Origin: a bacterium
Lineage (GTDB): Bacteria > Vulcanimicrobiota > JABDET01
Assembly (NCBI GenBank): GCA_021800275.1
Contig: JAJYZB010000004.1
Location: 147,634 to 211,633, forward strand
Length of the DNA stretch: 64,000 nucleotides
Direction of reading: 5' to 3'
Part shown: one piece after another, positions 1-64,000 of the stretch
Layout: every line of letters starts with the position of its first letter
Position numbering within the stretch: the stretch's first letter is position 1
The notes under the pieces: model-generated
Databases searched by the model: none
What the model saw: only the letters and a program-made list of their open reading frames with translations
Told to the model about the DNA's origin: nothing
Position numbers and translations under genes: made by a program

Positions 1-977
1 CGCACTTTGTTCAAGCATGAGATTGTTTCAGAAACACTATTTTTACCGAGGACCCAACGGGTGGTCTGAGGCAGTCCTACTTTTACAGCATCTGTTAATT
101 TATGCTCAATTAAATTTCGAATTCCATCAGGAACAGCGAGGTAAACCAGACCTGAGCCGCTGTGGAGAGCAGCCTCGGCGCTTAAAACTGGAGCCCCACT
201 CAGCCCTCTAGAACCACCGATGATCATCACTCTCCCTCTTTCCCCTTTATTCACATCAGGTTCCCAAACTGGAAGCCAAGACATAACTTCTTCTTTGTCT
301 ATGGTTCTCGCCGCGCAGGGGGACTCTGATATCAAAAGATGAGGAATTCCAATGTAGGCGATTTTAATATCCCCTGCATATGTTCTGCCAGGATAAAGAT
401 AAAGACCAATCTTGGGGGCGCCAAGGGTAACTGTCATATTGGCTTTTATGGCGACCCCAAGAATTTTGCCTGTGTCAGAATCAATTCCTGAAGGGATATC
501 CACTGCAGCAACAGGCTTTCCGATCTGATTCACCCATTGAATGAGATTCGCTGTGCGCCCCTCAACTAATCTTTTCAGTCCTGTTCCAAACAAAGCATCA
601 ATCACAAGATCAGATTCTCTCAAAAAATCTTGACAAGACAACCTGCTTTCAGGGAAAACCTCTAAAGGGATTCCGATTTTTTTTAGAATCTCATATTGGG
701 TCAGGGCATCACCTTTTAGACCCTCCGAGTTGACGCTCAAAAACACTCGTACCTTAAAGCCCCAGTCGTTTAAAATTCTACTGGCCGCAAATCCATCCCC
801 GCCATTGTTACCAGGTCCGCACAAAACAATGACCTTTTGAGAAAACGGAAACTTTTCCAAAACTGCACGCGCTGTCTCTAGTCCTGAATGTTCCATCAGC
901 AGTGCCGTTGGAATGTGGTAATCAGATGTTGTTTTCAGATCCAAAACATTCATCTGGCGAGAAGTAAATAATTTCAT
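1..977 (-). CDS. nnr: Bifunctional NAD(P)H-hydrate epimerase / ADP-dependent NAD(P)H-hydrate dehydratase, 3' end outside window
   Basis: I translated the minus strand from an ATG at 977; the frame stays open to the window edge, giving about 325 residues of a protein that continues outside. The first ~210 residues are the YjeF_N epimerase domain, with the glycine-rich CGPGNNGGDGFAA loop, DALFGTGL and AVDIPSGIDSDTG. From about residue 238 the YjeF_C (ribokinase-like) dehydratase domain begins with KGERGRVMIIGGSRGLSGA. In this family the fused enzyme repairs damaged NAD(P)HX: the first domain interconverts the R and S epimers and the second dehydrates the S form using ADP in the cytosol. The catalytic C-terminal half lies beyond the window, so completeness cannot be judged. 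It is divergent from the small gene at 1084. Confidence 0.93.
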   Translation of the reverse strand, partial: MKLFTSRQMNVLDLKTTSDYHIPTALLMEHSGLETARAVLEKFPFSQKVIVLCGPGNNGGDGFAASRILNDWGFKVRVFLSVNSEGLKGDALTQYEILKKIGIPLEVFPESRLSCQDFLRESDLVIDALFGTGLKRLVEGRTANLIQWVNQIGKPVAAVDIPSGIDSDTGKILGVAIKANMTVTLGAPKIGLYLYPGRTYAGDIKIAYIGIPHLLISESPCAARTIDKEEVMSWLPVWEPDVNKGERGRVMIIGGSRGLSGAPVLSAEAALHSGSGLVYLAVPDGIRNLIEHKLTDAVKVGLPQTTRWVLGKNSVSETISCLNKV

Positions 978-1083
978 GAACAAAAAATTCCTAAGCGCAT
1001 TATGATATCCCGTTCTAAACAAAAAACGCAAATTCCTCTTTCAGGCAAGGATCTATCCGAAGAAACCAGAAAAGATTAAAGTT

Positions 1084-1332
1084 GTGAAAGAGAGACGGCC
1101 TGTTCCAAAATGGGTTGACAGTTATCTGCTTGTGATTGGCATCCTTTTGATTCTCGCGGGAATTTCCCTTGCCGTGAGAACCTATTTAAAGCACGCTTAC
1201 CCACTCGGTTATCTTCTAGGCGCTGGATTTATTTTTTACGGGATCATCAGACTTAAACATAGAAAAACTCATGCAGCAGAGACAGAGCCCGAAAATTCTT
1301 CTGAGAAAAAAATCTATAAAAATAATCCCTAA
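1084..1332 (+). CDS. Small two-helix membrane protein, function unknown
   Basis: An 82-residue protein starting at GTG, with no ATG available in frame before an upstream stop at 1003. It has two hydrophobic segments (about residues 13-31 and 39-56) with a basic stretch before, between and after them, and a charged C-terminal tail (KTHAAETEPENSSEKK). It ends 3 bases before the ATG of the membrane-anchored universal stress protein at 1336, so the two are probably cotranscribed and may act together at the membrane. I do not recognise the family. The Shine-Dalgarno signal before the GTG is weak, and the upstream frame reads like coding sequence, so the true start could be an unusual codon further 5'. 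Confidence 0.6.
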   Translation: MKERRPVPKWVDSYLLVIGILLILAGISLAVRTYLKHAYPLGYLLGAGFIFYGIIRLKHRKTHAAETEPENSSEKKIYKNNP

Positions 1333-1335
1333 GCT

Positions 1336-1890
1336 ATGAACATGACCTTTCATCCTGCATCTATTTTCCTGGCTCTATTCTTTTTTACTGCGATGAGTTC
1401 TCTCCTCTGGTGGATGCTCCATCCACCAAAACCTATGCCTCAAATTGCGGCAAAAGTTAGAAGAGCAGTAGATGCCATAAAAACCATTTTGGTTCCTACC
1501 ACTGGAACAGAATATTCCAACCGAGGCATTGAGCTGGCATGCAGGCTTGGAAAAGATCAGAATGCTCTCGTACTTCTCGTAAGCATCATCGAAATACCTT
1601 TGAGTCTTCCTTTAGGAGCCAATATGCCTGACCACGAACAAAAAGCTGAAGAAATTTTAGCCCGAGGAAAAGAAATTGTTGAAACACACAACCTGCCTGC
1701 TTTAACCAGAACTGAAAGAGCCAGATACGCTGCCGAGAAAATAGCGGACATCGTAAGAAAAGAAGGAATTGAACTGATCGTCATGGGGATTAAACCCAAA
1801 TTAGGTGGAATTGAGAATGTTATTGGAAGGACAACAGAATTGCTGCTCCAAAAACTTCCCTGTGAAATTATCATTGACGCAAAATTGTAA
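1336..1890 (+). CDS. Membrane-anchored universal stress protein (UspA family)
   Basis: A 184-residue protein: one transmembrane segment (about residues 8-27), a short linker, then a single Usp domain starting at TILVPTTGTEYSNRGIELA. Usp proteins are usually soluble homodimers that bind ATP or are stress-regulated without binding it. The nucleotide-loop region reads MGIKPKLGGIENVIGRTTE: the first glycine and the late G-R are kept, but the second glycine of the G-x2-G-x9-G-S/T motif is a proline, so ATP binding is doubtful. The N-terminal anchor is uncommon for the family. It follows a small two-helix membrane protein by 3 bases and precedes glnA by 150 bases. Family assignment is secure; the specific role is unknown. 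Confidence 0.82.
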   Translation: MNMTFHPASIFLALFFFTAMSSLLWWMLHPPKPMPQIAAKVRRAVDAIKTILVPTTGTEYSNRGIELACRLGKDQNALVLLVSIIEIPLSLPLGANMPDHEQKAEEILARGKEIVETHNLPALTRTERARYAAEKIADIVRKEGIELIVMGIKPKLGGIENVIGRTTELLLQKLPCEIIIDAKL

Positions 1891-2040
1891 ACTCAAAAAA
1901 CTTTTTCCTGTACCCTGGCATTTCTACACTAACACAAAGTAAAAAAGGAGTTTGATTCGCTCCAATAGAAGGAAGACTTTCATTTCTAACTCGATTCGCT
2001 GTGAGACTTTTAAAGTGAAGTTAAAAAAAGGGGGATCTAA

Positions 2041-3453
2041 ATGAAAGCGAAGGAAGTGCTGGAATTTGTCAAAGAACACCAAGTGAAAATCATAGACTTG
2101 AGATTCATTGATCTGCCTGGTTTATGGCAGCATTTTTCCATTATGCCGAGAGAACTGACAATAGAAGTTTTTGAAGAAGGGCTTGGATTCGATGGATCCA
2201 GCATTCGAGGATTTCAAGCCATTCATGAGAGCGACATGCTTCTAATTCCAGATCCTGAGACCGCCCACCTCGATCCTTTTACACAAGTGCCAACCCTTGT
2301 TCTAATCTGCAACGCTAAAGATCCTGTAAAAGACAAGGTGTATTCTCGAGATCCAAGACACATCGCCCAAAAAGCGGAAACCTATTTAAAATCATCTGGA
2401 ATTGCCGATACGGCTTATTTTGGACCTGAGGCTGAATTCTTTATTCTGGATGGAGTTTCATTTGACCAGGATTATCAGCACGGATTCTATTTTCTAGAAT
2501 CAGAAGAAGGGTTTTGGAACAGCGGCCTCCGAATGCCTAATAAGGGCTATCGCCCCCGCTATAAACAAGGATATTTCCCAGTTCCCCCTATGGATCAGCT
2601 GCAGGATATTAGAAGCGAGATGGTTTTAATAATGGAAACGGTTGGGATTCAGATCGAAGTTCATCACCATGAAGTGGCAACAGCGGGACAAACCGAAATT
2701 GACATGAAGTTCAACTCTTTAACCCACATGGCAGACAATTTAATGTGGTACAAATACATAGTCAAACAAGTCGCCTGGAAACACGGAAAAACCGCAACTT
2801 TCATGCCAAAACCAATTTTCCAGGACAATGGCTCAGGGATGCACGTTCATCAATCTCTGTGGAAATCAGGAAAAAACCTGTTTTATGAAAAAGGAGGGTA
2901 TGCAGATATCAGCCCCATGTGCAAATGGTATATCGGAGGATTGTTGAAACATGCTCCTGCTCTCTGCGCTTTTATTGCTCCCACAACGAACTCATACCGC
3001 CGCCTGGTTCCTGGATATGAAGCTCCGATCAACCTGGTTTATTCTCAAAGAAATCGCTCTGCAGCCATTCGAATCCCTGTGATTTCCAAAAGTGAAAAAG
3101 CAAAACGGCTTGAATTTCGAGTGCCTGATCCTAGCTGCAACCCATATCTAGCATTTTCAGCCTGTTTAATGGCAGGATTGGACGGGATTCACAACAAATT
3201 AGATCCGGGAGAACCGATCGATCTGGATCTGTATGAGTTGGAAGAAGAAAAAGCAAAAAACATCAAACATCTGCCAGGAACTCTGGAAGATGTCCTGGAT
3301 GCGCTTGAAAAAGACCACGATTTCTTACTAAAAGGAGATGTTTTCACTCGTGACCTGCTGGAAACTCATATCGCTTATAAAAGAAAACAGGAAGTGGATG
3401 CTATTAGACTCAGACCCCATCCTCACGAATTTGCACTCTATTTTGACATCTAA
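2041..3453 (+). CDS. glnA: Glutamine synthetase type I
   Basis: A 470-residue, full-length type I enzyme that condenses glutamate and ammonia with ATP to glutamine, working as a cytosolic dodecamer. Visible signatures are the N-terminal [10 protein letters not shown] (residues 49-58), FGPEAEFFI, the ATP/ammonia region with [12 protein letters not shown], and [11 protein letters not shown]. Tyr398 sits in DLYELEEE, the position of the adenylylated tyrosine of E. coli GlnA, so the enzyme looks like a GSI-beta form that could be controlled by GlnE; no glnE, glnB or amtB lies in this window. A GGGGG-rich Shine-Dalgarno just precedes the ATG. I found no convincing sigma-54 promoter in the 150 bases upstream. 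An NHL-repeat gene starts 11 bases after its stop. Confidence 0.97.
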
Positions 3454-3464
3454 GGTGCCGTAAT

Positions 3465-4394
3465 ATGAAAAAAATTGCTCTTTATGTGCTGCTGACATTA
3501 CTCCTGAGCTTTTGGTGGGTGATTCCAAGATTCAGCCAGGCAAATGGAAACCACCCCTTACTCCTCTCTTTCGGGAAACCAGGGTCAAAGCAGGGAGAAA
3601 TGGCGCTTCCTTACGGAATTGCCGTGGGAACAGATGGACTTCTCTATGTTACCGATCTCGTCAATAATCGAATTGACATTTTTAATCAAGAAGGAAAATT
3701 TTTGCGATCCTTTGGACGACAAGGAACAAAACCTGGAGAATTCTTAGGCCCAGAAGGTATCGCATGCTCTACTTCTGGGAATGTTTATGTGGCAGAACCA
3801 GAAATGAATCGAATTCAAATTTTTTCTAGCCATGGAAAATTTCTAAACGTATGGAATAAAATGGGGAGCAAACCTGGAGAATTTTATCATCCTAGTCAGA
3901 TCGCCATCTCTAAAAATGGAATGATTTATCTGGCAGATACAGGAAACAATCGAATTGAAGAGTTCACTCCTACGGGAAAGTTTATCAGAGCATTCGGCAA
4001 ATATGGAATGAATAATGGAGAGTTTGAACACCCTACTTTTCTAGCTTTTTCACCCTCAGGCGATCTCCTGGTTGTGGATATGGAAAATGATCGGATTCAG
4101 ATTTTTTCACCGAATGGAACTTTTATTTCCAGCTTTGGACAAATAGGATTTCAATCAGGAGATTTCAATAACCCTGCTGGTATTACAGTGAATTTAAATC
4201 ATAAAATCTACGTTGTTGACAGCGGAAATAACAGAATTGAAGAATTCAATCTGGATGGAACTTTTTTAAGCGAGTGGGGTAAAAAGGGGAAAGAAAAGGG
4301 AGAATTCAATAACCCAACTGGAATTGCAGTCAACTCAAATGGGGATGTTTTCGTCGTGAATTCTGGCAGCGATCAAATTGAAAAATTCAAGTAA
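3465..4394 (+). CDS. Secreted NHL-repeat beta-propeller protein
   Basis: A 309-residue protein with an N-terminal signal peptide (about residues 1-26, KK followed by a leucine-rich core and cleavage near SQANG). The rest is a run of six repeats of about 46 residues, each with the pattern FGxxGxxxGEFxxPxGIAV...GxxYVxDxxNNRIxxF, typical of NHL repeats forming a six-bladed propeller. Such proteins usually bind ligands or act as extracytoplasmic scaffolds; no catalytic residues can be inferred. It starts 11 bases after glnA and its 3' end overlaps the 3' end of the convergent HD-GYP gene by 8 bases. The match between repeat number and blade number suggests a complete domain. Confidence 0.85.
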   Translation: MKKIALYVLLTLLLSFWWVIPRFSQANGNHPLLLSFGKPGSKQGEMALPYGIAVGTDGLLYVTDLVNNRIDIFNQEGKFLRSFGRQGTKPGEFLGPEGIACSTSGNVYVAEPEMNRIQIFSSHGKFLNVWNKMGSKPGEFYHPSQIAISKNGMIYLADTGNNRIEEFTPTGKFIRAFGKYGMNNGEFEHPTFLAFSPSGDLLVVDMENDRIQIFSPNGTFISSFGQIGFQSGDFNNPAGITVNLNHKIYVVDSGNNRIEEFNLDGTFLSEWGKKGKEKGEFNNPTGIAVNSNGDVFVVNSGSDQIEKFK

Positions 4395-6243
4395 TCCCTC
4401 TTTCAAAATCTTTTGACCGCTTATCCAAAAGCCTTTTCACCGTTTCCTGGCCCGTCTTCTTTTGAACACCAATTTCTTCTTCTTTAATTCCAAGAAGGAC
4501 AGAATAAGGCAGATTTCCTTTTGCAATCACCACTTCTAGAGCAGATACGATATCAGGATCGAACTGAGAGCCTGCTCTTTCCCGAATTTGAAGCAGAGCT
4601 GCTGGCCACTCCATTCCTGCGGTTAAACAAGAAAAAAAAGCTTCTGCAGTTCCTAAAATCCGCGCCTCCACAGGAGCTAATGAGTCTCCTTCTTTATGCC
4701 ATTCATGATGAGTCCACAAAATTTTAACTGCCTCCTCACTCGTAGGGAAATCCTGTCTCAATCCATCTGTAATCCCAATATGCTCTCTGTAATCCACCTG
4801 CCACCAGAAAGAACTAGATTCTCCCGGTTTGGCAAAGATATCAGATGGAGGATTCACCTCATGCATTATAACGGCTTCATGCAGATCATCCATTTGGGAC
4901 GCCAGAAGTCTTTGCTCAATTCCTAGGGACTGAGCAATAATCCAGAGGGGAGGGGCAAAATCAAAAGGTTCTGGTTCCTCTTCTTCAAGATAAAGGAAAA
5001 GAGCTTTTACAACTTCTGGATCAAACTGTATTCCTCTCCCCATCCACATTCTTCTCAGAGCCACTTCTTTCAGGAGCCTTTTTCTGTACGGTTTATCGCT
5101 GGTCATGGCATCATACGCATCTGCAGCACAAACAATCCTGGCAGATAAAGGAATATCCTCTTTTTTAAGTCCTGCAGGATAGCCCCTGCCATCCCATCTC
5201 TCATGATGAAATTTTGCGGAAAATAATTCGGGTTTAAATTCCGTAAAAGGCCTTAGAAATTCAGCCGTATGGACAGGATGCTGCTTTATTACTGCCCATT
5301 CCCAGGGTGAGAGAATGCCGGGTTTAAAAAGAGTACTATCAGGAATCGCAATGGTTCCAAGGTCATGGATTAAACCAATTTCCTGAATTTCATTCGCCTT
5401 TTCCGAAGAAAGTCCCATTTTTAAAGAAATCTCTTTGGAATAATTAGCCACTCTTACAGAATGATTATACCCCCCAGGATCGCTGGATTCAATCGCTTTC
5501 AACAAAACCTGGATTAATTTTGAAAAATCAGTCATGGTTTTTACATAGGACTCTGAACTAAAAGCAAAAATGCCGATTGGAAATACCATTAGAGTTGCAG
5601 CAAAAGGAACTTTTAAGAAAAGAACAGCTAATATAGCTCCTAAAAAGGTAGAAGCTAAATCTTCAAAATGAGCTTGATCAGGAATAGAGCGTAAAAGATC
5701 CAAAATTCCTATTCTTTTTTTAGAAAACTGAAGAAGTGCAGCATTAAAAGTGTGGACCCCACTGACAACAATCCAGACCAGAGCAAGGATTGGGAATATA
5801 AGCCATCCTTTTTCAGAAATTGCTTGTTCCAGATTTCCTTTCACAAAAAAATGAAAAACAAGGCTTCCAATTCCGAAACTAATTGTAAACAAACAAGTGT
5901 TCAAAAGTATCCATTTTTTAGCTTTAAATTTCCCTAAGAATGAAAAAGAAAGCTCTAGAGAAAAAGACAAAAGGGCAGCAAACCAGATCAGAGCCGGAAA
6001 AGGAAAAGCAAATAAAACAAAATAGAGAATCACATCTGAAAGAGAAAGCCACAGAGTTCTTCCAGAATTTACAGGAATTAATTTCTGACCGGATAAAACA
6101 CCCAGAATAAAGAAAAAAACTAAAATTGGAAAGTCTTTCTGATCTAAATAAAAAGAAAAACTGGTAATCCACAGGAAATATCCTGCTGCCAGTAAAAGCA
6201 AATAAAAATAAGCCCCTGAAATATATTTCTGGACTTTAATCAT
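4387..6243 (-). CDS. Membrane HD-GYP domain protein, probable cyclic-di-GMP phosphodiesterase, with a degenerate second half-domain
   Basis: With the ATG at 6243 it is 618 residues. About 250 N-terminal residues form 7-8 transmembrane segments, followed by an HD-GYP domain with H261, the HD pair 293-294, HH at 346-347 and GYP at 354-356; all expected metal ligands are present, so c-di-GMP hydrolysis is plausible. After a linker, residues 512-575 repeat the second half of the domain in decayed form: HHEWHKEG, then EARILGTAEAFFSCLTA and GSQFDPDIVSALE match HHERWDGRG, SARIVCAADAYDAMTS and GIQFDPEVVKAL of the first copy but lack GYP. A longer reading starting at TTG 6321 runs through a large inverted repeat and is less likely. 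Its stop overlaps the NHL-repeat gene. Confidence 0.85.
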   Translation of the reverse strand: MIKVQKYISGAYFYLLLLAAGYFLWITSFSFYLDQKDFPILVFFFILGVLSGQKLIPVNSGRTLWLSLSDVILYFVLFAFPFPALIWFAALLSFSLELSFSFLGKFKAKKWILLNTCLFTISFGIGSLVFHFFVKGNLEQAISEKGWLIFPILALVWIVVSGVHTFNAALLQFSKKRIGILDLLRSIPDQAHFEDLASTFLGAILAVLFLKVPFAATLMVFPIGIFAFSSESYVKTMTDFSKLIQVLLKAIESSDPGGYNHSVRVANYSKEISLKMGLSSEKANEIQEIGLIHDLGTIAIPDSTLFKPGILSPWEWAVIKQHPVHTAEFLRPFTEFKPELFSAKFHHERWDGRGYPAGLKKEDIPLSARIVCAADAYDAMTSDKPYRKRLLKEVALRRMWMGRGIQFDPEVVKALFLYLEEEEPEPFDFAPPLWIIAQSLGIEQRLLASQMDDLHEAVIMHEVNPPSDIFAKPGESSSFWWQVDYREHIGITDGLRQDFPTSEEAVKILWTHHEWHKEGDSLAPVEARILGTAEAFFSCLTAGMEWPAALLQIRERAGSQFDPDIVSALEVVIAKGNLPYSVLLGIKEEEIGVQKKTGQETVKRLLDKRSKDFERGIT

Positions 6244-6276
6244 ATTAAAACTCTTTATGTTAAACCTTTGAAATGC

Positions 6277-6334
6277 CCCTCTTCGAAAAACATCCCCCTT
6301 CGAAGAAAGGGGATGTTTCAAACTTCGAAGAGGG
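6277..6334. repeat. Long inverted repeat (two-part hairpin) with three TTCGAA cores
   Basis: Outer arms 6277-6287 and 6324-6334 are 11-base perfect complements (CCCTCTTCGAA / TTCGAAGAGGG). Inner arms 6288-6297 and 6309-6318 are 10-base perfect complements (AAACATCCCC / GGGGATGTTT). The two stems stack, with a 5-base bulge on one side, and the 11-base loop holds a third TTCGAA. It lies after the stop of the 55-residue gene and before the HD-GYP start, both on the minus strand. It could be a terminator or attenuator without a T-run, or a mobile hairpin repeat. Confidence 0.85.
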
Positions 6335-6353
6335 AAAATGAACTTCTAATTAA

Positions 6354-6521
6354 CTATCCTTCGCCAATACGAACCGGATCATGATTATGAGCCGCTCCCT
6401 GGGCGCTTATATGAGCCGCTCCCTGGGCGCTCATAGGAGCAATTCTCGCTTCTAAAACCTCTACTTTTAGAGAATAAACCTCTCTTTTCCCTTCCTGTTG
6501 AATCTTAACATCTTTGTTCAT
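6354..6521 (-). CDS. Small 55-residue protein with duplicated octapeptide, function unknown
   Basis: Found by translating the gap between the HD-GYP and GAF genes. From the ATG at 6521 it encodes 55 residues: MNKDVKIQQEGKREVYSLK, then VEVLEARIAP, then MSAQGAAHISAQGAAHNHD and PVRIGEG. An AAAGGGG Shine-Dalgarno lies about 9 bases upstream, which favours this ATG over the in-frame ATG at 6530. The C-terminal half holds a perfect-phase 24-base duplication giving two copies of (I/M)SAQGAAH. I do not know the family. The VLEARIAP segment resembles short LEPR-type motifs near the N-termini of some surface proteins, and the overall look (charged front, repeated small-residue tail) could also suit a modified peptide precursor; both ideas are speculative. 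Confidence 0.6.
   Translation of the reverse strand: MNKDVKIQQEGKREVYSLKVEVLEARIAPMSAQGAAHISAQGAAHNHDPVRIGEG
6387..6434. repeat. 24-base tandem duplication inside the small gene
   Basis: Two head-to-tail 24-base units (6387-6410 and 6411-6434), ATGAGCCGCTCCCTGGGCGC followed by TTAT or TCAT, differing at one base. Because 24 is a multiple of three, the duplication keeps the reading frame of the minus-strand gene and adds one octapeptide. Confidence 0.93.
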
Positions 6522-6619
6522 CAGATCCATCCCCTTTCTTTAAATTTTTATTTTTATGTTAACCTAATTATATCATGGAAAGGGATAAAGTTCAAGTAAC
6601 CACCAGGAGTAGAGATTAT

Positions 6620-6660
6620 CTATCCAAAAGGAGTATTTTTACCCTCCTCCTTTTGGATAG
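6620..6660. terminator. Perfect 14-bp inverted repeat at the 3' end of the GAF gene, possible terminator
   Basis: Arms CTATCCAAAAGGAG (6620-6633) and CTCCTTTTGGATAG (6647-6660) are perfectly complementary around a 13-base loop. The left arm contains the stop codon of the minus-strand GAF gene and the hairpin encodes its last 13 residues. There is no T-run after it on the minus strand, so an intrinsic terminator is possible but not clear; mRNA 3'-end protection or a regulator site are alternatives. Confidence 0.6.
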
Positions 6661-8092
6661 GTCCTCCCTTATCCAGGGCTAAACTAGTCAAAACTCCAAG
6701 AGTGCTGGAAAATCGTATCTCTTCTTCTGAGAAACTGCGGGGGTGGGAATCACACATTAAAATTCCTCCTAAAATCTTCTCTTGAATCAACAGAGGGACA
6801 GCCAGCATGGCTAAAAATCTCCCATGCCTATTCTCTTTTTCACTGACTAAAGGGTTTTTTGAAAGATCTCGAATCATAAGAACCTCTTTTTTAATGACAG
6901 ACTGTGAGATAGCCCCTTCTCCCCATGCCAATTTGATCCCCAGGAGTTCCTCTTGAAAAGCGGCCGTTGAAAGAAATGGATAAAACTCCTTTTTCCCAGA
7001 ATCAAACAAAAACAGGGTCCATTCCTGGAGGTTTAAAATTTGAACCGCATATCCAGCAATTAAATGCAAAAGGTCTTCAAGCCCCAGGGAAGAGGTTAGG
7101 GCTGAGGAACAAGCAGCAAAAGCTTCCAATTCCCTTGTCAAGTTCTGCTTTTGTCCTGTCCAGGCTCCTTTTGCAAGCACCAGGTCAGAATATCTGGCAA
7201 AAAGAGAGAGAAGGTCCAGCTGCGAAGAAGAAAAAGAGCTGGTCAGTGTTGAACCACAGACAATCCCTCCTTTAAACTCCTCATTTTTCCCGATTGGGTA
7301 ACACGCGGCGCTGGCAGGACAAAGTCCTTCTTCTTTTAAAGAAGCATATCTTAAATCAAAACTCAAATCATCTGCCACAAAAGGTTTCCCATTTTTTGCC
7401 ACTAACTCCAAAGAAGCAGACATTAATTCTAAGAGCTTATCTTTTATTTTTTCGAAAACCACCCCTGAAGAAACCTGAAAAACAATCTTTTCTGTTTCTG
7501 CATTCCACAAATAAAGGGTTCCAAATTCCGTTCCTAAAAATGCAGTCGCTTTTTCTACTAACCACTGCAGCACTTTTTTCTGATCTTCCCTCTCTTCCAA
7601 CAGGCCTCCAAGCTCCTCCAGAATAGAAGCTCTTTTGACTGCTCCTGCAGCTTTATCCAGTACTGGAGTTGTCATGGAAAGCAGGGCTAACAAGAAAAAA
7701 CTAGTTGCTAAAAGCTCCTGCCACTGGCCATAGAGAGTTTTCTGGGCTAGCGCGCCTAAAACCACAGATAGAGAGGATATTCCCCAGAGTAAAACCCCGC
7801 CATAAAACCCAAAGCTTTCCACGATTGAAATCATAGGAAATGAAGCGAACAATAGAGCTGCCCACGAAAAATTCCCCAGAAATAAAATTGGAATCAGGGC
7901 AGCTGTCTGAAAAAAAGGAGCCACTATCAAAGTCCATGAGGGCATTTTCGGAGAAAAACTCGCTGCTTGCAGCAGAAACCCCAGTCCCAAAAATCCCCAG
8001 AAAACTTGAGCATAAGGGAAATGAGCTAAATGGTAAAGTCCCCATAAAGCTAGAACTGGATAATACAGGAGCTGCAAGACCTGCATATCCAA
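6620..8092 (-). CDS. Membrane protein with two GAF domains, no output domain
   Basis: A 490-residue protein. The first ~145 residues are hydrophobic and hold about six transmembrane segments. Two GAF domains follow, about residues 165-310 (ending in the FKGGIVCGS strand) and 330-480 (with GEGAISQSVIKKEVLMIRDL and AVPLLIQEKILGGILMCDS). GAF domains bind small ligands or mediate dimerisation; no kinase, GGDEF, HD or DNA-binding output follows, so it may work with a partner, possibly the HD-GYP protein encoded downstream on the same strand. Its last codons coincide with a 14-base-pair perfect inverted repeat (6620-6660). The first Met at 8092 is used; Met3 is an equal alternative. Confidence 0.78.
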   Translation of the reverse strand: MDMQVLQLLYYPVLALWGLYHLAHFPYAQVFWGFLGLGFLLQAASFSPKMPSWTLIVAPFFQTAALIPILFLGNFSWAALLFASFPMISIVESFGFYGGVLLWGISSLSVVLGALAQKTLYGQWQELLATSFFLLALLSMTTPVLDKAAGAVKRASILEELGGLLEEREDQKKVLQWLVEKATAFLGTEFGTLYLWNAETEKIVFQVSSGVVFEKIKDKLLELMSASLELVAKNGKPFVADDLSFDLRYASLKEEGLCPASAACYPIGKNEEFKGGIVCGSTLTSSFSSSQLDLLSLFARYSDLVLAKGAWTGQKQNLTRELEAFAACSSALTSSLGLEDLLHLIAGYAVQILNLQEWTLFLFDSGKKEFYPFLSTAAFQEELLGIKLAWGEGAISQSVIKKEVLMIRDLSKNPLVSEKENRHGRFLAMLAVPLLIQEKILGGILMCDSHPRSFSEEEIRFSSTLGVLTSLALDKGGPIQKEEGKNTPFG

Positions 8093-8250
8093 AAATTCAA
8101 TAGAAGCAGTCTCTCCCCTTCCACTGACAGAATTGGACTTATCCTGTCATGCCGCCCCACACTGACTAGAGTTTAAGTCTTCTCATTCACTGCAAAATAA
8201 GCCATCCAGCATTTCCGCAGAGCCAAAGAAAATGAAACCTCCTCAGGGCT

Positions 8251-8853
8251 TTAATGAGCTTTATGGGTAGAGGAAGTTTTATTCAATAAAGAAAAAATTA
8301 AATCAGCAGCCTGCTCCAAATTATCACAAACGTAATCAGGGGCGATTCTTTTCTCCTGCTCTGTCTTTTCCCCATATCCTGTGCGGAGAAGAATAGCAAC
8401 CGCACCAATTCGTTTCCCAAGCTCAATATCACTGTTCTTATCTCCTAAAATGAATGCCTCCTCAGGGTTGAATCCAAGATCCTGAGCGGCTTGTCTGATT
8501 AAACCTGTTCCTGGCTTTCTACAATTGCAGTCATCTTTTGGAAGATGGGGACAAAAATACATCCCATCCAGTTTGACCCCTTCTTGGTTAAGGAGCGAAT
8601 TCAAATGCTCATGAACACGTTGGAGTTGTTCCAGACTAAAAAAACCTCGGGCAATCCCTGACTGATTGGTAATCACCACAATTCCCAATCCCATTTCCTG
8701 AAATCGCCGCAGGGCAGCAGCAGCACCTGGAATAAACTCTACTTCTTTCGGATTAGAAAGGTAATCTTTATCTATAATCAGAGTGCCATCTCGATCTAAA
8801 ACAACGAAACGTCTGGACAATTTAGACCTCATGCTTTCTAAAGATGCTGTCAA
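8251..8853 (-). CDS. gmhB: D-glycero-D-manno-heptose 1,7-bisphosphate 7-phosphatase
   Basis: A 200-residue HAD-family phosphatase of the GmhB/HisB-N type. It has the nucleophile motif LDRDGT (D20, D22), the VVITNQSGIARG loop, the zinc-binding loop CPHLPKDDCNCRKP that separates GmhB from other HAD enzymes, and the metal aspartates in LGDKNSDIE. GmhB removes the C7 phosphate from heptose bisphosphate on the way to ADP-heptose for LPS core. A GT9 heptosyltransferase at 17609 in the same window fits that role; gmhA, hldE and hldD are not here. Met8 is a possible alternative start. The gene stands alone, 158 bases downstream (in minus orientation, upstream) of the GAF gene. Confidence 0.9.
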   Translation of the reverse strand: MTASLESMRSKLSRRFVVLDRDGTLIIDKDYLSNPKEVEFIPGAAAALRRFQEMGLGIVVITNQSGIARGFFSLEQLQRVHEHLNSLLNQEGVKLDGMYFCPHLPKDDCNCRKPGTGLIRQAAQDLGFNPEEAFILGDKNSDIELGKRIGAVAILLRTGYGEKTEQEKRIAPDYVCDNLEQAADLIFSLLNKTSSTHKAH

Positions 8854-9097
8854 AAGATATCACGTCCACATAATTCATGCAGCACCTATAATCACCTGTA
8901 ATTTTTACATCTCTCCAAGCACTATCCTCTAAACTTTTATTAGTTTTTATTCCATAAAATCATTTCCCAGACGACGTCCCAAAGAAAAAATTTCTCTCAA
9001 CCACTTTGCAGAAGGGTTATCCCTTAACTAAAGCGAAAAAGAATAGCCACATCGGTTCAAAAAAGCCGATTAAAACCAATTTAAGCCCACCTGTAAA

Positions 9098-9580
9098 ATG
9101 ATGAAAACCAGAGCTTTTACTCTACTTGAACTCCTTTTAACTCTCAGCATACTAGCGATTTTACTGACCGTTGGAATTCCAATTTACAAGAAGTTTACCA
9201 TCAGGAAAGCCCTCCAAAACTCTGCTGTGATTTTAGAAAGAACCATACAGGAAAGAAAACAAAGAGCTGTTTCTTTAGGAGATTGGACAGGTCTCTGCAT
9301 TCAAAAAAACGGTCTTGTTGACTCTTATTCTTTCAATCCTTTTGGGGGAACTCCAAGACTAAAGCAAATCCTGAATCTTTCAAGCAGTTTCGGGATTCAT
9401 CTCGTCATTGCTGATTCAAACCCAACTTTTTCGTATCCCTGCGGATCTCATGACATCAATATTCGCTTGTCCCCCGATCCGAATTTTTCAAGAGATTGGT
9501 CCGGAACATTATCTTTACAATCAGGGGGAGCTGCATGGCAGCTCGCAAAAAACGGAGATCTTCTAAACAATGAGCCCTAA
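9098..9580 (+). CDS. Type IV pilin-like / pseudopilin protein (GspH/FimT type)
   Basis: A 160-residue protein with a class III/IV prepilin leader: short basic MMKTR, then AFTLLELLLTLSILAILL with the conserved Glu five residues into the mature chain and a hydrophobic helix, followed by PIYKKF. A PilD-type peptidase would be expected to cut just before the FTLLE phenylalanine region. Length and C-terminal beta-rich domain with two cysteines (CIQKNG and YPCGSH) fit a FimT/GspH minor pilin. It is the first of three pilin-like genes that overlap one another, so it likely belongs to a minor-pilin set that primes a type IV pilus or type II secretion pseudopilus. No assembly ATPase, secretin or platform protein is in the window. 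Confidence 0.85.
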   Translation: MMKTRAFTLLELLLTLSILAILLTVGIPIYKKFTIRKALQNSAVILERTIQERKQRAVSLGDWTGLCIQKNGLVDSYSFNPFGGTPRLKQILNLSSSFGIHLVIADSNPTFSYPCGSHDINIRLSPDPNFSRDWSGTLSLQSGGAAWQLAKNGDLLNNEP

Positions 9581-10016
9581 GGGATATGCTCTCTTCATTG
9601 TATTATTGTTTATGGTGCTGCTCTTTATCTTAACTACCTCTGTCATTTTAAGAATTCACTCCTCTGCAGGACAGGCAGTGGCTGCGACCCAAGAGCTGAA
9701 CAGTTTAGCAGCAGCTGACAGCGGCATTCAGTATGCTCTGGAAAGAATCAGACAGAAAATCCCGCTGCAGAGTTCTGCAGCTGCGGCCCATTGGCACCTG
9801 CTTCAGATTCAAAAAGATAGCAGCGTGTGCTTTAAAGTTTTTTCGCTTTCAAATTCATCCCATCAAGAAGTGATTGAATCCTATGGAGAACTAACCAGAA
9901 ATGGGTGTGGGGAGCATCTTCAAGATTCTGAAAATTTACTCTCAGCTAAAATTTTAAAAGGCATAATCGATCTAAATCACGGCAGCTTATCGAGCTGGCA
10001 GGAAGTTCTACCATGA
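9570..10016 (+). CDS. PilX-like minor pilin / membrane-anchored pilus assembly protein
   Basis: A 148-residue protein whose start overlaps the previous pilin by 11 bases. It has a short basic leader (MSPKG) and a long hydrophobic helix (about residues 7-28), followed by a region rich in A, Q and S (AAADSGIQYALERIRQK), the arrangement seen in PilX/GspK-type minor pilins. The usual Glu5 of type IV pilins is missing, which is common in GspK-like tip pilins. It has two cysteines (SSVCF and RNGCG) that might pair. Position between GspH-like and PilV-like genes supports the assignment; sequence alone is only suggestive. Confidence 0.7.
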   Translation: MSPKGYALFIVLLFMVLLFILTTSVILRIHSSAGQAVAATQELNSLAAADSGIQYALERIRQKIPLQSSAAAAHWHLLQIQKDSSVCFKVFSLSNSSHQEVIESYGELTRNGCGEHLQDSENLLSAKILKGIIDLNHGSLSSWQEVLP

Positions 10017-10414
10017 AAGGTTATTCTCTGCTAGAGGTCATTTTAGCTATTTTTATTTTAACCGGTTTGGTCATGGCATCTTTTTCTATATTTGAACAAG
10101 GCTCAAAGGAATCTTTGCAAATTAACAGCCAGGTTGCTGCCACAGAACTTGCCCAGGAAATCATGGAAAATCTTCATTCGATGTACTCGGGAGATATTCA
10201 AACCCTTCCTAACCCTGACCGTTTTCCTCCCCCTTTTCAGCAGTATGAATATCTCTATAAAGTTGAAAATCCCCCTTTCCCCAATTTGCCAAATTTAGAA
10301 AAAATCGCTGTGACTGTTAAAGGACCTTTAAATCAAAATGGAGGCTCCTCTTTTGCCACTTCTACAATCTCTTTGATTTTTCTCCTGGCAGAACAGCCCT
10401 ATACCCCACCGTGA
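10013..10414 (+). CDS. PilV/GspI-like minor pilin
   Basis: A 133-residue protein starting within the ATGA overlap with the previous gene. The N-terminus MKGYSLLEVILAIFILTG is a canonical prepilin signal: a short basic leader, Gly before the cleavage site, and Glu five residues into the mature protein, then a hydrophobic helix. The remainder is a short soluble domain. In PilV/GspI families this is a minor component in the initiation complex of pili or type II secretion pseudopili. Its stop overlaps the GTG start of the TPR gene that follows (GTGA), implying translational coupling of the whole cassette. Confidence 0.82.
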   Translation: MKGYSLLEVILAIFILTGLVMASFSIFEQGSKESLQINSQVAATELAQEIMENLHSMYSGDIQTLPNPDRFPPPFQQYEYLYKVENPPFPNLPNLEKIAVTVKGPLNQNGGSSFATSTISLIFLLAEQPYTPP

Positions 10415-11205
10415 AAAACATGAACCCCTTAGAAAACCGTATTCTATACAACTCTTCTCTATCGCCTTATAAAAACAACAGGAAAATTTTTTCGCTTTTT
10501 TTACTTGTTTTTTCCTTACGTGTTCTGGCATTCGCAGAGAGTTCTCCCTCGCAGCAGACGACTCCCACTGCTTTAATCATTCTAAAGCAGGAAATTCAAG
10601 CCTTTCCAAACTCTTCTCCTCTCAGAAGAAATTTAGGGGAATTCTATTTGAAATTAAAAAAGTACAGGAAAGCAGAACAAGCCTTTCAAACAGCGATAAG
10701 TTTAAACCCGCAGGATTTGAGAGCTCGATATGATCTGGGAACCACTTATGAGAAATCAGATGATTATCTGGATGCCCAACAGGCTTATTTTAAAACGTTC
10801 ATTTGCTCGAAACAGCTTCTTTGCTATAAAATGGGAATTTGCTATCTGCGCTTAAAAAGGTATGGAAGCGCTGTTTCTATTTTGAATCAGGCGGCAAAAG
10901 TAAAAAATACCGCAAAAATAAAGTATGCTCTAGCCGCAGCCTTGGCTGGTCAGGGGAATTACTCAGAAGCTCTCAAAGATTTAAGATCCGCTCGAGGTGA
11001 AGATCCTGATTTTAGAGAAGGAAAAAAAATTTTTGGGAGTCAGGGATTTTTATTGAAACAAGAAAACAAGTGGAAAGAAAAATGGCGCGAAAAATTTTAC
11101 CTTTGGTTCGGGGCATTTTTTAGCATTTTTTGGATTTCCCTTTTCATTTATTTCAAGCAAAAGGTTTTCTTTTTTCGAAGGTTTGAAGAGGAAGAAGAAT
11201 ATTAA
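10411..11205 (+). CDS. TPR-repeat membrane protein
   Basis: A 264-residue protein from a GTG overlapping the pilV-like stop (an ATG at 10420 is an alternative). A hydrophobic segment at about residues 26-42 may be a signal peptide or anchor. Residues ~50-210 hold about four tetratricopeptide repeats, e.g. RRNLGEFYLKLKKYRKAEQA and LGTTYEKSDDYLDAQQAY. A second transmembrane segment follows at about 228-248, then a short basic and acidic tail. TPR domains scaffold protein complexes; coupling to three pilin genes suggests a role in pilus or pseudopilus assembly, but this is inferred from position only. Confidence 0.75.
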   Translation: MKNMNPLENRILYNSSLSPYKNNRKIFSLFLLVFSLRVLAFAESSPSQQTTPTALIILKQEIQAFPNSSPLRRNLGEFYLKLKKYRKAEQAFQTAISLNPQDLRARYDLGTTYEKSDDYLDAQQAYFKTFICSKQLLCYKMGICYLRLKRYGSAVSILNQAAKVKNTAKIKYALAAALAGQGNYSEALKDLRSARGEDPDFREGKKIFGSQGFLLKQENKWKEKWREKFYLWFGAFFSIFWISLFIYFKQKVFFFRRFEEEEEY

Positions 11206-11290
11206 ACATGCCTCTCAACTGTTAATCGCTCAGAAGGACATTTCTTAAATGCAGAAGGTTTTTCCTGCGTTTTGGAAAACAGTTTAAAAC

Positions 11291-11848
11291 ATGATTTCAA
11301 CAAATGATTTGAGAACAGGGGTAACGGTAGAACTAGAAGGAGAACTTTATACTGTAGTGGACTTCCAGCATGTCAAACCGGGGAAAGGCTCCCCCTTTGT
11401 TCGAACCAAGCTGAAAAACGTTAAAACAGGCTATACTCTGGAAAAAACTTTTAACGCAGGCGAAAAACTCAACAGAGCGCGCATTGATCGGAAAGAAATG
11501 CAGTATCTTTACGGCACAGGGGATGAATACGTTTTCATGGATATGGAAACCTATGACCAGCACCATTTCAGCAAGTCTCTTCTTGGAGAGGGGGTGAATT
11601 ATCTAAAAGAAAGCATGATTGTTTCATCTTTAAGTCATGAGGGAGAGGTGTTTTCTGTCGAGGTCCCAAATTTCGTAGAATTAAAAATTATTGAAACAGA
11701 GCCTGGGGTAAGAGGAGATAGAGCTCAAGCAGGCACAAAACCCGCCAAACTGGAAACAGGAGCCATTGTCCAAGTTCCTCTTTTTGTCGAAACAGGAGAG
11801 TTAATTCAAATTGACACACGAACAGGAGAATACTTAAAACGAGCATGA
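11291..11848 (+). CDS. efp: Translation elongation factor P
   Basis: A 185-residue full-length EF-P, which relieves ribosomes stalled at consecutive prolines. The three OB-like domains are visible in order, with the KPGKGSPF loop; Lys32 is in the position that is beta-lysylated or otherwise modified in other bacteria. An adjacent Pro-Phe fits the lysine-type loop rather than the arginine (EarP) type. No epmA, epmB or ymfI homologue is in the window, so the modification is unknown. It begins a tightly coupled run (efp, unknown, gatC, gatA, unknown), with its stop overlapping the next start by ATGA. An 85-base gap separates it from the TPR gene. Confidence 0.96.
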   Translation: MISTNDLRTGVTVELEGELYTVVDFQHVKPGKGSPFVRTKLKNVKTGYTLEKTFNAGEKLNRARIDRKEMQYLYGTGDEYVFMDMETYDQHHFSKSLLGEGVNYLKESMIVSSLSHEGEVFSVEVPNFVELKIIETEPGVRGDRAQAGTKPAKLETGAIVQVPLFVETGELIQIDTRTGEYLKRA

Positions 11849-12387
11849 ATCCTCCTGATCCGCACGCCTATCTACCTCAGCGGATTGTCAATGGTTCCAT
11901 GAAGCCTGAAGGGTTTGAAGTTATTATCGCTGAAAAAGCGCAACTGATTCCATGGAACAACATCCAGCTTGTTTGTCTGGGATTGGTTGAAGATCCTGTT
12001 CTCGAGACGCCTAAAAACTTTTATAATCAAATTCGAGACACTTTAAAAAATTTTTTTTCTAAAGAGAAAAATCAGGCAGAAACTCCGCTTGTCAGACAGA
12101 TCTACTATTTAGAACTTTTTGCCGCTGGGCAGGATCTCCCCCTTCGAATGGAGTCCACCAGCATTAACTATAGGAGTTTTATTCAAGAGGCAGATTATAT
12201 CAGCGAAAACAATTTTAAAAAATTTTTGTCCTTGCTGACTGCTAAACTTCCTGACTGTGTTTTTACAGAATCCATCTACGCCATTCTCAAAAACCAGAAA
12301 TCAGACATAAAAAAATTTGGGAACATCTACGAATTTCAAAGAGATTGTCAGGAAAGATGGTTGAAACAGCAATCTAAGGGTTCGTAA
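11845..12387 (+). CDS. Conserved-looking protein of unknown function coupled to efp and gatC
   Basis: A 180-residue soluble protein with no signal peptide or transmembrane segment. It overlaps efp by four bases (ATGA) and gatC by one (TAATG), so it is translated as part of the same block. It is mixed alpha/beta in appearance, opening with a hydrophobic strand-rich part (QRIVNGSMKPEGFEVIIAEK, IQLVCLGLVEDPV) and a basic helical C-terminus. I recognise no motif. The setting between a translation factor and the amidotransferase suggests a housekeeping or regulatory role in translation, but that is only context. Confidence 0.7.
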   Translation: MNPPDPHAYLPQRIVNGSMKPEGFEVIIAEKAQLIPWNNIQLVCLGLVEDPVLETPKNFYNQIRDTLKNFFSKEKNQAETPLVRQIYYLELFAAGQDLPLRMESTSINYRSFIQEADYISENNFKKFLSLLTAKLPDCVFTESIYAILKNQKSDIKKFGNIYEFQRDCQERWLKQQSKGS

Positions 12388-12746
12388 TGGATCCCTATCA
12401 AGTCACTCCTGAACTGGTAAAACATATCGCTGCTCTGGCATCTCTCGATTTAACCCCAAAAGAAGAAATGCAATTTTCCAAAGAACTGAACAGGATCCTG
12501 GATCACATAAAACATCTGCAGTCTATCAATACAGAAGAAGTTGAACCCGTATTTCACACGAGCTGGACTTTGAATCGCCTGAGAAAAGATGAAGAAAATC
12601 CCTCTCTTCCCCCTTCTATGATTTTGCGAAATGCTCCTGAAAGAGAAGGAAATCTCTTTAAAATCCCCCCTGTGTTGGAAATGACCTCAAAGGGGGATGA
12701 CTCCGAGGCTTTTTCAGAAGAGGATAAGACTTCAAATGGGCTTTGA
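12387..12746 (+). CDS. gatC: Aspartyl/glutamyl-tRNA amidotransferase subunit C
   Basis: A 119-residue GatC, slightly longer than the usual ~95 because of a charged tail after residue 95. The family pattern is clear: VTPELVKHIAALASLDLTPKE, then a helix with ELNRILDHIKHLQ and the TEEVEP turn followed by LRKDE. GatC wraps around GatA and stabilises the GatCAB complex, which converts misacylated Glu-tRNA-Gln (and Asp-tRNA-Asn) to the cognate amide. gatA follows after 14 bases; gatB is not in the window. Confidence 0.93.
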   Translation: MDPYQVTPELVKHIAALASLDLTPKEEMQFSKELNRILDHIKHLQSINTEEVEPVFHTSWTLNRLRKDEENPSLPPSMILRNAPEREGNLFKIPPVLEMTSKGDDSEAFSEEDKTSNGL

Positions 12747-12760
12747 GATAACCGATTAGA

Positions 12761-14233
12761 ATGAAGCTCTGGGATAAAACCCTATTAGAATTGCATAAAC
12801 TCCTTTCCTCAAGGGAAGTTTCATCAATTGAGCTCTTGGACTCTGTTCTGCAGAGGATTCATGAAAAAGAACCTTCAATCAACGCTTATTTGTGTTTAAT
12901 GGAGCAAGCTGCCCGAAAGCAAGCTGAAACAGCGGATCGGCGATTTCAAAAAAAAGAAAATCTAACTTATCTAACAGGAATTCCTATCGCTGTAAAAGAC
13001 AATATTTGTGTTCAAGATTACCCAACAACATGCGCTTCCAAAATGCTCAAAAACTTTATCCCTCCTTACAATGCCACTGTCGTTGAAAAGCTCCTTGATT
13101 CAGGAGCTGTTCTCCTCGGGAAAACCAATATGGATGAATTTGCCATGGGATCTTCATGCGAAAATTCTGCATTTGGTCCTACTCGAAATCCCTGGGATAC
13201 ATCGTGTGTTCCAGGGGGCTCCAGTGGAGGCTCTGCTGCCAGTGTTGCCGCTGGAGAAGCTGTTGGAGCTCTCGGATCAGACACTGGGGGTTCGCTTCGA
13301 CAACCAGCAGCTTTCTGCGGAGTGGTTGGATTGAAACCAACTTATGGCATTGTCAGCAGATATGGATTAATTGCCTTTGCTTCTTCCCTGGATCAAGTCG
13401 GCCCTTTAGCAAGATCCTCTTTCGACTGCAGCAAAATTCTGCAGTGTATTGGAGGGTATGACCCTAAAGATGCCACCTCTGTTCAGCTTGAAATCTCTGA
13501 ACTAGAAAACAACGATTATTTTCAAAAAGATAATTCTCAAAAATATCTTGAAGAAATCAAGAATAGGATTATCGGTATTCCTGAAGAATTTTTAAACGAA
13601 GGCACTGATTCAGATGTCAAGCAGGCTGTCACACAAGCGGCAGATTGCCTGGAAAGCCTTGGCGCAAAAGTAGTCATGGTTAACCTCTCCAGTTTGAAGT
13701 ATGCTCTTTCTACTTACTATTTGATTGCCAGCGCTGAAGCTTCTTCTAATCTGGCTCGTTATGATGGAGTTCGATACGGCCTTCGGATTTCAAAAGAAAA
13801 ATCGGGAGAAATGTTCAAAACTACCCGATCTGACGGTTTTGGAAAAGAAGTGCAGCGTAGAATCATGCTTGGAACTTATGCCTTAAGCTCAGGGTATTAT
13901 GACGCTTTATATTTAAAAGCGCAGAAACTCAGACATTTAATCAAGCAGGATTTCGATAAAGCCTTTCAAAAATGTTCGCTTTTTTTAACCCCGACAAGCC
14001 CAACAGCAGCATTTAAGATCGGAGAAAAAATTTCCGACCCTCTGACCATGTATCTCTCCGATATTTACACTATCCCTGCAAACCTGGCAGGCATCCCAGC
14101 GCTTTCAGTTCCTGTTGGGTTTTCTTCGAAAAATCTCCCTATTTCGGTCCAATTATTAGCCCCGCGTTTTCAAGATTTCCTTCTTTTAATGGTAGGAAGC
14201 TTCTTAGAAAAACTATCGCTAGAAATCCCATGA
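12761..14233 (+). CDS. gatA: Aspartyl/glutamyl-tRNA amidotransferase subunit A
   Basis: A 490-residue amidase-signature protein, full length for GatA. The Ser-cisSer-Lys catalytic triad elements are present: Lys in GIPIAVKDNI, the glycine/serine loop PGGSSGGSAASVAAG, and the nucleophile serine region DTGGSLRQPAAF. GatA releases ammonia from glutamine or asparagine and passes it through a channel to GatB. It ends in an ATGA overlap with the next, unknown gene. Presence of gatCA indicates that this organism makes Gln-tRNA (and perhaps Asn-tRNA) by transamidation. Confidence 0.96.
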   Translation: MKLWDKTLLELHKLLSSREVSSIELLDSVLQRIHEKEPSINAYLCLMEQAARKQAETADRRFQKKENLTYLTGIPIAVKDNICVQDYPTTCASKMLKNFIPPYNATVVEKLLDSGAVLLGKTNMDEFAMGSSCENSAFGPTRNPWDTSCVPGGSSGGSAASVAAGEAVGALGSDTGGSLRQPAAFCGVVGLKPTYGIVSRYGLIAFASSLDQVGPLARSSFDCSKILQCIGGYDPKDATSVQLEISELENNDYFQKDNSQKYLEEIKNRIIGIPEEFLNEGTDSDVKQAVTQAADCLESLGAKVVMVNLSSLKYALSTYYLIASAEASSNLARYDGVRYGLRISKEKSGEMFKTTRSDGFGKEVQRRIMLGTYALSSGYYDALYLKAQKLRHLIKQDFDKAFQKCSLFLTPTSPTAAFKIGEKISDPLTMYLSDIYTIPANLAGIPALSVPVGFSSKNLPISVQLLAPRFQDFLLLMVGSFLEKLSLEIP

Positions 14234-14826
14234 ACTTTAAAAAGCCTCTCTGGCGCCGTGCCGCTGCATTCCTGGCATCCTTGCCTCGCTGGCTAATATC
14301 TCACCCCAAATCAGCAGGGGCTTTCACACTGTTCGTTCTATGTTTAGCTGGAGCCTCTGCTTTGATTTCAATCCACGAAAAAGGAGGGATCAAGTCATTT
14401 ATTTTTCATGCAAATCCTGCATCTAAATATTCTATTCCAAGTCCGCCTGTTCTATCTCTTCCTCCTCCTGCTCATATATCTACAGCCACTCCTTTCCTAA
14501 AACTTGCTCCGAAAGAGACTGAGTCAGCCCCTCTAAAATTTTCTCCTGTCAAACTGATTAAATCAATAAACAAGAAGGTCAAATCCACATCTCCTAAACT
14601 TACGCCCCCCCAAAAACCGCCCCTAACCATCTGGCAGATCATTCAAAAATACAATCAAGTGATTGTATTGAGCGAGAAAGACTATGATATTGCTGTAGAA
14701 ATGGATCAATATGGATATAAAAAAGAAGCAGTCCTGTATTACAAAAAATATCTTTATATCGCTCCTAATGGGAGCCACGCTACTCAGATCAGATCTCGAT
14801 TGAATCAGTTGGAAAGTTCGTTCTAA
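14230..14826 (+). CDS. Proline-rich membrane-anchored protein with C-terminal TPR-like region
   Basis: A 198-residue protein coupled to gatA by ATGA. One transmembrane helix (about residues 30-48) follows a basic N-terminus, so the bulk should lie outside the cytoplasm. Residues 70-135 are rich in Pro, Lys and Ser (SPPVLSLPPPAHIST, LTPPQKPPLT), a flexible linker that could span peptidoglycan. The last ~60 residues look like one and a half TPR helices (YDIAVEMDQYGYKKEAVLYY, YIAPNGSHATQI). The layout resembles envelope-spanning linker proteins, but I recognise no family. Confidence 0.68.
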   Translation: MNFKKPLWRRAAAFLASLPRWLISHPKSAGAFTLFVLCLAGASALISIHEKGGIKSFIFHANPASKYSIPSPPVLSLPPPAHISTATPFLKLAPKETESAPLKFSPVKLIKSINKKVKSTSPKLTPPQKPPLTIWQIIQKYNQVIVLSEKDYDIAVEMDQYGYKKEAVLYYKKYLYIAPNGSHATQIRSRLNQLESSF

Positions 14827-14863
14827 AAAAAGGATTCCCGCTTTAATGTTTAATGAATAGATT

Positions 14864-16687
14864 ATGAAAACGCGTTCTGATATACGAAACATTGCGATAG
14901 TGGCTCATGTTGACCATGGAAAAACAACTCTGGTAGATGCCATGCTGGTACAAGCTGGCATTTTCCGAGATCCCTCTCAAGCAGGGGAAAGAATCATGGA
15001 TATAAATCCTATTGAACGGGAGCGAGGAATCACAATTCTCTCAAAAAATACGGGAATTCAATGGGGAAAAGTAAAAATTAATATTGTAGATACTCCTGGC
15101 CACGCCGATTTCAGCGGGGAAGTAGAACGAGTGGTACAGATGGTGAATGGAGTTCTACTTTTGGTAGATGCGGCAGAAGGTCCCCTCCCTCAAACCAGAT
15201 TTGTTGTGAAGAAAGCTCTGGAACAGGATCTTCCTGTCGTTCTTGTGATTAATAAAATTGATCGAAGAGATGCTCGACCCCAGGAAGTGTTAGATGAGGT
15301 GATCTCTTTATTCATTGATATTGGGTGCCAGGACCATCAATTAGATTTTCCAGTGCTTTACACAAATGCCAGAGCAGGAACCGCCACTCGAGATCTATCG
15401 GTTCCAGGAAAGAACCTGGACCCCTTGATACAAGCGATTATGGATCACATCCCTGAACCCCCGGGGAATACAGATTCTCCTTTTCAAATGCTGGTTTCCA
15501 ATATTGATCACAATGAATATGTAGGTCGAATTGCGATTGGAAGGGTTTTCCAAGGAAGCGTGCATCCTGGAGATTCGATTATTCGAATCCGAAAAAAAGA
15601 GAGTACTTCTCATCGAGTTATTAAACTGCTCGAATTTTTAGGACTTGAGCGGCGTGAACTTTTAGAAGCAAGAGCAGGAGACATTATTGCTGTATGTGGA
15701 ATCGAAGGAGTGAATATTGGAGATACTCTTGCCGATCCCAAGAATCCTGAAGAAATCCATGCCGTGACAGTGGGAGAGCCCACCATTTCCGTTGAATTTC
15801 AAGTGAACACCAGTCCTTTTGCAGGCAGAGATGGAAAATATTTAACCAGCCGCCACTTAAAAGATAGATTAGAAAAAGAACTTGAAAGCAATGTGGCTTT
15901 AAGAGTAAAAGAAACGGATTCTCCTGATACCTTTGTGGTTTCAGGGAGAGGGGAGCTGCATCTTTCTGTGTTAATAGAAACCATGAGAAGAGAAGGTTAC
16001 GAAGTTGCGATTTCAAAACCCCAGGTTATCCTGCTCGAGAAAGATGGAAAAAAATTAGAACCCGTCGAATACCTGGTCATTGATGTGCACGAACAGTATG
16101 CTGGAGCCGTGATTGAAATTCTGGGAAGAAGAAGAGCTTCCATGTTAAACATGCTTGTGATTGGTTCAGAACGAAGACTCGAGTATTTGATACCAACAAG
16201 AGCCTTATTTGGACTGCGTGGAGAAATTTTGACTCTTTCCCGAGGAACGGCTCTAATCAATCATTCTTATTATGAGCATCAACCCTTTGTCGGAGAAATC
16301 CCAAAACGAGGAATAGGAGTGCTGATCAGTTCTGATACTGGACTTTCTACTTCTTATGCGATGGACAATTTGAAACAAAGAGGAATTTACTTTATTCATC
16401 CACAGACAGAAGTTTATGAGGGGATGATTGTGGGGAGATCCGCGACAGATAAAGATCTGACGATCAATGTGAGCAAAACGAAACATCTAACCAATATGAG
16501 ATCTGCCAGAGCAGATGAAGCCATCGAACTACCTCCCCCTGAGCTGATGACCCTTGAAAAAGGGCTTGAATTCATTGAGGATGATGAATTGATCGAAGTC
16601 ACTCCGAAGTCCATTCGATTGAGGAAGCGAATTTTAAATGAGGATGCGCGCAGAAGCGCCAGATTGGCAGTGATAAAACAGGAATGA
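14864..16687 (+). CDS. typA: Ribosome-associated GTPase TypA/BipA
   Basis: A 607-residue translational GTPase of normal length. The G motifs are AHVDHGKTT (P-loop), the switch [27 protein letters not shown] and NKIDR. After the G domain come the beta-barrel, two EF-G-like domains (III and V) and the BipA-specific C-terminal domain (from about [20 protein letters not shown]). BipA works in 50S subunit assembly and stress adaptation. The stop overlaps the start of a glycosyltransferase gene by ATGA, tying it to the LPS glycosyltransferase trio. Confidence 0.96.
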
Positions 16688-17604
16688 AAGAGCCTCAGCT
16701 CTCCATTGTAATTCCTACCTATAACCGCCTTACAACTCTGAAAACTGTGCTGGAGTGGTTTGGGTTTCAAAGCTTTCCCATGGACCAGTTTGAAGTGATC
16801 GTTGTTGACAGCTTTTCAAGCGATGGAACTGAGCAGTTTATGCAGAAATTTAGTCCCCCTTATTCTCTTCGTTATATCAGACAAATAAACAAAGGCAGAC
16901 CTGGAGCAAGAAATCGAGGAATTCAAGAAGCTCAGAGTGAAATCATCGTTTTCAGTGATGCAGATATTATCCCTGAAAAAAATTTTTTACAATGCCATTT
17001 TGATTTTCATCAGAAGCATCAAGACTCAGCAGCAGTAGGATGGGAGTCCAGAATTGATTCATTGGATGAATTGGAAGCCGCTAGAAACTCTCCAAACACA
17101 CGATTTCGAATCCACAAGCCGAACCCCAAAAAACTATCATGGCTTTATTTTCTCACAGGAAATGCCTCTGTGCCTAAAAATAAATTGCTGAAAGTTGGAC
17201 TCTTCGATGAATCTTTTCAAGGCTATGGATTTGAAGATTTGGAACTGGGGTATCGTTTATGGAAATCGGGGATTACGATCAGGTATCTGCCTGAGGCAGT
17301 TAATTATCACCTCCATCCAAGAAACCTCGAAAACCAGTACGAGGTACAGGAAATGGCGGGAAAAAATGCGGTTTATTTTTACCAAAAACACAGAGATTGG
17401 AGAATTCGCTGGCTTTTGGGCATGAGTCCGCCCGCTTTTTTTTGGTATTCTCTCGTGCATAAATTTTCATTTCTACGTCGGTATCTTGAGACAGAAGCTG
17501 AAAAAAAATACAATTTCCCAAGAGAAGTGATGGTTCAGTATCATTATCTTACCGGAGTTAAAAAGGCATGGAAAAATAAAACCGCACAGTCATTGGAGAG
17601 TTAA
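16684..17604 (+). CDS. Family 2 glycosyltransferase
   Basis: A 306-residue GT-A fold enzyme: start SIVIPTYNRLTTLKTVLEW, the VVDSFSSDGTEQF loop, the metal-binding FSDADIIPEK (DxD-like) and the late acceptor-side motif GYGFEDLELGYRLWKSG. The C-terminus has a short amphipathic segment but no clear transmembrane helix, suggesting a peripheral membrane enzyme. Donor and acceptor cannot be read from sequence. It overlaps typA by 4 bases and precedes a heptosyltransferase by 4 bases. A related enzyme (18558) follows; the two share the ED-LELG(Y/L)RL motif, so they probably act in one pathway, likely LPS core or O-chain. Confidence 0.88.
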   Translation: MKEPQLSIVIPTYNRLTTLKTVLEWFGFQSFPMDQFEVIVVDSFSSDGTEQFMQKFSPPYSLRYIRQINKGRPGARNRGIQEAQSEIIVFSDADIIPEKNFLQCHFDFHQKHQDSAAVGWESRIDSLDELEAARNSPNTRFRIHKPNPKKLSWLYFLTGNASVPKNKLLKVGLFDESFQGYGFEDLELGYRLWKSGITIRYLPEAVNYHLHPRNLENQYEVQEMAGKNAVYFYQKHRDWRIRWLLGMSPPAFFWYSLVHKFSFLRRYLETEAEKKYNFPREVMVQYHYLTGVKKAWKNKTAQSLES

Positions 17605-17608
17605 AATT

Positions 17609-18595
17609 GTGAGAATAGGGATCATCAGGCTGGATAAGATTGGGGACTTGATTTTAACCACTCCTGCCCTAGTCAATTTAAAAAAGATTTATCCTGAAAG
17701 TTCGATCACGGCTTATGTCAGTTCCAGAAATCAAAAAGTTCTGCAAGGTTCCCCTTATGTAAATCAAATCCACGTGTGGAACTGGTCTCTGGATTTCATT
17801 CAAAAAGTTCGCAGGGAAAAATTTGATATCGTGGTCGTTTTTTCTCCCACGACAGAATCTTATTTAGCCGCATTTTTATCAGGAGCCAGAGTTCGAGCCG
17901 GATACATTTATACCAGTCGTATTTTAACCCGTTTTTTTTCACTTTTTATGTTGAACAAAAGGCTTATGTGTCAGGTAGATCAAAAGGATTTAGAACAAAA
18001 TCCCAGGACTGTCCCCCATGAAGTTGAACAAAATTTAGCTTTAGTCGAGAAAGTATCTGGAGACAAAACGACTGAAAAAGAGCTCTTTATTTTTGTTCCT
18101 CAATCTGAAAAAAATTGGGCTGAAAACCAGCTGCCAGGAAAAGGCTGGCTCTGTGTCCATTTTTCTAAAGCATGGATAGAAGGTCTTCCCGATGGTTTCC
18201 TGGCAGCCCTGATTCAAACCCTTGCTGAAAGGAAAAAAATTTTTCTCACCTGTGGGCCAGATGAAGCCTTTTGGATTTCTAAAATTATTCTCCCGGACTC
18301 TGTAAAAAAATTTGAAAATCTTTCATTTCAGCAGTGGGCTGCTTTAATCTCCAGAGCCGATCTATGCCTTTCAACAAACACTGGAGCTGTGCATCTGGCT
18401 GCCTCTCAAAAAACACCTGTTCTTGCCATTTTTGAATCTCAATTTTTCAACTATCACAAACAGAGATGGTGCCCCTGGAAGGTTCCTTACGCCATTCTCC
18501 GAAAAGATGATATAGATTTGATGAATCGAATCTTAAACGAGGTCCAAGTTTTGAATCATGCAAAGGAAAATATCTCTTCAAATATGCAGCTATAA
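17609..18595 (+). CDS. Family 9 glycosyltransferase (ADP-heptose:LPS heptosyltransferase type)
   Basis: A 328-residue GT-B protein starting at GTG with a GGAGAG Shine-Dalgarno about nine bases upstream. The N-terminus MRIGIIRLDKIGDLILTTPA is the classic GT9 motif (RLDKIGD), and the C-terminal half has the nucleotide-side LSTNTGAVHLAASQKTPVLA loop (usually TGxxHLAAA). GT9 enzymes transfer heptose from ADP-heptose to LPS core, consistent with gmhB in this window; ADP-heptose use is inferred. It overlaps the next GT2 gene by 38 bases. Confidence 0.9.
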   Translation: MRIGIIRLDKIGDLILTTPALVNLKKIYPESSITAYVSSRNQKVLQGSPYVNQIHVWNWSLDFIQKVRREKFDIVVVFSPTTESYLAAFLSGARVRAGYIYTSRILTRFFSLFMLNKRLMCQVDQKDLEQNPRTVPHEVEQNLALVEKVSGDKTTEKELFIFVPQSEKNWAENQLPGKGWLCVHFSKAWIEGLPDGFLAALIQTLAERKKIFLTCGPDEAFWISKIILPDSVKKFENLSFQQWAALISRADLCLSTNTGAVHLAASQKTPVLAIFESQFFNYHKQRWCPWKVPYAILRKDDIDLMNRILNEVQVLNHAKENISSNMQL

Positions 18596-19451
18596 TCGAA
18601 AAGATCTGCTGCGAAAAACGCTGGGTTCGCTTTCTGATCAAACCTTTTCATTGGCTGAATATGAGGTTATTGTGGTGGACGACGGATCTACTGATGGAAC
18701 CAGTGAAATGCTTCAAGAATTTAAAGCTCCTTATGATCTAATTTTAATCCGTCAGGAGAAATCAGGACTGGCTGCTGGTAGAAACAAAGGAATCAAAAAG
18801 GCGGAAGGTGATATTATCCTGTTTATTGATGACGACGTTCTGGCAGATCCAAATTTGATAAAAGAACACTTCCTTTTCCATGAACGCCACCCAAATTCTA
18901 TTGTGAAAGGATGGGTCAATCACGTGGAGAAGGCAGAGAGACCCGCAAAACCGAAGTGGACATGGAAAGATTTTTCAACCGCAGCATTTTGGACCAGCAA
19001 TGTTTCTGTTAAAAAATCCGATCTCTTGAAAGCAGGGCTGTTCGATGAAGATTTTAAAGAATATGGTTGGGAAGATTTAGAATTGGGTTTAAGATTAAAA
19101 CAACTTGGACTTGCAACTCGGTACAATCCGAAAGCAATCGGTTATCATTACAAAAAGAAATTAAAAGAGACTGACATCCCCTCTTTGTTAAAACAAGCTG
19201 AAGCAAAAGGAAGAACAGCCGTTCTTTTCGTTAAAAAACAGCCTGTTTGGAGGGCTAAACTCTCAACCGGAATTCATCCCGCTCGCCTAGCTTTAGATGC
19301 CTTTTTATCCAATCCCCTTTTTCTAAAAATCTATCAAAACAGGATTTCGAGAAATGGGAAAGAGCTAAACTTTTGGTCAAAATACTGCGCCCAGTCATTG
19401 GCATCAGCTTACTACTTCAAAACGATTCGCAAAATTCTGAGCCAGAGATGA
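18558..19451 (+). CDS. Family 2 glycosyltransferase
   Basis: A 297-residue GT2 enzyme with LQICSYNRKDLLRKTLGSL, VVDDGSTDGTSEML, the DDD-type metal site LFIDDDVLADP and YGWEDLELGLRLKQLG. The ATG lies 38 bases inside the heptosyltransferase gene; no later in-frame Met precedes the conserved strand, so this start is needed. It belongs to the typA-GT2-GT9-GT2 coupled series and resembles the enzyme at 16684 in layout. Its 3' end overlaps the convergent PAP2 phosphatase gene by 40 bases. Confidence 0.88.
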   Translation: MQRKISLQICSYNRKDLLRKTLGSLSDQTFSLAEYEVIVVDDGSTDGTSEMLQEFKAPYDLILIRQEKSGLAAGRNKGIKKAEGDIILFIDDDVLADPNLIKEHFLFHERHPNSIVKGWVNHVEKAERPAKPKWTWKDFSTAAFWTSNVSVKKSDLLKAGLFDEDFKEYGWEDLELGLRLKQLGLATRYNPKAIGYHYKKKLKETDIPSLLKQAEAKGRTAVLFVKKQPVWRAKLSTGIHPARLALDAFLSNPLFLKIYQNRISRNGKELNFWSKYCAQSLASAYYFKTIRKILSQR

Positions 19452-19996
19452 ATGCACCAGTCAAAAACTGGAGAAAGCTGCTTTTTAAATCTTGTCGTTA
19501 AACCTGCGCCCATGAGGCCTGCTGCAACACCCCCGAAAATATCGTAAGGGAAATGAATTCCACAGTAAACTCTTGCAAACCCAACGATAAAAGCTAAGAT
19601 TAAAAAAATTGTCCCTTCAAAAACTTCGCCTGAAAAAAAATAGGTAAAAGCCAGAGCGGATAAAACCGTTGTATGATCACTAGGGAAAGAAGCATCAGGA
19701 GCATGAGAAATCAACTTTTTCCCTAGAGGGGGTTGAAGCATAAAGGGTCTGGGGTGAAAGTAAACTGAAGAAATAATAAAAGAGAAGAACCAGGAAATCA
19801 TCGCGGCTGTAAACAGGAGCAGAGCTTTTTTCTTAATTTCATCAGTTTCCTCTGATTTTTTAAACCAGAGATACAATAAAAAAATAGGAACCATAAAAAT
19901 AGCGTACTGGGCCAGAAACACAGTCATTTTATCCAGAAGCGGATATTTTCCAGCCAGGCCGTTAATCTTTAAAAACATGACACGGTTCAGCGACAT
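19412..19996 (-). CDS. PAP2-family membrane phosphatase (undecaprenyl-diphosphatase-like)
   Basis: From the ATG at 19996 it is 194 residues, matching BcrC-type enzymes that begin with a similar helix and INGLAGKYPLLD. The three phosphatase signatures are visible: YFHPRPF (end of motif 1), PSDHT (motif 2) and ARVYCGIHFPYDIFGG (motif 3). Five to six transmembrane helices are expected. Such enzymes dephosphorylate lipid carriers (undecaprenyl diphosphate) or other lipid phosphates outside the membrane. The open frame extends to TTG 20092 or GTG 20089, but no family feature lies there. Its 3' end overlaps the GT2 gene in antisense orientation by 40 bases. Confidence 0.82.
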   Translation of the reverse strand: MSLNRVMFLKINGLAGKYPLLDKMTVFLAQYAIFMVPIFLLYLWFKKSEETDEIKKKALLLFTAAMISWFFSFIISSVYFHPRPFMLQPPLGKKLISHAPDASFPSDHTTVLSALAFTYFFSGEVFEGTIFLILAFIVGFARVYCGIHFPYDIFGGVAAGLMGAGLTTRFKKQLSPVFDWCIHLWLRILRIVLK

Positions 19997-20146
19997 TTTC
20001 ATTTTACGTGTTATTAAATCTACTAACAAAAGAAAAATTCCTCCACTTTGCAAAATTTTTATCTGATCTGAAGGAATTTCACTGCTCACCAAGAAAGAAA
20101 AATCTTATTATATCTATTTATTTGCGTTATCTAAAGGAGAAAGCCC

Positions 20147-20443
20147 ATGGTTGAAGCGCCTTCAAAAATCACCGAAAAGGCTACTGATTTATTAAGAGTT
20201 TCCTCAAAATCAAATCCGAATTCTGTAGCAGGAGCGATCGCAAGTGTTTTAAGGATCAAAGGATTCGTTGAAATTCAAGCAGTTGGAGCAGGAGCTATTA
20301 ACCAGGCGGTAAAAGCAATTGCGATTGCGAGAGGATTTGTGGCTCCAGTGGGAATGGATCTGGCATGTGTCCCCACTTTTTCTCAAATTGAAATCAATGG
20401 TGAAGAAAGAACCGCCATTCGCTTTCTAGTGGAACCAAGATGA
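20147..20443 (+). CDS. spoVS: Stage V sporulation protein S family (SpoVS)
   Basis: A 98-residue Alba-like protein, nearly invariant in its family: LRVSSKSNPNSVAGAIASVL, then EIQAVGAGAINQAVKAIAIA and VPTFSQIEINGEERTAIRF. SpoVS is needed for spore coat and septation in Bacillus, but the family is widespread in non-sporulating bacteria such as Thermus/Deinococcus, where its role is unclear. Here it precedes pepA with an ATGA overlap and has an AAAGGAG Shine-Dalgarno before ATG. About 13 residues precede the usual family start, so the N-terminus is a little longer. No other sporulation gene is in the window. Confidence 0.95.
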   Translation: MVEAPSKITEKATDLLRVSSKSNPNSVAGAIASVLRIKGFVEIQAVGAGAINQAVKAIAIARGFVAPVGMDLACVPTFSQIEINGEERTAIRFLVEPR

Positions 20444-22029
20444 GCCAGGAAAAAAAATCTGCGATGAATGTTGAAATTACATGTTCACCAATCCATAAAG
20501 TTGCAGCATCCTCACTTTTTTTACCTGTCTTTGAAGAAGAAAAAAGTTTAAATCCGCATTTCTCTAAGTTAGATAAAACCTGTGCGGATGTTATTGCGCG
20601 CATCCTTGAAACAGGCGAAAACTCAGGAAAATTTAAAGAATTTTCAATTGTACACTTAGCCAATCATCCCATCTCTCGCATAATTCTTGTCGGAGCTGGA
20701 AAAAGAAAAGATTTCTCACTGAATAAATGGAGAGGGATTTTGGCTAAAGCTGCTCGAATAGCGCGAAGGGCTAAATCTCCAGATCTTGCTGTGCCTTTTG
20801 GTCCTTTCCTTCCCTGTAATTCACAAGATGCGGCTCAAGCCGCAGCTGAAGGCATCTATTTGGGATTATACCGTTATGAGAAGTTTAAAAATGATAAAAA
20901 CGGTTCAGAAAACAATCTGCTAAAAAAAATCCACCTCGTCGTATCTGAAGAAAAAGAAATGGAAGCAGCTCGGAAGGGTTGGGAAAAAGGAAAGATTCTC
21001 GCAGAAGCCGCCAATTTTACCAGAAATTTAATCAATGAACCTCCTAATATCATGATACCCGCTTTTTTTGCTGATCAGGCTCGAGCTGTGGCAAAACTTT
21101 TAAATTTAGAGATCCTGGTTTTAGAAAAAGATGAGATTGAAAAACTTGAGATGGGTGGTCTTTTGTCTGTTGGAAAAGGAAGCTCTAATCCTCCCCGATT
21201 AGTCATTTTAAAATACCAGGGAAATCCTAAATCGAAATTCACGCTTGGACTTGTTGGGAAAGGAATTACTTTTGACAGCGGTGGAATTTCTATTAAACCC
21301 TCTGAGAACATGCATACCATGACTTCAGACATGTCAGGGGCAGCAGCCTGTCTGGGGGCATTAAAGGCCGCTGCTGAACTAAAGATTCCCTTGAATATTC
21401 TCTCTGTTATTCCTCTTGCGGAAAATCTTCCGGATGGTAAAGCCTATAAACCTGGAGACATTGTGAAAATGTATTCAGGTAAAACAGTTGAAATTATAAA
21501 TACTGATGCTGAAGGAAGAATGATTCTAGGGGATGCCCTTGCCTATATAACAAAAACATTAAAAGTAGATGCAGTTGTAGATTTAGCGACTTTAACAGGA
21601 GGAGTTGTTGTTGCATTAGGACAGACTGTTTCAGGGGTTTTCTCCTCAAGTGAACCTTTTTTCCAAATGTTGATGAAGTCTGCGGAAAAATCAAGTGAGA
21701 AATTCTGGCCCCTTCCCTTGTTTGAAGAGTATGGAACCCAGATGAAAGGGACTTTAGCAGATCTAAAAAACTCAGGAGGAAGGTACGGCTCCCCTTGCAC
21801 TGCAGCGGCTTTTCTTAAAGAATTTGTCGGAGAAACTCCCTGGCTGCATCTGGATATCGCTGGAACAGCCTACATGGAATCAGACAAAACAGCTTATCAA
21901 CAGAACCCATATCTCCCGAAAAATGGCGCAACAGGGATTGGTGTCAGAACCCTTGTTTATCTGGCTGAAGAATTAAGTCAGAACATGAGTCAGTTGAGCT
22001 CCCTAAAAGAGGTCATGGTTGAATCTTGA
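20440..22029 (+). CDS. pepA: Leucyl aminopeptidase (M17 family)
   Basis: A 529-residue M17 aminopeptidase. The N-terminal regulatory domain is followed by the catalytic domain with GKGITFDSGGISIKP (catalytic Lys and first metal Asp) and the signature NTDAEGRMILGDAL, which supplies metal ligands and the catalytic Arg. It forms cytosolic hexamers with two metal ions and removes N-terminal residues from peptides. In some bacteria PepA also binds DNA at recombination and pyrimidine operons; that cannot be judged here. It overlaps spoVS by 4 bases and the PHP gene by 11. Confidence 0.95.
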   Translation: MSQEKKSAMNVEITCSPIHKVAASSLFLPVFEEEKSLNPHFSKLDKTCADVIARILETGENSGKFKEFSIVHLANHPISRIILVGAGKRKDFSLNKWRGILAKAARIARRAKSPDLAVPFGPFLPCNSQDAAQAAAEGIYLGLYRYEKFKNDKNGSENNLLKKIHLVVSEEKEMEAARKGWEKGKILAEAANFTRNLINEPPNIMIPAFFADQARAVAKLLNLEILVLEKDEIEKLEMGGLLSVGKGSSNPPRLVILKYQGNPKSKFTLGLVGKGITFDSGGISIKPSENMHTMTSDMSGAAACLGALKAAAELKIPLNILSVIPLAENLPDGKAYKPGDIVKMYSGKTVEIINTDAEGRMILGDALAYITKTLKVDAVVDLATLTGGVVVALGQTVSGVFSSSEPFFQMLMKSAEKSSEKFWPLPLFEEYGTQMKGTLADLKNSGGRYGSPCTAAAFLKEFVGETPWLHLDIAGTAYMESDKTAYQQNPYLPKNGATGIGVRTLVYLAEELSQNMSQLSSLKEVMVES

Positions 22030-22864
22030 TTTTCATCTGCATACCAATTTTTCAGATGGAATTCTGCCCCCTGAAGAACTGGTAGAAAAAGTTCATCGAA
22101 ATGGAGTTGCTCTTTTCTCTATTACAGACCATGACTGTTTGGATGGGATTTCTGCGGCCCGCAGCAGAGCCGAATCTTTAGGCATGACACTGATCTCAGG
22201 ATTAGAAATTAACACGGACTGGCAGGATGGAGAAGTTCATATCTTAGGGTATGGATTTGACACTGAATTCTCTCCCCTGCTGAAAAAACTCGAAGAGCAG
22301 AGGTTTTATCGTCATGAAAGGCTTAAAGTAATGATAGAAAAACTGAAAGCATTCGGACTGAATCTGGATGAATCTCGCGTTTTCGAGATTGCGGGCAAAG
22401 GTTCTGCTGGAAGACCTCATCTAGCCCTGGCTCTAAAAGAAAAAAACTATGTGTCAAATGTCGAGGAAGCATTTGAAAAATATCTCGGCTATGGAAAACC
22501 AGGGTGGGCACCCAGAAGTAAATTCACTCCACATGATGCAATAAAAGCAATTTCAGACGCAGGAGGAATTCCTGTTTTAGCGCATCCGGGAAGAACCAGA
22601 AACGTGCAAATAGAATCTCTAATTTCTTCGGGGTTAAAAGGAATAGAAGTTTTTTATCCAAAGCATTCCCCTGATTTAACGCAGAAGCTCCTTGCACTCG
22701 CAAAAAAACACGACTTGATGGTAACTGGCGGCTCTGATTATCATGGGATAAACTCATGGGAGAAAGATCCGGGCATGGAAGTCCCTGATGATGTCATTTC
22801 TAATCTCAAGAGAAGATTAGAAAAGGACTTCCCAGATCGAGCATCAGAGAAACTTAAAAGCTAG
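22019..22864 (+). CDS. PHP-domain metal-dependent phosphoesterase (RNase AM / YciV-like)
   Basis: A 281-residue protein from a TTG start (no ATG occurs before the conserved strand), overlapping pepA by 11 bases. PHP motifs are all present: FHLHTNFSDGIL, FSITDHDCLDGI, a family insertion, PVLAHPGRT and the final GGSDYHG. The layout matches YciV/RNase AM-type proteins, which act as 5'-3' exonucleases on short RNA or as 3',5'-bisphosphate nucleotidases. The exact substrate is not readable. Its TAG stop shares a CTAG palindrome with the stop of the convergent gene at 22861. Confidence 0.88.
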   Translation: MNLDFHLHTNFSDGILPPEELVEKVHRNGVALFSITDHDCLDGISAARSRAESLGMTLISGLEINTDWQDGEVHILGYGFDTEFSPLLKKLEEQRFYRHERLKVMIEKLKAFGLNLDESRVFEIAGKGSAGRPHLALALKEKNYVSNVEEAFEKYLGYGKPGWAPRSKFTPHDAIKAISDAGGIPVLAHPGRTRNVQIESLISSGLKGIEVFYPKHSPDLTQKLLALAKKHDLMVTGGSDYHGINSWEKDPGMEVPDDVISNLKRRLEKDFPDRASEKLKS

Positions 22865-23703
22865 CCCTCTATTTCAGGCAGGTTTAAAGCCGCAGATTTT
22901 GATTTTTCCGCAAGATTTGTTTTTGGAGAACGAACGAAACTCTTTTTTATCTTTGCCCAGATAGAGGGAAAAAAATTTTTTATCTCTGCCCTGGCTTTAG
23001 GATTGTTTTTTAGGTAAAGATAAAGCGCATAAGCCCCAACTACAGCTCCAGTTACAGCATAAGCCAGCGGAATTCCTATGCCAGGAATATTAGCTCCTAA
23101 AAATTTCCCTACAACTGGAATCTGCTGCGACATCCAGGAATCGTTAATTCCTGTCACATTGGGGGAAGAATGGAAAACTGGGTTAGCTGCCCAGTATCCT
23201 GCATCCTCTACAGTCAAATTGTTTAACCCCAGAACCGCTCCATCAGCCACATAAGGTTTTATTGATTCCCCTTTTTCATGGGCACGATAAGCCTGGATTA
23301 TTAATGGAACAAGAGGAAGAGCGGCTACACATAACCCCCAGTAAGGATAAGAGCCAAAGTTTGGATTAATTCCATGGGATTGGAACCACTTGTGCAGGGG
23401 CCAGGTAATGTGTTTGTCAAAAATAGCGTTAGGAGCCCATTTAGAACCTGGAGCAGGATGCGGATTTCCCCCTTCAGATGTCAATCCATAGTTTTCCATA
23501 GCCCCCCAACCAAAGGCAATAGCAGAACTGGCTCCCCAATTTTTTAAAAACTGAAGGACTCTGCTTGATTTTCCGGATTGAACAGTATCTTTACCAAGCC
23601 CACTGATCTCACCTGGGGCACCCTCTTTTACATCTCCTATTTTGGGATTGGACAGAGGTACTGTCTGCTTTTCTGAAGGAACAGGCAGCTTTGGAATCTC
23701 CAC
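22861..23703 (-). CDS. Membrane protein of unknown function, partner of the phosphodiesterase gene
   Basis: A 280-residue protein that follows the phosphodiesterase gene on the same strand after 39 bases and has a strong AAAGGAGG Shine-Dalgarno. The first ~45 residues are Pro/Gly/Ser-rich and polar. Hydrophobic stretches include FLKNWGASSAIAFGWGA, the segment CVAALPLVPLIIQAY and IPLAYAVTGAVVGAYALYLY. Between them lie aromatic, glycine and proline-rich parts (HPAPGSKWAPNAIFDKHIT, AGYWAANPVFHSSP) that look exported. The C-terminal tail is basic and cytoplasmic-looking. I recognise no family; linkage suggests it acts with the phosphodiesterase. Confidence 0.7.
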   Translation of the reverse strand: MEIPKLPVPSEKQTVPLSNPKIGDVKEGAPGEISGLGKDTVQSGKSSRVLQFLKNWGASSAIAFGWGAMENYGLTSEGGNPHPAPGSKWAPNAIFDKHITWPLHKWFQSHGINPNFGSYPYWGLCVAALPLVPLIIQAYRAHEKGESIKPYVADGAVLGLNNLTVEDAGYWAANPVFHSSPNVTGINDSWMSQQIPVVGKFLGANIPGIGIPLAYAVTGAVVGAYALYLYLKNNPKARAEIKNFFPSIWAKIKKSFVRSPKTNLAEKSKSAALNLPEIEG

Positions 23704-23742
23704 TTCTTCCTCCTTTGTACTTATTTCTTTCTCAGGAAGAAA

Positions 23743-25614
23743 CTATTCCCCTGTAATATTGTGGACAAGTTGATGATGAACATCCCATGAGCCCATGATT
23801 TGTTTAGTATCAATAGGGTCTCTCTGACTATGCCCGATGAAAGAGATTTCCTGATGTCCTCCAATGCTCCCATGGTTTCCATGATAATCCAACTCTTCAA
23901 AATCAGCGGCAAATCCTTTTCCATCAGAGGTTGGAGTGTACGTCCCATAAAGAACCAGGTGTCCGCTGTTATACATGGAAACCTCATGATGAATCTCATA
24001 CGCTAAAATTTCAGGTGGCCCGTATAGTTTAAGCCATTCAGGATTCCCTTCCACAATTTTTCCATCTTGAAGTTGAAGAGTTCCATCTTTTGTGGCAAGA
24101 ATGACTTTATCCCCTTGTTTTCCTGCCACAATTCCTATCCCAGGATGCTGAAGAAGCTTTTGGGTTAATCCCGGATGATTTTGTTCGATTTCATTAATAT
24201 TCATAGGACGTTTAATATTTGAGAAATAAACGTAACCATGAGATCCCGTTGGAGTCAGAGTAATGGGATCAGACCCCACTGCTTCTTGAACAACTTGCCG
24301 CAGGGGTTTTCCATAAATCTGGCTGAAAGGTTTTGATGGAGTTTGACCATGATCTGAAATAAAATACAAATGATAATCTTTTTCTTGATTTTCTTCGATT
24401 GTCTCCACGATCTCTTCAATTTTTCTAAAAATCCCTCTGAGTGTCTTCAGAGAAGTTTTTGAGAAGGGGCCATAGTGATGGCTAGCAGCATCATACCCAG
24501 CAAAATCAATCCAGGCGATTGGAACTCCTGATTTAATATCATCAATCAGCGCTGAAGTTGTGGCATCCCGAACAATGGTTTCTTCAAAACTACCTCTTAT
24601 CAGATTAAAAGTATTTTTCCAAATTTGTTTTAACCCTTTGGGTTTTTTCTCTAAAGTCGGTTTAATCTGTCCGATCAAATTTAAGCCAAAATCCAGCATT
24701 CCTCCCAGGCATCCATCTTGAGATCCGAAAACTTGCCCTGCATGATTAAATCCCTGGGTAACAATCTGCTTCTTCATTCTAAAAGGGACGAACATGGCAT
24801 TTTTAGCATCACCATCCAGAAGCATAGCATAAGCTGAGCCTTCAGCTAAAAGACCAGGCTGTGGTTTAACAAGGTATTTTTTCAGGTCTTCTTTAAAACT
24901 ATCTGCGCTAGCCACTTTTCCTGTCTCAGGATCAAGAAATCGAAAAGCGGGAACCCCAACATTGGTTCCATATAAAAACCCCGCTTCAGCAGAGGGAGTC
25001 ACACATCCCTGTCCTGAGTAAAAGGGCTTGAATTCGTACTGGTTTTCTTTGAAAAATTCCTGGACTTTTTTAGGAACCATTCCCATTTTAAAAGCCATTT
25101 GAAGAGCGGCAAAACTGGCTCCGTCAATTTGTATGATAATCGAACGATTTTTGACATGAACAGGCCCGTGATCCGGATTTGTTTTGAAAATTGGTTTTTC
25201 AAAAGGATAAACGGGCTGACCGGGATCCGGAATCAACTGAGATTGTTTTAAGGTGTGATTTTTCAAAACCTGCTTGATCGAGCTTTTTCGATCATAAAGA
25301 ATCATTCCAACGATAGGAAGAAGGGCTATATGAGCGAGAAAAGGGGATGCAATTGCACTGGCAGCAGCAATCACTGCAGCATTTGCTGCAAGAGCAGAAC
25401 CATAAGCGGCTTGTTTTGCGTCTTTGTTTTTAATTCCATGAATAATTTTTCGGGCTCCATCAATCCCAATAAAAGCGGATCCTGCAAAAACAGCTTCTAC
25501 CGGGATTAATCCTGTAACCCCCAAAGCAAGAAAATAATTTTTAATTCTGGCAGCCGCTTTCCCTGCGTTCCAAACCGTTCTTCTCGCAATTTTCAGATCA
25601 GGGCTGATATTCAA
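23743..25614 (-). CDS. Membrane-anchored type I phosphodiesterase / nucleotide pyrophosphatase-like enzyme (alkaline phosphatase superfamily)
   Basis: A 623-residue protein with a good GGAGGAG Shine-Dalgarno. The first ~110 residues contain three or so hydrophobic segments. The catalytic domain follows, with metal Asp in IIQIDGASF (D164), probable Thr nucleophile in GCVTPSAEAGFLYGTN (T206), the Asp/His set in IDFAGYDAASHHYGP, FISDHGQT and a late His in GNHGSIGGHQE. This is the NPP/phosphopentomutase-type arrangement. Substrate is not predictable: nucleotide, phospholipid or glycan headgroup are all possible. An unknown membrane protein follows in the same operon. It is longer than soluble NPPs because of the N-terminal membrane region. 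Confidence 0.8.
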   Translation of the reverse strand: MNISPDLKIARRTVWNAGKAAARIKNYFLALGVTGLIPVEAVFAGSAFIGIDGARKIIHGIKNKDAKQAAYGSALAANAAVIAAASAIASPFLAHIALLPIVGMILYDRKSSIKQVLKNHTLKQSQLIPDPGQPVYPFEKPIFKTNPDHGPVHVKNRSIIIQIDGASFAALQMAFKMGMVPKKVQEFFKENQYEFKPFYSGQGCVTPSAEAGFLYGTNVGVPAFRFLDPETGKVASADSFKEDLKKYLVKPQPGLLAEGSAYAMLLDGDAKNAMFVPFRMKKQIVTQGFNHAGQVFGSQDGCLGGMLDFGLNLIGQIKPTLEKKPKGLKQIWKNTFNLIRGSFEETIVRDATTSALIDDIKSGVPIAWIDFAGYDAASHHYGPFSKTSLKTLRGIFRKIEEIVETIEENQEKDYHLYFISDHGQTPSKPFSQIYGKPLRQVVQEAVGSDPITLTPTGSHGYVYFSNIKRPMNINEIEQNHPGLTQKLLQHPGIGIVAGKQGDKVILATKDGTLQLQDGKIVEGNPEWLKLYGPPEILAYEIHHEVSMYNSGHLVLYGTYTPTSDGKGFAADFEELDYHGNHGSIGGHQEISFIGHSQRDPIDTKQIMGSWDVHHQLVHNITGE

Positions 25615-25816
25615 AGAATCTCCTCCTGCTTCCAGAGCATTTATAGATGAGCGCGCTCTTGATGTCAGTCAGCGGAAAGCTCAATCTATCTTTTATAGGA
25701 TATCAGGAAATTAGCGGTGAATCAAGCCAGAAATCTTTTCTAAAATGTTAAATATGCAAATAGTCAGCAGAGATTAGAACTGCAGTCTGCAAGAGGGTTA
25801 GACAAAGAATGAAAAT

Positions 25817-26638
25817 TTACCAGCTGCCGCCGGCTCCCCCTCCTCCAGATGATCCACCACCCCCCATGAAGCCTCCAATGCCTCCGCCGCCCCCTCCAAA
25901 TCCCCCCCCAAATCCGCCGCCGCCTCCTCCCCCGCTCAAAACCATATTTAACAGTAAATATCCCATAAATGAAGGGTATCTTATGAAAAGAAAAAGTGCG
26001 ATCATGAAAATCATAAACCCAAAGATATAGGTCCCTGCATTAAAAGTATTAGAAGACCTGGGATAAGGCTGCAAACTAATGCTTGAGATTGAGCTGAAAG
26101 GTTTCCCATCAATAGTCTGTGTAATTTTTTCTAATCCTGCTCCAATCCCTTGATAAAATTCCTCATGACGGAAATAAGGAACCATGTATTTGCGGATAAT
26201 ATGATGGGACTGCAGGTCTGTTAGTTTGGGTTCAAGTCCATATCCAACCTGGAAAAAAATCTTATGCTGCTTCATAGCAATAAGAGCAAGGACTCCTTTA
26301 TCAACCCTCTTTTGCCCAATTCCCCATTTTTGAAACAGGCGATGCGAATAATTAAATGCTGTGTTATTCCCAATGGTCGGAACAATAGCAACTTCAACTT
26401 GATTTCCTGTTGCCTGGTGATAATTGTGGAGGTATCGGTCTAAAATATAAATCTGCTGAGATCCAAGAATATGGGCAAAATCACTGACATATCCAAGAGG
26501 GCTGCTGGGATATTGGGTCCTGGCGCTCCCAAAAGAAGGGATTAAAACCAGCACAGCAGCGGAAAAAACCAGTATTAAAATAAACTCTAAAAATTCAGGA
26601 AAAGTCCTTTTAAGAAAAGGGTTGTGACTATTTTTCAT
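25817..26638 (-). CDS. TPM-domain protein with glycine-rich tail (YgcG family)
   Basis: A 273-residue protein with a hydrophobic N-terminal segment (about 18-36), then a TPM domain (YPSSPLGYVSDFAHILGSQQ to about residue 185), a second transmembrane segment (about 207-225) and a long glycine-rich tail ending in GAGGSW. This is the classic YgcG/TPM layout, with the TPM domain outside the cytoplasm. Family members act in envelope stress or photosystem repair, but the molecular role is poorly known. It overlaps the next upstream TPM gene by 11 bases and belongs to a lemA-TPM-TPM operon. The low-complexity Gly tail produces a spurious proline-rich frame on the other strand. Confidence 0.88.
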   Translation of the reverse strand: MKNSHNPFLKRTFPEFLEFILILVFSAAVLVLIPSFGSARTQYPSSPLGYVSDFAHILGSQQIYILDRYLHNYHQATGNQVEVAIVPTIGNNTAFNYSHRLFQKWGIGQKRVDKGVLALIAMKQHKIFFQVGYGLEPKLTDLQSHHIIRKYMVPYFRHEEFYQGIGAGLEKITQTIDGKPFSSISSISLQPYPRSSNTFNAGTYIFGFMIFMIALFLFIRYPSFMGYLLLNMVLSGGGGGGGFGGGFGGGGGGIGGFMGGGGSSGGGGAGGSW

Positions 26639-27161
26639 CCCTGACCTCCAGTTGGGGAGTTCCTTTTGTTTTTGAGAAGTGAGTTTTCAAGTGTTCCTCT
26701 AAATCATCCAATAAAAATCGGATTCCCTCAAAAAATTTCCCCTCTCTAAAATTTCCTGACAGTTTGTCCGATAGATCACTCCATCCTTTCTCTCCCAGTT
26801 TTTGATGAATGTGTTCATCCCCCAGGATCTGAAATTGACGAGATTTTAAAGAAATTAGCAACAGAATCCCTGTTTTTATTTCTTTATGAAACAATTCATG
26901 TTTAGAAAATTCTTTGACTGCTCGGGATCTAAGATCTCCAGCATGGCTGCTAAGAACGTGGATCACAATTTTACTGTGAGTTTCTTGTTCAATAGCGGCG
27001 ATTTTTTCCTTCACTTCTATCTGCTGGTCTTTGGTTAAAAAACGATACGGATGATGTTTCAGGTAATCTAAAATTAGAAGGGAAATGACACTGATACCGA
27101 GGACAATCACAAGGATGTGAAAAACAAGAAAAAAGGGATGAGGGTGGGCTGTCCAGGTCAT
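26628..27161 (-). CDS. Second TPM-domain membrane protein
   Basis: A 177-residue protein with one N-terminal transmembrane helix (about residues 11-31) and a TPM-type domain (QQIEVKEKIAAIEQETHSKI, GILLLISLKSRQFQILGDEH) without a glycine-rich tail. Such short TPM proteins commonly pair with a longer YgcG-like protein and LemA. It lies between lemA (57 bases upstream) and the long TPM gene (11-base overlap). Likely an envelope protein acting with the neighbours; the biochemical role is unknown. Confidence 0.83.
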   Translation of the reverse strand: MTWTAHPHPFFLVFHILVIVLGISVISLLILDYLKHHPYRFLTKDQQIEVKEKIAAIEQETHSKIVIHVLSSHAGDLRSRAVKEFSKHELFHKEIKTGILLLISLKSRQFQILGDEHIHQKLGEKGWSDLSDKLSGNFREGKFFEGIRFLLDDLEEHLKTHFSKTKGTPQLEVRDEK

Positions 27162-27198
27162 AGTATTCTCCTGCTATGGATTGGCTTCTTCAATAATA

Positions 27199-27222
27199 CG
27201 CCCCTCTAAACGCCCCTCTAAA
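27199..27222. repeat. 12-base tandem duplication at the lemA stop codon
   Basis: CGCCCCTCTAAA occurs twice head to tail at 27199-27210 and 27211-27222. The second copy contains the lemA stop (CTA at 27218-27220 on the plus strand). It is in the lemA-TPM intergenic gap and probably arose by slippage. Confidence 0.85.
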
Positions 27223-27850
27223 ACTTCACTTTTGGCGCTTGAGCAGCAGCAGGAGCTGATTTAAAGTAGTGCATAGGCGTGAACCCAAAAGCATGCGCAA
27301 AAAGAGCATCGGGAAAACTGGCAATAGCTGTGTCATATCTCCTTACATCCCCATTATAGCGGTGTCTTTCAACAGAGATTCGATTTTCAGTCCCTTCCAG
27401 TTCGACCATTAAATCTCTAAAATCCGTGTTTGCCTGCAGCTTTGGATAGCTCTGAACCAGAACCATGAATCCTCCCATAGCTCTATCCATTTGTCCAGCA
27501 GCCTGGATTTTAGCCGTAGTTCCTCCTACACCTCCAGAAGCTGTCTGCCATGCGCTCTGAGCTTTTGCAATCGCTTCGAAAATTTTAGATTCATGCTTGG
27601 CATATCCTTTGACTGTTGCCACTAAATTTGGAATTAAGTCCATCCTTCTCTGGAGAACAACATCCACATTGTGCCACTGTGCTTTTGCGCCCTGTTGGAG
27701 TCTGACCAGATGATTGTAAGGAACTCCAATAAATAGATAAAACAAAATAAAAATTCCGATCAGAACAAGAGCTACTTGAATCGGCTTAGACAGCGAACTT
27801 TTCTGAGGCGTCATGCTGGTTTGTGTAGAAACTGGTTTAAATGGATCCAT
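27218..27850 (-). CDS. lemA: LemA family protein
   Basis: A 210-residue LemA protein: a short cytoplasmic tail, one transmembrane helix (about residues 26-44, ending FIGVPYNHLVRLQQGAKAQW), then a helical bundle with the family signatures VVLQRRMDLIPNLVATVKGY, a middle LQSYPKLQA-type segment (here VQSYPKLQANTDF) and ENRISVERHRYNGDVRRYD, then the FPDALFAHAFGFTPMHYF end. LemA is an envelope protein of unknown molecular role, usually linked to TPM proteins as here. An AGGAGG Shine-Dalgarno lies 9 bases before ATG. A dyad in its leader (27874-27896) may be regulatory. Confidence 0.95.
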   Translation of the reverse strand: MDPFKPVSTQTSMTPQKSSLSKPIQVALVLIGIFILFYLFIGVPYNHLVRLQQGAKAQWHNVDVVLQRRMDLIPNLVATVKGYAKHESKIFEAIAKAQSAWQTASGGVGGTTAKIQAAGQMDRAMGGFMVLVQSYPKLQANTDFRDLMVELEGTENRISVERHRYNGDVRRYDTAIASFPDALFAHAFGFTPMHYFKSAPAAAQAPKVKF

Positions 27851-27873
27851 TAAATTTTTCCTCCTGATGATTT

Positions 27874-27896
27874 ATCTCTCAGTCAATGACCGAGAT
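27874..27896. promoter_or_regulatory. Imperfect dyad in the lemA leader
   Basis: ATCTCTCAGTCAATGACCGAGAT is an imperfect palindrome (ATCTC...GAGAT around GTCA/TGAC) between the lemA Shine-Dalgarno (27860-27865) and a TATAAT-like box read on the minus strand (27903-27908). It would be transcribed in the 5' leader. It could be an operator or a small hairpin; no family can be assigned. Confidence 0.35.
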
Positions 27897-27902
27897 GACT
27901 TT

Positions 27903-27908
27903 ATTATA
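27903..27908 (-). promoter_or_regulatory. Candidate -10 box for the lemA operon
   Basis: Read on the minus strand the sequence is TATAAT, 53 bases before the lemA ATG. No good -35 match is seen at the usual distance, so the call rests on the -10 hexamer and position alone. Confidence 0.3.
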
Positions 27909-28094
27909 TAATCTAGGTTATTATTCCCTATTTTTCGATATTCTCCCTTTTTGATCACATCTTGCTCAGTTTCTGGAGAGGAGTTTAAGTTATGCAGCAC
28001 AGACAAGGAATTTATTCACAAGACCAGGAAGTTAATTGAGGAAGAAATTCTTTGGCACTATAAAGATCTAACCTTATTTAAAGGAACCTTCTGC

Positions 28095-28100
28095 GGAGGA
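28095..28100 (+). promoter_or_regulatory. Shine-Dalgarno deciding the acyl-CoA mutase start
   Basis: GGAGGA lies six bases before ATG 28107. The frame is open further upstream to ATG 27951, but that start has no comparable signal and adds 52 residues without family features. This favours ATG 28107. Confidence 0.75.
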
Positions 28101-28106
28101 TTAAGA

Positions 28107-29708
28107 ATGACAAAAGTTTTAAATGAAAACTTCGAAAAACAGAAAAGTGGCATTAAAAATAAAATTCTCTATACTCCAGAAGATCTAGAAGCCATAGATT
28201 TCAAAAAAAATATTGGAGAACCTGGGCAGTATCCTTACACAAGGGGAATCCACCCTACCATGTATCAAGGGAAACTCTGGACCATGCGTCAGTTTTCAGG
28301 ATACGGAACACCTGCTGAAACCAATAAGCGGTATAAATTTCTCCTGGAAAAAGGACAGACAGGATTATCAGTCGCTTTTGATATGGCCACTTTGATGGGA
28401 CTTGACGCGGACCACCCTAAAAGTTTAGGAGAGATTGGCCACTGCGGAGTCAATGTCAGCCATTTAAAAGACATGGAGATACTATTTGAGGGAATCCCTC
28501 TCGGAAAAGTCTCAACTTCGATGACGATTAACAGCCCTGCTGCCATGATCTGGGGAATGTATATTGCCACAGCCGAAAAACAAGGGTCACCTATGGAAGA
28601 ACTTCAGGGAACCCTGCAGAATGACATTTTTAAGGAGTATATTGCCCAGAAAGAGTTTATTTATCCCCCAGAACCTTCTTTGAATTTAGTTGTAGATACC
28701 ATTGAATTCGCTTCACAACATCTTCCAAAATGGAATCCTGTCTCCATCAGCGGTTATCATATTCGAGAAGCAGGGTCAACAGCAGTCCAGGAACTGGCAT
28801 TTACGCTTGCTGATGGTTTTGGCTATGTGGAAGCTTGTTTAAAACGAGGACTGCTGATTGACAGCTTTGCTCCTCGATTGAGTTTTTTCTTTGACTGCCA
28901 CAACGATTTTTTTGAAGAAATCGCAAAGTTCAGGGCTGCTCGAAAAATTTGGGCAAGACATATAAAAGAAAAATACGGGGCAAAAAACGAAAGAAGCTGG
29001 TGGCTGAGATTTCATACCCAAACAGCAGGCTGCAGTTTAACTTCCCAGCAGCCTTACAATAATGTGGTTCGAGTGGCTTATCAAGCTCTTGCCGCTGTTT
29101 TAGGGGGAACTCAATCCCTGCACACTAATTCTCTGGATGAAACCCTTGCTCTTCCAACAGAAAAAGCGGTTCAAATCGCTTTAAGAACCCAGCAGATACT
29201 CGCTCATGAAACCAAGATTCCCGAAGTGATCGATCCTTTAGGGGGCAGTTATTATGTAGAAGCCTTGACCTGTCAAATGGAAGAAGAAGCAGAAGAATAT
29301 TTTAAACGAATTGAAGAAGAGGGTGGAGTTGTTGAAGCTATAAAAAATGGCTTTTTCCAAAGAGAGATCGCAAAAGCCGCTTATGAACATCAGAAAGCGG
29401 TTGATGGGAAAAAAGAGATTATTGTAGGGGTGAATGAGTTCATCGAAACAGAAGAAAAACCAGTCGAAATTTTAGAGATCCCTTCACATTTTGAAGATGA
29501 ACAAAAAGCGCGTACTGCCGAGGTAAAGAAAACGCGAGACAGCAGAACCGTTTCCGAGAAATTAAAAAACCTTCACAGAGCAGCAGAACAGGGAAAAAAT
29601 CTGATGCCCTTTATTTTAGAAGCGACCCGAGAATACGCGACTCTTGGAGAAATGGTGGAGGTTTTAAAAGAAGTTTACGGGGAGTATCAGGAACCCGTTG
29701 TGTTTTGA
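28107..29708 (+). CDS. icmA: B12-dependent acyl-CoA mutase large subunit, isobutyryl-CoA-mutase type
   Basis: From ATG 28107 it is 533 residues: a TIM-barrel mutase large subunit without the C-terminal cobalamin domain, so a separate B12-binding subunit is needed and is not nearby. Family motifs include [30 protein letters not shown], the histidine motif [11 protein letters not shown] and [14 protein letters not shown]. The two substrate-defining positions are Phe63 (TMRQFSGYG, Tyr89 in methylmalonyl-CoA mutase) and Gln181 (EYIAQKEF, Arg207 in methylmalonyl-CoA mutase), exactly 118 residues apart as in the family. Phe/Gln is the isobutyryl-CoA/n-butyryl-CoA mutase pattern, so methylmalonyl-CoA is an unlikely substrate. 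Divergent from lemA; 25 bases before an unrelated sugar epimerase. Confidence 0.88.
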
Positions 29709-29733
29709 GGTTTAAGCCCATAAGGAATTTAAC

Positions 29734-30690
29734 ATGAAAGTCTTGGTTACAGGAGGATGCGGCTTTATCGGAAGCAACCTGCTCGCGTATTTCAAAAAAG
29801 AACTTCCTGAAGTTTCTATCAGGGTTCTGGATAATTTGTCACTGGGAAATAAAAAAATTGCCGCTGACTTCGATGTAGAATTCTTTGAAGGAGACATTAG
29901 GGACAAGCAAATCGTCCAAAAAGCACTAAAAAATGTTTCAGCTGTCGTGCATCTAGCTGCTCATACTCGCGTTTTAGATTCCATGCAAAATCCAGAAGAA
30001 AATTTCCAGGTTAATGCTTGGGGCACTTTTAATCTGCTCCAATCTGCTAGAGAAACCGGGGTTGATCGCTTTGTTTTTGCTTCAACAGGAGGAGCTATTA
30101 TCGGTGAATCCGAAGAGCTGCCCATCAATGAAAACAAAGTACCTCGCCCACTGTCACCTTATGGGGCAAGCAAATTGTCGGGAGAAGGTTACTGTTCAGC
30201 CTTTGCCGGTTCTTTCGATATGAAAACGGTCTCTTTACGATTTTCCAATGTGTATGGCCCTTATTCTCTTCACAAAAAGAGTGTTGTCATAACATTTTTA
30301 AAAAACATCCTCAACCAGCAACCTCTAATAATTTATGGTGACGGAAGTCAGACAAGAGATTATCTCTTTGTTGAAGATCTGTCTGAGGTAATTGTAAAAT
30401 CTTTACAAATAAAAAAAGGGGGAGAAGTATTTCAATTAGGTTCAGGCAAAGAGACGTCAATCAATGAACTGATCTCGAAAATTAGAGAAGCGATTGGTGC
30501 CAACTTCCCTTTTGAAGTTCAATATAAACCCTTTCGCTCTGGAGAAGTAAGGCATAATTATGCGGATATATCCAAGGCAAATTTCATTTTAGAATACCGT
30601 CCCAGGATCAGCCTTGCATCGGGTTTGGAGAGAACATGGAACTGGCTGTTAAAAAACAAATCAATGCTTAATGCAGATCATGTGGTATAA
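29734..30690 (+). CDS. NAD-dependent nucleotide-sugar epimerase/dehydratase (extended SDR)
   Basis: A 318-residue extended short-chain dehydrogenase of the UDP-glucose 4-epimerase-like group. The Rossmann motif is TGGCGFIGSNL, followed by VVHLAAHTRV, the active-site ASTGGAIIGE and the catalytic PYGASK (Tyr-x3-Lys). The C-terminal part has GDGSQTRDYLFVEDL, which binds the sugar. It probably epimerises or dehydrates a UDP- or GDP-sugar for the adjacent surface-glycan locus; the exact sugar cannot be read. It opens the locus and is followed after 32 bases by a UDP-sulfoquinovose synthase. Confidence 0.88.
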   Translation: MKVLVTGGCGFIGSNLLAYFKKELPEVSIRVLDNLSLGNKKIAADFDVEFFEGDIRDKQIVQKALKNVSAVVHLAAHTRVLDSMQNPEENFQVNAWGTFNLLQSARETGVDRFVFASTGGAIIGESEELPINENKVPRPLSPYGASKLSGEGYCSAFAGSFDMKTVSLRFSNVYGPYSLHKKSVVITFLKNILNQQPLIIYGDGSQTRDYLFVEDLSEVIVKSLQIKKGGEVFQLGSGKETSINELISKIREAIGANFPFEVQYKPFRSGEVRHNYADISKANFILEYRPRISLASGLERTWNWLLKNKSMLNADHVV

Positions 30691-30722
30691 AATCGTCAGG
30701 AAAATTTTTTGAGGTGAAAAAA

Positions 30723-31922
30723 ATGAGAATTTTAATTCTAGGAGCTGATGGATTTTGCGGCTGGCCAACAACTCTGCATCTGTCAAATAAGGATTGGGAC
30801 TTGTTCCTGATTGACAATCTTTCTCGCAGAAACATAGATAATGAGCTTGAATGCAGTTCTTTAACACCGATTGCTCCTATAGGAACAAGATTAATGGTTT
30901 GGAAAGAATTGTCGGGAAGAAAAATCTCTTTTGAAAATGTTGATGTGGCATTAGAATACGATAAACTTCTTCAAATTCTAAAAACCTACAAACCAGATGC
31001 TGTCGTGCATTTTGCCGAGCAGAGAGCTGCCCCTTATTCCATGAAATCTCCAAAACATAAAAGGTATACGGTTGACAATAATATTAGAGCGACACACAAT
31101 CTTCTCTGCGCTGTTGTAGAATCAGGTTTGGATATCCACGTTGTGCACCTAGGCACAATGGGGGTTTATGGTTACGGGACTGCTGGAATAAAAATTCCTG
31201 AAGGGTACATCAATGTGGTAATGAGGGATGATGGGGAAAAAGAGATTGAAACAAAAATTGTTTATCCCTATAATCCGGGGAGTATTTATCATATGACAAA
31301 ATGTTTGGATAATACCCTTTTTCATTACTACGCAAAAAATGATGGAATACGAATTACAGATCTCCACCAGGGAATTGTGTGGGGAACTAATACAATTGAA
31401 ACAAAGTCAGATGAAAGACTGATCAACAGGTTTGATTACGATGGAGATTACGGGACTGTTTTAAACCGTTTTCTAATGCAGGCAGCCATTAAGCACCCCC
31501 TTACTGTTCATGGTACCGGAGGTCAGACTCGCGCGTTCATTCATATTCAAGACACTGTTCGATGCATTGAATTCGCTATTAAAAACCCGCCTATTTCTGG
31601 AGATAAAGTAAAGATTATCAATCAAATGACTGAGACATACCGTGTCAAAGATTTAGCTGAACTTATTTCCAAGATGACAGGAACAGAAATTGCTTACTTA
31701 GAAAACCCAAGAAATGAAGCCTCAGAGAATGATCTTTACGCTCAGAATGATTCTCTGTTAAATATGGGACTTAAACCCATAACCCTTCGAAAGGGACTGC
31801 TGGAAGAAGTGATGGAAGTCGCTCGCAAATACGCTGACAGATGCGACCGAACAAAAATCATTTGTTCTTCGCTCTGGACAAAGTATCAGAAAACCTCTAC
31901 TGAACGTTTACCATTAAAATAA
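30723..31922 (+). CDS. UDP-sulfoquinovose synthase (SQD1/SqdB family)
   Basis: A 399-residue extended SDR. ATG 30723 has a GAGGTG Shine-Dalgarno; the in-frame GTG nine bases earlier lies inside that signal. The signatures are those of SQD1: LGADGFCGW at the NAD loop, HFAEQRAAPYSM, the active-site LGTMGVYG (Thr145), the YHMTK pair (Tyr189, Lys193) and GGQTRAFIHIQDT. SQD1 converts UDP-glucose and sulfite to UDP-sulfoquinovose, the donor of sulfolipid SQDG in photosynthetic organisms and of sulfosugar N-glycans in Sulfolobus (Agl3). Here it sits in a glycan locus rather than beside a sulfolipid synthase, although a GT4 gene (34021), the family that includes SqdX/SQD2, lies 2 kb away. Function is well supported; end product is not known. 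Confidence 0.92.
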   Translation: MRILILGADGFCGWPTTLHLSNKDWDLFLIDNLSRRNIDNELECSSLTPIAPIGTRLMVWKELSGRKISFENVDVALEYDKLLQILKTYKPDAVVHFAEQRAAPYSMKSPKHKRYTVDNNIRATHNLLCAVVESGLDIHVVHLGTMGVYGYGTAGIKIPEGYINVVMRDDGEKEIETKIVYPYNPGSIYHMTKCLDNTLFHYYAKNDGIRITDLHQGIVWGTNTIETKSDERLINRFDYDGDYGTVLNRFLMQAAIKHPLTVHGTGGQTRAFIHIQDTVRCIEFAIKNPPISGDKVKIINQMTETYRVKDLAELISKMTGTEIAYLENPRNEASENDLYAQNDSLLNMGLKPITLRKGLLEEVMEVARKYADRCDRTKIICSSLWTKYQKTSTERLPLK

Positions 31923-31963
31923 TTTAGCTGTTTTAGCAGATTTATGTTCATTAAAACATTTAA

Positions 31964-33925
31964 TTAAAGAGATGGTTTTTCGTTTTGCAACCAGGATTCA
32001 AACATCAAGATATTCCACAGAAAATCATAGTGGTTTCTTTTCCCCGAGAGATGTTCTTCCCATTTTTCACGTATGGGTTGTGGATTGAAAAAATTTTCAT
32101 TTTTTAATTTCTGCTCATTGATAAGAGATTCTGTCCATTCTCTCAGGGGCCCTCGAAGCCATTCTCCAATCGGCAGACCAAATCCCATTTTAGGACGTTC
32201 TACGAGCTGCATAGGAACGAACTGATAAAGAATTTTCCTGAGTATCCATTTCGTTTTTCCCCGATGGATTTTCAATTCAATTGGGATTCCCCACGCATAC
32301 TCTACGATCCGATGATCGAGTATAGGAGCTCTAACTTCCAAACTGACTCCCATGCTTGCCCTGTCCACTTTAGCCAGGATATCATCAGGAAGATAACTGA
32401 GCGCATCATACGCCATCATTTTTTCTGCGCACGATAAGGTCGAATCCCATTGGAAAGTCTGAAGATAATCAGTTGGTTCTATACCATTCGTGACAATTGT
32501 TTTGGGGTCCTGGCAGTGAGAGATGAATTGAAAATACATTTCTTCACAGGTTGAAACATCTAAAATTTTAGCCAGTTTATGCAGTTTTTCTCCTTTCCTT
32601 TCTTCTTTCAAAAAAGGAAAATTAAATTTGCTGAAAGGAGCTAAAACAGCATCTATTTTCTGTGGTGAAATACTAAATATTGTTTTTGTCAGAAGTTTTC
32701 TCATTGGAGCAGAAATCCTGGAAATTTTTTTCCACCAATTCAGCGCAATTAAGTAGCGATTATAACCTCCAAAAATTTCATCTCCACCGTCTCCTGAAAG
32801 TGCCACAGTTACCTGCTGCTTTGCCATTTTAGAAACCAGATACGTTGGGATTTGAGATGGATCTGCAAAAGGTTCATCGTACAAAGTGGAAAGAAATGGG
32901 ATCACTTCCATGGCATTTTTCGGAGTGAGATAAAGTTCAGTATGCTGTGTGCCTAAATGGTTTGCCACTTTTTTTGCATACTGAGCTTCATTATAGTTTA
33001 ACTCATGAAAGCCAATAGTAAAAGTTTTGACGGGTATTTCACTCTGTGTCTGCATAAGAGCAGTAATGAGTGAAGAGTCAATTCCACCTGATAAAAAAAC
33101 TCCGAGAGGCACATCAGAATACATGCGAATTTTCACTGCATCTCTCAAAAGCAGCTCTAATTCTTTCATGATTTCAGGTTCAGATTGACTGCAAATTCGA
33201 GAGCTTTTTTTTCCTGCAAAATCATAAAACGACCAGTATGGAGTAACTTTAACTTCGTTCCACTGTCTCCTGGGGTTTAAAGTTAAAATTGTTCCTGGGG
33301 TCAATTTGTGTACATCTTTGTAAATAGAGTCAGGTGTTGGAACGTAGCTCAATCGCAAAAAAGAGGTTAAAGCATTTCTGCTGATCTCGCTTTGAAATTC
33401 AGGGTGGGCTTTCAGGGCTTTTAATTCTGAGCCAAAAAGAAAGCAGTTCCCTGTAAATCCATAATACAATGGCTTTTTACCCATCCGATCTCTAGCTAAA
33501 AAGAGTTGTTTTTCTTTCTGATCCCACAATGCAAGAGCAAACATTCCAATAAATTTTTTTAAGGATTCGAATAAACCCCAGGTTTCAATGGCAGCCAGCA
33601 TAACTTCTGTATCTGAGTGTCCTCTAAAACTATAGTTTGTTTTTTCAAGTTCTCTGCGGATTTCCGGATGATTGTAAATTTCTCCATTATAAGTGATAAC
33701 AAATCTTCCACTTTGAGAAATCATTGGCTGATGTCCACATTCAGACAGATCGATAATGGAAAGCCTTCTATGAGCCAAACAGATCCCTTCTTTTTCATCT
33801 ACCCAGATTCCAGAATCATCAGGTCCACGATGGATCAATGTGTCTGCCATTTTTTTGCCCGAAGAAATGACTACGTCCTTAGTTTGAGTTTGATCAAACG
33901 TAACAAAACCAGTAATCCCGCACAT
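31964..33925 (-). CDS. asnB: Asparagine synthase (glutamine-hydrolysing)
   Basis: A 653-residue AsnB-type protein from ATG 33925, chosen because the family requires Cys as the second residue (MCGITGF, N-terminal nucleophile glutaminase); the frame continues 30 residues upstream to 34015 but that start would bury the nucleophile. Other motifs are HRRLSIIDLS, YNGEIYNHPEIR, the synthetase loop PLGVFLSGGIDSSLITALM and the SGDGGDEIFGGYNRY. In surface-glycan loci such enzymes often amidate sugar carboxyls or make asparagine-like substituents (e.g. WbpS-type), rather than housekeeping asparagine. It is on the opposite strand to its neighbours and starts 96 bases from the GT4 gene. Confidence 0.92.
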   Translation of the reverse strand: MCGITGFVTFDQTQTKDVVISSGKKMADTLIHRGPDDSGIWVDEKEGICLAHRRLSIIDLSECGHQPMISQSGRFVITYNGEIYNHPEIRRELEKTNYSFRGHSDTEVMLAAIETWGLFESLKKFIGMFALALWDQKEKQLFLARDRMGKKPLYYGFTGNCFLFGSELKALKAHPEFQSEISRNALTSFLRLSYVPTPDSIYKDVHKLTPGTILTLNPRRQWNEVKVTPYWSFYDFAGKKSSRICSQSEPEIMKELELLLRDAVKIRMYSDVPLGVFLSGGIDSSLITALMQTQSEIPVKTFTIGFHELNYNEAQYAKKVANHLGTQHTELYLTPKNAMEVIPFLSTLYDEPFADPSQIPTYLVSKMAKQQVTVALSGDGGDEIFGGYNRYLIALNWWKKISRISAPMRKLLTKTIFSISPQKIDAVLAPFSKFNFPFLKEERKGEKLHKLAKILDVSTCEEMYFQFISHCQDPKTIVTNGIEPTDYLQTFQWDSTLSCAEKMMAYDALSYLPDDILAKVDRASMGVSLEVRAPILDHRIVEYAWGIPIELKIHRGKTKWILRKILYQFVPMQLVERPKMGFGLPIGEWLRGPLREWTESLINEQKLKNENFFNPQPIREKWEEHLSGKRNHYDFLWNILMFESWLQNEKPSL

Positions 33926-34020
33926 GGATAAAGTTTTCTCTTTTGACTGAGCTTTATCTTTTTTCTGAATTTTTTTTCTAAAAAAGTTAAATTTCAACTT
34001 AAATCGAACATTCACCTTAA

Positions 34021-35244
34021 ATGAACATTTTAATTGTGGTTGATGGGTTCTGGCCTGAAGAATCAGGAGGAATCTGTAAAAGCCTCCTCTATGAGATTAG
34101 AGAGCTGCATCGCTTAGGACACTCCATTGTAGTGTTAACCAAAAAGCTGAAAAAAGACTCTCCCTGGCATGAATCAAGAGATGACTGTGAAATTTTTCGG
34201 TATTTTGTTCCCCCCAGGGAAAACGCTTTTTACCGCCTTTATCCTCTTTTCACAAGGTGGTATATGCCAAGAATTGTTCCAAAACTTCATGAACAATTTA
34301 AATTTGATGCTGCCTCTATTCACAATCCATTCCAGTGCGTTTTTTTTCCTTTTTTAAAAGGAGTGCCTATTATTTATACATTTCATGCCCCTATGAACCA
34401 GGAAGTTGAAATTGAAAGACAAATAGGGAAATATGGACGAATGAATCAGATTGTAAAAAGAATGGTTCCCTATTTAAAAAGGATAGATAGGAAAGCCTTA
34501 AAAAGATCTGCTAGAATTATCGTTCGAAGCCATTTTATGAGAAAAGAGGTAGAAAAAATATACCTGGAGTGTGGACGGGACAAGATTCGAAATGTGCCTT
34601 TAGGAGTGGATACAGATTCTTACCCATTTTTAGAGAATTCTCAGGAGATTCGGATGAAGTTAAATCTTCCCTTGAGACGACCTATACTTCTAACTGTTAG
34701 GAGGCTTGCTGCCAGAATGGGATTAGAACACCTGATCACGGCGATGTCGAACCTGATAAAATCGTTTCCGGAAATTCTTATATTGATTGCAGGCACAGGA
34801 TACCTTGAAAAAGAATTAAAAAACCAAGTTGAATTTTTAGGTCTAACTTCTCATGTGCAGTTTCTTGGATTTGTTCCAGAAGAAGTCTTATATGAATATT
34901 ATCAATCAGCTGATTTGTTTGTTATGCCTTCTGCCAATCTGGAAGGATTTGGATTATCTACAATTGAAGCACTAAGCTGTGGAACACCAGCAGTTGTGAC
35001 TCCTGTTGGAGCAAATCCAGAAATAATGACTCCCCTAGATAAATCTTTTATATGCAAAAGCGCTGAACCTCCTGATTTAGATGAAAAAATCAACTGGTTT
35101 TTGAAAACTCACCTGCAAGATTATTCACTGCGATTAAGATGCAGAAACTACTGTGTAGATAATTTCTCTGTTCATTCGGTAACGCGTTCTTTAATTCAAA
35201 TCTTTGAAGAGGCGGTATTTAATCATCATGGATCCAATCTCTAA
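34021..35244 (+). CDS. Family 4 glycosyltransferase
   Basis: A 407-residue GT-B enzyme: N-terminal ILIVVDGFWPEESGGICKSL, RPILLTVRRLAARMGLEHLI at the donor side, VQFLGFVPEEVLYEYY, and the EX7E motif EGFGLSTIEALSCGTPAVVT. Probably peripheral at the cytoplasmic membrane. GT4 includes SqdX/SQD2 sulfolipid synthases; this protein is near a UDP-sulfoquinovose synthase, so use of that donor is an attractive but unproven idea. Its stop overlaps the FkbM-type methyltransferase by 17 bases. Confidence 0.88.
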   Translation: MNILIVVDGFWPEESGGICKSLLYEIRELHRLGHSIVVLTKKLKKDSPWHESRDDCEIFRYFVPPRENAFYRLYPLFTRWYMPRIVPKLHEQFKFDAASIHNPFQCVFFPFLKGVPIIYTFHAPMNQEVEIERQIGKYGRMNQIVKRMVPYLKRIDRKALKRSARIIVRSHFMRKEVEKIYLECGRDKIRNVPLGVDTDSYPFLENSQEIRMKLNLPLRRPILLTVRRLAARMGLEHLITAMSNLIKSFPEILILIAGTGYLEKELKNQVEFLGLTSHVQFLGFVPEEVLYEYYQSADLFVMPSANLEGFGLSTIEALSCGTPAVVTPVGANPEIMTPLDKSFICKSAEPPDLDEKINWFLKTHLQDYSLRLRCRNYCVDNFSVHSVTRSLIQIFEEAVFNHHGSNL

Positions 35245-36172
35245 CTCAATCCCTATCGAATCTCAGCGAAAAGCAATGCTGGATTCTTTATTCCACACAA
35301 AGTGGGATCTCGAAGAGATTTTTTTTGGATCCCATTGGACAAGAAGAATGAAGCGCTGGCTTTATTTTTTCCCTTTTTACCTGAAATTCTTCCTGACCGA
35401 ACGACACCTTATTCCTGAGAAAGTTCTGGCATTCAACACATTCTGGGGAAGAAAATTCTTCATTCATTCAGGGGACATGGAGAGTATCCTCCTGACTTGT
35501 GAATCCAAACGCCTTGTTAATGCAGAAGCAAGGCTGTCATTGTATCTTATTAAACACTTAAAAACCTCCGACTGTTTTTATGATGCAGGAGCAGCATTTG
35601 GTTTTTATACCATGCTTGCCATGGATTTATCCGTAGGACAGATCCATGCTTTTGAACCAGATACAAGAATCTTTCGCGACCTTCAAAAAAACGCTCTCGG
35701 AGCATCTAACGTGTTCACGAACAATACCGCTCTTTCAGACCAGGATGGAGATGCCGTTCTGTTTAAAAACACAAAAGGCAGCGCCACAAACAGTATTATT
35801 CCAGAAGTTGCTGAGACCTATAAATCAATACTCCACGCCAAGTATCATAACGAACCCGTCAAAACAGTTACTCTGGATCAGTACACGACTACAAATACTC
35901 CCCCCACTTTCGTGAAAATAGATGTAGAAGGTGGAGAATCCCTTGTTATTAAAGGAGGAAGACAAACATTCGCAAAATACCATCCAACAATTGCCATGGA
36001 AGTATGGGGAGGAGAAAGAGGCGAAACTTTTTCAAAAAAGGGAGTGGACTTGCTGCAACAGTTAGGCTATAAGGCTTTCAAAATTAGTGAAACTGGAGAG
36101 GCAGAACCCATGTCAATCGTTGATTACTTTTCCATTAAATCCCTTGAGAATCTTATTTTTATGCATCAGTGA
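35228..36172 (+). CDS. FkbM-family SAM-dependent methyltransferase
   Basis: From ATG 35228 it is 314 residues (a TTG at 35204 is possible but less likely). The SAM motif is FYDAGAAFGFYTMLA, followed by HAFEPDTRIF and the FkbM signature FVKIDVEGGESLVIKG. FkbM enzymes O-methylate sugars or polyketides; in a glycan locus the usual role is O-methylation of a sugar residue. About 90 N-terminal residues precede the methyltransferase core. It overlaps GT4 by 17 bases and meets the convergent GT2 gene with a 7-base 3' overlap. Confidence 0.88.
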   Translation: MDPISNSIPIESQRKAMLDSLFHTKWDLEEIFFGSHWTRRMKRWLYFFPFYLKFFLTERHLIPEKVLAFNTFWGRKFFIHSGDMESILLTCESKRLVNAEARLSLYLIKHLKTSDCFYDAGAAFGFYTMLAMDLSVGQIHAFEPDTRIFRDLQKNALGASNVFTNNTALSDQDGDAVLFKNTKGSATNSIIPEVAETYKSILHAKYHNEPVKTVTLDQYTTTNTPPTFVKIDVEGGESLVIKGGRQTFAKYHPTIAMEVWGGERGETFSKKGVDLLQQLGYKAFKISETGEAEPMSIVDYFSIKSLENLIFMHQ

Positions 36173-37155
36173 CCAACTTTGAAATAGGCCCATAATTTAA
36201 ATACTTTTCGATAAACCGTAGAACCAAATAATGCAAGGATAAAATGCAAGTAACTGCGTATATCAAGGGGGTTTTTAAGAATCGCATTAAAGAAAGTTTT
36301 AATTCCCTGACGCGTCATCCCTGATAGAATCTGAAGACGTCCAATGGTCATTAAATTCCAACTTGTGCACATTCGACAATTTTCATAATAATGTCTGAAT
36401 TTGGAAAACAGCCTCATTCTGTCCTGAATTTGAGCCATGACAATGCCAGGGAGAACTGATCTGTGGCTGCTGTGCACATGGTAGCGGCAAAGCATTTTTT
36501 TTATCCACGAAAATTTATACTGTTCAAGAATCCGTACCAGTAAATCATAATCATCTGCGCCGGAAAATTTTTCGTCAAAAAAACCAATCTTTTTTAATGC
36601 TTCCATTTTCAGCAAATACAAAGTTGGATATGTGGGTATTTTGCCAGAAAGTATTCCTTCAATAGGATTCATTATTCTCTCGTTAAATTTGAGTTGATAA
36701 ATTCGTTCTCTTCCAGTATTGACATTAATGATATAAAAGTCACATCCTACAATGCCTGTACTCTCCCGATCAGATTGCTTAATAACTCGAATTTGTTCTT
36801 CTAATTTTTCAGGCAGCCATTCATCGTCAGAATCAAGAAAAGCGACGTAAGGAGCTTGCGATTTAGAAATCCCAATGTTTCTTACAGCGCCTAATTTCCC
36901 AATATGTTCTACGAAAAAATACCTGATTCGCCTGTCAGATCCATATTTCTCTTTGATCATACCTCCAACATCTTCGCTCGAACCGTCGTCAACAATAATG
37001 AGTTCAAAATTGTGAAATGTTTGCCTTAAAACGCTTTCTATCGCTCTTACGAGTAAATCTTTCCTGTTGTAGCAAATAATTATCACAGACACTTCAGGCG
37101 CATTTTCAGACATCAGTTGATTATTTTTTTGTTTTATTTTAAGAAACCCTTTCAT
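36166..37155 (-). CDS. Family 2 glycosyltransferase
   Basis: A 329-residue GT2 enzyme, with VSVIIICYNRKDLLVRAIES, VDDGSSEDVGG, the metal site FLDSDDEWLPEKL and the acceptor-side FSGADDYDLLVRILEQY. It is the only minus-strand gene between FkbM and the right part of the glycan locus, so its own promoter is expected in the 173-base gap after 37155. Met15 is a possible alternative start that removes a Lys-rich leader. Specific donor and acceptor are unknown. Confidence 0.87.
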   Translation of the reverse strand: MKGFLKIKQKNNQLMSENAPEVSVIIICYNRKDLLVRAIESVLRQTFHNFELIIVDDGSSEDVGGMIKEKYGSDRRIRYFFVEHIGKLGAVRNIGISKSQAPYVAFLDSDDEWLPEKLEEQIRVIKQSDRESTGIVGCDFYIINVNTGRERIYQLKFNERIMNPIEGILSGKIPTYPTLYLLKMEALKKIGFFDEKFSGADDYDLLVRILEQYKFSWIKKMLCRYHVHSSHRSVLPGIVMAQIQDRMRLFSKFRHYYENCRMCTSWNLMTIGRLQILSGMTRQGIKTFFNAILKNPLDIRSYLHFILALFGSTVYRKVFKLWAYFKVGH

Positions 37156-37328
37156 TTTTTACTCTCATCACCACAAAATTGTTCCGTCATGCGGATGTCG
37201 ATCTATTCTCCAAAACCGATTTGCACATCACTATTATAGAAAGAGCAAAGTGTAGTTTGCATATTATCAGGCGTGAAGGGTTACATGAACTAGAGGAGAA
37301 ACACAATTTGAGGAAATCGTGAGTCCCC

Positions 37329-38393
37329 ATGACTCAAAAAAATAATCTTGATAAAAGCTCTGTTTTTTCAGTGATCGTCACTTATGGTGAAAGATTCCAT
37401 TTATTAAGACAGGTTGTGGATTCATGTATCAGAGAAGAAATTGGAAAAATTATAATTGTTGATAATCATTCAAGTGGCAAAGCAGAGTTGGAAAAATTAG
37501 AAAAAAAACTACCAGACAAATTAAAAGTTATATATTTAAATAAAAATATAGGCTCTGCCTGTGGCTTTAAGACTGGCATTGAAGTTGCTAGAGCTGATGA
37601 AAAATGTCAGTATTTACTGCTTCTAGACGATGACAATGTGTTGTCATCTCCTGGTTCAATAGAGATGGCACTTTATTTGTCTAAGTATTTTCGAAAAATC
37701 AATACCTGTTTTGCCTTGTCTTTCTTTCGAACTGCTCAACTCGATAAGTGGCATACGATCAAGTTTGGACTGACTAAGAATCTCTTCAATAATTTTGTAT
37801 GGACTGACTTTAAGAGATATTTTTCAAGAAAATGGATCTTATATAGGTATCTTAAGAAAAAGGATGTGAGAACAAAAGATACTATCTATCCCGTTGTAAA
37901 AATCGAGTTTGCGCCATATGGAGGATTATTCTTTGAGAAAACACTCCTTGATATAATAGGACTCCCTAATGTGGACTTTGTTCTTTATGCTGATGATACA
38001 GAGTTTACCTATCGAATAACTCAAAGTGGCGGCGCTTTATATCTATGCGCAGATCTTAAAATTGATGACATAGAATTGGAAGTGAAAAGTGCTAATAGCG
38101 GCTCTATTTATTACTTTTACAAAGATGATGCAAGTGAAGCCGCGATATTCTATTCTGTTAGAAATAGAACCTTTTTGGGAGAAAGGTTTATCACCAACCG
38201 ATTTATCTACACTATTAACTTAGTTGTTTGGTTTATATATTATGTTCTATTTCTATATGTGAAGAACATTCGCAAAATAAGCTTTAAACTGTATAAACGA
38301 AGGGCAAAGATGATTTGGAAGGCATTCTGTGATGGGCGCGCCAAAAAATTGGGACAAGCCTTTTTTGAGGATCAAGAACTTAAACTGCCGTGA
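37329..38393 (+). CDS. Family 2 glycosyltransferase (rhamnosyl/galactofuranosyl-transferase-like)
   Basis: A 354-residue protein with VIVTYGERFHLLRQVVDS, IIVDNHSSGK, NIGSACGFKTGIEVA and the metal-binding LLLLDDDNVL, typical of the rhamnosyl/galactofuranosyl GT2 group. A hydrophobic stretch near residues 297-318 (FIYTINLVVWFIYYVLFLYV) suggests membrane attachment. The gene and the following ones are noticeably AT-rich with many TAT, ATA and AAA codons compared with the left of the window, suggesting acquired DNA. It starts 173 bases from the divergent GT2 gene. Confidence 0.85.
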   Translation: MTQKNNLDKSSVFSVIVTYGERFHLLRQVVDSCIREEIGKIIIVDNHSSGKAELEKLEKKLPDKLKVIYLNKNIGSACGFKTGIEVARADEKCQYLLLLDDDNVLSSPGSIEMALYLSKYFRKINTCFALSFFRTAQLDKWHTIKFGLTKNLFNNFVWTDFKRYFSRKWILYRYLKKKDVRTKDTIYPVVKIEFAPYGGLFFEKTLLDIIGLPNVDFVLYADDTEFTYRITQSGGALYLCADLKIDDIELEVKSANSGSIYYFYKDDASEAAIFYSVRNRTFLGERFITNRFIYTINLVVWFIYYVLFLYVKNIRKISFKLYKRRAKMIWKAFCDGRAKKLGQAFFEDQELKLP

Positions 38394-38426
38394 CTAATTT
38401 TAAGTGTTGACTTTTAATTATTCTAG

Positions 38427-39239
38427 ATGATAAAAAAACTTGCAAAAAAGCTCCTTAGGTGCATATTCTTTACTGGAAGAAGATACTGTTGTTCTGTGTG
38501 CGGCTGGCACATTAAAGAATATCTACCTTTATCTACATTCTATACTGAAAACTTAAAAAAATATGGATTTAAATATAATATTGAACACTTTGAAACACTT
38601 AATTTAGCAAATTACTCATGTCCAATTTGCGCAGCCAGTGACCGAGATAGATTATATGCATTATTTATCGGAAAACTGCTGACTCAAATACAAAATCGTA
38701 AAATGCAAAATTTTTCCATATTAGACTTCGCTCCGTCAAAGCCGCTGACAAATTATATTCGCAGGAACATTAAAAAGTTAAATCTGCCTGTTCTATATAG
38801 GACAGCAGATTTATACGCAGAAAAAGTTGATGATAAAGTAGATATAATGAACATGATGGGCATATACAAGAATAATCAATTTGATTTTTTTATATGTTCA
38901 CATGTTTTAGAGCATGTAAAAGATGACAAGAAGGCATTAAGAGAACTTTATCAAATTTTAAAACCAAATGGATGTGGAATTTTAATGACTCCAATCAATC
39001 TCGATGTAGAAACGACTGATGAATCCACCACTACGGACGAAGAAGAAAGATGGAGACGATTTGGACAATTTGATCATATTAGGCTGTACTCTAAAAGTGA
39101 TTATCTACTCAGAATTAATGAAGCTGGATTTTTTGTGAGACAATTAGGAAAAGAGTATTTTGGCAAAAACTTTTTTGATGTCAATGGATTATCTGACAAA
39201 AATATATTATATGTGGTGGAAAAGAAAGGAAGTATTTAA
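38427..39239 (+). CDS. SAM-dependent methyltransferase with N-terminal zinc-ribbon-like cysteines
   Basis: A 270-residue class I methyltransferase. Before the domain is a short region with CCSVCG and, after a gap, SCPICAASDRDR, which could form a zinc site. The core has FSILDFAPSK (SAM loop, lacking the usual GxGxG glycines), FDFFICSHVLEHVKDDKKAL and YQILKPNGCGILMTPI. The degenerate SAM loop is typical of sugar-related type 11 enzymes, and a transferase role in the glycan locus is likely, but the substrate is unknown. Codon use is very AT-rich. It shares one base with the following aminotransferase gene. Confidence 0.82.
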   Translation: MIKKLAKKLLRCIFFTGRRYCCSVCGWHIKEYLPLSTFYTENLKKYGFKYNIEHFETLNLANYSCPICAASDRDRLYALFIGKLLTQIQNRKMQNFSILDFAPSKPLTNYIRRNIKKLNLPVLYRTADLYAEKVDDKVDIMNMMGIYKNNQFDFFICSHVLEHVKDDKKALRELYQILKPNGCGILMTPINLDVETTDESTTTDEEERWRRFGQFDHIRLYSKSDYLLRINEAGFFVRQLGKEYFGKNFFDVNGLSDKNILYVVEKKGSI

Positions 39240-40363
39240 TGGGAAATTCCAGCGATTCAATTTTTGTAACAAGACCGAATCTCCCGCCGCTGGAAAAGCT
39301 GTATCCTTATTTAGAGAAAATATGGGAAACAAAAATTCTTACGAATAACGGCCCTTTCCATAATATATTCGAACAAAAATTGGCAAAGTTTTTAGGAGTT
39401 AATCACATCAATCTTTTCTGCAATGGAACGCTTGCTCTTGTGATTGGACTGCAGGCACTCAGAATCACTGGGAACGTCATCACAACGCCCTTTAGTTTTC
39501 CTGCTACGACTCATGCTTTGAAATGGAATAATATATCCCCTGTTTTCTGCGATATAGAGGAAGAATCGCTCAATATAGATCCGAATAAAATCGAAACATT
39601 AATTACTTCAGAAACCAGCGCTGTAATGCCTGTTCATGTATATGGGCATCCCTGTGACACAGAAAGAATACAAGAAATTGCTGATAAATATGGATTGAAA
39701 GTTATTTATGACGCCGCGCATGTTTTTGGAGTGAAAATGAAAGGAAGGAATTTACTGCTTGAAGGAGACATTTCGATTTTAAGTTTTCATGGAACAAAGC
39801 TGTTCACAACATTTGAGGGAGGAGCTTTAATCTCAAAAAATGAAGCATTTAAAAAAAGAATTGATTTTTTAAAAAACTTTGGATTTTTAGATGAAATCAC
39901 GATTACATCTCCCGGAATAAACGGTAAAATGAACGAACTGCAGAGCGCCGTTGGAATTTTAAGTTTAGAAATTGTGGACGAAGAGATAGCTAATAGAAAA
40001 AAAATTTCTGAAACTTATTTTGAACTGTTAAAAAAAATAAAGGGGGTTAAGCTGTTTAATCACTTTAAAGGATATGATTATAATTATGCTTATCTTCCTA
40101 TTTTGATCAATAAGGGACAATCTGCAGAGGCGAGAGACCAAGTGTACAATATATTAAAAAAGCAGAATATTTTTGCTCGACGATATTTTTATCCCCTGAT
40201 CAGCAATATGCTGCCTTATCAAGGACTGCGCAGCGCCAGCAGAGAGAATCTTCCTGTTGCAAACAGAGTTGCCGATCGCATTTTATGTCTGCCCCTATAC
40301 GGCAGTTTAAGTGTCAAAAATGTGCATCGAATTTGCGAACTTATAAAATCGATTCTTCAGTGA
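39239..40363 (+). CDS. DegT/DnrJ/EryC1/StrS-family PLP sugar aminotransferase
   Basis: A 374-residue aminotransferase. Visible features are the NNGPFHNIFEQKLAKFLG N-terminus, TTPFSFPATTHALKW, the PLP Asp158 in VIYDAAHVFG, and the PLP lysine Lys187 in LSFHGTKLFTTFEGGAL. Enzymes of this family put an amino group on a keto-sugar (usually UDP- or dTDP-linked). It is followed after 7 bases by a NeuD-type acetyltransferase, the pair used by PglE/PglD and similar pathways to make N-acetylated amino sugars; no matching 4,6-dehydratase is certain, though the SDR at 29734 could supply a keto-sugar. Confidence 0.92.
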   Translation: MGNSSDSIFVTRPNLPPLEKLYPYLEKIWETKILTNNGPFHNIFEQKLAKFLGVNHINLFCNGTLALVIGLQALRITGNVITTPFSFPATTHALKWNNISPVFCDIEEESLNIDPNKIETLITSETSAVMPVHVYGHPCDTERIQEIADKYGLKVIYDAAHVFGVKMKGRNLLLEGDISILSFHGTKLFTTFEGGALISKNEAFKKRIDFLKNFGFLDEITITSPGINGKMNELQSAVGILSLEIVDEEIANRKKISETYFELLKKIKGVKLFNHFKGYDYNYAYLPILINKGQSAEARDQVYNILKKQNIFARRYFYPLISNMLPYQGLRSASRENLPVANRVADRILCLPLYGSLSVKNVHRICELIKSILQ

Positions 40364-40370
40364 ATTTCTC

Positions 40371-41018
40371 ATGCTTGTGATTGGCGCAAAAGGACATGCA
40401 AAAGAACTGCTGGATATTCTTGAAAAGAATAATATGAGTGAGTCGCTTTTTTTCTTTGATGATACTGGGGTAAATATTGAAACAGATCTGTATGGTAAAT
40501 ATCCTATCTTAAGAAGTATTGAGGAAGTCAAAAGATGGGATGCCTCCAACAAGATTTTTGCACTTGGAATTGGAAACCCTAAAGTGAGGTTTCGCATGAC
40601 GAATCTCTTTAAAAATTTAGGGTGGCAGCTTACTTCTGTTATTGCAAATGATGCCCAAATTGGGAACCATAATGTACAGTTAGGGGATGGAGTTAATGTG
40701 ATGCATCGAGTTTTTATTTCTAATGATGTAATGATTGGAGAAGGGACTTTAATTAATGCAGGTGTACTGATCCATCATAATGTCAGCATAGGAAAATTTT
40801 GCGAAATTTCGCCTGGCGTCTGTCTTACAGGTGGTATAAAGGTAGGTGATTTTTCGTTCATTGGAGCTCATTCCGTGATTACTCCAAAAGTCAATATAGG
40901 AGCCTATTCGATTGTCGGGGCTGGAAGCGTAGTGATCCGAGATATTCCACCTCATACCACTGCAGTTGGTGTTCCTGCGTCTGTCATTAAAATAGCAAAT
41001 CCACATGATGCACTATAA
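40371..41018 (+). CDS. NeuD/PglD-family sugar O/N-acyltransferase
   Basis: A 215-residue enzyme with an N-terminal nucleotide-sugar Rossmann-like subdomain (LVIGAKGHAKELLDIL) and a left-handed beta-helix of hexapeptide repeats (IGEGTLINAGVLIHHNVSIG, ISPGVCLTGGIKVGDFSFIG). The His pair in the middle of the helix is in the catalytic area. It is expected to acetylate the amino sugar made by the adjacent aminotransferase using acetyl-CoA, as PglD does. It overlaps the next glycosyltransferase gene by 14 bases. Confidence 0.9.
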   Translation: MLVIGAKGHAKELLDILEKNNMSESLFFFDDTGVNIETDLYGKYPILRSIEEVKRWDASNKIFALGIGNPKVRFRMTNLFKNLGWQLTSVIANDAQIGNHNVQLGDGVNVMHRVFISNDVMIGEGTLINAGVLIHHNVSIGKFCEISPGVCLTGGIKVGDFSFIGAHSVITPKVNIGAYSIVGAGSVVIRDIPPHTTAVGVPASVIKIANPHDAL

Positions 41019-42000
41019 TAGTGGTGACGGCAGATATTTGGTGAGCGTCTGCATGATCACTTATAATCATGAGAACTACATACAGCAGGCAGTGGATGGT
41101 GTGCTTATGCAGAGAACAGATTTTAATTTTGAACTGATCATCGGTGAAGATTGTTCAACCGATAAAACTCGGGAAATAGTGTTAAAGTACGGCGCACAAT
41201 ACCCTGATAAAATTAAGCTGATTCTACAAAAAGAAAATGTCGGCATGATGAGAAATTTTATTGATACCCTCAATCTCTGCAGTGGAAAATATATAGCTCT
41301 ATGTGAAGGAGATGACTATTGGACAGATCCGGACAAACTGCAGAAACAAATCGATTTTTTAAGAACCAATCCTAGTTTTTCAATCTGTTTCCATAACGTA
41401 AAAGTTTTATATGAAAACTCCCCTGAGCTGAATCGTCCTGCCTCTACCCATCAACAAGAGGTAACGACAATTGAAAATCTTGCGGCAAAAAACTATATTC
41501 ATACCGCTTCCGCGGTTTTCAAAAAATGTTTTTTGCACTTGCCCACATGGTTTTGTGAATGTCCAATTGGGGACTATCCACTCCATTTAATAAACGCTCA
41601 ATATGGCAGCATAAAATTTATAAACGAAATAATGGGTGTATACAGAATTCACAGCAACAATGCCTGGGGAATCAAGTCCTCTCCATACAAGACAGAAAAA
41701 TGGATGGAATGCCTTGAAATCTTAAAGGACAAGTTTAATGAAAATGTTAATAAAAATTTAGAAACACAATTATATTACTGCTGTTATCAACTAGCTATAT
41801 ATTACTACAGAAAGGGGGACATCAATAGGACGTTTGAAAAATGCAAAAATTATATTTTAAAAAGAGGCGATTCGTATTTTTTTTTCAAAGCGAATTTGTT
41901 TTATTATAAAACCGTTGATTATTTGCTACCAGAAGGATCATTAAGAAAGAGTTTCATAAAAAAGTTACTCAAGCTGACTGATTTCTCATCCTCTCGGTAA
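41005..42000 (+). CDS. Family 2 glycosyltransferase
   Basis: A 331-residue GT2 protein with VSVCMITYNHENYIQQAVDG, the nucleotide loop IGEDCSTDKT and the metal motif LCEGDDYWTDPDKL, like capsular and O-antigen enzymes of the GlcNAc/GalNAc-transferring group. The C-terminal ~100 residues are helical and basic without membrane helices. The start is in the 3' end of the acetyltransferase gene; Met2 is equally possible. Last gene of the plus-strand glycan block, and AT-rich like its neighbours. Confidence 0.86.
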   Translation: MMHYNSGDGRYLVSVCMITYNHENYIQQAVDGVLMQRTDFNFELIIGEDCSTDKTREIVLKYGAQYPDKIKLILQKENVGMMRNFIDTLNLCSGKYIALCEGDDYWTDPDKLQKQIDFLRTNPSFSICFHNVKVLYENSPELNRPASTHQQEVTTIENLAAKNYIHTASAVFKKCFLHLPTWFCECPIGDYPLHLINAQYGSIKFINEIMGVYRIHSNNAWGIKSSPYKTEKWMECLEILKDKFNENVNKNLETQLYYCCYQLAIYYYRKGDINRTFEKCKNYILKRGDSYFFFKANLFYYKTVDYLLPEGSLRKSFIKKLLKLTDFSSSR

Positions 42001-42139
42001 AAGTTTGCGAAGTTCACGGTTTTTCTCCTTTCTTTTGGGTGTGAAATGAGATCCTGCCGCTGTCCGACAAAAATTTAAAAAAATAGAGACTCGTAACGCC
42101 TTTATTCCAGTGGCAAGTAGAGTGAACTGAAGGATTTTC

Positions 42140-43798
42140 TTATAAAATAGTTTTTACTTCCGGCGACTCTGCCGCAATCGGCATACACCACCCTGTGCCA
42201 AAAGCTCGGTCAGTTACTTTTAATCCTGGAGCAGCCTGTTTTCTTTTAAACTCAGCTTGTTTTATCATTTTTAAAACTTTACGTACTAATTGCTCATCAA
42301 AACCATCTTGAACAATCTCGTCAGGAGTTAAATGCAATTCAATGACTCGTTTTAAAACTGCATCTAAAACTTCATACGAGGGAAGAAAATCCTGATCGGT
42401 TTGATCAGGTTTTAATTCCGCAGAAGGGGCTTTTGTAAAAACAATCTGAGGAATAATCTCTCTTTTCTTCCAATCATTATACCACCGAGAAACAGCATAG
42501 ACCATTGTTTTGGGAACATCTGAAATAATGGCAAGTCCACCTGACATATCCCCGTACAGAGTGCAGTACCCTACTGCTAGTTCAGACTTGTTTCCTGTTG
42601 TAAGAAGCAGGGAATGGAATTTATTGGATAGAGCCATCAATAAATTTCCTCGAATTCGAGCTTGAATATTTTCTTCTGTGACGTCTGCGAAATAATTCGT
42701 AAAGGGCGCTTTTAATACTTCTGCATAAACTTTCATAAGGTCTTTAATGGGAAGGGTAATTGTTTTAATGTTGAGATTGCCTGCCAATTTTAAAGCATCT
42801 TCAACGCTTCCTCTGCTGGAATAAGGGGAAGGCATTAAAACTCCTAAAACACTGCTGCTGCCTAATGCTTCAACAGCAATACAGGCAGTCAGAGAGGAAT
42901 CTATCCCTCCTGAGAGTCCTAACAGCGTCTTTGAAAACCCACATTTTTTTACGTAATCTTTTGTTCCAACGACCAGCGCCCTCCAAATTTCACTTTCATG
43001 GATAAAATCATCTTGGCAAACAATCCCACTGCCACCTGGCCAGTCAATCAGAATTATATCCTCTTGGAACCCTTTTCCTCTTGCTAAAAGTTTACCGGAA
43101 CCATCATATACCATACTTCTGCCATCAAAAATCAGATCATCATTCCCACCAACTTGATTCACATAAAAGATGGCTATCTTATGTTTTGCAGCCATTTGGG
43201 AAAGCATGGATTCTCTTATTATTTGTTTGCCAACTGTGAATGGTGAAGAAGATAGATTAATGACAAGAGTGCTCCCTTTGTTTACCAACTGTGCCAGAGG
43301 ATCCATGTGATATCGAGGGCGTTCCCAGAAATCTTTGTCATTCCATATATCTTCACATATTGTTATACCAATTTTTTCGCCCTCAATTTCCAGCAGCTCT
43401 TCACCTGATGATGGCTCAAAATAACGGTCCTCATCAAAGACGTCATACGTTGGGAGCAGAGATTTTTTAAATGTTTTGAAGATTTCCCCATGCTTTAAAA
43501 GGGCTGCCGCATTGAAAAGAGGTCGTCCCTCTCCTTTGTTCTTAATAGGTAACCCAACCAGAAGTTGAATTTTCCCATTAAGTTTTTCAGCCAACTTTTT
43601 TACGGTTTTTAATGTTTGGTTTATAAAACTTCGGTTTAGCAGGTAATCTTTAGGAGGATACCCAGTGATGGCTAATTCAGAGGTGATGGCCAATTGAGCC
43701 CCGGCTTTTTCTGCTTTTTCTACAGCATCCACGATTTTACTACTGTTTCCCTCTAAATCTCCTACGGTAAAATTTAATTGCAGAAGCGCTATTTTCAT
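42140..43798 (-). CDS. nadE: Glutamine-dependent NAD+ synthase
   Basis: A 552-residue two-domain enzyme. The N-terminal nitrilase-type glutaminase has the Glu in TSELAITGYPPKDYL, a Lys in FKKSLLPTYDVFDE and the nucleophile Cys in GITICEDIW. The C-terminal NAD synthase domain has the ATP-pyrophosphatase loop LGLSGGIDSSL and the acceptor-side GNKSELAVGYCTLYGDM. It makes NAD from deamido-NAD with ATP and ammonia from glutamine. It overlaps the 3' half of the MurJ-like gene by 4 bases (ATGA), so transcription is expected as rhomboid-murJ-nadE. Confidence 0.96.
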   Translation of the reverse strand: MKIALLQLNFTVGDLEGNSSKIVDAVEKAEKAGAQLAITSELAITGYPPKDYLLNRSFINQTLKTVKKLAEKLNGKIQLLVGLPIKNKGEGRPLFNAAALLKHGEIFKTFKKSLLPTYDVFDEDRYFEPSSGEELLEIEGEKIGITICEDIWNDKDFWERPRYHMDPLAQLVNKGSTLVINLSSSPFTVGKQIIRESMLSQMAAKHKIAIFYVNQVGGNDDLIFDGRSMVYDGSGKLLARGKGFQEDIILIDWPGGSGIVCQDDFIHESEIWRALVVGTKDYVKKCGFSKTLLGLSGGIDSSLTACIAVEALGSSSVLGVLMPSPYSSRGSVEDALKLAGNLNIKTITLPIKDLMKVYAEVLKAPFTNYFADVTEENIQARIRGNLLMALSNKFHSLLLTTGNKSELAVGYCTLYGDMSGGLAIISDVPKTMVYAVSRWYNDWKKREIIPQIVFTKAPSAELKPDQTDQDFLPSYEVLDAVLKRVIELHLTPDEIVQDGFDEQLVRKVLKMIKQAEFKRKQAAPGLKVTDRAFGTGWCMPIAAESPEVKTIL

Positions 43799-45101
43799 GA
43801 CTTCTCAGCAGAGGCTTTCTTGGATATTTTTTTAAAATAGAGATAAGCCATTGAACAGAGGGCAAGGTTCGCAGTAAAAGTGCTCAAAGGGATACCAAAC
43901 AATGAAAGATGTAGATGGACAATGAAAAGGTATTTTAAAAATATATTAAAGACTCCTGCCATTACTCCAAAGATAAGAACAACTGGAAGTTTGTTTTTAA
44001 TTTGGTATGCCTTGTAAAGAATGGGCCAGCACATAAAGAATGGCAGAGAAAATATATAGTATTTTGCTGCTAGAGCCGTTAACTTTAAATCCAAATTGGA
44101 AAATCTTCCATATCCCAAAAGAAACTTTAGCGCAGGAGAAATAAAAAGCCATGTCAGCAGAATAACAGGTAAGGAATACCCTATTGAGGCGGTCAGATAT
44201 TGATTGGTTTGTTTAAACGAGGCATTGGTTTCCGCAAGAGGAGTAATGGCAATTGTAGAAATTGGAAATATAGCTCGCGGAATCCCAACTATCGCAAATC
44301 CATAACTTAAAGCTGTTAATGTTTTTGTCGGAAGAAGAGAAGCAAATAAATTATCAATTAATATGAAAACATGTCCTATAGCATAAGTCCCTGTTAAGTA
44401 TAAAAACTGCTTTCTCATTTCTTTAGATAGATCGTTCCAGAACCATTTGAAAGAAAGAAAACTTCTGCAATATAACAGAAGAAAAAGAGCTGCGGCAGCT
44501 TGTGAAATAGAAAGAGCAACTGGAAGAACCCATATCTTTCGGATAAATGGCAAGGCTGCAAGGACTAAAACGCTTGAAATGAAAGATTGAAGAAAATGAC
44601 CAGTAAAATAGATAGTAAATTTTCTTTGGCTTCTGAATATCGCTCCGAAATGATGAAAAAAAAAGAAAAGAATAGGAATGGGATAAACAACAGGAAGATC
44701 TGTTCAACGATTTTCTGATTGGCTTGAGAAAAACCGACAGCAATATGAGGAAGAATAGGAGCTAAAAAAAGAGCAATAAAGCTCAAGGTAAAGGCAAGCA
44801 CGGTTGTAAAGCTTAAAAGAATACCAGCTAAATCATTGAATTCTTTTTCAGAGGTTTTCAAGGCTAGAACGAGATTAGGAACTCCGATAGAATTAAAAAC
44901 ATCTACGAAGATCGTGAATAAACCCAAAAGGCCGATAGCCATAAAATAATCGTCGGTCTTAGAGTTAAACCCTAAAAAGACAGCAATGGCTAAATATTTA
45001 ATGTAGCCCAAAACCCTGGACAAGAATGACAGCGCAGAAGATTTCCATAAGGCTTCTTGAACAGATTCTTTCTTTGAAAAAAATGAGAAATTTTTTTTCA
45101 T
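43795..45101 (-). pseudogene. murJ: MurJ/MviN-like lipid flippase gene interrupted by a frameshift
   Basis: Two frames read as one ~435-residue polytopic protein. The 5' part (45101-44565, 178 residues) has the family start SSALSFLSRVLGYIKYLAIA and DDYFMAI, the 3' part (about 44580-43795) continues with SVLVLAALPFIRKIWVLPVA and MurJ-type helices such as LSYGFAIVGIPRAIFPISTI. The switch is near 44563-44575: on the coding strand the first frame reads through TCATTTCAAGCGTTTTAG and stops; adding one T in the ATTT run would join the frames as NLSF-SSVLVLAA. Either a real null mutation, programmed slippage or a sequencing error is possible. MurJ flips lipid II and is normally essential; total length is short, so a glycan-carrier flippase is an alternative. 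Confidence 0.75.
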
Positions 45102-45104
45102 TTT

Positions 45105-45932
45105 TTATCTCGTCAAACCCAATGCCAGAAAACTGGCTGCAGTCAAAAGAATCGCTGCCCACCCTAGAAATTCATAGAATCTTTTTTGAAACAGAGTTTT
45201 AGCAGGTTGAGCAGAGAAAGGAAGAGCCATCAGAAATCCGCTTGTCAATCCCCCTAAATGAGCGGCATTGTCGATCAAATTAGCCAGATTAAATCCAATG
45301 ATGAGATTGATGACAGTCCAAAAAATTAAAATTTTCGCCAATCTGCCTGTCCAAGCGTTTCTGTTTCTTAAACAATAGGCAAGGAGAACCCCAATCAGCC
45401 CCATAATAGCTCCTGAAGCTCCAATACTGATGGCATGAGGGTAAAAGACCACGCTAGCAATATACCCGAAGATTCCTGAAAAAATATAAAAAAACAGATA
45501 TCTTTCCCATCCATAATAAATTTCCACCAGAAGCCCTAATTGGACAAAAGCAAACATGTTGAAAAAAATATGAATCAGGTTAGCATGGAGGAAAATAGCG
45601 GTTACCAATCTCCAGATTTGTCCTTTTAAAATCAGGGGGGTATTTTTATCTCCAAATTCATTCAGGACTTTGATGCTGATCCCCATCAAGGCTTCACTTT
45701 TTCCCGATGCAGTGGTTATAACCCAGGTGACTAAATAAATCATGACAGTTATCAGAAAAAGAATGATAGTGGCTTTCCCGTGCTGAAGCAGCATGGATTT
45801 GTATCCGGGTTTCCGCTGCGTCATCATTTGAAGTTCTAACACTGGAGTCCCACACACAAAACAAGCTTTGTCTTCGGGGCTGACAAGAGCCCCGCAGCCT
45901 CTGCAGATTTTAGTTCGCGTTTGAGTTGGCAT
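45105..45932 (-). CDS. Rhomboid-family intramembrane serine protease with N-terminal zinc ribbon
   Basis: A 275-residue protein. The N-terminus has a rubredoxin-like zinc ribbon with C10, C13, C24 and C27 (CRGCGALVSPEDKACFVCG), then about 20 residues before the first transmembrane helix. The rhomboid core has Asn125 in HIFFNMFAF, the nucleophile Ser173 in SIGASGAIMG, and His225 in AAHLGGLTSG, forming the expected catalytic dyad in the membrane. It cleaves transmembrane segments of substrate proteins; target unknown. It lies just upstream of murJ (3 bases), so it heads the minus-strand operon. The divergent dehydrogenase starts 79 bases away. Confidence 0.9.
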   Translation of the reverse strand: MPTQTRTKICRGCGALVSPEDKACFVCGTPVLELQMMTQRKPGYKSMLLQHGKATIILFLITVMIYLVTWVITTASGKSEALMGISIKVLNEFGDKNTPLILKGQIWRLVTAIFLHANLIHIFFNMFAFVQLGLLVEIYYGWERYLFFYIFSGIFGYIASVVFYPHAISIGASGAIMGLIGVLLAYCLRNRNAWTGRLAKILIFWTVINLIIGFNLANLIDNAAHLGGLTSGFLMALPFSAQPAKTLFQKRFYEFLGWAAILLTAASFLALGLTR

Positions 45933-46011
45933 TCACTTCTCTTTTACTGGATCTTTTCCTGATCATCAGAGGGATTACCTTTAAGCTGGCGAACCATAAA
46001 AAATTGTACTT

Positions 46012-47121
46012 ATGCACCGAATTGCAGTCATTCCCGGAGATGGAATAGGTCCTGAGGTCATTGAACAAGGAATTCGAGTTCTGACTCGAATTTCCCAAAA
46101 ACTCGGCATCTCCATAGAGTTTACTTCCTTTCCATGGGGTGCTGACTATTATTTCAAAACAGGAGAAGTCCTCCCGCCTGATGGATTAAAACAAATCTCA
46201 CAATATGATGCTGTGTATGTCGGCGCTGTTGGAGATCCCCGCGCTCCAAGAGGACTTTTGGAAAGAGCGATTATTGGGGGACTGCGCTGGGATATGGACC
46301 TCTACGTCAATTTAAGACCCATGAAACTGTACAATGAACAGTACTGCCCCTTAAAAAAAATTGTTCCATCCGACCTGGACATTTTAGTCGTGCGAGAAAA
46401 CACAGAAGATTTATACACTGGCCCATCAGGTTTCATTAAAAAAAATACAGATGATGAAGTAGGATTTGGAACTGCCTTTTATACTAAAAAAGGGGTCGAA
46501 AGAGTGATTCGATATGCCTATGATCAAGCTCGAAAAAGAAAAAAGAAAAAATTAACTCTCTGCGATAAAGCCAATGCTGTCCAGGCACAGGAAATTTGGA
46601 GAAGAGTTTTCTCCCTTGTCGGACAAGACTATCCTGATGTGGAGCAGGAAACGATTTATGTGGATGCCTGTGCTATGGCTTTAGTCAGGAAGCCGCAGCA
46701 GTTTGATGTTATTGTTACCACGAATCTATTTGGAGATATTTTAACAGATTTAGGCGCGGAATTGTGTGGAGGGGTTGGACTAGCTCCTTCAGGCAATATT
46801 CATCCTGGGCGCTTTGGTTTTTTTGAGCCTATCCATGGTTCGGCTCCAAAGTATGCGGGAAAAAAGAAAGCGAATCCTCTGGGCGCTATTTTAGCAGGAG
46901 GAATGATGCTTGAATATTTAGGAGCAGATGCTGGTCCGGCATCAAGCCCGCAGGGAGAAACGAAAAAAGGGGGACTGGCTATTGAATCAGCAGTAGCAAA
47001 GCTCTTGCGAACAGGAACTCTAAAAACCCTTGGAACGGAATCAGAACTCTCAACAGACCAGATTGGAGATTTAGTCTTAGAACAAATCGAAAGTTATGAT
47101 TCACCTATTCAGTCATTCTGA
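46012..47121 (+). CDS. Isopropylmalate/isocitrate dehydrogenase-family decarboxylating dehydrogenase
   Basis: A 369-residue member of the isopropylmalate/isocitrate/tartrate dehydrogenase family. Features are AVIPGDGIGPEVI, a central NLRPMKLY stretch (substrate-binding Arg), VVRENTEDLYTG, the catalytic Lys in LTLCDKANAV and the metal aspartates in NLFGDILTDLGA. The residues before NLRP (GLRWDMDLYV) differ from classical LeuB loops, so LeuB, isocitrate, homoisocitrate or tartrate dehydrogenase activity cannot be separated here. No leuC/leuD is adjacent. Cofactor specificity is also undetermined. Confidence 0.85.
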   Translation: MHRIAVIPGDGIGPEVIEQGIRVLTRISQKLGISIEFTSFPWGADYYFKTGEVLPPDGLKQISQYDAVYVGAVGDPRAPRGLLERAIIGGLRWDMDLYVNLRPMKLYNEQYCPLKKIVPSDLDILVVRENTEDLYTGPSGFIKKNTDDEVGFGTAFYTKKGVERVIRYAYDQARKRKKKKLTLCDKANAVQAQEIWRRVFSLVGQDYPDVEQETIYVDACAMALVRKPQQFDVIVTTNLFGDILTDLGAELCGGVGLAPSGNIHPGRFGFFEPIHGSAPKYAGKKKANPLGAILAGGMMLEYLGADAGPASSPQGETKKGGLAIESAVAKLLRTGTLKTLGTESELSTDQIGDLVLEQIESYDSPIQSF

Positions 47122-47174
47122 GCTAAAGAAACATTCTGATTAAGAAGGAGTTTATCCCCAGGACAAGAAAACAA

Positions 47175-47199
47175 CCTGGAAATTTAAATTTCATCCAGG
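47175..47199. repeat. Inverted repeat upstream of shc
   Basis: CCTGG A AATTTAAATTTC ATCCAGG, 5-base arms with a central AAATTTAAATTT palindrome, between the dehydrogenase gene and shc. It could be an operator or leader hairpin for the hopanoid genes; only symmetry supports this. Confidence 0.35.
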
Positions 47200-47237
47200 T
47201 GGTGAGGAAAACAAAAGTCAAGAAAGGTAGGTGAAAA

Positions 47238-49286
47238 ATGGCGGTCCCTAGTTATATCCTTGATAGGGAGCCCTTTTTCAGCATCCCTGACAACAGTCGA
47301 GAAACTCTATCAGCTAAAGTGCAAGACGCTTCGGAGCGAGCACAAAAGTGGCTGTTAGAGCAGCAGACAAGTGAAGGGTACTGGGCGGGCGAACTAGAAG
47401 GGGATACCATTTTAGAGTCAGAGTACATTCTTCTATTAACCTTTTTAGGGTTAAAGAAAAATCTGAAAAAAATAAAAGCATTAGCACGGTATATCTTGCA
47501 AAAACAAGAGGAGCACGGCGGATGGAGCATTTATCCTGGAGGACCTCCAGAATTGTCTTCATCCATAAAAGCTTATTTTGCTTTAAAACTTGCAGGCTAC
47601 GATCCCTCAAAGCCATTTATGTTAAAGGCTAAAAGGCTGATTCGCTCTTTGGGAGGAGTAGATAAAGCCAACAGTTTTACCAAAATCTATCTGGCTGTTT
47701 TAGGAGAATATTCCTGGGAAAAGTGCCCTGCAATTCCTCCTGAAATTATCCTTTTCCCAAAATGGGCATACTATAATATTTACGCCATGTCAGCCTGGTC
47801 TCGAACCATTGTCGTGCCTTTAAGCATTATCTGGGCGCAAAAACCTGTTATTAAGACACCTGTTCACATCCGAGAACTGTTCGTTGAGCAGCAGGACATT
47901 CAAGACAGTCATAAAAAAGAGGAGAAAACCCCATTTTTTTCTTGGAGAAATTTTTTCTTTACAGTGGATCGAATCCTGAAATGGGGGGAGAAATATCACC
48001 TATCCCCCTTTCGAAAAAATGCTTTGAAAAAAGCAGAAGAGTGGATTGTGGATCACTTCAGAAAAAGTGATGGACTGGGAGCTATTTTCCCTCCAATGGT
48101 CAATGCCATCATGGCTCTGAAACTTTTAGGTTATTCTGAATCACATCCCGCCTTTAAAGAAGCGATGAAGCAGTTAGAAAACTTGGAAATTTTAGAAAAC
48201 GGTGTTTTGAGAATGCAGCCCTGCCTTTCACCTGTTTGGGACACTGCTCTGGCCGCAACAGCTCTTCATGAAAGTGGAATTTTATCCGATCATCCTGCTT
48301 TGACGAGAGGAGGATACTGGCTCCTATCAAAAGAGATTACCGAAGAAGGGGATTGGAAGATCACCCATTCTGAACTTCCAGTAGGCGGATGGGCATTTGA
48401 ATTCAATAATGAATTTTATCCTGACGTGGATGATACCTCCATGGTGTTGATCAGCCTTTCACGTATCAACCTTCCTGAAAAGAAAGGCGCTGTTTCCAGG
48501 GGGCTGAAATGGATTCTAGGGATGCAGTGCAAAGATGGAGGATGGGCGGCTTTCGATCGAGACAACAATCATGAAATTCTAACCCATGTTCCTTTCGCTG
48601 ATCACAATGCCATGCTGGATCCAAGTTGCCCTGATATTACCGGAAGAACACTTGAAGCTCTTGCGTCTTATCGCTACACAACTACTTCACCCTGTATAAA
48701 AAGAGCTATTCAATACTTAAAACAGTCTCAAGAACCTCAAGGCTGCTGGTACGGCAGATGGGGGGTCAATTATATATATGGAACATGGCAGGTTTTAAAA
48801 GGACTTTCCTGCATTGGAGAAGACATGCAGGCTCCTTATGTCAAGAAAGCTGCCAACTGGATTCATTCAGTCCAAAACACTGATGGAGGATGGGGGGAAT
48901 CTTGTCAAACTTATGAAGACAATCATTTCCATGCTCCTGACCTTACTCAGAGCACACCATCTCAAACAGCCTGGGCATTGATGGCTTTGATGGCTGCTGG
49001 GGACTATGAAAGCCCCTCCTTTATAAAAGGGTTGCAGTGGCTTATCTCAACCCAAAATAGAGAAGGAACATGGGAAGAGAATATTTTCACTGGAACTGGC
49101 TTCCCCAAGGTTTTTTACTTAAAATATCATTTGTATCGTCATTATTTTCCTTTATTCGCCCTTGGGATGTATCTGCAAAAAATGGCATCACGAAAAGAAG
49201 AAAACAAAATTGAGGACTTGGACTTATATACTCCTGTTTTCAATAATTTATCGTCAAAAGTTTTAGAACTATTAAAGGAGGCTTAA
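47238..49286 (+). CDS. shc: Squalene-hopene cyclase
   Basis: A 682-residue class II triterpene cyclase, normal length. The catalytic acid motif DVDD is at 396-399 (family DxDD), preceded by GGWAFEFNN, and several QW motifs are visible (QQTSEGYW, QCKDGGW, QEPQGCW, QNTDGGW). It folds squalene into hopene (diplopterol) in the membrane. hpnH follows with the Shine-Dalgarno overlapping the shc end, so the pair is coupled. Other hpn genes (hpnG, I, J) are not in the window. An inverted repeat (47175) lies in its leader. Confidence 0.97.
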   Translation: MAVPSYILDREPFFSIPDNSRETLSAKVQDASERAQKWLLEQQTSEGYWAGELEGDTILESEYILLLTFLGLKKNLKKIKALARYILQKQEEHGGWSIYPGGPPELSSSIKAYFALKLAGYDPSKPFMLKAKRLIRSLGGVDKANSFTKIYLAVLGEYSWEKCPAIPPEIILFPKWAYYNIYAMSAWSRTIVVPLSIIWAQKPVIKTPVHIRELFVEQQDIQDSHKKEEKTPFFSWRNFFFTVDRILKWGEKYHLSPFRKNALKKAEEWIVDHFRKSDGLGAIFPPMVNAIMALKLLGYSESHPAFKEAMKQLENLEILENGVLRMQPCLSPVWDTALAATALHESGILSDHPALTRGGYWLLSKEITEEGDWKITHSELPVGGWAFEFNNEFYPDVDDTSMVLISLSRINLPEKKGAVSRGLKWILGMQCKDGGWAAFDRDNNHEILTHVPFADHNAMLDPSCPDITGRTLEALASYRYTTTSPCIKRAIQYLKQSQEPQGCWYGRWGVNYIYGTWQVLKGLSCIGEDMQAPYVKKAANWIHSVQNTDGGWGESCQTYEDNHFHAPDLTQSTPSQTAWALMALMAAGDYESPSFIKGLQWLISTQNREGTWEENIFTGTGFPKVFYLKYHLYRHYFPLFALGMYLQKMASRKEENKIEDLDLYTPVFNNLSSKVLELLKEA

Positions 49287-49287
49287 A

Positions 49288-50439
49288 ATGCGTTTCCCGC
49301 TTGTTGTCAACACATCTCTTTCATGGTACCTCATGAAAAGGGCTCTAAAAGGAGACAAATATTTCCCAATGGTTATGATGCTTGAACCTCTCCATGCTTG
49401 TAATTTGACCTGCACAGGGTGTGGGCGAATTAGGGAATATAAAGATACAATCAATCAATATGTGTCTGTTGAAGATTGCCTAAAAGCTGTAGATACATCA
49501 GGCACTCCAATCGTCTCCATCTGTGGAGGAGAACCTCTCATCTATCCCCATATTGCGGAACTAGTTGACGAACTCCTCAAGAGGAAAAAGATTGTTTATG
49601 TCGCAACCAATGCGATGTTCCTGGAAAAGAAACTGAAAGAATTTAAACCATCCAGTCGTTTTTTCTTTGCGGTTCACCTGGATGGACTTGAAGAAACCCA
49701 TGACATGTTAGTGGAAAGGAAAGGGGTCTTCAAATCCGCTGTTCAGGGCATCAAAGCGGCTAAAAAAGCAGGATTCCAGGTGACCATTAATACCACCATT
49801 TTCAAAGAAACAGACATGGATGAAATCGAACTTTTAATGAATTATCTGGATACCCTTGGGATAGATGGATATATGATCACTCCAGCAGGGGCTTATCCAT
49901 CTGTTTCTAACCAGGAAATCTTTCTGATTACAAAAGATGAAATCCGCGAAAAGTTCAAAAATGTGGAAAAACTTATGAAAAAACACAGACTGCACAACAC
50001 CCCAATTTTTCTGGATTTTCTACAAGGAAAACGGGAATTGTCCTGTGCTGCCTGGGGAGTTCCAACCTATAATCCGAAAGGATGGAAAGGACCCTGCTAT
50101 TTAATGACAGATGGTCATTACAATTCTTATCAGGATCTAATTGCTAAAACTGATTGGAACAAATATGGTCCAGGAAAAGATCCCAGATGTGAAAACTGCA
50201 TGGTCCATGTTGGATATGATCCAGTCGCTTTTTTGGCATTAAAAGGGAATTTTTTAACCCGAATTTTGGATGGTTTTAAAATGTTCATCTGGCAAGTTTT
50301 TGCTCCGAATAGAGAAAGCAAAATTAAAGAAAATGCTCCTGTTCCTGTTCCTCCCAGGCCAACTGCGCAGCCTCATCCATCAGGACCGGTTGTTCAGTTG
50401 GAAAACTTCTTTGTCATGGCAGGCACCCATAAGAACTGA
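49288..50439 (+). CDS. hpnH: Hopanoid biosynthesis radical SAM protein (adenosyl hopane synthase)
   Basis: A 383-residue radical SAM enzyme. It has a canonical CxxxCxxC cluster in HACNLTCTGCGRI, GEPL (SICGGEPLI) and the HpnH-type C-terminal cysteine area (DPRCENCMVHVGYDP). HpnH joins 5'-deoxyadenosyl to diploptene to make adenosyl hopane, the first step of extended hopanoids. The C-terminal ~40 residues are Pro-rich and probably variable. An AAAGGAGG Shine-Dalgarno (49274-49281) lies at the shc end. The HEAT-repeat gene overlaps its 3' end. Confidence 0.96.
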   Translation: MRFPLVVNTSLSWYLMKRALKGDKYFPMVMMLEPLHACNLTCTGCGRIREYKDTINQYVSVEDCLKAVDTSGTPIVSICGGEPLIYPHIAELVDELLKRKKIVYVATNAMFLEKKLKEFKPSSRFFFAVHLDGLEETHDMLVERKGVFKSAVQGIKAAKKAGFQVTINTTIFKETDMDEIELLMNYLDTLGIDGYMITPAGAYPSVSNQEIFLITKDEIREKFKNVEKLMKKHRLHNTPIFLDFLQGKRELSCAAWGVPTYNPKGWKGPCYLMTDGHYNSYQDLIAKTDWNKYGPGKDPRCENCMVHVGYDPVAFLALKGNFLTRILDGFKMFIWQVFAPNRESKIKENAPVPVPPRPTAQPHPSGPVVQLENFFVMAGTHKN

Positions 50440-50959
50440 GGAAAATTTAATTCCTGAGAAAGAGCCCCAAAAACTAACCGAAGACCTGATTCAGGCGATT
50501 CACTCATCCTCTAAAGCGAAGAGGTTAGAGGCAATACAGCTTGTTAGGAAAGGGAAAATAAAAGAATTGCTTCCCGAACTTCGAATAACCTATGAAAAAG
50601 AAAGGCATGTGGAGGTTAAACGGGAGTTCTTAAAAGCTTTCGCGGATCTGGGAGGGGAATCGGCTGTTGAATGCTTGAGAGATGCCCTTCTAAGCACAGA
50701 GCCAGAATTAAGACTTGAAGCCGCAAGAAGATTAGCTCGAATCAAGCCATTAGCCGCAAAACCTGATCTGATACGTATTTTAGAAGGAGATGACTGGGAT
50801 TTAATACGACTGGTTGTTCCTGCCTGTGAGCCGCCTTATGGAACAAAAGACGATATTCCACTTTTGCTCACTGTTGTTCAAAAAGCAGCAAATCCTACGA
50901 TTCGATATCTTGCTCTACATGCCATGAATAGTATTCAGCAGGGAGAATGGCATTTATAA
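50411..50959 (+). CDS. HEAT-repeat protein, start unclear, overlapping hpnH
   Basis: A frame open from 50270 to 50959 encodes HEAT-type helices only after about residue 65, e.g. KKRLEAIQLVRKGKIKELL-like repeats (here AKRLEAIQLVRKGKIKELL) and TEPELRLEAARRLARIKPLA. No ATG occurs near the repeats; TTG 50411 inside the hpnH 3' end is the last plausible start, giving 182 residues, though an earlier start in hpnH is possible. HEAT proteins are scaffolds. Position after shc-hpnH suggests a link with hopanoid synthesis or transport, but nothing in the sequence says so. Start and even separate expression are uncertain. Confidence 0.6.
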   Translation: MSWQAPIRTEENLIPEKEPQKLTEDLIQAIHSSSKAKRLEAIQLVRKGKIKELLPELRITYEKERHVEVKREFLKAFADLGGESAVECLRDALLSTEPELRLEAARRLARIKPLAAKPDLIRILEGDDWDLIRLVVPACEPPYGTKDDIPLLLTVVQKAANPTIRYLALHAMNSIQQGEWHL

Positions 50960-51001
50960 AACGAACCGAGATGCTTGACGCTAGCAGTCAATTGCCCAGC
51001 A

Positions 51002-52036
51002 TCAGGCGAATAACACCACTTTCCCGCATTTACGATCTTTAGCCGTCATAGCGCTCATTCCTTTTTCAAATTCCGATAAAGAGAATTGATGGGTAATCAC
51101 AGGTTTTGGATTCAATTTCCCTGACTGAAGCAGACTTCTCATTTTGTGCCAAGTCTGGTACATGATTCTTCCATTAATTCCATAAACCCTAATCCCTTTA
51201 AAAATAATCTGATTCGCTATGTCCAAACTAACAGGATCGCTTGAAATGCCAAACAAAGTAACCCTTCCCCCTTTTTTTACAACCCGAAAAGCCTGTTGTA
51301 TGGCATCGGGATTCCCTGTCATTTCCAAAACAACATCTGCACCTTCGTGGTTTGTCACGTTTAAAATCTCATCAACCACCTGGTCTTCCCCTGTTTTTAA
51401 AATTTTATCAGCTCCCATTTTTTCAGCGATCTTCCTGCGAAACTCATGCTTTATCACAGAAATCACTGGATAAGCGCCAGAGGATGCGGCAACACCCGTA
51501 GAAAACAATCCGCTGGGTCCACATCCAAAAACAACCACTGATTTACCGGTAACTTCTTCTGCAAGCACAGCATATACCGCATTTCCTAAAGGTTCCTGAA
51601 TGCTGGCAATTTCAACAGGCATATCAGCAAGGTTTTTCCAAACGCAGATTTCAGGGACAAGAACATACTCGGCAAAACATCCATTAACGTCAATCCCGAG
51701 GATTTTCAAATTCTGACAAATGTGCATTTGATTGTTTTGACATTGATAACAGTATCCACAGGGAATATGGCTTTCTGCAGAAATATAATCCCCTTTTTTG
51801 ACCCCTTTTACCATATTTCCAGTTTCTATGACTTCTCCGCAAAATTCATGTCCAAAAATCATCGGAGGTTTAATTCGATTTGAAGACCACCCGTCCCAAT
51901 TATAAATATGAACATCAGTTCCGCAAATTGAGGCTGCTTTAACTTTAACTAGAAGATCGGTGGCCCCAATGGAAGGAATTGGAGCGTCACTTACCACTGC
52001 GCCCTTTGCTTTTTCTTTTTTCATGACTGCTAACAT
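51002..52036 (-). CDS. tdh: L-threonine 3-dehydrogenase
   Basis: A 344-residue medium-chain zinc alcohol dehydrogenase. Catalytic zinc ligands are Cys38 (SICGTDVH), His63 and Glu64 (FGHEFCGE); the structural zinc lobe is CGYCYQCQNNQMHIC. The NAD fold has VVFGCGPSGLFS. Tdh oxidises threonine to 2-amino-3-oxobutyrate, next cleaved by Kbl, not seen here. The T40/H43 pattern after Cys38 fits Tdh better than sorbitol dehydrogenase, though sorbitol-type enzymes cannot be fully excluded. Monocistronic; between the HEAT gene and a divergent glycosyltransferase. Confidence 0.92.
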   Translation of the reverse strand: MLAVMKKEKAKGAVVSDAPIPSIGATDLLVKVKAASICGTDVHIYNWDGWSSNRIKPPMIFGHEFCGEVIETGNMVKGVKKGDYISAESHIPCGYCYQCQNNQMHICQNLKILGIDVNGCFAEYVLVPEICVWKNLADMPVEIASIQEPLGNAVYAVLAEEVTGKSVVVFGCGPSGLFSTGVAASSGAYPVISVIKHEFRRKIAEKMGADKILKTGEDQVVDEILNVTNHEGADVVLEMTGNPDAIQQAFRVVKKGGRVTLFGISSDPVSLDIANQIIFKGIRVYGINGRIMYQTWHKMRSLLQSGKLNPKPVITHQFSLSEFEKGMSAMTAKDRKCGKVVLFA

Positions 52037-52162
52037 ATCCGAACAGTTTCGGGTTTGCTAATTTTTCACCTCCTTGTAAAATAGATAAAAACATCTGAGT
52101 TCTCCCAGATGATTTCTCAATTTCTGAAGGGAAAATCTCTCGACTAAACAATATAAGCTAGG

Positions 52163-53512
52163 ATGTCGAATTTCGAGATTCCCAGACGACAAAATCATAC
52201 TGCTGGAGTTTTAATTCTAGCACTTCTTATCTTTCTGTTTTTCTATTCTCTATTTCTGCAAAACCTTTTGTGGCTTCAAATACTGATGGGAATTTTCACG
52301 ATTTATGCTTGTGGGCTCCTTTTAATCCCTTTCTATGACCAAAAACAGCCTTGGGTAAAAAATAATTCCTATAAACCCTTTGTAAACATTTTTATTCCTG
52401 CCAAAAATGAAGAAGCTGTCATTGGAAACACTCTTTCTTCTTTGTCAAAGCTTTCTTATCACCAAGAGGATAAACCCAATTTTGAAATCATCGTCATTAA
52501 TGATGGTTCTACCGATCGGACAGGAGAAATAGCGCATGAATTTCAGTCTAAATTTCCTTTTATTCGCGTTCTTTCCAGACCCCAAATAGGAAAAGGAGGA
52601 AAATCGGCAGCTCTAAATTACGCGCTGAAAAATTCTCAGGGGGAAGTAACTGCGGTTTTCGATGCTGACACTCAAGTTGATTCCAACTTTCTGCAGGCAA
52701 GCGTGCCGCTTCTAGCAGGAGACCTTACTGCAGGTGTGCAGGGAAGAGTCAAGCTTTATAATCCCAACGAAAATCTGATTACTTCACTGCAGAACGATGA
52801 ATTTTTAATTTTCAATCATCTAACCCAAAAAGGAAAAGACTTAATGAATGGAGTGACTTGTTTAGGCGGAAATGGACAACTGGTTAAACGTCAAGTTCTT
52901 GAAAAAATCAATGGATGGAATGAAGAATCAGTTACAGAAGATTTTGATTTAACTTTTCGCCTGCTGTTTATGGGCTATAAAGTTCGATATGCTGAAAATG
53001 CTATTTTATGGCAGGAAGCTTGTTCAAGCTGGAGCCCCTTGATCCGCCAGAGAATTCGGTGGGGAGAAGGACTTTTGACTTCCTGCTTTGACTTTTTCAT
53101 TCCGCTGCTGCTGTCAAAAACTTCCTGGATGCAAAAAATTGACGGAATCTTAACCCTGACTAGAATTCTCCTGCCTTTTTGGGTCATCACAGGCTATGTT
53201 TGCGAATTATTTTTTCTCTTTGAAAATCAGACTCATGAATCATTTCTCACTTCTTTTCTTTTAACTGTCTTGACCCTTTTCTTTTTTATGACCATGGGAT
53301 CTGCAGTTAAACAGGAATCCCCTGATTCCTGGAAAGAAATCATAAAGAAAATCTTATTTTACTGGCTTTATACGCTGCTCTGGATTTTTGTGCTTCCATT
53401 CAGCTATGTGAATTATTTTAAACTAAATCGAAGTGTGTTCTGGGACAAAACACTTCACAAAGGCACTGCTGACAACCCTCTTGCTTATTCAACTAGCAGG
53501 ATTCGACAATAA
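52163..53512 (+). CDS. Membrane family 2 glycosyltransferase (PgaC/BcsA-like)
   Basis: A 449-residue membrane enzyme. Two N-terminal transmembrane helices are followed by a cytosolic GT2 domain with PFVNIFIPAKNEEAVIG, VINDGSTDRTGE, VFDADTQVD, TEDFDLTFRL and the QxxRW-type RQRIRWGEGL, then two or three C-terminal helices. This is the processive GT2 layout of PgaC and cellulose synthase-like enzymes, suggesting that it extrudes or assembles a polysaccharide. No partner (BcsB, PgaB) is adjacent. Its 3' end overlaps the convergent thiolase by 20 bases. Confidence 0.88.
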   Translation: MSNFEIPRRQNHTAGVLILALLIFLFFYSLFLQNLLWLQILMGIFTIYACGLLLIPFYDQKQPWVKNNSYKPFVNIFIPAKNEEAVIGNTLSSLSKLSYHQEDKPNFEIIVINDGSTDRTGEIAHEFQSKFPFIRVLSRPQIGKGGKSAALNYALKNSQGEVTAVFDADTQVDSNFLQASVPLLAGDLTAGVQGRVKLYNPNENLITSLQNDEFLIFNHLTQKGKDLMNGVTCLGGNGQLVKRQVLEKINGWNEESVTEDFDLTFRLLFMGYKVRYAENAILWQEACSSWSPLIRQRIRWGEGLLTSCFDFFIPLLLSKTSWMQKIDGILTLTRILLPFWVITGYVCELFFLFENQTHESFLTSFLLTVLTLFFFMTMGSAVKQESPDSWKEIIKKILFYWLYTLLWIFVLPFSYVNYFKLNRSVFWDKTLHKGTADNPLAYSTSRIRQ

Positions 53513-54662
53513 CCGCTATGCCTTGTCCACCTCCTATGCAGGCAGTGCCTAATCCATATTTTTTCCGCGAGCGCCGCAGCTCATAAAGCAGAGTTAAAGT
53601 TATTCTTGCGCCGCTTGCTGCTAAAGGATGACCTAAAGCAATGGCTCCCCCATTTACATTTACTTTTTCCCGCTGCAGTCCCAGCTCTTTTTCAACGGCT
53701 AAGTATTGGGGCGCAAAGGCTTCATTTACTTCAATTAAATCAAGATTTTGAATGGAAAGTCCTGCCTTTTTTAAGGCTGCTCTGGATGCTTCAACAGGCC
53801 CAATTCCCATGATCTTAGGGTCCACTCCTGAATAACCCCATCCTAAAAGTTTCCCTAAAATTGGCAAGTTTTTCTTTTTAGCTGTTTCTTCTGTTGAAAG
53901 AACAAGGGCTGCCGCCCCGTCACAAATTCCACTGGCATTCCCTGCTGTCACTGTCCCATCATTTTTGAAATACGGGGTCAGTTGTCCCAATCCCTCCAAG
54001 GTCGTATCAAATCTGGGGTGTTCATCTTGAGAAATCCATTTCTTTCCCGCCTGAACAGGAACAATTTCTTCTTTTAATTTTCCTTGTTCAATCGCAGATT
54101 TTGCTAACTGCTGACTTCTAAAAGCAAACTCATCCGCTTCTTCCCGCGTAATTTTGTTTTTTTCGGCAAGATTTTCTGCTGTAATTGCCATGGAACAACC
54201 AGCCACAGGATCATAAAGCGCATCCCAAAGCAAATCCACCAATTTTCCTTTCCCTAAAGGGATTCCCCATCTCCCTCCCCAGATAACATGAGGAGCCTGA
54301 CTCATGCTTTCTGTCCCACCTGCCAGAACAAAAAGCGCTTCTTCCATCATCAAAAGCTTTGCTGCATCCACAACAGCTTGAAATCCGGAACCACATAAAC
54401 GATTAACGGTTACCGCTGGTGTTTGAACCGAAAGACCCGACTTTAATCCAACGTGTCTCGCGAGATAAATCGCGTCAGAACTGGTTTGAAGAGCATTGCC
54501 AAAAACAACATGTCCAAACTCTCCCGAATCAACTTTCGATCGTTTTACAGCTTCTTTTGCAGCCAGAACTCCAAGATCTGTGGCGCTTAAATCCTTTAAT
54601 CCTCCTCCGAACTTCCCAAAAGGAGTTCGGGCTCCATCTAAAAATACAATTATTTTATCCAT
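53493..54662 (-). CDS. Acetyl-CoA C-acetyltransferase (thiolase)
   Basis: A 389-residue thiolase with all catalytic residues: Cys90 in [12 protein letters not shown], His345 in [12 protein letters not shown] and Cys375 in [11 protein letters not shown]. Family members condense two acetyl-CoA to acetoacetyl-CoA or cleave 3-ketoacyl-CoA. Biosynthetic and degradative types cannot be separated. It is alone, with no other fatty-acid or PHB gene nearby; an acyl-CoA mutase of isobutyryl type is elsewhere in the window (28107) and could share branched-acid catabolism. Confidence 0.95.
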
Positions 54663-54993
54663 TTACCCCTCCAAATTTAAAAAAATTGTTGGTTGAACAG
54701 TTTCCACAAATCGCTTGAAGAATCCCTTCCTAAGTTGAGCTTAAATTGAGAGGAATAACAGTTAAATTTAGAAGAAGGACGAAAAAATAAACTGTCGAAT
54801 ACACGGGAGGTAAGATTGATTTAACAAAATTTAGACTCAGATTAATAGCAGATATAAATCAACTTTAGCGGGGTAGTAGAAGGGAAGGAGTACAAAAGCT
54901 GAAGCGCGATAGTGTGCGGATTAAGTGGATGTTTCATCCAAAACCCTGCAGTAAATGGAGCGAAAAAATTGAAATTAGAAAGGATTAGTCGAA
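54663..54993. other. 331-base divergent intergenic region upstream of bamA
   Basis: This gap lies between the divergent thiolase and bamA and should hold both promoters. I see a GGGAGG followed by an ATT-initiated 17-codon frame, a purine-rich stretch (GGGAAGGAGTACAAAAG), and a perfect small hairpin TGGATG-TTT-CATCCA (54926-54940) in what would be the bamA leader. No convincing gene, riboswitch or promoter hexamers could be called. Confidence 0.4.
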
Positions 54994-57009
54994 GTGTTAA
55001 CCTTGAAAAAAATTATCGTTTATTTTCTTTTTGTCATTTTATGTTCATTAGCCACCCATCCAGTTTCTGCAAAATTAAGCCACCTAACTGAAAAGAGCAG
55101 CAAAAAGAAACTGCATTCCTCTCGAATCGTTCAGATTCAGATTGTGGGGAACTATTTGGTTCCCTCCGACAAAATTCTAGAAATGATTTCGAGTAAAATG
55201 GGAACCCGATTTAACAAACGAAAATTGAAAGAAGATGTCCGGACCATTTACGACTCCGGTTATTTTCAAAAAGTATCTGGAAATCATTATTCTCTTGACA
55301 ATGGCATCAAACTGGTTTTTACCGTAAAAGAGAATCCTGTGGTTAAAAAGGTTTTGATTACAGGAACACACTTAATACCAGTGTCAAAAATTGAATCATT
55401 GATGAAAACAGTGCCCGGCAAAATCTTAAATACCACAACTCTTTATCAAGATGTTCTTGCCATTAACGACTATTATGTCTCTCAAGGATATTCTGAACCC
55501 ACCAATCATGTCGTAAATCTGGCGTGGACAAAAAAGGGAATTGTAAAATTAAAAATCAAAGAAGGAATTCGAATTAAAGCCATTGATATCAAAGGGGATA
55601 CTGTATATCCATTAGCCGAGCTCAAAGCAAAAATTCACTCTAAAATTGGAACCGTTTTCAACCGAAAAAAAATGGAGCAGGATTTAGGAAGAATTGCCCG
55701 ACTTTACAAAGAAGATGGTTATGTTTTGTCAGGGTTGAAAGGAAATATTCGCCCTGATGGGACCTATGTGGTAGATATTACCGAAACCATCGTCCAGAGC
55801 ATGCGAATAGAAGGCAATAAAATCACAAAGCCTTACGTTATTTATCGCTATATTCACACAAAAACAGGAAGCGCTCTGAATAGAAAAAGAGTTCGCAATG
55901 ATCTAAGACGCTTGCATCAAACCGGGTATTTCACCAGTGTTAAAGTAGAGCCTGAGCCTGGAACACGGCCAGGGAAAGTGGTGCTGGTCTGGAGAGTCAG
56001 AGAAGCCCGACAAGGGATTGCGTCCATTGGAATCGGATATGCAGGGGCCTCAGGTCTTTATCCTGGAGGAATAACAGGCGATATTTCAATTTCTGAAAAT
56101 AATATCTCAGGAACTGGACAGGGGGCTGATATTACTTGGCAGAGAGGCCCTTATGTCAGTGAAATTGATGTGGGCTACAACAATCCTTTCCTGGATAACC
56201 AGCAAGATTCTATTTCGATCCAGTATTTTAATTCTGACTATTACAACTTGCAGCAGTATCTGCCAAGTGTCTCTAATCCTACTCAGCTTGAACTTTCAAC
56301 CTTTGAAGACCATCAAGCAGGAGAGACTTTTACCTGGGGAAGACCACTGATTAATCAGTGGACCCATATTTTTGTGACTTTAACCCATGAGAGCGTATTT
56401 GCGAATGGAATCAATTACACTTTTTCCAATACCCTGATCCCCTTTACCCAGGGCATCATCAATGAAGCTTCTACTACTCTTATCAATGACACAAGAGATA
56501 ACCCTATGAACCCCAGGAAAGGCTCCTATTATTCTGCCACGTATGGAATAGGGGGAGGACCATTCGGAGGGGATTTCAAATTCAATCAATACGAAGCAGA
56601 AGTCCGAAAATATTTCACCTTTCATGGAAAATATACCCTTGCTTTTCGCGTGATGGGTGGCTATGATGAAGGAAACATTCCGATTACAAACTGGTTTACT
56701 CTTGGAGGACCAGATACCCTTCGTGGGTACACTCTCGATACTTTTCTAGGAACCAGAATGGTTCTTGGTCAAGCTGAACTGCGTTTTCCAATCGGGCATT
56801 CCAAAACATTTCAAGGAGCTCTTTTCTATGACACAGGAAATGCGTGGGCTCCTTCACTTGGGATTCAATTTGGGCATTTATACGATGATTATGGGGTTGG
56901 CATAAATGTTAATCTGCCCAATCTTGGATTAGGAATTATTCGATTGGATTTCGCCCTCGGCGGAACTCAAGGAACAAGAACCGTTATTGGTATAGGTCAA
57001 GCTTTTTAA
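54994..57009 (+). CDS. bamA: Outer-membrane assembly protein BamA (Omp85)
   Basis: A 671-residue Omp85 protein. From GTG 54994 (an AAAGGA Shine-Dalgarno about 8 bases before; TTG 55003 is an alternative) it has a signal peptide (about 1-26, ending VSA). Four POTRA domains follow (about 45-115, 116-190, 191-265, 266-345), each opening with an IxIxG strand and a helix-turn such as FNKRKLKEDVRTIYDSGYF. The Omp85 barrel comes next, with the TLRGYTLDTF (RGY) loop and an aromatic C-terminus (GIGQAF). Four POTRA domains is one less than in E. coli BamA. A Skp-like gene follows after one base, the usual gene order. It assembles beta-barrel proteins into the outer membrane. Confidence 0.93.
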   Translation: MLTLKKIIVYFLFVILCSLATHPVSAKLSHLTEKSSKKKLHSSRIVQIQIVGNYLVPSDKILEMISSKMGTRFNKRKLKEDVRTIYDSGYFQKVSGNHYSLDNGIKLVFTVKENPVVKKVLITGTHLIPVSKIESLMKTVPGKILNTTTLYQDVLAINDYYVSQGYSEPTNHVVNLAWTKKGIVKLKIKEGIRIKAIDIKGDTVYPLAELKAKIHSKIGTVFNRKKMEQDLGRIARLYKEDGYVLSGLKGNIRPDGTYVVDITETIVQSMRIEGNKITKPYVIYRYIHTKTGSALNRKRVRNDLRRLHQTGYFTSVKVEPEPGTRPGKVVLVWRVREARQGIASIGIGYAGASGLYPGGITGDISISENNISGTGQGADITWQRGPYVSEIDVGYNNPFLDNQQDSISIQYFNSDYYNLQQYLPSVSNPTQLELSTFEDHQAGETFTWGRPLINQWTHIFVTLTHESVFANGINYTFSNTLIPFTQGIINEASTTLINDTRDNPMNPRKGSYYSATYGIGGGPFGGDFKFNQYEAEVRKYFTFHGKYTLAFRVMGGYDEGNIPITNWFTLGGPDTLRGYTLDTFLGTRMVLGQAELRFPIGHSKTFQGALFYDTGNAWAPSLGIQFGHLYDDYGVGINVNLPNLGLGIIRLDFALGGTQGTRTVIGIGQAF

Positions 57010-57010
57010 A

Positions 57011-58594
57011 GTGGAGCTGCAGAAGTTGAAGCAGCAGGGGCTGTTTGCAGGGGCTGCCTTCTTATCCTGCTGCATTCTGGCAGTTTTCTGGTTCTGGAGG
57101 GTAAACCCATCCGATCATTCCGAGTTCAATCTTCCAGTTTCTGCCTGGCAGATTGGATGCACGTCTGCTCCTCAAGTGACAAATGCTCACAACAGTTTTG
57201 AGTCAGCCGCTGCTTTAGCCGCTCAAAAAGAAAAAATCTCTCTGGTTCTAAATCGAAAAATTATTATTGCCTGCCCCATTGATTTGACAGACCAAATTTT
57301 AGATTTCCTTCGACAAAACAGAACAGAACTTGTTCATGCTTCCTTGCCAGGTCAAACTCCTTTTGGTGTTGTGAATTTCAAAATCATTGAAAAGAAACTT
57401 TCGGAGTATCATGGGAGAAAACTGATCCATGTTTTAAAAAATTTCAAGGAAATCCTTAAAAACACCGCGATAAAAAACAAACTCAGAATCATTTTCAATA
57501 AACCCGACGTGTTTTATGGAGGAGAAAACATTACCCCGGATGTCCTGCATAGACTTGAGACTTTTGTTCAAGGAATCCCTCTCAAAAAAAGAAACAGTTC
57601 ATCTTCCTCCCCTCCTGACCTAGCTGTTGTCAATCTTAAAAAGCTGATCCCGCTAAATTCAGAGTTTTATCAGGTAGAGGAATTAAACAGAGAAATTGTT
57701 TCCTGGAAAATTGGAAATTATGGGATCGCAGAACCTCTTTTATCCGCGCGCCAGCTGAGCTCATGGAAAAATGACTGCAAAAAAGCTTATCATCTGCTGA
57801 ATGAACAGATGGGAAAAACTGACAGCGCGATACCTCCATCCCTTTTATCTTCTATGCAGCTGTTTTTCAATAAAACATACGAGAATGAAATTCAGAAACA
57901 GAGAAGCAAACTTCTGAACAACGATAAAATCGAAAATGAAAACTATAGAACTTCTCTCCAATCTTATGCCCGAAAATTGGCTTTTAAAGCGCAAAAGCGC
58001 TTCATTCTGTATCAAGAAAAAGTGGAAGAAGAAAATTTAAAATCTAAAAATCCTCTAACAAAAAAGGAAATCGGACAAAAACTTTCAGCTTACCAGAATA
58101 ACCTTGCAAGCCACATTCAGTCTTCTTTAAAAAAAATCAGTGCGAATTTAAATCGCAGAGCAAAAGAAAAACTGGGCAAAGAAGTTTTACAGGCGCAGCA
58201 GTCAGCTTTTCAACAAGCGAAACACCTTACTTTGCAAAGATATGGTTCTCTTTCTGCCGCTTATTTTTCTTTAAACCAGAAACAAGCTGCCATCGAGAGC
58301 TGGCTGAAAAGAAAAGCTGAAACAATTCTGGCAGCTGCCCCTAAATATCAAACCTGCCTTAAAGAAATTAAATCCGGAAACAATCAGATACCCATCGAGA
58401 TTATTAAAAAAATGAAATCTGAAAGAAAAGTTGTTTTAAAAAAAATAAAAATGGAAATTTTCCGTCAAGCTGCAATTTTAGCCAAAAAAGAGGGCGTCAC
58501 TACTATAGTTTCAGACGAAGCTCTGAACCTTAATGAAATGGACTTAACCCCACGGCTGATGGAAATTCTACAATATGAACGAAGAGGTGGATGA
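57011..58594 (+). CDS. Skp/OmpH-like periplasmic chaperone with three OmpH-type core modules in one chain
   Basis: A 527-residue GTG-started protein, twice to three times the usual OmpH/Skp length. It has one N-terminal transmembrane segment (about 11-29). Three stretches resemble the OmpH C-terminal core strand: residues 76-100 ([20 protein letters not shown]), 156-184 ([20 protein letters not shown]) and 496-520 ([20 protein letters not shown]). Each is preceded by an N-terminal OmpH-like strand: about 42-49 (degenerate), 118-130 ([13 protein letters not shown]) and 203-213 ([11 protein letters not shown]). Modules 1 and 2 have no or short helical arms; module 3 has the long coiled arm (about 250-490). 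It directly follows bamA. Skp normally works as a trimer, so a covalent three-core version is possible; this is inferred. Confidence 0.72.
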
Positions 58595-60132
58595 AAATGC
58601 TTACTATAATTTTAACAATAGTCATTTCTCTGGCAGCCGGAGCAGGAGCGGCTCTTGTAATAAAAGAGAAAAAAGACTCTGCCAGACTGAAAACTGCCAG
58701 TTCAGATGCAAAAACAATAGTTGATAACGCTAAAAAAGAGGCTCAGGAGCAGAAACGATTAAAACTTCTTGAAGCCGAAAATGAAGCTCATAAAAAACGA
58801 AGTGAATGGGAAAGAGAGACAAAACAGAGAAATTCTGAACTCCAGCGCTTAGAACGAAGACTGATCCAAAGGGAAGAAAATCTGGAGCGAAAACTGGAGG
58901 GTATAGAGCAAAAAGAAAAACTTCTCCAGGAGAAAGAAAAAGAAGCCTCGCGGATTAAGGAAGAACTGCAGCAAATTAAACTGCAGGAAATACAAAAGCT
59001 CGAAACAATCGCTGGGGTGACTGCTGACGAGGCGAAATCTCTTCTTTTAAAAAGTCTGGACAATGAAATTAAACATGAAAAAGCTCTTCTCATTAGAAAA
59101 GCGGAACAGGATACAAAGCAAGAAATTGAAAGTCGAACCCGCGAAATTATTGTGAATGCCATTCAACGATACACGGCGGACCACACGGCTGAAACAACGG
59201 TCAGCATTGTCCCTCTTCCCAATGATGAAATGAAGGGTCGGATCATCGGCAAAGAAGGGAGAAATGTTCGCGTTTTAGAAATGCTGACAGGGGTTGACTT
59301 GATTATTGACGATACTCCGGAAACTGTGGTTGTTTCTGCTTTTGACCCTGTCCGTAGAGAAATTGCCCGATTAACTCTTGAAAAGTTGATACAGGATGGA
59401 AGAATTCATCCTGCTCGCATTGAAGAAATGGTGGCAAAAGCCCAGAAGGAAGTTGAAAATCGAATTAAAGAAGCGGGAGAATCAGCCTGTCTTGAAACAG
59501 GTATAACAGGTCTTCATCCCGATCTGGTGAAGTTGCTTGGGCAGCTTCGATATCGAACCAGTTATTCTCAGAATGTCTTAAAACACTCAATTGAAGTGGC
59601 TTTTATGGCAGCCACGATTGCGGCAGAGCTAGGAATTAATGTGGAAAAAGCAAAAAGAGCTGGCCTTCTGCACGATATCGGCAAAGCTGTCAGCGCAGAG
59701 GTGGAAGGACCACATGCTGTTATCGGAGGGAACATCTTAACCAAATACAATGAAGACCCAGACGTGATTCATGGGGTCGCTGGCCATCATTATGACGAGG
59801 AGCCTAGAAACGCTTTTCCCATCTTGATCGCGACGTGTGACGCGATTTCAGCTTCCAGGCCTGGAGCCCGAAGAGAAACTGTTGAGAAATATTTAAAACG
59901 GCTGGAAAAATTAGAAAAAGTGGCGAATTCGTTCGAAGGAATCGAGAAATGTTTTGCTATCCAGGCGGGAAGGGAAATCCGCATTATTGTAAAGCCCGAC
60001 AAGATCAATGATGATGCAGCCTGGGAGCTGGCAAGAAATGTTTCCAAGAAAATACAGGATGAGATGGAATATCCGGGACAAATAAAAGTTACAGTCATCC
60101 GTGAAACTAGAGCCATTGAATATGCCAAATGA
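58591..60132 (+). CDS. rny: Ribonuclease Y
   Basis: A 513-residue protein with the full RNase Y layout: N-terminal transmembrane helix (about 3-22), long charged coiled coil (about 25-190), KH domain (about 200-265, with [17 protein letters not shown]), and HD domain with H361-D362 in [10 protein letters not shown] and a later HHYDEEP histidine pair. RNase Y is a membrane-bound endoribonuclease that begins mRNA turnover. It overlaps the Skp-like gene by 4 bases, and the next gene starts inside its 3' end. Confidence 0.96.
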
Positions 60133-60697
60133 AGATCATCTTGCAGCTCCCCTGCCTAAAAAAGTCAGGCAGGGTTCTTTATCAGAAACAGAACTTTCCC
60201 TGGAAACAGTTCTGGAAGAAAAAATCACAGTAAAATGGGAAGACTTCATCCTCTTTTTTTTAGGAAAAGTTGAAGAAAAATCTTCTCGACCTCAGGAAAA
60301 AACAAAAGAAAGGCATATTGACGTCATTCGATTGGCGGCAGATGTGGCTGTTCCTTTAGGAGGGAGCGTCTATGATCTGGTTAAAAAGAAAGAACCTCCC
60401 ATGCAGATGCAGAAACCAAATTCTTTTTATTTGTTTGATCTTTATGTAAAAGACAATTCGCAGCCTTTCAGGTTTGATTCAATAGGAACTAACTTTAAAA
60501 AATTTCTTGGCGAAGAAGCAGGCTACTCAGGAGAAATCAACCTTCTTAAATTTATAAAAAAAATTTCCCCTTATACTCTTAAAATTCAAGACAAGTCCGT
60601 TGTTATTTTTTTAGAAAAAGGAAAAAATTTTATTCCTGTTTACCCTTCACGAGATGAATTTACCTGGACTTCTTTAAAAAGGCGAAGAAACACGTGA
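60122..60697 (+). CDS. Unknown protein coupled to rny
   Basis: From ATG 60122 (a GTG at 60101 in frame is possible) it has 191 residues, overlapping the rny end by 11 bases. There is no signal peptide or clear membrane helix; the sequence is charged with alternating strands and helices ([40 protein letters not shown]). One conserved-looking motif [20 protein letters not shown] stands out. I recognise no family. Co-translation with rny suggests a role in RNA metabolism, but this is context only. Confidence 0.7.
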
Positions 60698-60721
60698 ATA
60701 AGCCACCTGCTAAAAGATATT

Positions 60722-61414
60722 TCACTTCCAGCCCCCTCGCCTTCTTCCGCTCCCCATGAAGAGCTGCAGAATAAAGAGAAACAGATTCAAAAAATCTAAA
60801 TAAAGGGCTAATGCAGCATCAATATACTGATTATCAGCGTACCTTCTCTGGATTCTAGACATGTCATAAAGCACAAATCCGCTGAACAGCAAAACCCCTG
60901 CCACTGAATAAATCATGACAAAACCAGGAGATGAAAAAAAGAATGAGACAAATCCAGCTATAATAACCCCGATCAATCCTGCAAATAGAATACCTCTTAA
61001 GTAAGAGAAATCTTTTCCGCTTCTTAAAGCATAAAAGCTTAACCCGAAAAAAACTATTCCTGTGGTCCCTAACGCATTTATTAAAATTTGAGGACCTCCA
61101 ACTGCCACTGCCTGGCGAAGAAAAGGAACAATGACAATCCCGCTGGCAGTGCTGAAAAGAATGAAAAAAAGCGCTCTAAGTTCTTGGTTTTGTCTAACCA
61201 ACATCACTGCCAGCAGAAGAGCAAATTCAGCGATTAAAGCAGGCAGGAAAACTGCAGGTCCCCATGTCCAGGAAATCCAGGAGCCTAGAGCAGCAGTTAT
61301 AAGGCTTAATCCAAAAAACGTCATGACTTTTGAGAAAAATGTTTCCTGGGACATAGCCTGACCAAAATTGTAGGGCTGGCTCATAAACCCGGATTGAAAA
61401 CGATTGCTGAGCAT
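60722..61414 (-). CDS. Bax inhibitor-1 / YccA-family membrane protein
   Basis: A 230-residue polytopic protein with about seven transmembrane helices. Family features are VMTFFGLSLITAALGSWISW near the N-terminus, FFGLSFYALRSGKDFSYL in the middle and the C-terminal ALYLDFLNLFLFILQLF. BI-1/YccA proteins modulate protein quality control (FtsH in E. coli) or calcium leak. The C-terminus ends with an Arg/Gly patch (GSGRRRGG). It overlaps the divergent NCS1 leader frame; alone in its operon. Confidence 0.93.
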   Translation of the reverse strand: MLSNRFQSGFMSQPYNFGQAMSQETFFSKVMTFFGLSLITAALGSWISWTWGPAVFLPALIAEFALLLAVMLVRQNQELRALFFILFSTASGIVIVPFLRQAVAVGGPQILINALGTTGIVFFGLSFYALRSGKDFSYLRGILFAGLIGVIIAGFVSFFFSSPGFVMIYSVAGVLLFSGFVLYDMSRIQRRYADNQYIDAALALYLDFLNLFLFILQLFMGSGRRRGGWK

Positions 61415-61459
61415 GATATCACCTCTTCAAAGGATATTTCGAGATTCTATAAAAAAGTC

Positions 61460-62932
61460 ATGCTTATGATAAAAGAAAACTTGGATTCTACCTCAGAGCA
61501 ATTTTTAAAAAATTCAGATTCCAGGCTGATCAATGAAGATCTGGCTCCAACTACAAAAGAAAAGAGAACCTGGGGAACTTATAATTACACCGCTCTCTGG
61601 ATCGGTATGGCTCACTGCATTCCAACCTATATGCTTGCCAGCGGCTTGATTGCAGCAGGAATGAACTGGAAGCAGGCGCTTTTTACAGTTCTTCTGGGAA
61701 ATTTAATTGTCTTAATTCCCATGCTTTTAAACTCTTATGCAGGGACTAAATACGGGATTCCCTTTCCAGTTTTATGCCGTTCCTCTTTTGGAATTTTAGG
61801 ATCCAATATTCCCGCTGTCTTAAGGGCAGTAGTTGCCTGCGGATGGTTTGGAATTCAGACCTGGATAGGGGGACAGGCTTTAAATACGCTTCTTTCTTCT
61901 GCCATTCCATCTTGGAGCCATCTCGCATTCGGACCAGCGATCAGTTTTTTTCTGTTCTGGTTTTTGAATATGCTGATCATCTGGAATGGAATGTCTTCTG
62001 TTCGATACTTTGAAGGATGGGCAGCCCCTTTTGTTTTGTTTGCAACCATCGGTCTTTTAATCTGGGCAGTGCAGAAAGCCCATGGATTTGGTCCCATCCT
62101 TTCTTCCCCTGGCAGGTTAACCCATTTCTCAGATTTTTTCAAGGTGTTTATCCCAAGTTTAACAGGGATGATTGGGTTCTGGTCAACCCTATCATTGAAT
62201 ATGCCTGATTTTACGCGATATTCGAAAGGTCAAGAAGAGCAGATGGTAGGACAAATTTTAGGACTTCCAACAACCATGACTTTTTTTGCGGGATTAGGAG
62301 TCATGATCACGTCAGCAACCATTGTCATTTTTGGAAAACCAATCTGGGATCCCATTCATCTCCTGTCCCATTTTCACAACCCGCTTGTCATTGCTCTCAG
62401 TCTTTTTACCATTGCTGTTGCGACTTTAAGTGTAAATGTGGCTGCTAACGTGGTCTCCCCTTCATTTGACTTTTCAAACCTCTGGCCCCAAAAAATTAAT
62501 TTTGTAATAGGAGGGACAATTACTGGAATTATTGGTATTATCATGATGCCCTGGAAATTGATGTCCAGCTATAGCGCCTATATTTTTGGGTGGCTTGTGG
62601 GATATTCTGGAATTTTAGGACCTGTGGCAGGAATTCTGATCGCGGATTTCTGGATTGTACGAAAAAAAATATTAAATGTGCCGGATCTTTATAAAATGAA
62701 GGGTGAATATACTTATCTAGGAGGATTTAACATCAAGGGAATTGTGGCTCTTTTCTTTGGAATTGCTGGAGCTTTGATCGGGCTTTTAATCCCCACTCTT
62801 CATTTTCTTTATGATTATGCCTGGTTTGTGGGATTTGGAATTTCATTTTTGCTTTATATTGTTCTGGCAAAACTAGATCGGCAGGATTCAAGCGCTCCCC
62901 CTGGAAATGAAGAAAAAAGCCTCAGCTCTTGA
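61460..62932 (+). CDS. NCS1-family nucleobase:cation symporter
   Basis: About 490 residues from ATG 61460; the frame extends to TTG 61394 but that would overlap the divergent BI-1 start. The N-terminal motif NEDLAPTTKEKRTWGTYNYT precedes twelve transmembrane helices; family motifs GWFGIQTWIGGQALNT, SLNMPDFTRYSK and VNVAANVVSPSFDFSNLWPQ are clear. NCS1 permeases carry purines, cytosine, hydantoins or vitamins with Na+ or H+. The exact substrate is not decidable. No catabolic genes for these compounds are next to it. Confidence 0.92.
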   Translation: MLMIKENLDSTSEQFLKNSDSRLINEDLAPTTKEKRTWGTYNYTALWIGMAHCIPTYMLASGLIAAGMNWKQALFTVLLGNLIVLIPMLLNSYAGTKYGIPFPVLCRSSFGILGSNIPAVLRAVVACGWFGIQTWIGGQALNTLLSSAIPSWSHLAFGPAISFFLFWFLNMLIIWNGMSSVRYFEGWAAPFVLFATIGLLIWAVQKAHGFGPILSSPGRLTHFSDFFKVFIPSLTGMIGFWSTLSLNMPDFTRYSKGQEEQMVGQILGLPTTMTFFAGLGVMITSATIVIFGKPIWDPIHLLSHFHNPLVIALSLFTIAVATLSVNVAANVVSPSFDFSNLWPQKINFVIGGTITGIIGIIMMPWKLMSSYSAYIFGWLVGYSGILGPVAGILIADFWIVRKKILNVPDLYKMKGEYTYLGGFNIKGIVALFFGIAGALIGLLIPTLHFLYDYAWFVGFGISFLLYIVLAKLDRQDSSAPPGNEEKSLSS

Positions 62933-62956
62933 TCATAAAAATAAGGAGGGAAAATC

Positions 62957-63280
62957 ATGAATTTCAATTTTACAGAATTAAATCGAAACAATCGTTTAGT
63001 TGTTCTTCTTTTAGTCGCCATTATCGCCATTCTGCTTTTTACCCGACCCCTTAAGGCTCAAACAGGACCCCACCTCATTAAAGCATCGGGCATTGAACTC
63101 TTCAATGCCAATGGAACAGAAGTAGGCGGTTTCTCGGCAAGCCAATATGGCGGCTCCAGCCTCTGGATGAAAGATGGTCAGGGAGATACAAGAGTCGCTA
63201 TTAGCATTCAACCTAATGGTAGGCCTGTCATGATTTTAGTGGCTCCTAATGGACATCAGGCTGTCATTACCCCTCATTAA
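62957..63280 (+). CDS. Small secreted or anchored protein of unknown function
   Basis: A 107-residue protein with an AGGAGG Shine-Dalgarno. A hydrophobic stretch at residues 14-29 (LVVLLLVAIIAILLF) is followed by LKAQTGP, which could be a signal peptide with cleavage after Ala. The mature part is beta-rich and glycine-rich (ELFNANGTEVGGFSASQYGG, SLWMKDGQGDTRVAISI) and lacks cysteines. I do not recognise the family; the repeated short D/N-G turns suggest a small beta-sandwich or fibre repeat. It stands between NCS1 and the edge methyltransferase. Confidence 0.75.
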   Translation: MNFNFTELNRNNRLVVLLLVAIIAILLFTRPLKAQTGPHLIKASGIELFNANGTEVGGFSASQYGGSSLWMKDGQGDTRVAISIQPNGRPVMILVAPNGHQAVITPH

Positions 63281-63325
63281 AATCTTTTCATGAGACTTTA
63301 TGAGGCCCCTGGTGTGAGGCAGTCA

Positions 63326-63979
63326 CTAAATCCTTTCCTGTAAATAAGCAGTGGCTTTCCCCCAGGAAAACCAGAATTCCCTCTTTTTTAAAGGGCGAAA
63401 AGTTTTTGAAGGAAGAGCCGCTGAAAGAGTGATAACTTTGACTCCTGATTTCAGGTTTTCCATCTTTTTAGCCAGCTTGCAGATGGTGTCCCAGGAAAAA
63501 GTGGTGCTGGCAAGATAAACGAGATCAGGTTCAGAGAGAGAAGAAAAATCTAGATTTAAAAAATCTGCTTGTACCCATTGGACACTTGTTAAGCCAAGCT
63601 TCCGGCTGACAAGCTTCCCTGTGTTAATAAAAAAAGGAAAAAAATCGATCCCCACTGCTGCCATTTCAAAATAAATCCCCGCAAATAAAACAAACATCCC
63701 TCTTCCACAGCCCAGATCCCAGACAACTGACTTTTTTTTAATCTCGCTCCACAGAATCAGACTTCTTACAGTCAAAAAAGGAGTTTCTCCATACGTTAAA
63801 TCCCCTTCTGGAAAAGAGCCCTTCATTTTTTTTCTCTGACTGTTAAGCAAAAATTCCTGAAAAAAATAATGAGAATACAAAAGCCACCGAGCTTTCCATA
63901 ATTTCAGGCTGCTGGCAAAGAAAAAAGATTCCAGTAAAAAAAGGAAAGATCGATACATAAAATTAGCAAGACCAATCAA
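63326..63979 (-). CDS. Membrane-associated class I SAM-dependent methyltransferase
   Basis: A 217-residue protein (TTG 63979; Met8 is at 63958). The frame has no stop up to the window end, so a start beyond 64000 is possible. The N-terminal 25 residues are hydrophobic and may anchor it. The SAM loop is VVWDLGCGRGMFVLFAGIYF, followed by AVGIDFFPFFINTGK and QADFLNLDFSSLSEPDLVYL, the shape of methyltransferases in the DOT1/ATPSCKMT-like group. Substrate unknown. It is convergent with the small secreted protein, 45 bases apart. Confidence 0.8.
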   Translation of the reverse strand: MIGLANFMYRSFLFLLESFFFASSLKLWKARWLLYSHYFFQEFLLNSQRKKMKGSFPEGDLTYGETPFLTVRSLILWSEIKKKSVVWDLGCGRGMFVLFAGIYFEMAAVGIDFFPFFINTGKLVSRKLGLTSVQWVQADFLNLDFSSLSEPDLVYLASTTFSWDTICKLAKKMENLKSGVKVITLSAALPSKTFRPLKKREFWFSWGKATAYLQERI

Positions 63980-64000
63980 AAATAGGAAAGGAAAATCAAA

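Follow-up and report, generated by a model that had tools for sequence, protein, structure and literature searches.

YydF epipeptides are made from a precursor of about 50 aa and are matured by an M50-type protease (YydH/LiaK, NF058609). In daptides (MpaA/DapA; MpaP/DapP), which also derive from short precursors, often several per genome, an RRE is fused to a site-2 protease and the leader carries the motif ELExMEAP (PMC10036551). In daptide products the cut falls behind the ELExxxxx motif, and Leu(-7) and Met(-4) of the daptide motif are required for the first modification step, via the RRE of MpaB (PMC10036551, PMC12338566). LEPR-XLL proteins (NF012209) have an N-terminus that reads xEALEPRxLL and are encoded beside PqqD-M50-HlyD proteins. 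An M50/HlyD/SecA_DEAD module has been described as a secretion system, and the parts of that paper drawn on here name no substrate tag for it (Kamneva et al. 2015, PMC4452313). Here we describe a small, unannotated gene with clear partners, from a little-studied phylum, whose product may work like the daptide and LEPR-XLL systems and by definition belongs to neither.

The gene lies on the minus strand of the window, by which we mean the whole 64-kb stretch of DNA analysed and to whose numbering all positions refer. It occupies 6354..6521, with the ATG at 6521 and the TAG at 6356-6354; a second possible in-frame ATG is found upstream at 6530. The original prediction of a hidden 55-residue gene with a good Shine-Dalgarno sequence and an in-phase 24-base duplication, set in a 376-base gap between an HD-GYP gene and a GAF gene, was borne out in each of these respects. 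The gap between the HD-GYP gene (4387..6243, minus strand) and the GAF gene (6620..8092, minus strand) measures exactly 376 bp, AAAGGGG stands 9 nt 5' of the ATG, and the two tandem copies of the duplication are 23/24 identical and keep the frame. Translation of 6521-6354 gives MNKDVKIQQEGKREVYSLKVEVLEARIAPMSAQGAAHISAQGAAHNHDPVRIGEG. Residues 1-29 (6435..6521) form a putative leader that ends in VEVLEARIAP (residues 20-29, at 6464-6435), a motif of the RRE-recognition or cleavage type. The rest, MSAQGAAHISAQGAAHNHDPVRIGEG (6357..6434), is the predicted released tail, on the assumption that release follows RIAP as in daptide processing. It contains the octapeptide repeats SAQGAAHI and SAQGAAHN (6384..6431) and ends in GEG. 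A regular expression for the tag had a single match in a six-frame translation of the window (128,000 residues), and this was the 55-residue peptide. One copy of the gene is present in the window's own genome (G000); a second match to the motif pattern there (L030) runs antisense to another gene and was rejected as chance. No model in Pfam or NCBIfam matched the peptide, and a literature search with the letters of the motif returned only unrelated words.

The sister species of the same genus (G001) encodes a 55-residue peptide that is 80% identical, keeps the motif, ends in GDG and occupies the same position in the same gene order (NHL - HD-GYP - peptide - GAF). The two ORFs align gap-free to a common end codon, with gaps present outside the ORF, and their 29 nucleotide differences fall 3, 6 and 20 by codon position. 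Synonymous changes affect 18 of 35 sites and non-synonymous changes 11 of 130 (Fisher p 8.6e-8), which is not the random pattern that the original prediction had set against its own claim. The dN/dS of the peptide (Nei-Gojobori) is 0.10, similar to the HD-GYP (0.12) and GAF (0.14) genes. Across residues 23-49 (LEARIAPMSAQGAAHISAQGAAHNHDP), which include part of the motif and both repeats, we counted nine synonymous codon changes and no non-synonymous one. Conservation of an N-terminal half with a varying number of repeats had been expected; instead, both species have exactly two copies, the repeats differ between them only synonymously, and no part of the peptide is better conserved than the repeat region, which exceeds the N-terminal third in this respect. 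The SAQGAAH tail was seen in these two species only. The intact, gap-free frame in G001, the third-position bias and the low dN/dS indicate that the gene is more than chance, and strongly support a real coding sequence under purifying selection. A functionless chance frame, to which the short length and the silence of the family libraries might point, is already contradicted by the dN/dS, the Fisher test (p 9e-8, rounded), the conserved position and the distant homologues described below, and we regard it as extremely improbable.

The start, the Shine-Dalgarno sequence, the promoter and a strong 3' hairpin are all conserved between the window and G001. A sigma-70-like promoter (TTGAAC-17-TATAAT, with an extended -10 TG) is positioned at 6567..6595 on the minus strand, and TTGAGA-17-TATGAT stands at the equivalent place in G001. 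Between the peptide and HD-GYP genes, folding and a terminator scan revealed a strong terminator- or attenuator-like hairpin (6276..6334, minus strand); the 3' region folds with -40.6 kcal/mol in the window and -31.4 in G001. The Shine-Dalgarno region AAGAAAGGGGATG (6528..6540, minus strand) is complementary over 13 nt to 6303-6315, a possible attenuator or remnant inverted repeat, and the pairing survives in G001, where one pair has changed on both sides (A-U to U-A) and another has gone from G-C to G-U. On one reading of these features, the peptide frame is a leader ORF: its translation would govern read-through into the HD-GYP gene, with the Shine-Dalgarno region pairing with the terminator arm. 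The perfect complementarity, equalled by 0 of 500 shuffles when only Watson-Crick pairs are counted, the two-sided change in G001 and the strong hairpin ahead of the HD-GYP gene would fit such a design. However, 83 of 500 shuffles equal the window once G-U pairs are allowed, the comparison covers two species only, selection acts on the amino acids of the motif and repeats, and homologous peptides elsewhere stand behind riboswitches and in tandem. We consider the leader ORF improbable. A separate 14-bp hairpin (CTATCCAAAAGGAG / CTCCTTTTGGATAG; 6632-6672, minus strand), largely retained in G001, is formed by the final codons of the GAF gene.

A profile search for relatives of the peptide covered 149 genomes of the phylum, mostly drafts. 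About ten were found in G004 (GenBank name Armatimonadetes bacterium NC_groundwater_316_Ag_B-0.1um_55_8), a distant member of the window's phylum, and at least nine of these have the same motif and different tails. The G004 peptides consist of a charged leader, the motif [VIL]ExxExRI[AT]P and a variable tail that mostly ends aromatic-x-R (for example KKKYEFEVEEMEERIAPRKGSADDVGGQDGGTFWR, KKKYSFELEELEERIAPKRPTGDGSGKISCFWR and LYVEELETRVVPAKPVPTSDGGDDGWYYYR). G007 encodes a shorter relative that also keeps the motif (MKKEKKLKNIPLKNIPFKKEIKLGIEKLEERITPTPLFKRKY), with a weak profile match (E 0.28) and no clear Shine-Dalgarno sequence. It was admitted by eye as a weak match before the protease search described below, and its membership was supported afterwards by a protease gene 2.3 kb away. 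It was the only ORF retained among the weak matches; L051, L052, L053, L055 and others were rejected (E 0.007-0.3), being contained in longer frames or not shaped like the peptide. A kingdom-wide scan returned 360 pattern matches, among which only G004's own contig passed confirmation, and searches of plasmids and phages with the peptide queries gave nothing meaningful. One G004 peptide (L044:9098-9253, motif FELEELEERIAP) showed a weak, sub-threshold match (E 0.046) to NF033737, the model of the ammosamide/lymphostin RiPP leader, which is another scaffold-peptide leader.

A PqqD-M50 protein was first noticed near the peptides of G007 and of G004 contig C210. In the 149 genomes, a profile built from two sequences found a close PqqD-M50 protein (E < 1e-80) in exactly G000, G001, G004 and G007, the next best match being at 7e-25. 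These are exactly the four peptide-bearing genomes (4/149). The hypergeometric probability of this match by chance within the one phylum is 5e-8 if the genomes are treated as unstructured and 2e-5 if counted by genus (3/70). M50 signatures (HExxH and NLNPxxKLDGYY) are readable in the protease alignment. Pfam identified PqqD, M50 and HlyD domains in the G004 protein; PqqD fell just below the cut-off in G001 and had no match in G000. The HlyD domain is fused to the protease in G000, G001 and G004 and is absent from the G007 protease. The best NCBIfam match is the daptide biosynthesis intramembrane metalloprotease NF041824 (E 3e-54 to 6e-60), to which the 877-aa G000 protein scores 197 bits (E 4e-58), below the 300-bit equivalog cut-off. 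Homology to the YydH/LiaK protease is weak (NF058609, E 4e-16 to 6e-13, best 6e-17). Thus, although epipeptides also combine a short precursor with an M50-type maturation protease, the protease here is closer to that of the daptides. By eye, no counterpart of the daptide enzymes DapC, DapD and DapM was obvious near the protease gene in G000 and G001. The interval that separates the peptide from the PqqD-M50 gene in G007 contains kbl and tdh homologues (L095:2577-4848), which probably represent ordinary threonine catabolism; threonine is also a substrate of daptide enzymes.

Comparison of the motifs (KVEVLEARIAP in the window, LQELEVLEAP in a daptide leader, KMEALEPRFLL in an LEPR-XLL signal) shows a resemblance of the window motif to each of the other two. 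VEVLEARIAP and the daptide ELExMEAP are both hydrophobic-acidic and end in AP. They have [VL][ED]x[LM]E and AP in common but are not identical, the window motif having three extra residues (x-R-I) before AP. The spacing of V20-E-V-L23-E, two hydrophobic residues and then E, is that of the daptides, with ARIAP following. The invariant C-terminal Thr that is converted to Dmp in daptides is missing from the window, G001 and G004 peptides, and the fused HlyD domain of three of the four proteases is a further difference from the daptide protease. The daptide DUF-RRE protein DapB/MpaB (NF041823) had no match in the four genomes, although this model was silent in the control genomes as well. Because of the missing Thr, we do not regard the peptide as a daptide. 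An association with c-di-GMP, which we describe below, was not encountered for daptides in PMC10036551 or PMC12338566.

The peptide is not an LEPR-XLL protein either, since NF012209 does not match it and the genomes here have a single SecA and not the second SecA of the LEPR-XLL module; M50-HlyD itself is present in the window's genome. LEPR-XLL substrates are also giant (27-49 kb genes), compared with 55 residues here. The LEPR-like motif of the original prediction thus stands as a resemblance to signals that adjoin RRE-M50 proteases, and not as a match to the family model. In a related reading, the peptide would be a small surface protein, anchored or sorted by an LEPR-like signal, with a structural or metal-binding role (two AAH repeats, HNHD) and no part in signaling. 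The resemblance to LEPR-XLL N-termini found beside PqqD-M50 proteins and the conservation of the His-containing repeats speak for it; the failed model match, the lack of a second SecA and the absence of His repeats from the tails of the relatives speak against it, and we judge it unlikely.

A search of plasmid proteins with the G000 protease found relatives in both settings, beside Streptomyces daptide precursors (LQELEVLEAPGFW) and, for more distant relatives, beside giant alphaproteobacterial LEPR-XLL proteins (KMEALEPRFLLSAD, HFEALEPRLLLSAD and LDPMEPRVLLSAD). On the alphaproteobacterial plasmids L118, L121 and L124, HlyD adaptors and PqqD-M50 genes come after giant LEPR-XLL-type genes, and are often accompanied by DUF3467 and by a SecA-like gene of the DEAD/DEAH type. 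This arrangement suggests that a PqqD-type RRE reads the LEPR-XLL tag. The PqqD-type RRE may recognize an [x]ExLE tag in daptides, LEPR-XLL proteins and the present peptides alike, and in the last of these the tag would cause a small peptide to be cut and exported. If this is right, it offers a testable idea of how giant surface proteins are recognized: the adjoining M50-HlyD proteins would read their LEPR-XLL tags through the PqqD-type RRE.

The acidic-hydrophobic motif of the leader, the presence of a dedicated RRE-M50 protease in each genome that has the peptide and the exact match of the two in 4/149 genomes place it in a working group of RRE-M50-processed exported peptides, as a variant with predicted cleavage. 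We favor, with a probability of roughly 60%, a ribosomal precursor peptide that is processed and exported in a manner tied to c-di-GMP. The leader, with its terminal [VIL]ExLExRIAP motif, would be bound by the PqqD-type RRE of the M50-HlyD protein (G000:C10:40116-42749), the M50 (site-2) intramembrane protease would cut near RIAP, and the tail would then be released through the HlyD arm. Several points count against this reading: the protease gene is unlinked to the window in G000 and not adjacent to the peptide gene in G001 either, its match to the daptide protease stays below the equivalog cut-off, the motif is short and is not ELExMEAP, the G007 peptide is a weak match, the window and G001 peptides have no riboswitch, and the SAQGAAH tail is limited to two species. 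The original prediction had also raised a peptide-modification precursor. The daptide-like leader and the restriction of the close RRE-M50 protein to peptide-bearing genomes agree with a precursor, but no modification enzyme was identified, and any further modification is conjectural. If the favored reading is right, these peptides extend RRE/M50 maturation by a further family and tie it to c-di-GMP, a messenger not usually connected with the making of ribosomal peptides.

In G004 the connection to c-di-GMP is direct. Rfam places c-di-GMP-II riboswitches directly upstream of four of its peptides, and these are all four such riboswitches in that genome. Three are RF01786 (E 6e-12 to 8e-11) and one is RF03169 (E 1e-4), all passing the gathering score. 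The riboswitches end about 40-47 nt before the peptide start codon, and their 3' side runs into a U tract in the fashion of a terminator. The four G004 peptides fit the regulons of the c-di-GMP-II riboswitch (RF01786), whereas no RF01786 or RF03169 aptamer was found near the window gene and the G001 peptide is likewise without one; outside G004 the link is positional. The only other c-di-GMP-II match in the 149 genomes is in G002, from the window's own family. It lies between NHL and an isocitrate-dehydrogenase-like gene (L098:326-412, contig C38), the interval that holds HD-GYP, peptide and GAF in G001, and is followed 3' by about 200 nt and then a terminator-like hairpin; no recognizable LExR peptide was found behind it. 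Our literature search found no description of c-di-GMP-II riboswitches before small LEPR- or daptide-like peptides. Neither the riboswitch nor the RRE-M50-HlyD link was among the expectations of the original prediction.

The genes flanking the peptide form the positional part of this link. Directly downstream, the HD-GYP protein has an N-terminal TM region, an intact HD-GYP domain with readable signature residues (HD, HHExxDGxGYP) and a degenerate HD domain; directly upstream is a membrane protein with two GAF domains and a G001 orthologue. Both assignments agree with Pfam, which reports HD-GYP-type HD domains for the downstream protein and two GAF domains for the upstream one. The peptide is immediately upstream of a TM-HD-GYP gene in the window, in G001 and on G004 contigs C210 and C264. 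The C210 HD-GYP protein is 34% identical over 598 aa to that of the window and has a GAF-GAF homologue nearby, and the gene on C264 has a related TM-HD-GYP domain. On contig C331 of G004, peptides precede membrane GAF-GGDEF and GAF-SpoIIE genes, singly or in tandem. No LExR peptide was found upstream of the other TM-HD-GYP homologues examined in the phylum. The adjacency could be coincidental co-inheritance within family f1, though it recurs in family f3. Since the relatives are governed by riboswitches and the genes stand beside membrane HD-GYP/GGDEF/SpoIIE proteins, the peptide system appears functionally tied to c-di-GMP, and the placement of relatives beneath or beside c-di-GMP genes points to an undescribed family of c-di-GMP-linked secreted peptides.

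This arrangement also invites the more specific reading of a peptide-sensing circuit, in which the exported tail would be an autoinducer for the neighboring membrane HD-GYP, GGDEF or SpoIIE protein, so that signaling between cells would set c-di-GMP, and c-di-GMP would feed back via the riboswitches on the synthesis of the peptide. A variable tail behind a conserved leader, the gene-by-gene pairing with membrane signaling proteins and the riboswitch control resemble a pheromone-receptor arrangement. However, the HD-GYP partners and the GGDEF/SpoIIE partners show no detectable homology between their TM regions, some peptides stand in tandem before a single receptor, and the riboswitch-led G004 peptide L044:667-807 (+) has no receptor directly downstream. 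We regard the circuit as a rather doubtful proposal. Similarly speculative is the broadest version, in which c-di-GMP-wired peptide signaling would combine cutting and export by PqqD-M50-HlyD, sensing by neighboring proteins and riboswitch switching in some lineages, and in which LEPR-XLL proteins, daptides and these peptides would all have their [x]ExLE tag read by RRE-M50 proteases.

Other small sequences were observed next to membrane HD-GYP genes. G003, a genome without a PqqD-M50 protein, has a 24-aa ORF (MIEYREKIHELPPWVRQLGWFDDW; L081/L097, about 770-845) upstream of an HD-GYP homologue, with a Shine-Dalgarno sequence and promoter-like and terminator-like sequences; it is not of the same family as the window peptide. 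In G028 and G013 (L088 and L084), small Pro/Gly-rich proteins that end in GPGAGGGYLVPPTDDTVSLSDAARSKK or hold GPGSGGGYGILGTKDGSV stop just before other membrane HD-GYP genes. Finally, on G004 contig C210 (L045:7700-8420), tandem copies of TTTCTCCTCCCTCTGGGAGGAG(T/C)TAGAGGAGGGTACCCAATCCTTACTCCA lie between the peptide and HD-GYP genes.
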